Shown here piece by piece: positions 1 to 36,512 of a DNA stretch of 36,512 nt. The stretch is from Synechococcus sp. SB0662_bin_14 (lineage in GTDB: Bacteria > Cyanobacteriota > Cyanobacteriia > PCC-6307 > Cyanobiaceae). Under the pieces are notes generated by a model. That model did no database searches. It worked only from the letters and a program-made list of their open reading frames with translations, and had not been told where the DNA came from. Position numbers and translations under genes: made by a program. Positions within the stretch are counted from its first letter, which is position 1. The number at the start of each line of letters is the position of its first letter. The DNA is taken from contig VXNS01000076.1 of assembly GCA_009840445.1 (NCBI GenBank), positions 1-36,512 on the forward strand, in the 5' to 3' direction.

Positions 1-356
1 CCTCACGAACGCTTCCTATTCCCTGAAGAGGTCCTCCCACGTGGTAACGCTCTCTGAATCCACGGGGAGATGACCCCAACGGCAAAGCAAAGCTGACGGC
101 TTTTCCGGTAAGCTACCTTTGTTCACTCAGCAGCAGGTGGGACGACTACTGGCCCTCCACAAGGTTCACGTCATCCCGAAAGCCTCGCCGGCTGAGACTT
201 ATCCCCCATCGGGAGGAGGTGTTTGTGTCCCACAGTTGTATCGTCGAGGGTCTGCCGCTTGCGGAGAAAGCCTCTTAACATGTCTTCGTGCTGCCTTCAG
301 CAGCGCGAGCTGTGACAGATCGCTGAGGTTCCGATAATCACCGGACCCGACGAGAG
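1..356. other. Left-edge region without a recognised gene
   Basis: No open frame here looks like a real protein on either strand, and no tRNA, tmRNA, SRP RNA or RNase P RNA signature was recognised. Several short complementary stretches are present, so an unrecognised structured RNA or a long 5' leader cannot be excluded. It lies between the window edge and a strong hairpin at 357-383. Confidence 0.3.
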
Positions 357-383
357 CCCCTGGCCAGAACTCCTGGCCAGGGG
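357..383 (+). terminator. Strong hairpin, possible terminator
   Basis: A perfect 11-bp inverted repeat (CCCCTGGCCAG and its complement) encloses a 5-nt loop, AACTC. It is followed by GCATCGTTTTC, a short and imperfect T-run. This fits an intrinsic terminator for a transcript entering from the left edge, or the 3' end of a small RNA. It lies 75 bp before the pterin dehydratase-like gene. The stem is certain; the function is inferred. Confidence 0.5.
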
Positions 384-458
384 CATCGTTTTCCGGCCAG
401 TCTCCAGCCTGGCGTGTGACATACTGAGCGTGCCCACACAAGCTAGGGACTTCTCGCC

Positions 459-737
459 ATGGCGCTTGAGGAAGCCGTAATCAACACCAAACTGCAAGAG
501 CTGGGTACGGGCTGGCAACGTCAAGGGAAGCACTTGGTTCTCCGTGGAACGTTCAGGGACTTTGTGGACGCCATGGCCTTCGCACAGACCATCACGCCTC
601 TTGCGGAAAACCAGGGCCACCATCCGGACCTGGAGATTGGCTGGGGGCGTTGTACGGTACTGCTCACAACACATGACGCCGGTGGGCTAACCGAGAAAGA
701 TTTCAACCTGGCAAAAGCCATTGACCGCATTCGGTGA
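459..737 (+). CDS. Pterin-4a-carbinolamine dehydratase-like protein
   Basis: This 92-residue protein is the normal length for the PCD/DCoH family, which dehydrates 4a-hydroxytetrahydrobiopterin. The catalytic signature is readable in order: E50, H54-H55-P56, W62, H72 and a following Asp near residue 81, so the active site looks intact. The ATG at 459 is preceded by a weak purine-rich stretch (AGGGA). In alpha-cyanobacteria a PCD-like gene (acRAF, a Rubisco assembly factor) often lies beside the alpha-carboxysome cluster. The neighbours that would show this lie outside the window, so either role is possible. The gene converges on the cyAbrB gene across a 97-bp gap holding a strong hairpin. Confidence 0.85.
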   Translation: MALEEAVINTKLQELGTGWQRQGKHLVLRGTFRDFVDAMAFAQTITPLAENQGHHPDLEIGWGRCTVLLTTHDAGGLTEKDFNLAKAIDRIR

Positions 738-798
738 ACCAAACTCTGTGACGCAGAGACAGGTTCTTCTCAGCGGAAAAACCTGCCCCACGGACAAG

Positions 799-826
799 AG
801 CAATCCCCGGCAGACCGGGGATTGCT
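799..826. terminator. Hairpin between convergent genes
   Basis: A perfect 12-bp inverted repeat (AGCAATCCCCGG and its complement) has a CAGA loop. It sits between the convergent pterin dehydratase-like gene and the cyAbrB gene. Neither side has a long U-run directly after the stem, but the position suits a shared bidirectional terminator. Confidence 0.6.
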
Positions 827-834
827 GGCTTGCA

Positions 835-1611
835 TCAGGCATCCCAACGCTCTGGACGGGAGGATTGATCCAGCTTGCGCAAGGAGTCTTCCCACGAATC
901 CACGGGGGATGCTTGGGGTGAGGGCTGCTGTGGAGCGGTGCTGGGGGGATTGGCCGGTGCGGAGGAGGCGACAGGCGCAGGCTGTGGGACGGGAGGGGCG
1001 TCAAGCGCCGGAGGCGCAGCCGGAGCGGCCACTGGAGCTGGAGGCGCAATCGGGATTGGCGTTGGAATTGGCGCCGGGGCAACGGGGAGTGCTGGAGGCG
1101 CAGCCGGAGCGGCCACCGGAGCATCCTGGGAGGCAACGGAGGCTGTTGTCTCCAGTTCCAGGAGTGGAGTGGGAGATACGGGAGCGGTAGCGGATGGTTC
1201 CTTCGGCGCTTCCCCAGGGACAGATGCACCTGCCATCATGTCTTCCGAGCGATGCTTGGGGATAAGGCGAATGCCTTTCCGTTCCAGCTTGATGTCAAAC
1301 TCGTCTCCTGGCTTTAACCCCAGCACAGAGGTGTAGGCCTTGCCGACGAGTAAGTTGCCGTTGAAATGCACCTTGGCAATGTAGCTGAGCTTGCGGCCTA
1401 CTGAATCTCTACGGCTAGCGCTTTCTCCAGCGCCACCGAAGCTCATCCCCTTGGCTTCCAGCAGGGCCTCATAGAAGGCCGTGTAGTTTAGACGCTGAGA
1501 GCCAGAGCCGTCCTTGCGGGGGCTAACGTAGCCACATGCCCGCACCACCTCTGATTTGGGCATAGAACCCAGCTCTTTGACTTTGGACAGCAGTTCAGGA
1601 CCTCGAAGCAT
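835..1611 (-). CDS. cyAbrB-family DNA-binding regulator with long Pro/Ala-rich tail
   Basis: The first ~125 residues match the cyanobacterial AbrB family. An N-terminal block (GPELLSKVKEL, then ACGYVS) is followed by a basic segment (GRKLSYIAKVHFNGNLLVG) and the AbrB-type swapped-hairpin region (LGLKPGDEFDIKL). Such proteins usually end near 130-150 residues and act as global regulators of carbon/nitrogen genes. Here 258 residues are encoded. From about residue 145 the protein is a low-complexity Pro/Ala/Val tail with repeated units such as PVAAPAAPPA. The end is short and charged (SWEDSLRKLDQ). The start ATG at 1611 is the natural family start. The tail is read from one uninterrupted frame and so is probably real. 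Confidence 0.85.
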   Translation of the reverse strand: MLRGPELLSKVKELGSMPKSEVVRACGYVSPRKDGSGSQRLNYTAFYEALLEAKGMSFGGAGESASRRDSVGRKLSYIAKVHFNGNLLVGKAYTSVLGLKPGDEFDIKLERKGIRLIPKHRSEDMMAGASVPGEAPKEPSATAPVSPTPLLELETTASVASQDAPVAAPAAPPALPVAPAPIPTPIPIAPPAPVAAPAAPPALDAPPVPQPAPVASSAPANPPSTAPQQPSPQASPVDSWEDSLRKLDQSSRPERWDA

Positions 1612-1916
1612 GTTTAGACACTCGATGGGTACACTTCATATCCTAACCTAATCATCTTAGTGTTGATGCTATCTGAACTATGAGAAGATAGTTGAGATTG
1701 CCAACAGCATGGGTTCAGCGGCTGATCAAGCATCCACCAGACCCCTGGGGGTGGCCATAAGGATAAGGAAACGGACGGCCATGGGGTTTATTCTCGTGAC
1801 AAAGGCCCCTGTCTGTACTGTACGGACCACCACCCTCTCGAGAGGCGGGGTACGGCTCAACCGCAGGGAACCATGGGCACTGGGGGCGTTTGTCTACATT
1901 GACTTGGGCTGAACGG

Positions 1917-3440
1917 ATGCATGCAACCCAGGCCAGCATGGCAAAACACCTTACGACGTTAAGGGCGACCCTGGCTCACCCATGCGTCTCCCTTGGCCTG
2001 ACCAGTGTTGCCGGAGCGCTGGCTGGGTTCAGTGTGGTCCCTTGGGGGGCGCCTCCGCTGCTGTGGTTGACCCTGGTTCCCCTCTGGGAGGCCGTGAGTC
2101 GCCGCTCTATTGCCCAAGGCCTGATGCCGGCGGCTGGTTGGGGTGGGGCTGCTCTACTCACGAGCCACATCTGGCTGCTTTGGCTTCATCCTCTGGACTG
2201 GCTGGGTGTCCCCAACCTGTTGAGCCGTCCGCTCACCGTGTTGCTCTGGTTGCTGGTGGGTGGAGGCGGGGCGCTGGTTGTGGGCCTTTGGTGGTGGCTG
2301 GCGCGCTTTTACCCGTTGCCAGGGTGCCGCGGTGCATTGACCCTGGCCCTGCTGTGGGGATGCGGTGAGGTGCTGCTGGCCCATGGCCCCCTGTTCTGGT
2401 TGGGACTGAGTACGGTGGCGGCGCCCCATGATCGTGCCCTGGCCGGTCTCGGCAGCTTGGCAGGGCCAGGGTTATTGGCGGCTGTTCAGGTGTTGGCGGG
2501 CTGGTGGCTCTGGCGTTGCCGTAAGGCTCCGTCAGGTGAGCGCAGTCGCTGGTTGGCCGGAGGGGCCGTCATGGTCATTGCATTCCATGGTCTTGGCCTC
2601 GTGGCCTTGGTGGACACCCAGGGGCCGCCAATTCGCATGGGGGTGCTACAACCGGTCATCCCGACGCGGCAGAAATTTACCTGGGCAGCCATGGTGGCGC
2701 TGGAGCGACGCCTCACGCTGGCCATGAACCGCGCTGTTCAACGGGGAGCGCCATGGTTGCTCCTTCCTGAAGGAACCCTGGCCCTGGATCAATCCCCTCC
2801 CACGGTGGACGGCATTGGACTGGTCACCGGTGGGTTTCGCCGCGAGCAGAAGGGGCTACGCAGCAGCCTGCTGGTGTACCCGGCTGGCGCCCGTGATGCC
2901 ACCATGGCTTTGGATAAGCACCGCTTGGTGCTGCTGGGAGAATGGCTTCCATGGCGTGGACTGCTGGCCAACGACGGCCTTTCTGCGGTTGGTGGTCTCC
3001 AGCCAGGGCCAGCGGAGCGGCTTTTGGCGGGCAAGCCCTTGCCATGGCGGGCCGGAGTGGCCATCTGCTACGAAATCAGCCAGGCCCACGGGTTGGCGGA
3101 AGCTACCCATGACGGGGCCCAACTGCTGCTGGCGGTGGCCAACCTGGACCCCTATCCCGGGCTGCTGCACCAGCAGTTTCTGGCCCTCGCTCAGCAACGG
3201 GCCATTGAAAACGGCCGTTGGCTGGTGGTGGTCAGCAACACCGGCCCTACAGCCCTCATCAACAGCCAAGGGAAAATCACGGCGCAACTGGATCCTGCCG
3301 TGGTGGCCTCCACCGTCTGGGACGTCCCCCTGGGCACAGGGCTCACCCCCTATAGCCGCATAGGGGACTGGCCTCTCGTGATCTCCGGCCTGCTGTTGGC
3401 GCTCAACCGCCGCCCCATGCACCAGCCCTCCAGCCCATGA
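1917..3440 (+). CDS. lnt: Apolipoprotein N-acyltransferase
   Basis: Lnt transfers the third acyl chain to the N-terminal cysteine of lipoproteins in the inner membrane. The first ~230 residues hold about six hydrophobic membrane segments (for example VVPWGAPPLLWLTLVPLW). The rest is a nitrilase-like (CN hydrolase) domain. The catalytic triad is visible as E285 in LLPEGT, K334 in DKHRLVLLGEWLPW and C384 in GVAICYEIS, close to E267-K335-C387 of the E. coli enzyme. The frame opens at a TTG at 1890. ATG at 1917 or 1938 is more likely, and 1917 is used here. The end has a short Arg-rich tail. The tRNA-Ala gene lies 49 bp downstream on the other strand. Confidence 0.93.
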   Translation: MHATQASMAKHLTTLRATLAHPCVSLGLTSVAGALAGFSVVPWGAPPLLWLTLVPLWEAVSRRSIAQGLMPAAGWGGAALLTSHIWLLWLHPLDWLGVPNLLSRPLTVLLWLLVGGGGALVVGLWWWLARFYPLPGCRGALTLALLWGCGEVLLAHGPLFWLGLSTVAAPHDRALAGLGSLAGPGLLAAVQVLAGWWLWRCRKAPSGERSRWLAGGAVMVIAFHGLGLVALVDTQGPPIRMGVLQPVIPTRQKFTWAAMVALERRLTLAMNRAVQRGAPWLLLPEGTLALDQSPPTVDGIGLVTGGFRREQKGLRSSLLVYPAGARDATMALDKHRLVLLGEWLPWRGLLANDGLSAVGGLQPGPAERLLAGKPLPWRAGVAICYEISQAHGLAEATHDGAQLLLAVANLDPYPGLLHQQFLALAQQRAIENGRWLVVVSNTGPTALINSQGKITAQLDPAVVASTVWDVPLGTGLTPYSRIGDWPLVISGLLLALNRRPMHQPSSP

Positions 3441-3489
3441 GATACCCCACCAACCACGGCAGGCCTGGCTGGGTGGTGACGGTGATGAA

Positions 3490-3562
3490 TGGAGCCAAGG
3501 AGACTCGAACTCCTGACCCCCTGCATGCCATGCAGGTGCTCTACCAACTGAGCTATGGCCCC
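3490..3562 (-). tRNA. tRNA-Ala (anticodon GGC)
   Basis: Read on the minus strand, the 73-nt gene starts GGGGCCATAGCTCAG and ends TTGGCTCCA. It has a 7-bp acceptor stem (one G-T pair) and a D-loop with TTGGTAGAG. The anticodon arm has stem CCTGC/GCAGG and loop ATGGCAT, giving anticodon GGC, and the T-loop is TTCGAGT. The last base A at 3490 is the discriminator and CCA is not encoded, as is common in cyanobacteria. It marks the edge of the accessory region that follows. Confidence 0.97.
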
Positions 3563-3705
3563 GGTGGGATGTTTGGGGAGCACTCCCCAGGTCCCGTTAA
3601 GGCATAGATATAGCAGATCCTTGACCGGATGCGCAAGGCCTGCCTAGCGCCATCCCCCACGGCCTTGGGTGGGGCTGCTTGCCTTTGAAGAAGGCGTGAT
3701 TTGCG

Positions 3706-4240
3706 CTGGTCAAGGGAGCCGTCAGCAAAGGCGTGGTGAGCCGCACTTGGCGCCGCGGTGAAGGGGGATTGGCAAGCATGGCGCAGCCACAGCCCGCCGT
3801 GTTGACCATCGACGGCGCCGCGGGTATCGATGCGGCAGTTAAGGCTCTCCAGGGTGAGAGTCTGCCGATCCAACGCTGTATCCTTCACAAGCACCGTAAT
3901 CTTCTGGCTCACGCTCCCAGTCGGCTCCACGACGGGTTGAATGCGGACCCAATAGGGACATGATCTTCCATGCCCCTACTGGGTCCGCACGTGCAAGAGC
4001 GGCGCACAGCCTTCCTGTGAAACGGCGACTCAAACGGTGCGCCGTTACCGACAGCCTTGCGGAAGACGGTGAGCGATTGTTCGACTTCATCCGCCTGCAT
4101 CCGGCCCTGTGGAAAGCAGTGCGCTACCAACGCCATTGAACAGCTCAACAGGGAGTTCAGCCACCGCATCAAAACCCGGACCCTCCTCTTCCGCCATCTT
4201 CCTTCCAGACACACCCGACATGGGCGTGCGAGCATCCCTT
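3706..4240 (+). pseudogene. Decayed IS256-family transposase fragment
   Basis: Three reading frames in succession encode consecutive pieces of a mutator/IS256-type transposase. Frame one (about 3733-3960) has VLTIDGAAG with a catalytic Asp, then PIQRCILHKHRN, the RC-x-x-H-K-x-RN signature. Frame two (3960-4133) has VKRRLKRCAVTDSLAEDGER. Frame three (about 4120-4206) has TNAIEQLNREF and HRIKTRT, with the catalytic Glu in TNAIEQL. The N-terminal half is missing and the C-terminal end has drifted. At least two frameshifts make it non-functional. No clear terminal inverted repeats were found. Confidence 0.85.
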
Positions 4241-4258
4241 GACCATCGGGGAGGCGGA

Positions 4259-4690
4259 TTACTGCATCTGTTCCTGAACGGCTGGGACAGGTGCTTCGTC
4301 AAGAACGACAAGCTGAATGCGCACGTCGTTTGACCGTGCAGCAGCCCAATGGTAGACACCCGCAGGCAACGTCAGGATGCTTCCGGCTGGATAGACGGTC
4401 TCCTTCGTGGGGTCGACTGTCTTGCCGTCGCCCCATGACAGGTCCCCTGTCAAGACTGTCAGAAGCCGAAGGCCCCTGGCCGTAGCATGGGGTGGAACCA
4501 CGTCACCTGCCCGCAGGTCAAGCAAGGCAACAACAGGTGTTCCCCCATCTGAAACCGCAAGTGCCGTCAGATAAGCCACCCCGTAAACCTGTTTCTTGGG
4601 GAGAGAATGAATATCGAGAAGAGAGGTCTGTTGGGCTACAGACGCCAGAGGGACCATGCCGATCAGTGCAATGGAAAGAAAATGTACCAT
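4259..4690 (-). CDS. Exported cupin-domain protein
   Basis: About 143 residues from the ATG at 4690. The frame extends upstream to 4780, but the segment from residue 31 of that frame (MVHFLSIALIGMVPLASVAQQ) is a clear Sec signal peptide and makes the better start. The mature part looks like a small single-domain cupin: VVPPHATARGLRLLTVLTGDLSWGD, then YPAGSILTLPAGVYHWA. It has His residues in both cupin motifs, but the set is not complete, so metal binding is uncertain. Such proteins are periplasmic and of unknown substrate. It is divergent from the heme receptor gene. A link to heme is possible but unproven. Confidence 0.75.
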   Translation of the reverse strand: MVHFLSIALIGMVPLASVAQQTSLLDIHSLPKKQVYGVAYLTALAVSDGGTPVVALLDLRAGDVVPPHATARGLRLLTVLTGDLSWGDGKTVDPTKETVYPAGSILTLPAGVYHWAAARSNDVRIQLVVLDEAPVPAVQEQMQ

Positions 4691-4780
4691 CCTGGCAACA
4701 CATTGCGAAGGCCATGACGGTTGCCCAGGGGATATGTTGCGGTCATTTCGGTTCTGATGGCATTGAAGCAATTTTGTCAT

Positions 4781-5213
4781 CCAAATTATAGGGACTTACA
4801 CAGGAGGATGGTGCCGAAGCGCCAAAACCCCTGGCCAGTACTTGCCGTTGGCGGTCATCTCATAGATCTCAATCTGGTCTCAAGGGAAGCCGAGTTGCTG
4901 GCGCCACCCTCAAGCCCAATCACCGTCGAGCATGGCATCCAACGTTGTCATGCCAATCGCTTTACACAGGGAAATGATTAGGTGGCCTAAATCGCTTCAC
5001 CTTCAGTATCGCCATACAAGCTCTTGCTGAAAAGCCTGTGCTGGAGCGGCTTTTCTACGACGTTTTGCGATGGAAACCCTGAGTCCAAGCACATGGCCTT
5101 GTCGTATTTATTATGTGTGCATGTATTGTATCTTGTTTATAGGAGTAAAATGTGTCTCCCCGCTAGATTTTTTGATATTCTATCTTTAAGTTCGCCCTTC
5201 GTCCTCTTTTTAC
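4781..5213. promoter_or_regulatory. AT-rich leader upstream of the heme receptor
   Basis: The stretch contains no credible protein gene. The right part (about 5105-5210) is strikingly AT-rich for this genome (for example TATTTATTATG and TTTGATATTCTATC) and presumably carries the receptor promoter. Several -10-like hexamers are present, but I cannot single one out. A classical Fur box was looked for and not convincingly found. The left part (4781-5020) may be decayed coding DNA. Confidence 0.4.
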
Positions 5214-7490
5214 ATGTTCCTGCACCAGCATGTTTTGGCTTCACCACCAAAAGGTTTGGCCAGTTTTCTGGTCTTGGCATTGGGTTTAAGCCTATCGGTT
5301 GGTGGGCCAGCCCAGGGCCAGGAGCAGCCCGATACATCCGACGTCGTCGTTGAGTTGCCGGAAATCAAGGTTTTTGGCGCCGCCTGGGATGGGCGCAATC
5401 TTCTTGAAACCCCCAGTGCTGTTACGGTGATTGATGGGGAAGACATGGATCGTCTTCAGCCTTCAAACTATGAAGACCTGCTGATTGACGTACCTGGCCT
5501 GGTGATTCAGGGTGGGCGAGGTGTGGCCCAGGAGCCCAATATCCGCGGCTTTCAAGATGAGCAGGTTGTGATTCGCGTCGATGGGGTCCGTCAAAACTTT
5601 AACCTCCAGCACCGCGGCCGCTTTTTTGTGGATCCATCTCTATTGAAGCAGGTTGAAGTCCTGAGGGGAGGGGCTTCCGCAATGTTTGGCTCTGGAGCAC
5701 TTGGTGGTGTCATTTCCCTTGAGACCAAGGATACCAGTGATATTCTCAAGCCTGGAGAGACATGGGGAAGCCAGGTGAACGTTGGCTTTAATAGTCAAGG
5801 GAGTCAGACATTGCGGGCTGTAACAGCAGCTTTTGCGCAGGAGAATCTGGATATGGTTGCCTTCTTCTCGCAACGTTTAATGCCAATCGATCCTGAAGAT
5901 GGTAATAATGTTAAAATTCTAGATTCTGCTGTTGATAATTTGAATGGAATGGTCAAAATGACCATGGTACCAAACGATGATCATAAACTTTCAATTGACG
6001 GGAGAATCTACACTGACAGTGGCCAAGTTCCAAATACCGCAAACCAAGATACGAATGTAGAAAATGACGAAGATAATAATAGAAATAGGGTGGCAGACCG
6101 TAATCTTGATCATCAGCAATACAGAATCAAGTGGAACTATACACCATCTAACAATGAATTGATCAATCTATCAACATTAGTCTACTATAACGAAACTCGT
6201 GTAGAAGAAACAAATTTAGGCTTGGATACTTCGAGGGATGGGGGAAGATTCGATACGACCAAGATGGCAACCATTGGTGTTGATATAACCAACTCATCTG
6301 ACATCAATTTTGGTGAGATACCTGTAGCGCTTGCCTATGGATTGGAATTCTTCAAGGATGATCATCGCGCCACTCGTGATGAAAATGACCGCCCTGAGTC
6401 TCCAACTGCCCAACGCTCCTTTTATGCCGGCTTTGCGCAAGCAGAGCTGAGTCTTTCACCGAAGTTCACTTTGAGTTCTGGTTTGCGCTACGACGCTTTT
6501 ACGCTTGATCCTCCAGATCATATGGAGAGTGGTAAAGAGTTTCAACAGCGTAAGGAAAGCTCTTTATCCCCTTGGCTTGGCTTGAATTGGCAACCTTTGG
6601 ACCATCTGCAGTTCTTTACGATTGTTTCCCAGGCTTTTCGAGCGCCAAGCTTAACTGAAATGTATGCTCAAGAGACACATTTCATTGGTCCAGTATTTGA
6701 CGAGGGCCAGGTGGTTCTGAGACAAGTTCCCGTTATCGGCAGAGATGGTCAGCCGGCTATGCGTCCCGTTATCGGCCAAAATGGTCGGCCCGTTCTCGAT
6801 CCGATTACGAATCGGCCCCTAACGATGCCTGTTACACGTCCCGCTGGTCCTGATTTGCAACCTAATGTATTTCAACCAAATGAAGATCTCAAATCTGAAA
6901 AAGCAACTCAGATTGAAATTGGTACACGTTACCAACGTAGCAACATTATAGCATCAGGAGACCAATTATTACTTTCTGCAAATGCTTACTATATCGCTGT
7001 TGATGACTATATTGAAAGTTTTGTCAACAATGATATTAATAATAATATCACATCAACACGCAACGTTAATGCAGAGCTATCTGGATTTGAGGCTGAGATG
7101 GCCTATAATGCCCGATCCTGGTTCACCTCTGCCAACCTCACGATTCCCCGTGGCAGTGAAGAGGGAAGTTCAGGACAACTGTACAGTATTCCCCAGGATC
7201 GCTTCTCTGTAACCCTTGGCCTGAGACCGGATCCGAAATGGGAGGTTGGCTTGCGTTCCACCGTGGCTGGTGAGAGAAAGATCAACGATAACGAGAGTGA
7301 CTCCCGCAACACTGACAGCTTCGTAACCTTTGATCTATTTGCCAACCTCCGACTTGGTGACGACCCTTCCTCGGACGCTCTTCTTTCGTTTGGCATTGAC
7401 AACATAACCAACCAGAAATATAAACTTCATCCCAATGTTTTGCATAGCCCCGGTAGATCCGTTAAATTAAATACACAATTTAACTTTTGA
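5214..7490 (+). CDS. TonB-dependent heme/hemoprotein outer-membrane receptor
   Basis: 758 residues, the usual size for HemR/HmuR-type receptors. A signal peptide ends near AQGQEQ. A TonB-box-like start (DVVVELPEIKVFG) leads into a plug domain with ETPSAVTVID, NIRGFQDEQ and VEVLRGGASAMFGSGALGGV. A 22-stranded barrel follows and closes with a terminal Phe (NTQFNF). H133 in the plug (LQHRGRFFVDP) and H489 (QETHF) just after the FRAP box (475-478) align with the two heme-ligand histidines known in Yersinia HemR. The NPNL box is degenerate (QPNEDLKSE) and sits behind an insertion with two copies of a VIG-x-x-GxP motif. The central part (about 5860-7100) is AT-rich compared with both ends. It is followed after 3 bp by the heme-binding protein gene. 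Confidence 0.93.
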   Translation: MFLHQHVLASPPKGLASFLVLALGLSLSVGGPAQGQEQPDTSDVVVELPEIKVFGAAWDGRNLLETPSAVTVIDGEDMDRLQPSNYEDLLIDVPGLVIQGGRGVAQEPNIRGFQDEQVVIRVDGVRQNFNLQHRGRFFVDPSLLKQVEVLRGGASAMFGSGALGGVISLETKDTSDILKPGETWGSQVNVGFNSQGSQTLRAVTAAFAQENLDMVAFFSQRLMPIDPEDGNNVKILDSAVDNLNGMVKMTMVPNDDHKLSIDGRIYTDSGQVPNTANQDTNVENDEDNNRNRVADRNLDHQQYRIKWNYTPSNNELINLSTLVYYNETRVEETNLGLDTSRDGGRFDTTKMATIGVDITNSSDINFGEIPVALAYGLEFFKDDHRATRDENDRPESPTAQRSFYAGFAQAELSLSPKFTLSSGLRYDAFTLDPPDHMESGKEFQQRKESSLSPWLGLNWQPLDHLQFFTIVSQAFRAPSLTEMYAQETHFIGPVFDEGQVVLRQVPVIGRDGQPAMRPVIGQNGRPVLDPITNRPLTMPVTRPAGPDLQPNVFQPNEDLKSEKATQIEIGTRYQRSNIIASGDQLLLSANAYYIAVDDYIESFVNNDINNNITSTRNVNAELSGFEAEMAYNARSWFTSANLTIPRGSEEGSSGQLYSIPQDRFSVTLGLRPDPKWEVGLRSTVAGERKINDNESDSRNTDSFVTFDLFANLRLGDDPSSDALLSFGIDNITNQKYKLHPNVLHSPGRSVKLNTQFNF

Positions 7491-7493
7491 ATT

Positions 7494-8462
7494 ATGTTGT
7501 GTATGTCTTCCACGGCACTTTCTCAATTCTTGAAAACTGCTTTTCGTTTTCGCGACAAAGCCGTTTCTGTTCCGTGGCGCCAGCTTCGGGCTAGCCAATT
7601 CATGACAGCAGCCGTCGCTGCGATGGCTGGCTTTCTCCTTCATGCTCCAGCCCAGGCCCAAGACTTGACCAGGCGGATTGTTGTGGCTGGTGGAGACCTC
7701 ACGGAGATCGTTTTTGCCCTTGATGCTGAAGATCAGCTTGTCGGTGTTGATCAAACATCCACATGGCCGCCGCAAGCACAAGATCTTCCCCAGATTGGCT
7801 ATGTGAGACGCCTATCTGCAGAAGGCATTCTGTCTCTGGATCCCGACTTGCTGATTGCCGCCCATGATGCCGGCCCGGATCTGGCGTTGCAGCAGCTTCG
7901 GCGGGCTGGTGTCCTGGTTGTGCAGGCGCCTGACGTGGACGGCGCCGACGGGGTGATGGCCAAGATCGCCCTGGTGGGGGAGATTCTCAATCGAGAAGAT
8001 GACGCCCAGGTCCTTGCGGCGCAGTTTCAAGCCGATCTGGCTGCCGTGCAGGCCAAGGTGGCAACCCTGACCCGGAAACCTCGGGTGTTGTTCATTCTTT
8101 CCATCGCGGGCAACGCGCCCATCGTCGGTGGCCACGACACCGCCGCAGACGACATCATCCGTCTTGCTGGCGCCACCAATGCGGCAGCAGCCGTCAGTGG
8201 CTATAAGCCCATGGGCCGGGAAGCCATTCTGGCGTCGCAGCCGGACGCGCTGTTGCTGATGAGTCACCATGCCGACACGTTTGGCGGTGCAGACGCGATC
8301 CTGATCCGTCCTGAATTCGCCCTCACTCCCGCCGGTCAAGCTGGTCATGCTGTGACCATGGACGGCTTGCTGCTGCTGGGCTTTGGACCCCGCACCCCTC
8401 AGGCCGTCGCCCAACTGGTGCGGGCCCTCCAGCCCCGGGCCGCTGTGGAAGCCGGTCTTTAA
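7494..8462 (+). CDS. hmuT: Periplasmic heme-binding protein of heme ABC importer
   Basis: 322 residues of the BtuF/HmuT cluster. They include a long N-terminal region and a signal sequence (MTAAVAAMAGFLLHAPAQAQ, residues 37-56), then RIVVAGGDLTEIVFAL and LVGVDQTSTWP. YVRRLSAEGILSLDPDLLIA follows, a pattern typical of HmuT rather than of siderophore-binding proteins. Later come VGGHDTAADDIIRLAG and LLLGFGPRTPQAV. The ATG at 7494 lies 3 bp after the receptor stop, so translation is probably coupled. A start at 7602 would give a more ordinary signal peptide. Its product should receive heme from the receptor and hand it to the permease encoded next. Confidence 0.9.
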   Translation: MLCMSSTALSQFLKTAFRFRDKAVSVPWRQLRASQFMTAAVAAMAGFLLHAPAQAQDLTRRIVVAGGDLTEIVFALDAEDQLVGVDQTSTWPPQAQDLPQIGYVRRLSAEGILSLDPDLLIAAHDAGPDLALQQLRRAGVLVVQAPDVDGADGVMAKIALVGEILNREDDAQVLAAQFQADLAAVQAKVATLTRKPRVLFILSIAGNAPIVGGHDTAADDIIRLAGATNAAAAVSGYKPMGREAILASQPDALLLMSHHADTFGGADAILIRPEFALTPAGQAGHAVTMDGLLLLGFGPRTPQAVAQLVRALQPRAAVEAGL

Positions 8463-8483
8463 CCCATGGGAGGACGTTGGAGG

Positions 8484-9521
8484 ATGGCAAGTGTCCGTCG
8501 GTGCCAGCAGTTATGGATCATCGTTCTGCTGTTGACAGTTGGTTTTTTGGCCGTGGCTGCCTTGACGTCAGGCCCTGTCGCCATCCAACCCGACCGCCTG
8601 TTGGCCACCCTTCTCGGCCAGGGGGACACGATGGAAACCGCTGTCTTTTGGGTCATTCGTTTGCCGCGGCTCCTGCTTGGCCTTGCCGCCGGCATCGCCT
8701 TGGCCCTCTCCGGCGCAGCCCTGCAAGGCATCCTGCGCAACCCCCTGGCGGATCCGGGCCTCATCGGCATCACCGCTGGCGCCTCCCTTGGCAGTGTCAC
8801 GGTCATTGTTCTCGGAGAAGCCGTTGCAGATTCTTTGCCAACAGCACTCAGACCATGGCTCTTGCCGATTGCGGCTTTTCTGGGCGCGGCCCTGGTGATT
8901 GCGCTTGTGTTTTCCCTGGCGCAACGCGACGGCACAACATCTGTGGCAACCTTGATTTTGGCCGGTGTGGCGATTAATGCCACAGCCTCTGCAATCATCG
9001 GAGGATTGGTGTATATCAGCGATGATGATCAGTTGCGGGATCTGACGTTCTGGACCATGGGCGCCCTGGCTGGGGCCGGCTGGCCTTTGGTGCTCATGGC
9101 TGTTGCCCTGACTGCCCTGTCGGCTCCCCTGCTGGTGGGGCAGGCCCAGGCGCTGGACCTGTTGCAGTTGGGAGAGCGGGCGGCATTTCACACGGGCCTG
9201 GACGTGGAGCGTTGTAAGCGCCGTGTGGCGTTGGGAACAGCGATCACCGTTGGCGCCGTCACCTCGGCCGCTGGTCCCATTGGCTTTATCGGCCTGGTGG
9301 CTCCCCACTTGGCGCGCCTCGTCTTCGGACCACGCCATGCCGTTCTGCTACCAGCCGCCGTCCTCATGGGAATTGCCCTGGTGCTGGCGGCGGATCTTGC
9401 AGTTCGTCTTGTGGCGCCCCCGGCGGAGCCGCCCCTGGGTTTGGCCATCAGCCTGATCGGGGGACCGTTTTTTCTTTGGCTGCTACTGCGCAGCCCGATG
9501 AATCACGAACAAGGGAATTAG
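8484..9521 (+). CDS. hmuU: Heme ABC transporter permease (FecCD family)
   Basis: About 345 residues with roughly ten hydrophobic membrane segments. The FecCD signatures are easy to read: LPRLLLGLAAGIALALSGAA, RNPLADPGLIGITAGASLG, and near the end GPIGFIGLVAPHLAR, the loop that contacts the ATPase. The frame opens at ATG 8466. ATG 8484 has a GGGAGG ten bases upstream and is preferred here. The first start lies 4 bp beyond the HmuT stop. It forms one operon with the receptor, the binding protein and the ATPase. Confidence 0.92.
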   Translation: MASVRRCQQLWIIVLLLTVGFLAVAALTSGPVAIQPDRLLATLLGQGDTMETAVFWVIRLPRLLLGLAAGIALALSGAALQGILRNPLADPGLIGITAGASLGSVTVIVLGEAVADSLPTALRPWLLPIAAFLGAALVIALVFSLAQRDGTTSVATLILAGVAINATASAIIGGLVYISDDDQLRDLTFWTMGALAGAGWPLVLMAVALTALSAPLLVGQAQALDLLQLGERAAFHTGLDVERCKRRVALGTAITVGAVTSAAGPIGFIGLVAPHLARLVFGPRHAVLLPAAVLMGIALVLAADLAVRLVAPPAEPPLGLAISLIGGPFFLWLLLRSPMNHEQGN

Positions 9522-9523
9522 TT

Positions 9524-10306
9524 GTGCTGGAAGCTGTCGATGTCTACGTGATGCGGGGGCGACGGCCCGTTTTGAAGGGGATCAGCCTACGGCTACAGCC
9601 CGGACGGATCACCGCCGTGATTGGCCCCAACGGTGCTGGCAAGTCAACGGTGTTGGCCTGTCTTTCGGGGGCGTTGATGCCTGGGCGTGGCACACTCCGC
9701 TTGGCTGGGGAGTGTCTGCATCAGTTGTCTGCGGCTGAGCTGGGGCGTCGCCGTGCTGTTCTTGAACAATCGCCAATCGCCCCTGCCGGATTCACGCTGA
9801 AGGTGCTGGTGGCGTTGGGAATCCCCCGCCAAGTGCCGCCGCGGCAAGCCCAGACACTGGTGGATCGGGCCCTCAAAGCTGTGGGCCTGACCGAGCACGC
9901 TCAGCAGACGATTGATGCCTTATCGGGTGGTGGGCAACAGCGGGCCCACTTGGCCCGTGTCCTGGCGCAACTCTGGGCGGGGCAGGCCTTGGGTGGCGGA
10001 CATTGGCTGCTGTTGGACGAGCCCACGGCCCACCTGGACCTGGCCCACCAGGCCGCCGTCATCCGCATTGCCCACCAGGTGGTAGCGGAAGGTGTCGGGG
10101 TGGTGGCGGTGGTCCATGACCTGACCGTTGCCGCTGCTCTGGCAAGTCACGTTGTCCTGATGCAAGGTGGTTGTGTGGTGGCCTGGGGGCCAGCGGATCA
10201 ACTTTTGCAGCCCATGGTTCTGGAGCCCGTGTACGGCCTTCCCCTGTTGCGCAATGAACCCACAACTGGAAGAACAGCAATTATCCCCCTCTTCCCTGTC
10301 CTGTGA
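9524..10306 (+). CDS. hmuV: Heme ABC transporter ATP-binding protein
   Basis: 260 residues from a GTG at 9524, which has AAGGGA eight bases upstream and starts just after the permease stop (TAG, 9519-9521). A longer TTG start at 9476 inside hmuU is less likely. Walker A is GPNGAGKST (residues 34-42), the signature is LSGGGQQRAHLAR, Walker B is HWLLLDEPTAHLD, and the switch His is in VAVVHDLT. It energises heme import through HmuU. The last codons lie in a 68-bp repeat (10293-10360) that recurs at 11568-11635, so the C-terminal residues may have been altered by an insertion-sequence end. Confidence 0.92.
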   Translation: MLEAVDVYVMRGRRPVLKGISLRLQPGRITAVIGPNGAGKSTVLACLSGALMPGRGTLRLAGECLHQLSAAELGRRRAVLEQSPIAPAGFTLKVLVALGIPRQVPPRQAQTLVDRALKAVGLTEHAQQTIDALSGGGQQRAHLARVLAQLWAGQALGGGHWLLLDEPTAHLDLAHQAAVIRIAHQVVAEGVGVVAVVHDLTVAAALASHVVLMQGGCVVAWGPADQLLQPMVLEPVYGLPLLRNEPTTGRTAIIPLFPVL

Positions 10307-10360
10307 AGACTCAAGCGTGGCGCCCTAAAAAGTGCAGAACATTTATAGAGCGATCACCAG
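10293..10360. repeat. 68-bp direct repeat, copy 1
   Basis: This segment matches 11568-11635 at 60 of 68 positions by direct comparison. It starts in the last 14 bases of hmuV and supplies that gene's stop codon. The other copy lies right beside the 5' end of an IS5-type transposase remnant, so this is probably a solo end of the same element. Confidence 0.8.
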
Positions 10361-10575
10361 GAAAGAGAAGAATAGCAGAAAGAAAATGCTTGGCAAAAAT
10401 GTTTGGGGATTATGACCTTTAGTCACATGGGCCTTGGTCAGGGGGGATTGAAGATGGTGGACGAGTAACAAAGTGGTACACCCTATGCCCTGGTCCGGCC
10501 TCTCTCAATTAGGTTTCAGCAAATTTCACCGCTTCTTGATACTTCTCTACCAACCTTTTCACTAAGGACAAGCTC

Positions 10576-10882
10576 ATGACTGCTGACGCTCTTTAGGCTT
10601 CTTCGTCCGAATCTAAGGTGCCCTTGGATGGGTCAAGGCAAGTGTCTCAAGATGCTCCTGGAGAACAGGTTCAGCCCATGCGGCAGGGGGAAGAGCCAGC
10701 CTTGGCCCCCTTCCTTCAGTTGCTGGATCACCATAATTGCTGCACACCCCGAGCAGTTGCAGCCTCTCCTGACCACGGATCTGAAGGCTCACCTGGAAGA
10801 CCTGGTGGGGTCTATTGACGTGGATCTCAACTCTCCCCTTGAGCCTGATGATGAAGAAGAGGAAGACTGTGAAATCCTGTGA
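10576..10882 (+). pseudogene. Decayed PrlF-type antitoxin
   Basis: From the ATG at 10576 the frame runs into an in-frame TAG at codon 7, resumes (EEPALAPFLQLLDHH), then shifts by one base near 10738. The new frame gives IIAAHPEQLQPL and SIDVDLNSPLEPDDEEEE. The order (acidic -PALAPFL-, HPE-LQPL, VDLD-PL, acidic end) is the C-terminal half of PrlF antitoxins, the partners of YhaV toxins. The AbrB-like DNA-binding domain expected before it is missing or unrecognisable. The frame ends in GTGA, overlapping the toxin start at 10879, the coupling normal for such operons. Both the stop codon and the frameshift argue that no antitoxin is made. Confidence 0.7.
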
Positions 10883-11361
10883 GTCTCCTCTGGATTATCA
10901 ATGGCTGGGCCGTTTATGCCCATCCCCAGTTTCTTGGCCAGCGGGATAAGTTGATCAGACAAGTGGAGCGCCTTTGGGCAAGGGCTCGCGAGCAAGGAGA
11001 TCCCGATGGCTATCTCGAGAAAAGGGCCAGCAAGCGCTTGGCGGCCATCATCAAACTCACAGAGGAGGTGATCCCAAGCGATCCCGGCCATGCCAGCTTT
11101 CGACAAGGTTTAACGCTAGGTCCAGATAGGTCCAGAATACAGGCATTGGCGCCGCGCCAAGTTTTGCTAACAGTACAGATTGTTCTTCCGCTTCCACCAG
11201 AGCAGCAGAATGATTATCTTGGGCTGGTTCAACGACGAGACCACCAAAAGAGGACCTATGGCGCAAAATCCGATGCCTATCACGTCTTTCAGGATATGTT
11301 GAGACGGGGATGTCCTCCCAATGACTGGAATACCCTTGTTGCCGAGGCAAATAGATCTTAA
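10879..11361 (+). pseudogene. Broken YhaV-family toxin (mRNA interferase)
   Basis: The start matches YhaV: INGWAVYAHPQFLGQ, then KRASKRLAAI and DPGHASFRQG. At 11117-11136 a 10-bp tandem duplication (TAGGTCCAGA twice) throws the frame. The next frame continues the family sequence (YRHWRRAKF, YRLFFRF, MIILGWFNDETTK) but has a TAA inside. Near 11249 the first frame resumes with RTYGAKSDAYHVFQDMLRRG, the conserved C-terminus, followed by PPNDW. The open frame across the locus therefore encodes a nonsense middle. In intact form this toxin is a ribonuclease controlled by PrlF. Loss of both parts together makes sense, because a live toxin without antitoxin would be harmful. Confidence 0.87.
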
Positions 11362-11369
11362 GGCTTTGG

Positions 11370-11560
11370 CACGCTCATACCATTCCTGTAGTTGATCGTC
11401 TGATCTGTCGGACAGTTTGCGTCGATCCCCGCAAAAGTCCGCACCACCGGCACATCAACCAACTCTTCTTCCATCCCAGTGGATAAGGACGGCGACCCAC
11501 TGTTCTGTCTTGCTTGCCATAGAAAGATTGGAGCAGTTCCTCCAACTCCTCCCAAGACAC
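11370..11560 (-). pseudogene. Remnant of an IS5-type transposase N-terminus
   Basis: On the minus strand a GTG at 11560, preceded by GGAGGAGG, begins SWEELEELLQSFYGKQDRTVGRRPYPL, which resembles IS5 transposase starts (-W-LE-LI-, GR-PYPL). The expected following segment of ~20 residues is missing. A different frame then gives MEEELVDVPVVRTFAGID and DQTINYRN, matching the family pattern MEEALY-IP-MR-FAGL, PDETTILNFR. An internal deletion with frameshift and loss of everything downstream leave a fragment only. Confidence 0.7.
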
Positions 11561-11567
11561 CTCCTCC

Positions 11568-11635
11568 TCCCTGTCCTATAAAGACCCAAGAGTGGCGCCC
11601 TGAAAATTGCAGAACCTGTATAGAGCGATCACCAG
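11568..11635. repeat. 68-bp direct repeat, copy 2
   Basis: Near-identical (60 of 68) to 10293-10360 and in the same orientation. It lies 8 bp upstream of the start of the IS5-type transposase remnant on the minus strand. It therefore probably represents the element's terminal and leader region. The frame of the downstream restriction enzyme runs through it, which argues that the enzyme starts later. Confidence 0.75.
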
Positions 11636-11724
11636 AAAGGGGCAAGGGTGAGTGTACCCATCCTACCTGCTGCGGTCTGCCGCCAGCTTACCCTACACCC
11701 ATCTCCTCCTCAAGACAGACCACC

Positions 11725-14700
11725 ATGCCCCCCGCGCCAGACCGCACCCCGTCACCAGCCCCTTGGCGCGGCAGCTTGTTTGCCCAGGATTTTCTGGGCG
11801 GGCCGTTGGCGGATTCCCCGGCCTGGGAAGCGCTGGGGGAGGGGGAATTGGCGGCGGTGGAAGCGGGTTTGCGGGGGATTGTGGAGCGTTTTCCCCGGCA
11901 GCACCAGCCCAACGAGGCCACCACCGAGGACGAGTTGATCTGGCCCGTGTTCCAGTGCCTGGGCTGGCGGGATTTCCTGCGGCAACAACGGCTCAGCAGC
12001 CGGAAGCGGGAGGACGTGCCCGACGGGGTGTTGTTTGCCAACGAGGCGGCCAAGGTCAAGGCGCTGGAGCAGGACGAGGAATGGCGATGCTATGGCCATG
12101 GGGTGGCGCTGGTGGAAGCCAAGCGTTGGGGGGTGGCGCTGGATCGCAGTAGCCCTCAGCAGCGGGCGCCGGCCGGCCAGGTGTTGCGCTATTTGCGCCG
12201 TGCCGACGACCTGACCCATGGCGCCCTGCGTTGGGGGATTCTCAGCAACGGCCAACGTTGGCGCCTCTATTACGCTGGCGCCCGCTCCGTGGCGGAGGAG
12301 TTTTTTGAGATCAACCTACCGGCAGTTTTGCGCCATCAGGACCGCCATGGACTCAAGTTGTTTGTGCTGTTGTTGCGTCCCCAGGCGTTTGTGCCGATTG
12401 CGGCTGGCCAAAGCCTGCATGAGTGGATTCTGAACGAGGGTCGCCGTTACGGGGAACGGGTGGCCGCCAACCTCTCGGATATGGTGTTTCACCAAGTGTT
12501 TCCCAGGCTCGCCAAGGCCCTGGCTGCTGCCGTCGAAGGCGCTGGCCAGCCCTTGGATCAGCCCTCCTCCCTGGCCCAGGTGCGTGAGGCTGCCCTCACC
12601 CTGCTCTACCGCCTCCTGTTCATCCTCTATGCGGAGGATCGCGGCCTGTTGCCGGTGCAGAACCTGCGCTACGATGATTATAGCTTGCGTAAGTGGCGCG
12701 ATGACGTAAAACGCCGCAAAGACGCCAAGGATGTTTTCTCCACCCGGTTTTGTCGCTACTGGTCCCACTTGCAGGATCTTTGCCAGGCCATTGACAAGGG
12801 GGATCTCTCCATTGGCCTGTCCCCCTATAACGGCGGCCTGTTCAACGCTGCCCAAACACCCCTACTGGTGGCGGTGAATCTCAACGATCAGGTGATGGCG
12901 GATGTGCTGGCGGCCCTCTCCTTTGATCGCACAACGGGAAACTACATCAATTACCGGGACCTGAGCGTTGAGCAGCTTGGCTCCATTTACGAACGGCTGC
13001 TGGATCACGAGCTGGTGCATCAGGACGGGACCGTCACGGTGCAACCCAACGTGTTTGCCCGCAAGAAATCGGGCAGTTACTACACACCGGATGCCCTGGT
13101 GCGGCTCATCATCAAGGAAACCCTGACGCCCCTGGTGGAGGGCCGCAGCGCGGAAGAGATCCTGGCGCTCAAAATCTGCGATCCGGCCATGGGCTCCGGC
13201 CACTTCCTGGTGAGCCTGGTGGACTACCTCAGTGACCGGGTAATTGAAGCCATGGCCGCCACCTCGGAGGACGATGAGACAGAAGCCCCTGGCGCCGCCG
13301 GGCGGAACGGAGCAACGGCTGCGGTGGCGGAGCGCATCGAGGCCCTCCGCGCCACCATCCGGGGAAATGCCCGCCGCGGCGGCTGGGAACTGGAGGAAAG
13401 CCAGTTAGACGACCGCCACATTGTGCGGCGTCTGGTGTTGAAACGTTGTGTCTACGGCGTGGACAAGAACCCCATGGCGGTGGAACTGGCCAAGGTTTCC
13501 CTCTGGCTCCACACCTTTACCGCCGGGGCGCCGCTGAGTTTTCTGGACCACCACCTGCGCTGTGGCGATAGCCTCTTCGGCTGCTGGGTTGGGCAAGCCA
13601 TTGAGCAAGTCATGGATGCTGGTGGGCTGGTCCTGGAGCGACCCCTGCGGGAAGCCACCCAGGCAGCCCACGCCATGCACGCCATTGAGGAGTTGACGGA
13701 TGCCGAGATTGAAGAAACAGAAGCCTCAGCACAATTTTTTGCGGAACTACAAGAAGCCACCGGCCCACTGGCAGCATTCCTCTCCCTTGCCCATGCCTTG
13801 CAATGGCTGGATCTTGCCAAGAAAGACAATAAGGAAGCTCGCAGTAACTTCCTTGTTGGACTTTATGGCAATCCTGTTGCCGTTGCAGAAGGTAAAGAGC
13901 CGGTGAAGAATGACGAGCATGGACGCTTTGCCCTGTTGTTGGAGCAGGCGCGGGCTTTACTGGCTGAGGAGGGGTTCTTCCACTGGCAAGCGGCGTTTCC
14001 AGGTCTCTGGCATGACTGGACAGGGGAGAACAGCGGCGGCTTTGATGCCGTCATTGGCAATCCCCCCTGGGAGCGGGTGAAATTGCAACAGGTGGAATGG
14101 TTTGCAGCGCGGCGGCCCGAGATTGCCAAGGTCCAGCGGGCTGCGGATCGCAAGCGCCTGATCCAGAGATTGAAGAACGCCGGTGATCCCCTGGCCGGCG
14201 CCTTTGCCCAGGCCGAACAACAGGCCAACGCCACGGCCCGCATGGCCCGTTCCTGCGGAGATTATCCCCTTCTCTCCGGGGGTGACGTGAATTTCTATTC
14301 CCTCTTTATGGAGCGGGCCATGGCGTTGGTGAAACTCCAAGGCATGGTGGGGCTGCTGGTACCCTCCGGCATCGCCTCGGACAAGACGGCAGCCAGGTTC
14401 TTCCGCCGTGTGGCCACGGAAGGGCGATTGCGCGCCCTCTACGACTTTGAGAACAAAAAGATCTTTTTCCCGGACGTTCATGCCTCGTTCAAATTCTGCG
14501 TCTTCGTGGCCAGCGCCAGCGCTTCAGCTTCTTCTCCCCCTGCCCGGTGCGCTTTTTTCCTCCACAGCACGGCAGAACTTGCCGATTCCGAACGCTGCTT
14601 TACCCTCACCCCTGAAGACTTTGCCCGTGTGAATCCCAACACCGGCACCGCCCCCATCTTCCGTAGCCGCCGGGACGCGGAACTTACCATGGGGATCTAT

Positions 14701-15708
14701 CAGCGTCTTCCCGTTTTGGTGGATCGTTCCACAGGGGAAGAGAAGAAGGCCTGGCCGGTGAAATATGTTCGCATGTTTGATATGACCAACGACTCCCACC
14801 TGTTCCGCACCAAAGAGGAACTTGAGGAGCGGGAAGGGGCCTTTCCTGTTGGTGGAAATCGTTGGGATAGCCCCAGTGGAGTTTGGGTGCCGTTGTATGA
14901 GGGGAAGATGGTGCAAGCTTTTGATCATCGGGCGGCTTCAGTAAAGGTCAATTCAGACAATCTTAATCGCCAAGGACAGCCAGTTCAAAGCTCTTACGCT
15001 GAGCTATCTGATCCGGACTTCCTTCCAAATCCAAGATATTTTGTCCAATCAGAACAAATTCGCTGGATGTCAGGGCATGATTGGTCAATTTGCTTTAAAG
15101 ATATAACATCCTCAACAAATATGCGCTCTATGATTGCAAGCATGTTATCAATATCAGCAGCCGGACACAAATTGCCATATCTATTTATAGAAAATGAATA
15201 TAATGAGAGATCCTATCTTCTTCTTGCAAATCTAAATTCCATTGTTTTTGACTATTGCGCTCGTCAGAAGATAAATACAACCAGCTTTACTCTGTTTCTA
15301 CTGGAACAACTCCCTGTCGTGCCGCCGGAACGTTATGAGCGTGAGTGTTTCGGATTAAAGACAGCGGCGGAGATTGTGCGAGCCGCTGTCCTGGAACTCA
15401 CCTACACCGCCCATGATATGTCCCCCTTCGCTCGCGACATGGGCCATGTGGATGCGGCGGGCGAAGTGCTACCGCCTTTCCCCTGGGACGAGGCCCGCCG
15501 TCTGCATCTGCGGGCCAAGCTGGATGCTCTCTATTTCCACCTCTATGGCGTCACCAACCGGGATGATGTGCGCTACATTTACTCCACCTTCCCCATCGTG
15601 GAGAGGCAAGATCAGGATAACTATGGATGTTATCGTTCCCTTGAGCTTTGCCTGGCCTACATGAATGCCTTGACGGCGGGGCAGCCGGATGTGGTGGTTG
15701 AGGGTTGA
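11725..15708 (+). CDS. Single-chain type IIG-like restriction-modification enzyme
   Basis: About 1327 residues from the ATG at 11725. The frame is open from 11479, but that part crosses a repeat. An N-terminal nuclease-like part has PDGVLF (D100) and VEAKRW (E131, K133), a PD-(D/E)xK arrangement. A helical region leads to an N6-adenine methyltransferase domain with motif I DPAMGSGHF (from residue 486) and motif IV NPPW (from residue 779). A C-terminal region expected to hold target recognition follows. Such proteins methylate one strand and cut unmodified DNA as one polypeptide (Eco57I/MmeI style). PglX of BREX is similar in the methylase part, but no BREX partners are nearby. Bases 14930-15310 are markedly AT-rich, suggesting a replaced recognition segment. 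Confidence 0.85.
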   Translation: MPPAPDRTPSPAPWRGSLFAQDFLGGPLADSPAWEALGEGELAAVEAGLRGIVERFPRQHQPNEATTEDELIWPVFQCLGWRDFLRQQRLSSRKREDVPDGVLFANEAAKVKALEQDEEWRCYGHGVALVEAKRWGVALDRSSPQQRAPAGQVLRYLRRADDLTHGALRWGILSNGQRWRLYYAGARSVAEEFFEINLPAVLRHQDRHGLKLFVLLLRPQAFVPIAAGQSLHEWILNEGRRYGERVAANLSDMVFHQVFPRLAKALAAAVEGAGQPLDQPSSLAQVREAALTLLYRLLFILYAEDRGLLPVQNLRYDDYSLRKWRDDVKRRKDAKDVFSTRFCRYWSHLQDLCQAIDKGDLSIGLSPYNGGLFNAAQTPLLVAVNLNDQVMADVLAALSFDRTTGNYINYRDLSVEQLGSIYERLLDHELVHQDGTVTVQPNVFARKKSGSYYTPDALVRLIIKETLTPLVEGRSAEEILALKICDPAMGSGHFLVSLVDYLSDRVIEAMAATSEDDETEAPGAAGRNGATAAVAERIEALRATIRGNARRGGWELEESQLDDRHIVRRLVLKRCVYGVDKNPMAVELAKVSLWLHTFTAGAPLSFLDHHLRCGDSLFGCWVGQAIEQVMDAGGLVLERPLREATQAAHAMHAIEELTDAEIEETEASAQFFAELQEATGPLAAFLSLAHALQWLDLAKKDNKEARSNFLVGLYGNPVAVAEGKEPVKNDEHGRFALLLEQARALLAEEGFFHWQAAFPGLWHDWTGENSGGFDAVIGNPPWERVKLQQVEWFAARRPEIAKVQRAADRKRLIQRLKNAGDPLAGAFAQAEQQANATARMARSCGDYPLLSGGDVNFYSLFMERAMALVKLQGMVGLLVPSGIASDKTAARFFRRVATEGRLRALYDFENKKIFFPDVHASFKFCVFVASASASASSPPARCAFFLHSTAELADSERCFTLTPEDFARVNPNTGTAPIFRSRRDAELTMGIYQRLPVLVDRSTGEEKKAWPVKYVRMFDMTNDSHLFRTKEELEEREGAFPVGGNRWDSPSGVWVPLYEGKMVQAFDHRAASVKVNSDNLNRQGQPVQSSYAELSDPDFLPNPRYFVQSEQIRWMSGHDWSICFKDITSSTNMRSMIASMLSISAAGHKLPYLFIENEYNERSYLLLANLNSIVFDYCARQKINTTSFTLFLLEQLPVVPPERYERECFGLKTAAEIVRAAVLELTYTAHDMSPFARDMGHVDAAGEVLPPFPWDEARRLHLRAKLDALYFHLYGVTNRDDVRYIYSTFPIVERQDQDNYGCYRSLELCLAYMNALTAGQPDVVVEG

Positions 15709-15733
15709 GGGGGGTGTTGGGGGTGCCTCAGTG

Positions 15734-15801
15734 GAGTTTAGCCAATGACTTGCCTGTACAGAGGGTGACGCCGTTGATACCGGCTTCTGATGGCTAAACT
15801 C
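15734..15801. repeat. 11-bp inverted repeat near IS remnant
   Basis: GAGTTTAGCCA (15734-15744) and its exact complement TGGCTAAACTC (15791-15801) flank a 46-bp spacer just downstream of the restriction enzyme gene. The first arm is closely followed by TGTACAG and the second by TGTACA. It may be a transcription end structure or leftover insertion-sequence termini. Confidence 0.5.
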
Positions 15802-15849
15802 TGTACATTGACGGGAAGTGACCGTTTTTGAGGTCTTTTCAACAAGCTC

Positions 15850-16356
15850 CTAAGGTTCATCAAGGGGTTCATCAAGGTCCGCAGCACAAATCTGCTGTAG
15901 ATAGGCGGGGATAGCGACGACGGCTGCTGAGGATTCAGCAAAGGTTATCCGTACAGACAAGCCGAACACGTTTAAGAGGTAGATTGCACTTTTACGGGAG
16001 GATTGATTGAACTTCCGAACTAGAGAATTCATGTCGATTGTACCTGCAGAATCAGAGAAATGATGATTAAATATATTCGCCAACTTCAAAAGTGCTCCTT
16101 CAAAAGCCTCGGGATCCAGAATCATGAATAGCCTGGAGAAGGCATCATGACTGGGAATATCATGCTTCAACTTGAGGAAGGTGCGCAGAAAATCCCTATG
16201 GACCTTGCTGAAGTTTTCCATATCCACACAGGTTTCATGCCCACAAATCACCGCGACGACGGCCAAAGTAAGCATTTCGGCAAAGTCGTGCTTGGTTGCA
16301 TTGCTCTTACGGGGGGCTTCCAGGTCTTGAAAAAGCTTAACGATCCGAGAAGCCAT
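15850..16356 (-). pseudogene. Truncated ISAs1-family (H-repeat) transposase
   Basis: 168 residues compared with about 370 in complete members. The N-terminal half is readable: LFQDLEAPRKSNATKHDF, LTLAVVAVICGHETCVDM, FLKLKHDIPSHDAFSRLF and LDPEAFEGALL. The first catalytic Asp region is TIDMNSLVRKF, replacing the usual IDGK. After a short VVAIPAYLQQI segment, corresponding to -ITAIPELL-, the protein stops. The rest of the catalytic domain is gone. The codons are AT-richer than in the narB gene upstream on the same strand. Not expected to transpose. Confidence 0.85.
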
Positions 16357-16440
16357 GGTGTCAGTTCATGATCAGCTTGACGAGATTGTGGATGAGGTTG
16401 GCGGCTGTGTCAAGGACCAATCGCATGCTATAAATTACAC

Positions 16441-18612
16441 TCATCCTGCAGGAGTCAGTTGAACGGCTGTGGCCTTCAGTTCCGGCTGCTGGGAGACGGG
16501 GCAACCCAGGGCGTGCATCAGGCCGTTCACCTCACAGGCGCCGTCCTGGCTCCCTCCCCAATGCATGGGCAGAAACACTGAGCCTGGGCGGATTTGATCC
16601 CGAATGGATACCCGCGCCGTGACTTGACCACGGCGAGAACGGATGAGGGCAATGGCCCCGTCCGCCACCCCGGCCACGGTGGCATCCACGGGATTCACTT
16701 CCAACAACGGCTCGGGGTGCATGCGGCGGAGACGCTCCAATTGCCCGGTGCGGGTCATGGTGTGCCAATGGCCCAAATAGCGGCCGGTGGTGAGCACCAG
16801 AGGGAAGCTCCTGTCAGGGGGTTCCGCCAGGCCACCCGGCTGATCCACTGTGAAGTGGGCCCGACCCGTGGGGGTGGGGAAGGCGCCCTTCTCGTAGAGC
16901 CGGCGACTGCCGCGGCCGGGGGTGGCGCCAGCCGGGAACGGCCATTGCTGTGGTCCTTCCCGGCGCAACAGGTCATGGCTCAGGCCGGAGGTGTCGCACA
17001 CACGGCCAGCCGAGAGCGCTACAAACTCTCCATACACCTCTGCCGCGGACCCGTAGGAAAACTGCTCGACGAAACCCAGTCGTCGTCCCAGTTCCGCGAA
17101 CACCTGCCAATCCGCCCGCGCCTCCCCCGGCGCCGCCCGAAACCCTGGACAAAGGGTGACCCGCCGCTCGGAGTTGACCATCACCCCGTCTTTTTCGCTC
17201 CACTGGGCTGCGGGCAGCACCAAGTGGGCGTAGCAGCTGGTTTCCGTGTTGCTGTAGGCCTCACTCACCACCACCAGGGGACAGCGGGCCATGGCCGCCT
17301 TCACCTTCTCCAGTCGCGGCATGCTCACCAGGGGATTGGTGGCGGCCACCCACCAGAGATCCAGGGCGCCGGCCTCCATGGCTTCAACCTGCTGCCAGGC
17401 GCTGAGGCCGGGTTTTGCAGCGATGGGTCCCAGCTTCCATCTGCCTTCCACCTCAGCCCGGTGCTGCGGGTTGCTCACCTGGCGGTAGCCGGGCAGCAGG
17501 TGGGCAAGGCCACCCGCCTCACGGCCGCCCATGGCGTTGGGTTGCCCCGTCAGGGAGAAGGGCCCGGCCCCTGGGCGGCCAATCTGCCCCGTCAGCAGGT
17601 GGAGATTAATGAGGCCGGACACGGTGGCGGTCCCCTCCACCGACTGGTTCACCCCCATGGACCACAGGCTCAGGGCCGTCCGACTGCGGGCCCAAAGGCG
17701 CGCCACCAAGCGCAGGTCACTGCTGCTGATGCCACAGATGGACGCAACCCGGCTTGGCGTCCAGTCCTGCAGCAGCTTGGCGTAGGCGAAAAACCCGTCT
17801 GTACACCCTTCGATGAAGTCGAAATCCAGGGCGGTTTGCCGCAGCAACAGGTGGCCGATGCCGTGCAGCAGCACCAGGTCCGTGCCGGGTCGAATGGCCA
17901 GGTGCAGATCCGCCGCGCTGCTGCTGGCGGTTTGACGGGGATCCACCACGACAATCTGAAGATCCTTCTTGCGGCGCCGTTTGCGGCGCCGTTTGGCCAA
18001 CCGCTGGAACAGGACCGGGTGGCAGTCCGCCATGTTGGCGCCAATGAGCAGGGCCAGGTCGCACTGATCCAGGTCCTCGTAGCAGCAGGGGGGACCGTCG
18101 GAGCCCAGGCTGCGGGTATAGCCGGCCACGGCCGAACTCATGCAGAGGCGGCTGTTGGCGTCAAAGTTGTTGGTGCCCAGCGCCCCCTTCAGCAGCTTCT
18201 GGGCCATGTAGTAATCCTCGCAGTGAAACTGCCCCGAGCCGTACATGGCCAGGGCTTGGGGACCCTTCCCGGCCAGGGTGGTGCGAATGCGTTCCACCAG
18301 GATGGTGAAAGCCCTGTCCCACGTGACGGGCTGCAAGGGCAGATCCAGGCGGGGGCGATAGAGGGGACGGGTGAGGCGACCGTTGTCCAGGGTTTGCCCC
18401 ACCGTGGCCCCTTTGATGCACACTTGGCCCAGGCTGGAGGGATGATGGCGATCCCCCCGCACTCCCCACACCGGGGTACCGTCCTGGCCGCGAAGGGTGG
18501 CGCGCCCCTTGGCGGCGGGGGGCAGTAGCTCCAGGCCACAGCCCACACCGCAGTAGGGACATTGGGAGCGCAGAGGGGGGTCCATGGCGCCAACCTGGGG
18601 CAGGGTGCTCAT
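16441..18612 (-). CDS. narB: Assimilatory nitrate reductase, ferredoxin-dependent
   Basis: 723 residues, the usual NarB length. NarB reduces nitrate to nitrite in the cytoplasm with electrons from ferredoxin. The N-terminal [4Fe-4S] ligands are C18, C21, C25 and C65 (CPYCGVGC and QVCIKG). Molybdopterin oxidoreductase segments follow: SRLCMSSAVAGY, GANMADCHPV, SMGVNQSVEGT and NLHLLTGQIGRPGAGPFSLTGQPNAMGGRE. The C-terminal dinucleotide-binding domain includes TGRYLGHWHTMTRTG and FLPMHWG. The ATG at 18612 is the third of three tandem identical starts. It lies 18 bp after nrtP in the same operon and needs the cofactor made by the neighbouring mob/moa genes. Confidence 0.96.
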   Translation of the reverse strand: MSTLPQVGAMDPPLRSQCPYCGVGCGLELLPPAAKGRATLRGQDGTPVWGVRGDRHHPSSLGQVCIKGATVGQTLDNGRLTRPLYRPRLDLPLQPVTWDRAFTILVERIRTTLAGKGPQALAMYGSGQFHCEDYYMAQKLLKGALGTNNFDANSRLCMSSAVAGYTRSLGSDGPPCCYEDLDQCDLALLIGANMADCHPVLFQRLAKRRRKRRRKKDLQIVVVDPRQTASSSAADLHLAIRPGTDLVLLHGIGHLLLRQTALDFDFIEGCTDGFFAYAKLLQDWTPSRVASICGISSSDLRLVARLWARSRTALSLWSMGVNQSVEGTATVSGLINLHLLTGQIGRPGAGPFSLTGQPNAMGGREAGGLAHLLPGYRQVSNPQHRAEVEGRWKLGPIAAKPGLSAWQQVEAMEAGALDLWWVAATNPLVSMPRLEKVKAAMARCPLVVVSEAYSNTETSCYAHLVLPAAQWSEKDGVMVNSERRVTLCPGFRAAPGEARADWQVFAELGRRLGFVEQFSYGSAAEVYGEFVALSAGRVCDTSGLSHDLLRREGPQQWPFPAGATPGRGSRRLYEKGAFPTPTGRAHFTVDQPGGLAEPPDRSFPLVLTTGRYLGHWHTMTRTGQLERLRRMHPEPLLEVNPVDATVAGVADGAIALIRSRRGQVTARVSIRDQIRPGSVFLPMHWGGSQDGACEVNGLMHALGCPVSQQPELKATAVQLTPAG

Positions 18613-18634
18613 AGGGTGCTCATAGGGTGCTCAT
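18602..18634 (-). repeat. Triplicated 11-bp narB start unit at the nrtP-narB junction
   Basis: On the minus strand the unit ATGAGCACCCT occurs three times in direct succession (start codons at 18634, 18623 and 18612). The nrtP stop TGA overlaps the first ATG. The first two copies each encode Met-Ser-Thr-Leu and end in a TGA that overlaps the next ATG. Only the third copy opens into NarB. This is seen directly in the sequence. It probably arose by slippage and may act as a relay of stop-start couplings. Confidence 0.95.
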
Positions 18635-20178
18635 GAGGCGCTGGCAAGCTCTCCCTCATGGAGCTCGGCGAAGGAGCCTTTGGGTTCCCTCAGGAAGAAC
18701 ATGCAGAAGAAGCCGACGATCAACCCGGCAATCCCCAGCACCTGAAAAAAGGTGCTGTTGGAAGCGGCCACCACAGCGGGGGACGGGTCTGCTCCACCCC
18801 CCATCCACCCGGGGAGCAGGGCAAAGATGGTGAGGTAGGCGACGGCCCCCACGTTGCCGTAGGCGCCCACCAAACCGGCCACCTGGCCAGTGACACGGCG
18901 CTTCACCAGGGGAACCATGGCAAAGGTGGAGCCCTCGCCAGCCTGCACGAAGAAGGAGCAGAACATGGTGAGCGCCAGAGCCAGGAGAATGCCGGCCGTG
19001 CCGGTGAAGGTGCCTGGCTGAATGAGGCTCATGAGCAGATAGCCCACCCCCAGGCCAATGGTGAGAAAGGCCATGGTGTTTTTCCTGGAGCCCATGCGGT
19101 CGGAGAGGAGACCGCCCCCTGGACGCGCAGCCAGGTTCATGAAGGCATAGGAGGAGGCCAGGATGCCGGCCAGGGCCTTGGGCAGGTCGAAAGTGGTTTC
19201 AAAGAAGCTGGGCAGCATGGACACCACCGCCAGTTCCGAGCCGAAATTGACGATATAGGTAAGCTCCAGAATGGCCACCTGCTTGAATTCGTAGCGATCT
19301 TCCTTGGGATAGGCCTTTTTGCCGGTGACCAGTTGCCAGTTGGTGCGAAGAACCCCCCAGGATTGCATTCCATACCAGATTAGAATGGCCAGCAGGGTCA
19401 TGGGATAGGTGGCCTCGGTGAGGAAACCCACGCTTTTGAGACGCCAGGCCAAAACTGCCAGGATGCCTGCAAAGGGAACGTTCATGCCCATGAGACCCCA
19501 AAAGTCCCGCATGGACGTCACCTCCAGGCCAGCGGTCTTGTGGGGTCGCTGATAAACCTTCCCGGGCGGCGTATCCCGCACGCTCAAGAAGTAGAACACC
19601 CCGTAGACGGCGGCGATGATGCCGGTGAGGGCAATGGCTCCGCGCCAGTTGAGCACTACGTCGCCAATCCGGGCGCCACCGGCAAAGCTGAGCCAGCCCG
19701 CCACAATCACCAGGGTGAGGGCGGAGAACGCAGAGCCGAAGTTGCCCCAGCCCCCGTAGATGCCTTCCGCCAAACCGATCTCCTTTGGGGGGAACCATTC
19801 CGCCACCATGCGAATCCCGATCACGAAACCGGCCCCCACAATGGAGAGCAGCAGCCGGGCCACCACCAATTGGCCAAAGCTTTGGGCCGTGGCAAACATG
19901 AGGCAGGGGATTGCCGCAAACACCAGAATGGCGGAATAAGTGAGGCGCGGTCCGAACTTATCCAGCAACATGCCGATAATCACCCGTGCCGGCACAGTGA
20001 GGGCAACGTTGCAGATGGCAATGGTGCGGATCTGTCCCAGTTCCAGACCCATATCCTCTCTCACGGTGGTGGCCAGGGGAGCCAAGTTGAACCACACCAC
20101 AAAGGTGAGAAAGAACGCAAACCAAGTGAGGTGCAGTGTTCTGTACCTCCCCTGGAAAGACCAGAGTTCACCAAGCAT
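18631..20178 (-). CDS. nrtP: Nitrate/nitrite transporter, MFS NRT2 type
   Basis: About 515 residues with twelve hydrophobic segments, the major facilitator type used for nitrate uptake by marine cyanobacteria instead of the NrtABCD ABC system. The start MLGELWSFQGRYRTLHLTWF is the family's usual N-terminus, so the ATG at 20178 is chosen over the GTG at 20244. NRT2/NarK features include LAPLATTVREDMGL, a NarK-like nitrate signature around GGWGNFGSAFSAL, and ARPGGGLLSDRMG. It precedes narB in one operon, with its stop codon embedded in the narB start repeat. A one-mismatch NtcA site lies about 120 bp upstream, fitting nitrogen control. Confidence 0.94.
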   Translation of the reverse strand: MLGELWSFQGRYRTLHLTWFAFFLTFVVWFNLAPLATTVREDMGLELGQIRTIAICNVALTVPARVIIGMLLDKFGPRLTYSAILVFAAIPCLMFATAQSFGQLVVARLLLSIVGAGFVIGIRMVAEWFPPKEIGLAEGIYGGWGNFGSAFSALTLVIVAGWLSFAGGARIGDVVLNWRGAIALTGIIAAVYGVFYFLSVRDTPPGKVYQRPHKTAGLEVTSMRDFWGLMGMNVPFAGILAVLAWRLKSVGFLTEATYPMTLLAILIWYGMQSWGVLRTNWQLVTGKKAYPKEDRYEFKQVAILELTYIVNFGSELAVVSMLPSFFETTFDLPKALAGILASSYAFMNLAARPGGGLLSDRMGSRKNTMAFLTIGLGVGYLLMSLIQPGTFTGTAGILLALALTMFCSFFVQAGEGSTFAMVPLVKRRVTGQVAGLVGAYGNVGAVAYLTIFALLPGWMGGGADPSPAVVAASNSTFFQVLGIAGLIVGFFCMFFLREPKGSFAELHEGELASAS

Positions 20179-20292
20179 GGAAATGAGCTGTTGATCAAAC
20201 CCTGGCTTCAGGAAAAAAGCGACCAGGGGCCTAGCTCGGTGCACAGGGCTAACCGATTGTCATCATGCAAACAACCCATGGGATTCAAGAAT

Positions 20293-20306
20293 GTGGCTGT
20301 TGTTAC
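20293..20306 (-). promoter_or_regulatory. Candidate NtcA-binding site upstream of nrtP
   Basis: On the minus strand the sequence reads GTA-N8-CAC, one mismatch from the NtcA consensus GTA-N8-TAC. It sits 115-128 bp before the nrtP start, in the gap divergent from mobA. NtcA activates nitrate genes in cyanobacteria. The correctly spaced -10 box is not obvious (CATGAT about 24 bases on), so the call is tentative. Confidence 0.4.
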
Positions 20307-20346
20307 ATGATCTTGAGGGAACAATGAATGATCCTCTTGATCATCT

Positions 20347-20976
20347 GTGCGGCGCCCGTTGCGGATGCCTTCCCTGTCTTGTTCTGAGCGCCCCCTGGCG
20401 GCAATTCTCTCCGGTGGCCGAAGCCGTCGCATGGGGCGCGACAAAGCCCTGCTGCCCCACCCCCATGGCGGCAGCCTGCTGCAGCACACCTGCGCCCTGG
20501 CCCTGGCCACCGGGCTGGAGACCGTTTGCCTGAGCCGTCCCCACCAGGGTCACCGCCAGCACCTGGCCACTGCCGCGGTGCTGCGGCAGGTGACCGTTCT
20601 GGAGGAACAGCCCCCTTGGGAGGGTCCCCTGCTGGCCCTGGCCAAGCTGATGACCGCCTGCCCCGGTCGATCCATGGTGCTGTTGGCTTGTGACCTCCCC
20701 AACCTCAGTCCACCTCTGCTCAGCGCCCTGGCTGCCCCCCTGCCGCCCCGTCATGTGCGCCTCACAACCGACGGCGGCCAACAGCAGCCCCTGCTGGCCG
20801 CCTACGGCGCTGATCTGGCGGCCACCCTCCACCAGGCTGTGGCCGCTGGCGTGCGCAGCTTTCGCCGCTGGCTGCCCAGTCTTCAGGTGGAGTGGCTACG
20901 GGTTCCCTCCACAGCGCTGGTGAACCTGAATCACCCCCAGGACCTTGCCGCCACCCATGACCACAGTCATCCATGA
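20347..20976 (+). CDS. mobA: Molybdenum cofactor guanylyltransferase
   Basis: 209 residues from a GTG at 20347, or 203 from the ATG at 20365. MobA attaches GMP to molybdopterin to form the (bis-)MGD cofactor used by NarB. The nucleotide-binding signature LSGGRSRRMGRDKALL is intact, followed by LEEQPPWEGPLLAL and LLACDLPNLSPPLL, the Asp that binds Mg. The end reads ALVNLNHPQDL, matching the family's -NINTPEDL-. It is divergent from nrtP and overlaps moaA by 20 bp, so mobA and moaA are probably co-transcribed. Confidence 0.94.
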   Translation: MRRPLRMPSLSCSERPLAAILSGGRSRRMGRDKALLPHPHGGSLLQHTCALALATGLETVCLSRPHQGHRQHLATAAVLRQVTVLEEQPPWEGPLLALAKLMTACPGRSMVLLACDLPNLSPPLLSALAAPLPPRHVRLTTDGGQQQPLLAAYGADLAATLHQAVAAGVRSFRRWLPSLQVEWLRVPSTALVNLNHPQDLAATHDHSHP

Positions 20977-21952
20977 TCAACTGGGGCGAGCCTTTGGGGT
21001 GTTGCGACTCTCCCTCACGGCCCGCTGTAACCTGGCCTGCCGCTATTGCCGCCCCGAGAACCAGGATCCCCAGACCCTTCTCACCCATCAACAACGCCTC
21101 AAGCTCGTTGGCGTGGCGGCCCGGCTGGGTTGCCGCCGCCTGCGGCTCACGGGTGGGGAACCCCTGTTGGCGCCAGGCTTGGCGCCCTTGATTCAAGCCG
21201 TGAAGGCCTTGGACCTGGTGGAAGAGGTGGCCCTCACCAGCAACGGGGTGCTGCTGGATCGTCCCCTGGCCCACCGCTTGAGGCAGGCGGGCCTGGACCG
21301 GATCACCATCAGCCTGGATGGGGCGGATCCCCAGGCTGTGCGCCGCATGGGGGGGGGGCACAGTTTTGAACGAGTGGTGGCAGCCGTTGGCCATGCCCAG
21401 GCCGTCGGTCTTCCCGTCAAGATCAACATGGTGGTGATGGCCCACGGCAACGGGGACCAAGTGGTCCCTATGGCGCGTCTCTGCCGGGAACTGGGGGTGG
21501 AGTTGCGGCTGATCGAGTACATGGACGTGGGGAACCGCAACGGTTGGCGGCCTCAACAGGTGCTCACTGCTGCCGCCATGACCGCCCGGATTGCCCGCCG
21601 TTGGCCCCTGCAACCCGTGGGTCGCCAGCCTGGCGCCACTGCACGACGTTGGCGTTACGGGGATGGGGGAGGATTTGTGTCCACCATCGCTTCCATCAGC
21701 GAACCGTTCTGTGGTGATTGCAACCGGTTGCGGGTGACCGCTGACGGGGTGGCCTATACCTGCCTCTTTGCCAGCCGGGGCACGGACCTGAAGCCCGCTC
21801 TGGACCCCCGGCAACCCGATGCCGTCCTGATGCGGCAACTGGTCTCCCTCTGGCGGCGGCGCCAGGATCGCTATAGCGAGGAGCGGGCTTCTCGACAAGC
21901 CAAACCCACGCCACGGCCCAGCCCCGCGGAAATGGCCTATATCGGTGGCTGA
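20957..21952 (+). CDS. moaA: GTP 3',8-cyclase, radical SAM
   Basis: 331 residues from the ATG at 20957 (MTTVIHDQLGR). A start 12 bp earlier is open but less likely. MoaA makes the first molybdopterin intermediate from GTP. The radical SAM cluster is C24-x3-C28-x2-C31 (CNLACRYC). The second 4Fe-4S site is C252, C255 and C269 (CGDCNRLR to YTCLF). LTGGEPLL binds SAM. The protein ends in the diagnostic Gly-Gly (MAYIGG), which is needed for activity. Its 3' end overlaps the convergent moaB by 16 bp. Confidence 0.96.
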   Translation: MTTVIHDQLGRAFGVLRLSLTARCNLACRYCRPENQDPQTLLTHQQRLKLVGVAARLGCRRLRLTGGEPLLAPGLAPLIQAVKALDLVEEVALTSNGVLLDRPLAHRLRQAGLDRITISLDGADPQAVRRMGGGHSFERVVAAVGHAQAVGLPVKINMVVMAHGNGDQVVPMARLCRELGVELRLIEYMDVGNRNGWRPQQVLTAAAMTARIARRWPLQPVGRQPGATARRWRYGDGGGFVSTIASISEPFCGDCNRLRVTADGVAYTCLFASRGTDLKPALDPRQPDAVLMRQLVSLWRRRQDRYSEERASRQAKPTPRPSPAEMAYIGG

Positions 21953-22458
21953 TCCGTGGGCTCCCGCAGCCGCGGCAGCAGTTGCACCAGGTTGCAGGGG
22001 CGGGTGGCGTCGTCCAGTTGGGCGCGGATCAGTTGGTCCCAGGCGGTGGTCACCGCATCCACGGATCCCGGCAACACAAACAGGACCGTGCCGTTGGCCA
22101 CGCCCGCCAGGCAGCGGCTTTGCAAACTACTGGTGCCGATGGATTCAAACGACACCACCCGGAACAATTCGCCAAAGCCGGTGATGGTTTTGTCGAGAAG
22201 GGGGGCGACGGCCTCCGGCGTCCCGTCCCGTCCCGTCAAGCCGGTGCCGCCAGTGCTGATCACCACCGCCACCCCCGGATTCGCGATCCAGCCGCTGACC
22301 ACGGCCCGAATTTGGTAGCGATCATCCGGCACCAGTTGCCGGTCCACCAGTTCGTGCCCCGCTTGGTGAATGCGCTGTACCAGGAGCGCGCCGGAGGCAT
22401 CCTCCGCCATGGAGCGGCGATCCGACACGGTGAGCAGGGCAACGGGAAGACAGGCCAT
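21937..22458 (-). CDS. moaB: Molybdopterin adenylyltransferase (MoaB/Mog type)
   Basis: About 173 residues. The ATG at 22458 begins MACLPVALLTVSDRRSMAED, the standard start of the family. The frame opens slightly earlier at 22497. Molybdopterin-binding motifs are VVISTGGTGLTGRDGTPEA and LPGSVDAVTTAWDQLI. The family activates molybdopterin by adenylation before molybdenum insertion. It lies on the opposite strand to moaA and moaD, converging on moaA with a 16-bp tail overlap and diverging from moaD over 79 bp. Confidence 0.93.
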   Translation of the reverse strand: MACLPVALLTVSDRRSMAEDASGALLVQRIHQAGHELVDRQLVPDDRYQIRAVVSGWIANPGVAVVISTGGTGLTGRDGTPEAVAPLLDKTITGFGELFRVVSFESIGTSSLQSRCLAGVANGTVLFVLPGSVDAVTTAWDQLIRAQLDDATRPCNLVQLLPRLREPTDQPPI

Positions 22459-22537
22459 GGGCAACTGTGGCGCCACTGATGATCCAGAATGCCCCAAGCT
22501 GGAATGCCCCAGGATTGTGTCCAGCCCCGATCAACCC

Positions 22538-22774
22538 ATGACCACGACCACCGTGCGGGTCCTGTTGTTTGGCCGGTTGCGGGAGGAGCAGGGCTGGTGC
22601 GAGCGGCTGGTGGAGTTGCCCCAGCCCGTCACCACGGTGGCCCGGCTCCAGCAAGCCTTGGACATCCACTGCCCCGGCCTCCGCTGGGCTGTCAACCAGG
22701 ACTTCGCCACACCGGATCAGCCGCTGCACCCCGGTGACGAACTGGCCTTTCTGCCCCCCATCACCGGAGGGTGA
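22538..22774 (+). CDS. moaD: Molybdopterin synthase small subunit
   Basis: 78 residues from the ATG at 22538 (MTTTTVRVLLFGRLREEQG). The longer open frame upstream overlaps moaB antisense and is not family-like. MoaD is a ubiquitin-fold sulfur carrier, and its C-terminal Gly-Gly is present (AFLPPITGG). VNQDFATPDQPLHPGDELAFLPP is the conserved second half. Its partner MoaE is not in the window. It lies 39 bp ahead of exbB on the same strand, so read-through into the exb-tonB operon is possible. Confidence 0.93.
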   Translation: MTTTTVRVLLFGRLREEQGWCERLVELPQPVTTVARLQQALDIHCPGLRWAVNQDFATPDQPLHPGDELAFLPPITGG

Positions 22775-22813
22775 ACTCCCGGCTAGCCTGTCCTCTCCGA
22801 ACCGTGCCACCGA

Positions 22814-23557
22814 ATGTCCTTTTCCCTGGAGGCCTTGCCGCACGCCGTCAATCAGTTGACGCCCTCCTTGGGTACCTGTGCATCTTTCGCTCCTCTTACG
22901 TCGGCGCCACTGGCTGTGCTCAATCCTGTGGGGCAGTTGGTTGGTGCTGGCGGACCTGTGGTGGTGGTGTTGCTGGGAATGTCGGTGTTGGCGTTGACGG
23001 TGATGGTGGCCAAGGTTTGGCAATTTGCTTCCCTTGAGCTGAATCAGTTGGGGACTGTGCGCCACATGCTGGCCTTGCACCGGTCGGGGGACTCAACCCA
23101 GGCGTTGTCCGTGGCGCGGAACTGCCGTAACCCTGCTGCCGCTGTCCTGGCCCAGGCAATACGGGGCCAGTGTCACAATCTGCCAACAGCCATGGTGCGG
23201 GAGGAAGTGGAGCGAGCCAGCCATGCTCTTGTGGTCTCCCTCAGGGCCAATCTACGGCTGCTGGAGGTGACGGCATCCCTGGCGCCCCTTCTTGGCCTTC
23301 TGGGAACCGTCCTGGGTATGATCAGGGCCTTTCAACAGATTGCCCAAGCTGAAAACACCATCAATCCCTCCACACTCTCAGGGGGAATTTGGGAAGCACT
23401 GCTCACAACGGCTGTTGGCCTCAGCGTTGCCATCCCTGTCGTGGCCGTGCTCAACTGGCTGGAGGGTCGGGTTGAACAGTTTACCCATGGATTGACCGAC
23501 GTGACCACACGGGTGTTCACCACCGACCTGTCCCAGGATCAGCAGGTCACCCCATGA
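22814..23557 (+). CDS. exbB: ExbB/TolQ-type proton channel protein
   Basis: 247 residues with three membrane segments: about residues 47-68 (VVVVLLGMSVLALTVM), 155-172 (LAPLLGLLGTVLGMIRAF) and 195-215 (LLTTAVGLSVAIPVVAVL). The MotA/TolQ/ExbB core is clear in LLGLLGTVLGMI followed by GGIWEALLTTAVGLSVAIP, with the conserved Thr and Glu. ExbB pentamers surround ExbD and use the proton gradient to drive TonB. The stop overlaps the next start (ATGA), as in coupled subunit genes. Confidence 0.93.
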   Translation: MSFSLEALPHAVNQLTPSLGTCASFAPLTSAPLAVLNPVGQLVGAGGPVVVVLLGMSVLALTVMVAKVWQFASLELNQLGTVRHMLALHRSGDSTQALSVARNCRNPAAAVLAQAIRGQCHNLPTAMVREEVERASHALVVSLRANLRLLEVTASLAPLLGLLGTVLGMIRAFQQIAQAENTINPSTLSGGIWEALLTTAVGLSVAIPVVAVLNWLEGRVEQFTHGLTDVTTRVFTTDLSQDQQVTP

Positions 23558-23961
23558 CGTTGTTCGTCCCACCGTTTGCGAGCCGCCGCCGTTCGAGGGC
23601 TGCCGTCAGCCTGACGCCGTTGATTGACGTTGTCTTTATCCTCCTCATTTTCTTTATGCTGGTGTCCAACTTGCAAAGCACCAATATGATTGACCTGCGT
23701 GTGTCTGATAGAAATTCGACGCCAACGCAAGCGGAAGACAGGGCGTTACTGGTGACCATCTATCGGGATGCCCTGGAACTGGACGGCCAACCTGTTTCCC
23801 TGGGGCAGTTGCGGGATCAAGTGGCGCTTCAACCGCAACGCCAAGTGGCAATTCAATCTTCAGACGGGGTATCGTTGCAACGAATCGTGAATCTCCTGGA
23901 TCAACTGCGTAGCGTAGGGGCCAGTCAGGTGTCCTTCCTGGAAGCGGCAACGGGAGAGTGA
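23554..23961 (+). CDS. exbD: ExbD-type protein 1 (proton-pathway Asp present)
   Basis: 135 residues. One membrane anchor begins at SLTPLIDVVFILLIFFML and contains D25, the same position as the essential Asp25 of E. coli ExbD. A periplasmic domain follows, with LLVTIYRDALELDGQPVS and VAIQSSDGVSLQRIVNLLDQL. It overlaps exbB by 4 bp. It is likely the catalytic ExbD of the motor that powers TonB and, through it, the outer-membrane heme receptor. Confidence 0.93.
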   Translation: MTLFVPPFASRRRSRAAVSLTPLIDVVFILLIFFMLVSNLQSTNMIDLRVSDRNSTPTQAEDRALLVTIYRDALELDGQPVSLGQLRDQVALQPQRQVAIQSSDGVSLQRIVNLLDQLRSVGASQVSFLEAATGE

Positions 23962-23965
23962 ACCG

Positions 23966-24394
23966 ATGTACCTTCAAAGGCGACGCTACATGAGCCTCCA
24001 CGGGGGAGGCAACAAGAATGACGACGAGCGGGTGCTGCCACTCATTAATATAGTGTTTCTTCTGTTGATATTTTTTATGCTGGCGGGAAGGCTGACAGCG
24101 GAGCAAACGAACATTGAGCCGCCGCTCTCCACCAGCCGGGATTCGTCTTCCCCCCAGGCCGTGACCCTGTCCATGGATCCCCAGGGCCGCCTTTTCCTCA
24201 ATGGGTCGATGGTGCCTCAGGATCACTTGCGGCTTGCCCTGGCCCGGCATCCCGACGTGGGGACCATGGATTCACCCCTGGTGCTGCGGGCTTCGGCAGC
24301 GGCAGAGGCTACCAAGGTGGTGGCTGTGATGGGCCGCCTGCGGGATGCCGGGATCGACCAGCTTCAGCTTCTGACCATCACAGACAGCCGTTAA
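23966..24394 (+). CDS. exbD: ExbD-type protein 2 (Asn in place of the conserved Asp)
   Basis: 142 residues, starting 4 bp after the first exbD with GGGAGAG in front of the ATG. The membrane segment reads VLPLINIVFLLLIFFMLAG: residue 28 is Asn (AAT) where ExbD/TolR proteins normally have the proton-pathway Asp. The periplasmic part has VTLSMDPQGRLFLNGSMV and LVLRASAAAEATKVVAVMGRL, typical of ExbD. It probably forms a mixed ExbD pair in the ExbB ring. Tandem ExbDs with a PLIN segment occur in some other bacteria, so it is likely functional, not decayed. Confidence 0.9.
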   Translation: MYLQRRRYMSLHGGGNKNDDERVLPLINIVFLLLIFFMLAGRLTAEQTNIEPPLSTSRDSSSPQAVTLSMDPQGRLFLNGSMVPQDHLRLALARHPDVGTMDSPLVLRASAAAEATKVVAVMGRLRDAGIDQLQLLTITDSR

Positions 24395-24400
24395 CGCTCC

Positions 24401-25144
24401 ATGACGCTCACCCCACATCTATGGACCCTGGCGTTTGCCACCGCCCTGGCCACCCATGTCCTGGCGGCGGTGCTGTTGCCTCGGATCCTGTCCAGGCGCC
24501 AGAACGATCCCCCTCCCCCCAAGCCCGTTCTGGTGTCCCTCGCCACCGCACCCGCCCGCCCCGCTCCTGCGGCAACCCCACCGGCGCCCGTGCGGCCCAC
24601 GCCGCCGGTGGCCAGGCAGCCCGAGCCCGAGCCGGAGGCGCCACCAACACCGGAGGTTGCGCCACCCCAGCCCGCACCCGTACCAACAGCGGTCAAGCCG
24701 ATGCCAGTGGCCACACCACCGCAAGCGCCGTCCAGGCCGCTAACAGCCGCTGTCAGCGACGACGACAGAACTCCCGCCCAGGAGACGCCTGCCAACACAA
24801 CCACAGCGGTGGCGCCCACGCCTGCCCTGGATACCGTGGACCTGGCCCGATTACAGAACCAGTACGGCAAGGCTGCGCATCTCTGGTTGAACAAACACAA
24901 ACGCTATCCTTCCCGTGCGCAATACCGGGGGGACGAGGGGACAGTGCTGGTGACGTTTACCGTGAATCGCCATGGTGAGGTTTTGGAGTATAGTCTGGAA
25001 CGCAGCAGTGGTAATGCTCTACTGGACAAAGAGGCTTTGGCGGCAATTAGACGAGCCCAGCCTTTGCCTGTTTTTCCCGAGGACCTGGCAGAAGTTAAAG
25101 AGACCATCACCGTACGTGTCCCAATACAATTTCAGTTGCGCTAA
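24401..25144 (+). CDS. tonB: TonB energy-transducing protein
   Basis: 247 residues. The N-terminal membrane anchor is about residues 8-26 (WTLAFATALATHVLAAVLL). A long Pro/Ala-rich periplasmic spacer follows (about residues 37-135, with PEPEPEAPPTP). The C-terminal TonB domain has YPSRAQYRGDEGTVLVTFTV, NRHGEVLEYSLERSSGNALLDKEAL and RAQPLPVFPEDL. It spans the periplasm and pulls on TonB-dependent receptors. It is the last gene of exbB-exbD-exbD-tonB, 6 bp after the second exbD. The only visible client in the window is the heme receptor at 5.2 kb. Confidence 0.94.
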   Translation: MTLTPHLWTLAFATALATHVLAAVLLPRILSRRQNDPPPPKPVLVSLATAPARPAPAATPPAPVRPTPPVARQPEPEPEAPPTPEVAPPQPAPVPTAVKPMPVATPPQAPSRPLTAAVSDDDRTPAQETPANTTTAVAPTPALDTVDLARLQNQYGKAAHLWLNKHKRYPSRAQYRGDEGTVLVTFTVNRHGEVLEYSLERSSGNALLDKEALAAIRRAQPLPVFPEDLAEVKETITVRVPIQFQLR

Positions 25145-25168
25145 GATCTCGGTTTAACAGGTTTAACG

Positions 25169-25810
25169 ATGAACAGTAACATTGTGGCCGTCAGCGGCGC
25201 CAGTGGCCGGACGGGATTGCGCATTGCCGAAGAAGCCCTGGCCCGGGGGCGGGCCGTGCGGCTGTTGGTGCGGCCAGCCTCGAAATTGCCCCCGTCCCTG
25301 GCCCGTTGCGACATCCGGCGCCTGGACTTTGGCCGGTTGCCCCAGCTTGTGGAGGCCCTTCGCGGTTGCCATAGCCTGGTGATGGCCACAGGGGCACGGC
25401 CATCCGCCAATCTCTTCGGGCCGTTTCAAGTGGACACCCGGACTGTGGGACGGCAGGTGCAGGCCTGTCAAGAGGCCGGCGTGGGGCGGGTGGTGCTGGT
25501 GAGTTCCCTGTGCAGTGGCCAACTCTGGCACAATCTCAACCTGTTTGGCCTGATCCTGGTGTGCAAGCGCTGGGGAGAGGAGGCTCTGGAGCACAGCAGT
25601 CTGGACTGGACCATTGTGCGGCCAGGGGGCCTGAAGGAAACAGAAGCCAATCTGGAGCAGCAGGAGTTGGTGGTCAGTGGCGCCAATACCCAGCAGCAGG
25701 GCGTCATTCCCCGCCGCCTGGTGGCCCGCTACTGCCTGGAGTGCCTCGACACCCCCGACACCATTCACCAAGTGTTGGAAATCACCAGCCAGCCCCGCCC
25801 GGCGCCGTGA
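25169..25810 (+). CDS. Atypical SDR, NAD(P)-binding protein
   Basis: 213 residues with an N-terminal dinucleotide-binding motif (VAVSGASGRTGLRI) and Rossmann-fold order: RRLDFGRLPQLVEAL, LVMATGAR, VGRVVLVSSLC and LDWTIVRPGGLKE. The classical Tyr-x3-Lys catalytic pair is not evident, as in atypical SDRs of the NmrA/Ycf39-like group common in cyanobacteria. The substrate is unknown. It starts 24 bp after tonB and could be transcribed with it. It ends 60 bp before gcvT. Confidence 0.8.
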   Translation: MNSNIVAVSGASGRTGLRIAEEALARGRAVRLLVRPASKLPPSLARCDIRRLDFGRLPQLVEALRGCHSLVMATGARPSANLFGPFQVDTRTVGRQVQACQEAGVGRVVLVSSLCSGQLWHNLNLFGLILVCKRWGEEALEHSSLDWTIVRPGGLKETEANLEQQELVVSGANTQQQGVIPRRLVARYCLECLDTPDTIHQVLEITSQPRPAP

Positions 25811-25870
25811 CCCGGCATCCCCGTTCTCCCACCACGGCAGACTGGGGACCCCAGCAATTCCTCCGATCCC

Positions 25871-26995
25871 ATGGATCACAGCACCGGCAAAACCACCCCC
25901 CTCCATAACGCTGCCCAAGAAGCCGGGGCCCGCTTTGGTCCCTTTGCCGGCTGGATCATGTCTTTGCAGTTCGCTGGGGTGGTGGCGGAGCACCGGGCTG
26001 TGCGCAGCGCCGTCGGGGTATTCGACATCTCCCATATGGGGGTGCTTACCCTGCGGGGACCGGCGGTGAAAGATGCCCTCCAGGGCCTGGTGCCCTCGGA
26101 TCTGGGGCGCATTGGACCAGGGGAAGCCCAGTACACGGTCCTGCTCAACGAACAGGGGGGCATCCTTGACGACCTGATTGTCTATGACCGTGGCCTGGTG
26201 GCAGGGCGGCATGAGGTGGTGGTGGTCGTCAATGCCGCCCGCTGCGCCGCGGACACCGCTTGGCTGGAACACCATCTTGTGCCCAGGGAATGCACCGTCT
26301 CCGACCGCAAAGGCGACGGGGTGCTGCTGGCCCTGCAGGGTCCCCGGGCCGTGCCCCTGCTGGAGCGTTTGCGGGCCTGGGACCTGAAAGGACTGCCCCG
26401 TTTTGGCCATCGCCAACTGGACTGGGGTGATGAGCAAGTGTTTCTGGCCCGCACCGGGTACACCGGTGAGGATGGCGTGGAGATGCTGTTGTCCCGTGAA
26501 GGGGGGCAACGGCTGTGGCGGGAGTTGCTGGAGCACGGGGTGCAGCCTTGTGGCCTGGCGGCCCGGGACACCCTGCGCCTTGAGGCTGCCCTCCACCTGT
26601 ACGGCCAGGACATGGACACCAGCCACACCCCCCTGGAGGCCTCCCTGGGCTGGTTGGTGCATCTGGAAATGCCCCATCCCTTCATCGGTCGCGGGGTTTT
26701 GGAAGCCCAAACCCGGACGGGTGTGCCACGACGATTGGTGGGCCTCAACCTGCAAGGGCGCGCCATTGCCCGGCACGGCCATTCCATCCTGGACACCACG
26801 GGGGGCATCATCGGGGTGGTCACCAGCGGCAGTTGGTCCCCCAGCCTGGGCCATGCCGTTGCCCTGGGCTACGTGCCCCCCGCCATGGCCAAACCCGGCA
26901 CGGACCTGTTGGTGCAGGTGCGGGGCCAGCAGGTGGCCGCCCGTGTGGTGCGCCGCCCCTTCTATCGCCGTCCGGCGGCATCCCTTGCCGGGTGA
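25871..26995 (+). CDS. gcvT: Aminomethyltransferase of the glycine cleavage system (T protein)
   Basis: 374 residues, the normal length. GcvT transfers the aminomethyl carbon of glycine to tetrahydrofolate, which in cyanobacteria supports photorespiratory glycine breakdown. Signatures are EAGARFGPFAGWIMSLQF, EHRAVRSAVGVFDISHMG, ARTGYTGEDGVEML, GLAARDTLRLEAALHLYG and GGIIGVVTSGSWSPSLG. The other glycine cleavage genes are not in the window, and no glycine riboswitch fits the 60-bp gap upstream. Confidence 0.96.
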   Translation: MDHSTGKTTPLHNAAQEAGARFGPFAGWIMSLQFAGVVAEHRAVRSAVGVFDISHMGVLTLRGPAVKDALQGLVPSDLGRIGPGEAQYTVLLNEQGGILDDLIVYDRGLVAGRHEVVVVVNAARCAADTAWLEHHLVPRECTVSDRKGDGVLLALQGPRAVPLLERLRAWDLKGLPRFGHRQLDWGDEQVFLARTGYTGEDGVEMLLSREGGQRLWRELLEHGVQPCGLAARDTLRLEAALHLYGQDMDTSHTPLEASLGWLVHLEMPHPFIGRGVLEAQTRTGVPRRLVGLNLQGRAIARHGHSILDTTGGIIGVVTSGSWSPSLGHAVALGYVPPAMAKPGTDLLVQVRGQQVAARVVRRPFYRRPAASLAG

Positions 26996-27052
26996 CGGGT
27001 TGAAGCCCTAGAGTTCCTCAAAGGCAGTTATTTTGCGGCAAAGGAGGCAACT

Positions 27053-27652
27053 GTGGAGCCCATCCCCAACGCCATGGCCTTCTTCGCCCGCAGCGCGGGC
27101 CGTTGGCGTTCCCAGCGCACCAGCCATCATTTACTCCACCGCCGCACCGAGGCAGGCACCAGCCACATCGAAGTGGTCACCCTGACTCCGGAGGACGAAC
27201 GCCTGGTGGCCATTGCCCGTCTTCACGGCGAACCCCCCGAGGCCGTCCGGGGCGGCTGCCATGTGCGTTGGCTAGGGTCCATGGCCTGGGACCGGGCCGG
27301 GGAGGATCACCAGGGGGAGACGGTCTTTGCCCTGATTCCCACCGACGACCACGGTCGCCAGGGGAAGCTGCTGCGGGACCGCGGCTATGCCGAGACCGCA
27401 ACGGTGGCGGGACAGTTCCGCATGGATGACGAGGACGGCCTGGAATTGACCACCACCTACGAGACCATGGGTAGCCGGGAACGCTTCTGGTTCGTCAACC
27501 CCCACGTGCGTCTACGCACCAGCACGGTGGAGGGGCTCTCCAATACGGCGTCCTTGTCTGTTGAAACCCGGATTCAAGGCGCCAGTAGACCTGAACCGAC
27601 ACCCGGTCCACCACCGGACACGGCCCTGCGGCAGGCCGCCCTGGGCTGGTGA
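27053..27652 (+). CDS. cpcS: CpcS/CpeS-type phycobiliprotein lyase
   Basis: 199 residues from a GTG at 27053 with an excellent AAAGGAGG seven bases upstream. CpcS-type lyases attach phycocyanobilin to Cys-84-type sites of phycobiliproteins. Family sequence is readable throughout: FFARSAGRWRSQRTSHHLLH, GSMAWDR, GYAETATVAGQFRMD, TTYETMGSRERFWF and VRLRTSTVEGLSNTASLSVE. The last ~22 residues are a Pro-rich tail. It sits just ahead of cpcG, so two phycobilisome genes are together. Whether it serves phycocyanin or phycoerythrin cannot be told from sequence alone. Confidence 0.9.
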   Translation: MEPIPNAMAFFARSAGRWRSQRTSHHLLHRRTEAGTSHIEVVTLTPEDERLVAIARLHGEPPEAVRGGCHVRWLGSMAWDRAGEDHQGETVFALIPTDDHGRQGKLLRDRGYAETATVAGQFRMDDEDGLELTTTYETMGSRERFWFVNPHVRLRTSTVEGLSNTASLSVETRIQGASRPEPTPGPPPDTALRQAALGW

Positions 27653-27744
27653 GCAACGTTAAGGACTGTGATTCCACCGCCCTCTGCCGACCATGTCTCA
27701 GCGGATTGTCCCCTAGCATCCAAGCCGTACCGAGCCGGTGACCC

Positions 27745-28503
27745 GTGGCACTTCCGCTTCTCAGCTACGCCCTTGAAACCCAGAATTCCCGGGTGAAAGA
27801 CTACGGGGGTGCTGATGATGACCAGGCACGCATCTTCAGCACCCAGAAGGTGCTCAGCGATGCCGACTACACGGCCCTCATTGAAGCGGCCTATCGGCAG
27901 ATTTTCTTCCACGCCTTCAAGTATAGCCGGGACGCCTTTCTGGAGTCCCAACTGCGCAATAACCAGATTACGGTGCGGGATTTTATCCGCGGCCTCCTGC
28001 TCTCGGACACCTTCAGAAGCTCCTTCTACCGCTTCAACAGCAATTACCAGGTGGTGACCCAGATGGTGCAGCGGGTTCTGGGACGGGATGTCCATGGCCA
28101 GGCGGAAACCATTGCCTGGTCCATCGTCATCTGCAACAAGGGCTTGGCGGGTCTGGTGGACGCCCTGCTGGATTCCCAGGAATATGTCGATAACTTCGGC
28201 TACGACACGGTCCCCTACCAGCGTCACCGGGTGCTGCCGGGGCGGGAGTTGGGGGAAACGCCGTTCAACATCAAGTCTCCTCGCTACGAGTCCTACTGGC
28301 GCGGTATTCTGGGCTTCCCCAGGGCCGTCTTTGTCGGCACTGCCACCAAGAAGTTGCCTTCCCGAGCCAGTGCAAGTCGTGGCGGTAACCCCAACGACTA
28401 CCGCGCCTGGGTTGGCGCCGTGGGGGCAACCCGGTGTGTTGCCGGTGGCAGCACCAACACCTCCTTCGATTACATGAGCAAGGTGCGCTATCGCAAGGTC
28501 TGA
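27745..28503 (+). CDS. cpcG: Phycobilisome rod-core linker
   Basis: 252 residues. A GTG start at 27745 gives [17 protein letters not shown], the typical CpcG N-terminus. The linker domain (about residues 25-175) has [60 protein letters not shown] and [20 protein letters not shown]. The C-terminal part (YRAWVG to the RKV end) would bind the allophycocyanin core. It links phycocyanin rods to the core on the thylakoid surface. A long inverted repeat follows at 28524. Confidence 0.96.
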
Positions 28504-28523
28504 GGCCCGAGGCATGGGGATGG

Positions 28524-28600
28524 GGGATCACTGTTAGGGAAGCCTCACCGATGGCGCTGGAATGGTTGTGATTTCGGCAAAACCTCTCCACAGTGATCCC
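28524..28600. repeat. Long hairpin between cpcG and the DUF4912 gene
   Basis: GGGATCACTGT (28524-28534) and its exact complement ACAGTGATCCC (28590-28600) enclose 55 bases that contain a further short complementary stretch (CCGA/TCGG). The second arm is followed by AAAGTCTTTC, and the next gene starts 17 bp later. It could end the cpcG transcript or form a structured leader for the next gene. Confidence 0.6.
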
Positions 28601-28617
28601 AAAGTCTTTCTTTAGAG

Positions 28618-29796
28618 ATGGCTGACCTTCCTCCCCTCTCCTCCCTGGCCCGCCTCACCCTGAGACAACTCCGCTCGATTGCCAGCCAACTGGGCGTCAC
28701 CCTCTACAGCCGCAAAAGAAAAAGCGATCTGGTTCAAGAGATTGGCCAGCATTCAGATGCGGAGGATCCGGCGTCACACCAAGCCTCCGGATCCAACGGT
28801 TCCCAATCCGTGCAGAAGAACGGCGTCGCTGCTGCCCCTCACTCCCCCATCAGCCAGGCTGTCCCAAGGACCTCTGCGCCCCAGTCTCGCCCCGAAGCAG
28901 GGGCATCGACAGTTTCCGAAGACAATGACCGTGTTGTCTTCTTGCCCCGTGACCCGGAGTGGGGCTACGTCTTCTGGGAGATCTCTCCGGAAACACGCAA
29001 AGCTGCGGAGGAAGCTGGAGCCCAGCAACTGTGCTTGCGGGTCAGTGACGTGACAGGCCTGGGGGAAGGCGCCGCCCATCCCCACACCCTCCAGGAGGTG
29101 CCTGTGGATGCCAACGTCACGGATTGGCATGTGCCGATGCCCCTCAGCAATCGGGATTACCGGGTTGAGCTGGGTTTCCGGCTTGAGGATACCGGCTGGT
29201 TGTCCGTGGCGTTCTCCGCCAAGGCAAGGGTGCCTGCAGCCAGGCCCAGTGAGCGGATTCTGGATCAGTTTGTGCCGTTTTCCCTGGATACCGCCACCCC
29301 CATCCCCCTGCCCACTCCGGAGGAGATCCCTCTGGACAGCACCATTCATGAGCGGCTCTACCAGGTGGCCACCGGCTTCTCCCTCCGCAGGCAAGGGTCG
29401 GAAGGGTTCCAGCAACCGCTGCCGGAGTTTGGAGAACAGGGGGAGCAAGCCGGCTTCTCCGATTCCGCCGCCGGCATCTGGGCCAGTGGTCGTACGGACT
29501 CCGGCGCCGGGCTGGCGCGCCAGCGCTCCTTCTGGCTGGTGGCGGATGCCGAACTCATTGTCTATGGCGCCACGGATCCTTCCGCCTCCCTTACCATCGG
29601 TGAAGAGCCGGTGCCCCTCACACCGGAAGGCACCTTCCGCATTCAGGTGCCCTTCCGCGATGGCCAGCAGCACTATGCCATCAAGGCGGTGGCGGCCGAC
29701 GGGGAGCAGAAGCGTGAGGTCACCATGGCCTTCCAGCGCACAACCCCCTGCGACAACACCAACACCGCTGCAGACGCTGTAGGGGAGTGGTTTTGA
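28618..29796 (+). CDS. DUF4912-domain protein
   Basis: 392 residues. The first ~40 residues (LARLTLRQLRSIASQLGV, then RKRKSDLVQEI) resemble a SAP/Rho-N-like helical nucleic-acid-binding fold. After a Ser/Pro-rich linker, the DUF4912 domain (about 103-215) begins with VVFLPRDPEWGYVFWEI and has DYRVELGF and WLSVAFSAKARVP. The C-terminal part has QRSFWLVADAELIVYGATDP and VPLTPEGTFRIQVPF, a beta-rich domain. The family is widespread in cyanobacteria with no established function. It sits between phycobilisome genes and an MscS channel. Confidence 0.8.
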   Translation: MADLPPLSSLARLTLRQLRSIASQLGVTLYSRKRKSDLVQEIGQHSDAEDPASHQASGSNGSQSVQKNGVAAAPHSPISQAVPRTSAPQSRPEAGASTVSEDNDRVVFLPRDPEWGYVFWEISPETRKAAEEAGAQQLCLRVSDVTGLGEGAAHPHTLQEVPVDANVTDWHVPMPLSNRDYRVELGFRLEDTGWLSVAFSAKARVPAARPSERILDQFVPFSLDTATPIPLPTPEEIPLDSTIHERLYQVATGFSLRRQGSEGFQQPLPEFGEQGEQAGFSDSAAGIWASGRTDSGAGLARQRSFWLVADAELIVYGATDPSASLTIGEEPVPLTPEGTFRIQVPFRDGQQHYAIKAVAADGEQKREVTMAFQRTTPCDNTNTAADAVGEWF

Positions 29797-29801
29797 GACT
29801 G

Positions 29802-29963
29802 ATGTGGAAACTTCTCCCCCTGGCGGGGGTGATCATCGTTCCCCAGGTGGTGCCACGGTTGATGGTCCACCTGGGAATTGGCGTAGGCGTGGCGTTTGCC
29901 GTTGTGGCGGTTTGTCTGTGGTTTGCCCTGCTGGTGAGTCGGGCCCGGATGCCTGGGCATTGA
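29802..29963 (+). CDS. Small hydrophobic protein, partly antisense to mscS
   Basis: 53 codons from an ATG 5 bp after the DUF4912 stop: a short hydrophobic start (WKLLPLAGVIIVPQVV), then a strong membrane stretch (GVGVAFAVVAVCLWFALLVS) and a basic end. A TTG at 29793 would overlap the DUF4912 stop. It reads as a two-segment membrane protein and seems as likely to be translated as the opposing C-terminal tail of the mechanosensitive channel gene, which it overlaps by 131 bp. No family is recognised. Confidence 0.45.
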   Translation: MWKLLPLAGVIIVPQVVPRLMVHLGIGVGVAFAVVAVCLWFALLVSRARMPGH

Positions 29964-30993
29964 GATAGAGGGTCCGGGTGGGGAAGGCAAACTCGATGCC
30001 TTGCTCTGCGAACATTTGCACCAGGGCCACGTTCACCTGCTGCTGGGCATCAAGAGCTTGTACGTAGTTGTTGGTGGGGATGTTGTAGCAGAGTTCAAAA
30101 TCCAGACTGCTGGCGCCAAATTCGACGAAGTGACAACGGTCGAAGTCGGCATCCTTCACCCCCTCCACAATGGCCCGCACCATGGTGGGGATCCGCTCCA
30201 GAGCCTGAGGGGGGGTGTCGTAGGTGACGCCGAAGCGGTAGATGCGGCGGCGGCGCTCCATCACGGTGTAGTTGGAGAGGGTCTGGTTGGCCAGTGATGA
30301 GTTGGTCATCACCACCAACTCCCCGTCCACGCTGCGCAACCGTGTGGAGTGGATGCCCACCTGCTCCACCTTGGCCCAGGTGCCGCTGTCGCCCACGTGG
30401 AGAAAATCTCCGTTGCGGAAGGGCTTATCCAGCAGAATGTAGATGTATTCAAAGAACTCGGCCACAGGTTTTTGGAGCGCCAGGCCGGCGCCGATGCCAC
30501 CGGCGCTCAGCAGTGCCCACAGGGCCCCCAGAGGCACACCGAGGGACTGCATGTAGATCACCCCGCCCAGCACCCAGACCAAGGCCCGCAACATGGGTTT
30601 CAGCGCTGTAAGGATCTCGAAACCGGCATCGTCATCCCGATCCCTGGCGAGTCGCTGGAAGGCACTGGTGAGCAGCCGCACCAGGATGCGGTTGACAGCC
30701 TGTACAAGCACCACTGCGGTCACCAGCCCGGTCAGCGCTGTAACGATCCGGTCACCAATGCCCTCATAGGGAATCCCTTCCCAGGCCCAGACCACCACCG
30801 TCATGGAGAACATGGGAACCAGGGCCTTGTGGGCTGTCTTGATGATGAAGTCGTCAGTGGTGGTGGCGGTTCTCCGGGTGAGCCGTGTCGCCACGGCCAG
30901 GCCAATGCGCCCCAGCAGCCAGACCACCAGCAGCCCGCCCACCAGCTTGGCCAACGCAACGGGCAGGGCGGCAATCAACTCCTGGGCAGGCAT
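29833..30993 (-). CDS. MscS-family mechanosensitive ion channel
   Basis: 386 residues with four N-terminal hydrophobic segments, then the pore helix and beta domain of MscS. The diagnostic stretch is LWALLSAGGIGAGLALQKPV, then AEFFEYIYILLDKPFRNGDF, VEQVGIHSTRLRSVDGELVVMTNS and NQTLSNYTV. The C-terminal alpha-beta domain ends at FAFPTRTLYLNAQ. The ~34 residues after it are Pro/Gln/Arg-rich and coincide with the opposite-strand small protein, so they may not matter. It would release solutes on hypo-osmotic shock. It is divergent from the ABC1 kinase gene over 79 bp. Confidence 0.92.
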   Translation of the reverse strand: MPAQELIAALPVALAKLVGGLLVVWLLGRIGLAVATRLTRRTATTTDDFIIKTAHKALVPMFSMTVVVWAWEGIPYEGIGDRIVTALTGLVTAVVLVQAVNRILVRLLTSAFQRLARDRDDDAGFEILTALKPMLRALVWVLGGVIYMQSLGVPLGALWALLSAGGIGAGLALQKPVAEFFEYIYILLDKPFRNGDFLHVGDSGTWAKVEQVGIHSTRLRSVDGELVVMTNSSLANQTLSNYTVMERRRRIYRFGVTYDTPPQALERIPTMVRAIVEGVKDADFDRCHFVEFGASSLDFELCYNIPTNNYVQALDAQQQVNVALVQMFAEQGIEFAFPTRTLYLNAQASGPDSPAGQTTDKPPQRQTPRLRQFPGGPSTVAPPGER

Positions 30994-31072
30994 GGAATCG
31001 CAGCAAAACCGACGCTCAGCCTATTCCCGCCACCAGGACGGAAGAAACTTTTTAGGCTGATGGGCGCATATT

Positions 31073-32773
31073 TTGGGCGAAGGTCCCTTGGCGTCTTCTG
31101 TCTTGCAGGCTGAGCAGCCACTGCGTTACGACCACGGCAGGGACCTGCTCTGGCTGCTGCTGCGGCCATGGCGGTTGATCAGCCGTCTTCTGGTGCTGTT
31201 GATGCACTTCACCGGGCTGGCGGTGCGTCTGGTGACCCAGGGGAGCAGCACGGACCACGGGGTCCAGAGCCGCCTGGCCCAGACGGTGTTGAAAACCCTC
31301 ACCCAGCTTGGACCCTGTTTTATCAAGGTGGGCCAGGCCCTCTCCACCCGCCCCGATCTGGTTCCCGGCGCCTGGCTGGATGAGCTCACCAAGCTGCAGG
31401 ATCAACTGCCGGCCTTCCCCCTGGAGGCCGCAAGGGAGATGGTGGAAACGGACCTGGGGCAGCCCGTGGACAAGTTGTTCCGCACGTTTCCCCGGGAACC
31501 CGTTGCCGCCGCCTCTTTGGGGCAAGTCTATAAGGCGCGACTCAACAACGGCCTCTGGGTTGCGGTGAAGGTGCAGCGGCCCGGTCTGGAGGCGGTGATC
31601 CGTCGGGACCTGGTGCTGCTGCGGCTTCTTGCCATGGTGTTCGGCCCTGCCCTGCCCCTCAACCTGGGGGACGGGTTGCCGGCCATCGTGGACGAGTTCG
31701 GCAGCAAGCTTTTCGAGGAGATCGACTATGACGCCGAAGCCCGCCACGCCCGCCGCTTTGCCCGGCAGTTCCGCGATAGTCCAACGGTGACGGCGCCGGC
31801 GGTGGTGGCCAGCCACAGTAGCCAGCGGATTCTCACCACCATCTGGCTGGAAGGCCCCAAGCTTCGGGATCCGGAGGAGCTGCGCCGCCATGGCCTGGAT
31901 CCCACCGCCTTGATTCGCACGGGCGTGACCGCGGGGCTGGAGCAGTTGCTGGAGCACGGCTTCTTCCATGCGGATCCCCATCCGGGAAACCTGATTGCCC
32001 TGCCTGGCCGGACAGGGGACAAGGGTCATCTGGGCTACGTGGATTTCGGGATGATGGACGAGATCAGCCAGGATGACCGCCTGATCATCACGGACTCCAT
32101 CATCCATCTGATCAACAAGGACTACGAGAGCCTGGCGGACGATTTTATCCGCCTGGGCTTTCTACGGTCCGACGTGGACCGGCGGCGTATTGTGCCCGCA
32201 CTCCGGGAGGTGCTGGCCATGAAGCTGGCCAACGCGGTGAGCGACTTCAACTTCAAGCAGGTGACGGATCGCTTCTCGGAGTTGATGTACGACTACCCCT
32301 TCAGGGTGCCCGCCCGCTTTGCCTTGATCATCCGCGCCCTGGTGAGCCAGGAGGGTGTGGCCCTGCGACTGGATCCGGATTTTCGGATTGTGGGTGTGGC
32401 CTATCCCTACGTGGCGCGGCGGTTGCTGGCGGCGGATACGGCGGAGCTGCGGGACAAGTTGCTGGACGTGCTCTTTGACCAGGAGGGGCGGCTGCGGCTG
32501 GAGCGGCTGGATAGCCTGCTAAGCGTGGCCCGGGACACGGGGGATGGGCAGGACGTGCTGCCCCTGGCCAGTTCCGGACTCCGTCTCCTGTTCACGGCGG
32601 ATGGCCGGATGTTGCGCCAGCGCCTGCTGCAAACCCTGGTGCGGGATGATCGACTGCAGACTCAGGATCTGGTGGGGCTGCTGAGCCTGCTGCAACGCCA
32701 CTTCGGGGCCGCCGACGTGGCCAAGGGTCTGGCCCAGTCCCTCTGGAAACGCCTGAATCCCCTCGCCGTCTGA
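31073..32773 (+). CDS. ABC1 (AarF/UbiB) family atypical protein kinase
   Basis: 566 residues from a TTG at 31073; no ATG is available in frame nearby. Kinase-like signatures of the ABC1 group are intact: KVGQALSTRPDLVPG, ASLGQVYKARL, VAVKVQRPG, HADPHPGNLIAL and YVDFGMMDEI. A hydrophobic N-terminal stretch (LISRLLVLLMHFTGLAVRL) may associate with the membrane. Cyanobacteria carry several members, linked to quinone and photosynthetic lipid metabolism. The exact role of this copy is not known. Confidence 0.9.
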   Translation: MGEGPLASSVLQAEQPLRYDHGRDLLWLLLRPWRLISRLLVLLMHFTGLAVRLVTQGSSTDHGVQSRLAQTVLKTLTQLGPCFIKVGQALSTRPDLVPGAWLDELTKLQDQLPAFPLEAAREMVETDLGQPVDKLFRTFPREPVAAASLGQVYKARLNNGLWVAVKVQRPGLEAVIRRDLVLLRLLAMVFGPALPLNLGDGLPAIVDEFGSKLFEEIDYDAEARHARRFARQFRDSPTVTAPAVVASHSSQRILTTIWLEGPKLRDPEELRRHGLDPTALIRTGVTAGLEQLLEHGFFHADPHPGNLIALPGRTGDKGHLGYVDFGMMDEISQDDRLIITDSIIHLINKDYESLADDFIRLGFLRSDVDRRRIVPALREVLAMKLANAVSDFNFKQVTDRFSELMYDYPFRVPARFALIIRALVSQEGVALRLDPDFRIVGVAYPYVARRLLAADTAELRDKLLDVLFDQEGRLRLERLDSLLSVARDTGDGQDVLPLASSGLRLLFTADGRMLRQRLLQTLVRDDRLQTQDLVGLLSLLQRHFGAADVAKGLAQSLWKRLNPLAV

Positions 32774-32830
32774 GGTGACCCCTGTAAAAGGTGCCCTACA
32801 CTACAACCCACTGGATCGGCACTGTGCAGT

Positions 32831-33268
32831 ATGGGTGAAAATCTTCTGAGTCCAGAGCTGCAGGAGCAACTGGACATGTTTCTTATGGCCCCCTACCACT
32901 GGCAGAGCCATCCCCCCTATGCCCTCAGCGGGATGGGGCTTCTGGTGGCCTTGTTGTGCGGTTTGACCTTTGCCCGCCAAATTGGCCGGCGCCTGGAGGA
33001 TTGGAAACAGGATCGTCTACCCCTCTTGCCCCTGGAGCGCCCCACAACGGTGATTCCCTATGGGGGCATCGTGGTGGGGACCGTCCTGTTCATTGGCGCC
33101 GGTCTGCAAGTGTTCGGCTTTGGCGCCGGGAGCAGCTTTTTCCTGGCTCTTCTTTTGGCGGTGGTCACCGGCGCCGGGCTCTGGCAACAATTGGAGGACC
33201 TCATGAGGCAAGTGGAGAAAGGCACCTTCGCCGCCGCTGATTTCGACTTTTTTGACACGCGCCGCTGA
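32831..33268 (+). CDS. Conserved-type membrane protein of unknown function
   Basis: 145 residues from the ATG at 32831. Three hydrophobic segments are visible: about 33-48 (LSGMGLLVALLCGLTF), 78-98 (GGIVVGTVLFIGAGLQVFGF) and 100-117 (FFLALLLAVVTGAGLW). They are separated by a charged loop (RQIGRRLEDWKQDR). The C-terminus is polar with FDFFDTRR. No family is recognised, but the coding quality is good. It is followed after 8 bp by a response regulator gene. Confidence 0.75.
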   Translation: MGENLLSPELQEQLDMFLMAPYHWQSHPPYALSGMGLLVALLCGLTFARQIGRRLEDWKQDRLPLLPLERPTTVIPYGGIVVGTVLFIGAGLQVFGFGAGSSFFLALLLAVVTGAGLWQQLEDLMRQVEKGTFAAADFDFFDTRR

Positions 33269-33276
33269 TCACCGCT

Positions 33277-34002
33277 TTGGTCATCCAAGCCCCCACGCCG
33301 TTGGCCCCTTCCAAGCTTCTCCTGGTGGAAGACGATGACACCATCCGTGAAACCATTGCTGAAAGTCTGACGGCTGAAGGATTTCTGGTGGACGCCGTGG
33401 CCCACGGCAACGGGATACTGGAGCGTTTTCAGGACACGCCGGAGACCAGCGCGTTTGATTTGATCCTCCTGGACCTGATGATGCCGGGTGCCCATGGTCT
33501 TGGTCTCTGCCGCGATCTCCGACGTCGGGGCTTCACCACCCCTATCCTGGTCGTGAGCGCCAAGGACTCGGAAACCGACCGGGTGGTGGGCCTGGAGGCA
33601 GGGGCAGACGATTATCTGGTGAAGCCCTTCGGGATGCGGGAACTGGTGGCCCGCTGCCGGGCGTTGCTACGCCGCTCCAGCCGCACCATCCATCAGCCTG
33701 CCGTGGAGGTGCTCAAGCATGGGGAACTGGAGCTTTACCCCGAAGAGTATTGCGCTGCCATGAAGGGGCTTCCCCTGAATCTGTCCCCCAAGCAATACAA
33801 GCTGCTGGAGTTTTTCATGCGCTATCCCCGCCGCATCTGGAGCCGGGACAAGCTGCTGGAGCGGATTTGGGGGCCGGACTTTATCGGCGACGTCAAAACC
33901 GTGGACGTTCATATCCGCTGGCTGCGGGAGAAACTGGAGGAGAACCCCAGCCAACCTGTGCTGATCACCACGGTTCGTGGCTTCGGGTATCGCTTTGGCT
34001 GA
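33277..34002 (+). CDS. phoB: OmpR/PhoB-family response regulator, probably PhoB/SphR-like
   Basis: 241 residues. The receiver domain begins LLLVEDDDTIRETI, with the acidic pair at 19-20 and the phosphorylated D66 in FDLILLDLMMPG, then VVSAKDSET and DDYLVKPFG. The C-terminal winged helix has LNLSPKQYKLLEFFM, WSRDKLLERIWG and KTVDVHIRWLREKL, ending TVRGFGYRFG. The order and wording resemble marine picocyanobacterial PhoB. The start is a TTG at 33277, so the exact N-terminus is uncertain. The kinase gene overlaps its 3' end. Confidence 0.8.
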   Translation: MVIQAPTPLAPSKLLLVEDDDTIRETIAESLTAEGFLVDAVAHGNGILERFQDTPETSAFDLILLDLMMPGAHGLGLCRDLRRRGFTTPILVVSAKDSETDRVVGLEAGADDYLVKPFGMRELVARCRALLRRSSRTIHQPAVEVLKHGELELYPEEYCAAMKGLPLNLSPKQYKLLEFFMRYPRRIWSRDKLLERIWGPDFIGDVKTVDVHIRWLREKLEENPSQPVLITTVRGFGYRFG

Positions 34003-34858
34003 AGCCGTGGCCCTGCTGCTGGGGGTGGGCCTGGGGCTGCTGGTCCCGTGGCTCGTGCAGCGGCAGCGCTCGTCAAGGCACCGTTTACCCCTGGACCACC
34101 AGATGATCCAAAACCGCTACGCCCTGCTGGCCCAGAGGGAACAGCAGGAGCGCTGGGTCAGCGACGTGGTCCATGAACTCAAAACTCCCCTCACTGCCCT
34201 GAGGCTGGTGAGTGAAAGCCTGGCGAACGATTGTAATCCCCGCCAAGCCAGGTTGATGGAGCGGTCGCAGAAGGAAATCGTTCGGCTCCAGAGCTTGGTG
34301 GAGGGTTTGCTGGAACTCTCGCGGTTGGAGAACACGCCGCTGCAACACCACACCACGCCCGTGACGGTGGTGGACCACGTGAAGACGGCCTGGCAGGTTC
34401 TGCTGCCCCTGGCGGAGCCACGGCATGTGGACCTGACCGTCACCAGCCCCAGCCCGGCAGTCACCGTTCCCGCTGACCCATCCCGGCTGCAACGGGCCTT
34501 GCTGAACCTGCTGGACAACGCTCTGCGCCATAGCCCCAACCACGGCACCATCCAGGTGAAAATCGTGACGGACCAGACTTGGCTCAAGCTGGACGTGGCG
34601 GACCAGGGGTCCGGTTTCAGTGAACGTGACCTTGCACACGTTTTTGAGCGTTTCTATCGGGGTGACGCCTCTCGGGCGCGGGTCAGCAGCTTGATGATCG
34701 GCAGTGGATTGGGGTTGGCTATTGTGCAGCAAATTGCCACCACCCACGGGGGCACCGTGCGGGCACTCAATCGCCCCGAAGGAGGGGCGTCCGTGCGGCT
34801 GATCCTGCCCATGAACTCACCCGTGTCCTCGGAGACGCGGCTGACGGCAGGCCTCTGA
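33977..34858 (+). CDS. phoR: Sensor histidine kinase, PhoR/SphS-like, short
   Basis: 293 residues from a GTG at 33977, inside the last 26 bases of the regulator gene. A single membrane segment (about residues 8-27) is followed almost at once by the phosphoacceptor H66 in VVHELKTPLTALRLVSESL, which resembles PhoR/SphS. The ATPase domain has N-box LLNLLDNALRHSP, DQGSGF, FERFYRGD and GSGLGLAIVQQI. No PAS or periplasmic sensing domain fits between residue 28 and the H-box, which is shorter than usual for PhoR. Confidence 0.8.
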   Translation: MASGIALAEAVALLLGVGLGLLVPWLVQRQRSSRHRLPLDHQMIQNRYALLAQREQQERWVSDVVHELKTPLTALRLVSESLANDCNPRQARLMERSQKEIVRLQSLVEGLLELSRLENTPLQHHTTPVTVVDHVKTAWQVLLPLAEPRHVDLTVTSPSPAVTVPADPSRLQRALLNLLDNALRHSPNHGTIQVKIVTDQTWLKLDVADQGSGFSERDLAHVFERFYRGDASRARVSSLMIGSGLGLAIVQQIATTHGGTVRALNRPEGGASVRLILPMNSPVSSETRLTAGL

Positions 34859-34886
34859 TATAACTTTATCGTAATGCCTATGAAAC

Positions 34887-35906
34887 ATGCCCTTCGACGA
34901 CCTGATCAACGTTATTGAGGCGTGCAAAGAGCGCATCAGGGTGTACCGCCAGTCGCTCCAGCAGAACGAAACACGCACGCGAGTGGCGTTGATCGACCCC
35001 CTGTTGACCGCGTTGGGATGGGACGTGTCCGATCCCGGCTTGGTGACGCCGGAATATAGTGTAGGCCAAAGAAGGGCCGACTACGCTTTGAACGGGTCGG
35101 ATGCCATACCCGCGGCCATGGTGGAAGCCAAACGTCTCAATTATGCCCTCAACGAAGATGAACGCATGCAGATGTTGAATTATGCAAACGCGAGAGGGGT
35201 GCGATATGCTGCTGTAACTGACGGTGACATCTGGGAACTTTACGAGGTATTCAAATACGCGACTTTAGAAGATCGTCGCCTGCTCAGCGTGAAGATCACT
35301 AGTACACCTGCCCACCAACTGGCCCTGCAACTGTTGCTGCTGTGGCGGCCAAATCTGGCTTCGGGAGCACCCGTACCAGCCCAGGAGCCGGTCTTGGGGA
35401 CAAGGCGAGAGCCGGCGGCAACCACAGAAGTGTTTCATCCACCTTCCCATCCACCTGTAGATACACCGTTGGTCCAGCAGCCGAGTTCTGCGCCAACTTC
35501 AGCGACGACCCATCAGCCCAAGCAGCAGCGCAGTTCACGTAGTTTTAAGGCGCAGTACTGCGTTGACGGGCAAACCTGGCGGGAATGCCCCAATGCCACA
35601 GATTTGATGCTCTCTATCGTGGAGTGGTGCGGACAACAGCATAGGGATGGAGCAGATAACTATTACGAAAACCTGAGTCATATCTGCCTTCGTGGTGACC
35701 GACCAATTCTCGTTAAGGAGAGAGTCACGGAGGTGGCGGAGAGATGGTATTCTGGGAAAGAAGTGAATGGATGGTATATCTTTAATAATTTGAATAATTC
35801 TGCAAAAAGAGAAATGATTGAAGAAATCCTGAGGGCCTGTATTAGACAAAACGGTACAAGTCCTGTTCCAGACCGGGACGTTCAGGTGAAAATGCCCAAT
35901 GATTAA
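34887..35906 (+). CDS. Stand-alone HsdR-N-like nuclease-domain protein
   Basis: 339 residues. The first ~155 match the N-terminal nuclease domain of type I restriction HsdR subunits (HSDR_N_2): RTRVALIDPLLTALGWDV, a catalytic core of D65 (RRADYAL) and E80-A-K82 (VEAKRL), then ERMQMLNYANARGVRYAAVT and DGDIWELYEV. A Pro/Ser/Thr-rich linker (about 160-220) leads to a C-terminal domain with VDGQTWRECPNATDLMLSI and NGWYIFNNLNNS. This looks like the C-terminal module seen in similar orphan proteins. No helicase, HsdM or HsdS lies nearby. The codons are AT-richer than in neighbours. Its TAA overlaps the rarA stop on the other strand. Confidence 0.8.
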   Translation: MPFDDLINVIEACKERIRVYRQSLQQNETRTRVALIDPLLTALGWDVSDPGLVTPEYSVGQRRADYALNGSDAIPAAMVEAKRLNYALNEDERMQMLNYANARGVRYAAVTDGDIWELYEVFKYATLEDRRLLSVKITSTPAHQLALQLLLLWRPNLASGAPVPAQEPVLGTRREPAATTEVFHPPSHPPVDTPLVQQPSSAPTSATTHQPKQQRSSRSFKAQYCVDGQTWRECPNATDLMLSIVEWCGQQHRDGADNYYENLSHICLRGDRPILVKERVTEVAERWYSGKEVNGWYIFNNLNNSAKREMIEEILRACIRQNGTSPVPDRDVQVKMPND

Positions 35907-36512
35907 GGAGAAGATCCCCCCCTCCTGCGCAGCTTCTCCCACCAGGCCAGCCGTTTGATGATTTCCCGTTCAAAGCCCCGTTCGATGGGTTGATAGAACC
36001 GTTGCCGTTCCATGGCGTCCGGGAAATAGTTCTGCCCCGAGAAGCCGTCCGCAGTGTCGTGGTCATAGGCGTAGCCGGCGCCGTAGCCAAGATCTTTCAT
36101 CAATTGGGTGGGTGCGTTGAGGATATGGGCCGGCGGCATGGGGGATCCTGTGGTCCGCGCCGCCCGCTTGGCGGCGGCAAGTCCCCTGTAGACGGCATTG
36201 GATTTGGGGGCGGTGGCCAGGTAGATGGCGCATTGGGCAACCGCCAGTTCACCTTCGGGCGATCCGATGCGATCATAGGCGTTCCAGCAGGCCAGGGCCT
36301 GGGGCAGCGCCTGGGGGTCCGCCAGGCCGACGTCTTCAGAGGCGAACCGGGTCAAGCGTCGCAAGATGTAGTGGGGATCCTCACCACCCGCCAGCATCCT
36401 GGCCAGCCAATACAAGGCGGCATCCACGTCGGAACCCCGAAGGGATTTGTGGAGGGCGCTGATGAGGTTGTAGTGCTCTTCACGGTTTTTGTCGTACACA
36501 GGCGCCCGTTTC
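35903..36512 (-). CDS. rarA: RarA/MgsA replication-associated recombination protein, C-terminal part
   Basis: Partial: the gene enters from the right edge, and about 203 residues of the C-terminus are present, without the AAA+ ATPase domain. KRAPVYDKNREEHYNLISALHKSL, then LRGSDVDAALYWLARMLAGGEDP, is the family's hallmark junction. ASEDVGLADPQAL, AIYLATAPKSNAVY and YDHDTADGFSGQNYFPD follow, all typical of the RarA C-terminal oligomerisation region. RarA acts at stalled replication forks. Its stop (TAA at 35905-35903) overlaps the stop of the convergent nuclease-like gene. Confidence 0.94.
   Translation of the reverse strand, partial: KRAPVYDKNREEHYNLISALHKSLRGSDVDAALYWLARMLAGGEDPHYILRRLTRFASEDVGLADPQALPQALACWNAYDRIGSPEGELAVAQCAIYLATAPKSNAVYRGLAAAKRAARTTGSPMPPAHILNAPTQLMKDLGYGAGYAYDHDTADGFSGQNYFPDAMERQRFYQPIERGFEREIIKRLAWWEKLRRRGGSSP

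Follow-up and report, generated by a model that had tools for sequence, protein, structure and literature searches.

Genes at the locus

The window, by which we mean the whole 36,512-nt stretch of DNA analysed here (Synechococcus sp. SB0662_bin_14, contig VXNS01000076.1), carries four closely packed genes for a TonB-dependent receptor, a predicted periplasmic binding protein, a permease and an ABC ATPase, together with a separate set of genes for a TonB-ExbBD motor (Table 1). Gaps of 3 bp separate hemR from hmuT and hmuT from hmuU, and hmuU and hmuV overlap by 46 bp, with all four genes on the + strand; in the ORF map of the window, hmuT, hmuU and hmuV are adjacent and co-directional. The initial annotation had read positions 5214-10306 as a tight operon of a receptor with HmuT, HmuU and HmuV and had placed a TonB-ExbBD motor 12 kb away. 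Both descriptions are borne out: all four ORFs lie at these positions and match the proposed families, and a single ExbB-ExbD-ExbD-TonB set occupies 22814-25144.

Table 1. Genes of the putative heme-uptake operon and of the TonB-ExbBD motor in the window
Gene	Coordinates	Strand	Features
hemR/hmuR	5214..7490	+	TonB-dependent heme receptor (predicted), 758 aa; TIGR01785 437 bits; best solved relatives are ShuA
hmuT	7494..8462	+	Predicted periplasmic heme-binding protein, PF01497; ligand candidate Y103
hmuU	8466..9521	+	FecCD-family permease; PF01032 286 bits
hmuV	9476..10306	+	ABC ATPase, PF00005; TTG start inside the end of hmuU
exbB	22814..23557	+	PF01618; no second match of this kind genome-wide
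exbD1	23554..23961	+	PF02472; membrane Asp kept (LIDVVF)
exbD2	23966..24394	+	PF02472; Asn replaces Asp (LINIVF)
tonB	24401..25144	+	TIGR01352 / PF03544

The genome to which the window belongs (2.16 Mb in 85 contigs, 99.6% complete) has Candidatus Synechococcus spongiarum SP3 and m9 as its nearest named relatives, and strain m9 comes from the sponge Theonella swinhoei (PMC5331489). Between the window and the intact copies in SP3 and m9, dN/dS is 0.16-0.32; the four operon genes are therefore under constraint and are not chance ORFs. A scan for Fur-box-like sites upstream of four hemR genes found none above shuffles, a result that counts against the heme reading developed below.

The surroundings of the operon also show several distinct features. 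hemR is markedly AT-rich, with a GC3 of 0.43 (0.44-0.47 in the orthologues seen), while most neighbouring genes have values of 0.62-0.82. Directly downstream of the operon (10879-15708), a YhaV-type toxin gene adjoins a large Eco57I-type restriction-modification gene. In SP3, the contig starts (L028, positions 1-205) with an apparent C-terminal fragment of a further TonB-dependent receptor, immediately upstream of hemR.

Candidate ligand residues and family scores of the receptor

HemR scores above the cutoffs of two heme receptor models, with 437 bits on TIGR01785 (cutoff 316.85) and 349 bits on TIGR01786 (cutoff 324), and below those of the siderophore receptor model TIGR01783 (163 bits, cutoff 223.5) and the B12 receptor model (60 bits, cutoff 600). 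TIGR01785 alone is nonetheless not diagnostic for heme, as picocyanobacterial fec-type receptors pass it too: two of the three ocean picocyanobacterial receptors tested from "siderophore"-type operons exceed the cutoff of 317 (361 and 339 bits), and the third reaches 310. Because family models alone leave the ligand unsettled, we compared the residues of the receptors.

The two histidines that had been proposed as heme ligands, H133 and H489, are present, and in an alignment to solved ShuA these candidate axial ligands fall exactly on residues 86 and 420 (numbering counted on 9dhe). His86 and His420 of ShuA have been reported as necessary for heme extraction (PMC8977872). All four full-length receptors from sponge Synechococcus have the pair, as does that of Tateyamaria omphalii, with the alignment showing it conserved in SP3, jk18, G057 and Tateyamaria. 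Both histidines are absent from the HutA-type receptors (PCC 7002 and Nostocaceae) and from the four picocyanobacterial fec-type receptors compared. Upstream in HemR, residues 47-55 (ELPEIKVFG) resemble a TonB box. AlphaFold2 models built from 3-sequence alignments had a pLDDT of 27 for HemR and 31 for HmuT.

These comparisons bear on whether the operon might instead take up siderophores, including xenosiderophores. Relatives of HemR in picocyanobacteria (22-29% identity) belong to operons that have been called siderophore uptake (PMC10119275, PMC9122953), but those receptors lack both histidines, their genomes hold no match to HmuT, and HemR itself scores far lower on the siderophore than on the heme model.

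The binding protein and the ABC transporter

The seven best PDB matches of HmuT are all heme- or hemin-type binding proteins, with E-values down to 3e-52. In alignments, Y103 corresponds to the tyrosine conserved in heme periplasmic binding proteins, which is absent from the B12 binding protein and the Nostoc binding protein compared. Counting against the heme reading, Ile204 sits at the position of the second ligand histidine of Y. pestis HmuT, a residue that we take to be a heme ligand; this second histidine is also missing from several other heme-annotated relatives. The best NCBIfam model for HmuV is the heme ABC transporter ATP-binding protein (PRK13548), at 242.9 bits just below an equivalog cutoff of 261 that is a naming threshold rather than a structural requirement; this shortfall, too, counts against the heme reading. 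For HmuU the best such model is BtuC (225 bits, below the cutoff of 334). A search of the window genome with HmuU returned one other match, a weak FecCD-like fragment.

In maximum-likelihood trees of HmuT and of HmuU, the sequences from the window, SP3, m9 and G057 are monophyletic (100/100 in both). They nest among heme-annotated transporters of proteobacteria, Thermus, Deinococcus and Leptospira (97/95 for HmuT, 98/99 for HmuU). The permeases of the picocyanobacterial operons instead form a clade separate from HmuU (100/99) together with other cyanobacterial permeases, a placement that argues further against siderophore uptake. The trees also speak to import of cobalamin or another tetrapyrrole, a reading that draws on the BtuC match of HmuU and on the distant relationship of BtuB, BtuF and BtuC to the operon proteins. 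Given that the B12 transporter included as an outgroup branches outside the heme clade and does not have the HmuT tyrosine, and that HemR attains a tenth of the B12 receptor cutoff, we regard this reading as scarcely credible.

Comparison with known uptake systems

The closest complete counterparts of operon and motor together are plasmid clusters of Roseobacteraceae. The Roseobacter heme cluster, as in Ruegeria sp. TM1040 (hmuR, hmuTUV, hmuS and exbB-exbD-exbD-tonB), resembles the window in its receptor, its hmuTUV genes and its tandem-exbD motor, and an hmuR mutant of that strain lost growth on heme and hemoglobin (PMC5225302). Plasmids of Tateyamaria and Phaeobacter carry exbB-exbD-exbD-tonB with Asn for Asp in the second ExbD, as in the window, and the HmuT and HmuU proteins of Phaeobacter and Sulfitobacter are 45% and 47% identical to those of the window, respectively. 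The Roseobacter cluster differs in including hmuS, whereas the window holds neither hmuS nor chuX/hutX and its motor lies apart from the operon. The receptors of Phaeobacter and Sulfitobacter are of another type (25%), with that of Tateyamaria being the closest (39%). The Shigella and Yersinia systems (ShuA/ShuT and HmuR/HmuT) have both receptor histidines (ShuA), the HmuT tyrosine and the TUV parts in common with the window; they differ in possessing HmuS/ShuS, and the window protein has no counterpart to the second histidine of the Y. pestis HmuT.

Among cyanobacteria, Anabaena HutA1/HutA2 and PCC 7002 HutA are likewise TonB-dependent receptors assigned to heme. Heme use has been shown experimentally for HutA1/HutA2, with ~30% of cyanobacteria quoted as having HutA-like proteins (PMC10792254), and a HutA-type receptor is present in PCC 7002 (PMC2771747). 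Heme uptake as such is thus not new in cyanobacteria. HutA-type receptors, however, are ~24% identical to HemR (in PCC 7002 and the Nostocaceae relatives compared), lack the histidine pair and have distant ABC partners. Vertical descent from these systems is rejected on identity and on the trees; judged from these comparisons, they are not the source of the window operon. The fecDCAB-tonB-exbBD siderophore operon of Prochlorococcus and Synechococcus has its general architecture and the family Cyanobiaceae in common with the window but differs in its separate HmuU clade, its lack of an HmuT match and the missing histidine pair.

Judged from sequence, the window operon is very probably a system for heme acquisition of the ShuA/HmuR-HmuTUV type, carried by a cyanobacterium that lives in symbiosis with sponges. 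As a heme importer it is of an ordinary kind; its setting is what is unusual.

The TonB-ExbBD motor

The tandem ExbD pair with Asp in the first copy and Asn in the second (23554-24394) recurs in G057 (L043) and in the heme clusters of Tateyamaria and Phaeobacter. The Asp in ExbD is the proton-carrying residue. The Asn-bearing second copy suggests either a heterodimer of the two ExbD proteins or a partner that does not conduct. A motor dedicated to heme in the window genome was considered and rejected, as the motor survives in genomes without hemR and other TonB-dependent receptors are present. Two further receptors of this kind were seen in the window genome, on C63 (L154, 1389-3854) and C58 (L155, 2336-5170).

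Probable heme degradation and a proposed route

No hmuS-type gene is attached to the operon, as the initial annotation had observed, and the absence extends further: neither HmuS (PF05171) nor ChuX/HutX (PF06228) was found genome-wide in the carrier genomes G000, G006, G007 and G057. Each carrier genome has one heme oxygenase (HO1) gene, and a search for a second, heme-catabolic heme oxygenase found none. Cyanobacteria make bilins via heme oxygenase, and the sole bilin-synthesis enzyme is likely also the heme degrader. Because a heme oxygenase is present, the missing hmuS leaves no gap.

In the route that we propose, HemR would take heme, free or from hemoproteins, at the cell surface between H133 and H489, and ExbBD-TonB would power its passage into the periplasm. 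HmuT would then carry the heme on Y103, HmuUV would import it into the cytoplasm, and the single housekeeping HO1 would open the ring to yield iron and biliverdin. We infer the substrate, the direction of import, the role of HO1 as degrader and the driving of HemR by this motor. Because the only heme oxygenase available is that of bilin synthesis, imported heme might conceivably serve also as a pigment precursor (heme to HO1 to biliverdin to phycobilins), a tentative idea that we think more doubtful than not. If true, the light-harvesting pigment of the symbiont would be built partly from heme of its animal host or neighbours.

The earlier reading of the locus as a heme importer thus stands insofar as heme is the best-supported ligand; it needs qualifying in that heme uptake has cyanobacterial precedent, the motor is not dedicated and, as set out below, the link to a host amounts to n=1.

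Distribution, loss and origin

HmuT was found in six of 400 sampled Cyanobiaceae genomes, five of them members of the S. spongiarum group (genus g1) and the sixth, G057, of genus g49, in keeping with the earlier statement that heme scavenging is not standard in picocyanobacteria. G057 (2.5 Mb in 100 contigs, 94% completeness) presumably represents Ca. Synechococcus feldmannii 277cV, which lives in symbiosis with the sponge Petrosia ficiformis (PMC6506613). In G057, hmuRTUV and exbB-exbD-exbD-tonB run divergently, and hmuV is followed downstream by a 146-aa ORF and the only heme oxygenase gene of the genome. Host association was read from named relatives for S. spongiarum and from the presumed identity of G057 for S. 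feldmannii 277cV; the contig scan for named relatives used a single query sequence and found three loci.

Of the 10 genomes of the S. spongiarum group, three carry an intact operon (G000, SP3 and, save for a contig edge, m9), three hold a wrecked one, and in four none was found. G004 has a transposase gene between hemR and a broken hmuT, and hmuU was not found in this genome. The element at this site (L030, 8010-11900) is a DDE transposase gene, and the hemR beside it is intact; this receptor is either recently orphaned or serving another route. G005 and G001 hold operon remnants, and as G005 has a flanking cupin gene in common with the window, its loss occurred in place. G002, G003, G008 and G009 yielded no copy; the last two are the less complete genomes. 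This pattern of intact, wrecked and missing copies indicates that the operon was acquired long ago and has since been lost more than once; within this sample, the trait is restricted to sponge lineages.

Such losses in related genomes raise the prospect that the importer is decaying in the window genome as well, its ORFs intact but out of use. With all four frames intact and dN/dS low against both SP3 and m9, we consider this unlikely, and retain a working heme importer as the preferred reading.

The initial annotation had suggested that heme scavenging would fit life inside an animal host or another heme-rich niche. Both carrier genera are sponge symbionts, which supports this suggestion, but the association is probably a single instance (n=1) because the operon was probably acquired once in two sister lineages. 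Host life does not require the operon, as no copy is found in four of the 10 genomes of the S. spongiarum group. The origin was likely a transfer from a proteobacterium, given the HmuT and HmuU trees and the Roseobacteraceae counterparts with the same D/N ExbD pair, and we infer that acquisition took place before S. spongiarum and S. feldmannii diverged or close to that split.

Relation to earlier work on sponge Synechococcus

Burgsdorf et al. 2019 found genes of COG0609, COG1629 and COG4558 to be enriched in sponge Synechococcus and read them as siderophore-mediated iron transport, listed as complete in m9, SP3 and 277cV (PMC6506613); the word heme is absent from the main text of that article. 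Because m9, SP3 and 277cV are the genomes that carry hmuRTUV in our analysis, it is very likely this operon that underlies the published siderophore call. We take COG4558 to be the hemin-binding periplasmic component. Weighing this published call together with the picocyanobacterial operons named above against the family scores, the histidine pair and the HmuT and HmuU data, we judge siderophore uptake to be quite improbable, and heme remains the preferred substrate. In our search, no publication named a heme transporter for S. spongiarum; the mBio 2014 and 2015 papers on S. spongiarum lay outside it.

A heme assignment would revise the iron source of the main cyanobacterial sponge symbionts from siderophores to heme, pointing to host tissue or lysed neighbours, and would open a nutritional link within the symbiosis to testing with metagenomes and metatranscriptomes that already exist. 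The main value of the analysis lies in this corrected assignment for the dominant cyanobacterial sponge symbionts and in the old, repeatedly lost trait that it reveals.

For annotation, a heme-receptor HMM cannot split heme from "siderophore" receptors in picocyanobacteria, whereas the histidine pair and the HmuT/HmuU clade can. Automatic annotation will mislabel picocyanobacterial fec-type receptors as heme receptors: in G164 and G290, receptors of the fec-tonB-exbBD type (L152 and L153) pass TIGR01785/TIGR01786 with neither heme histidine.
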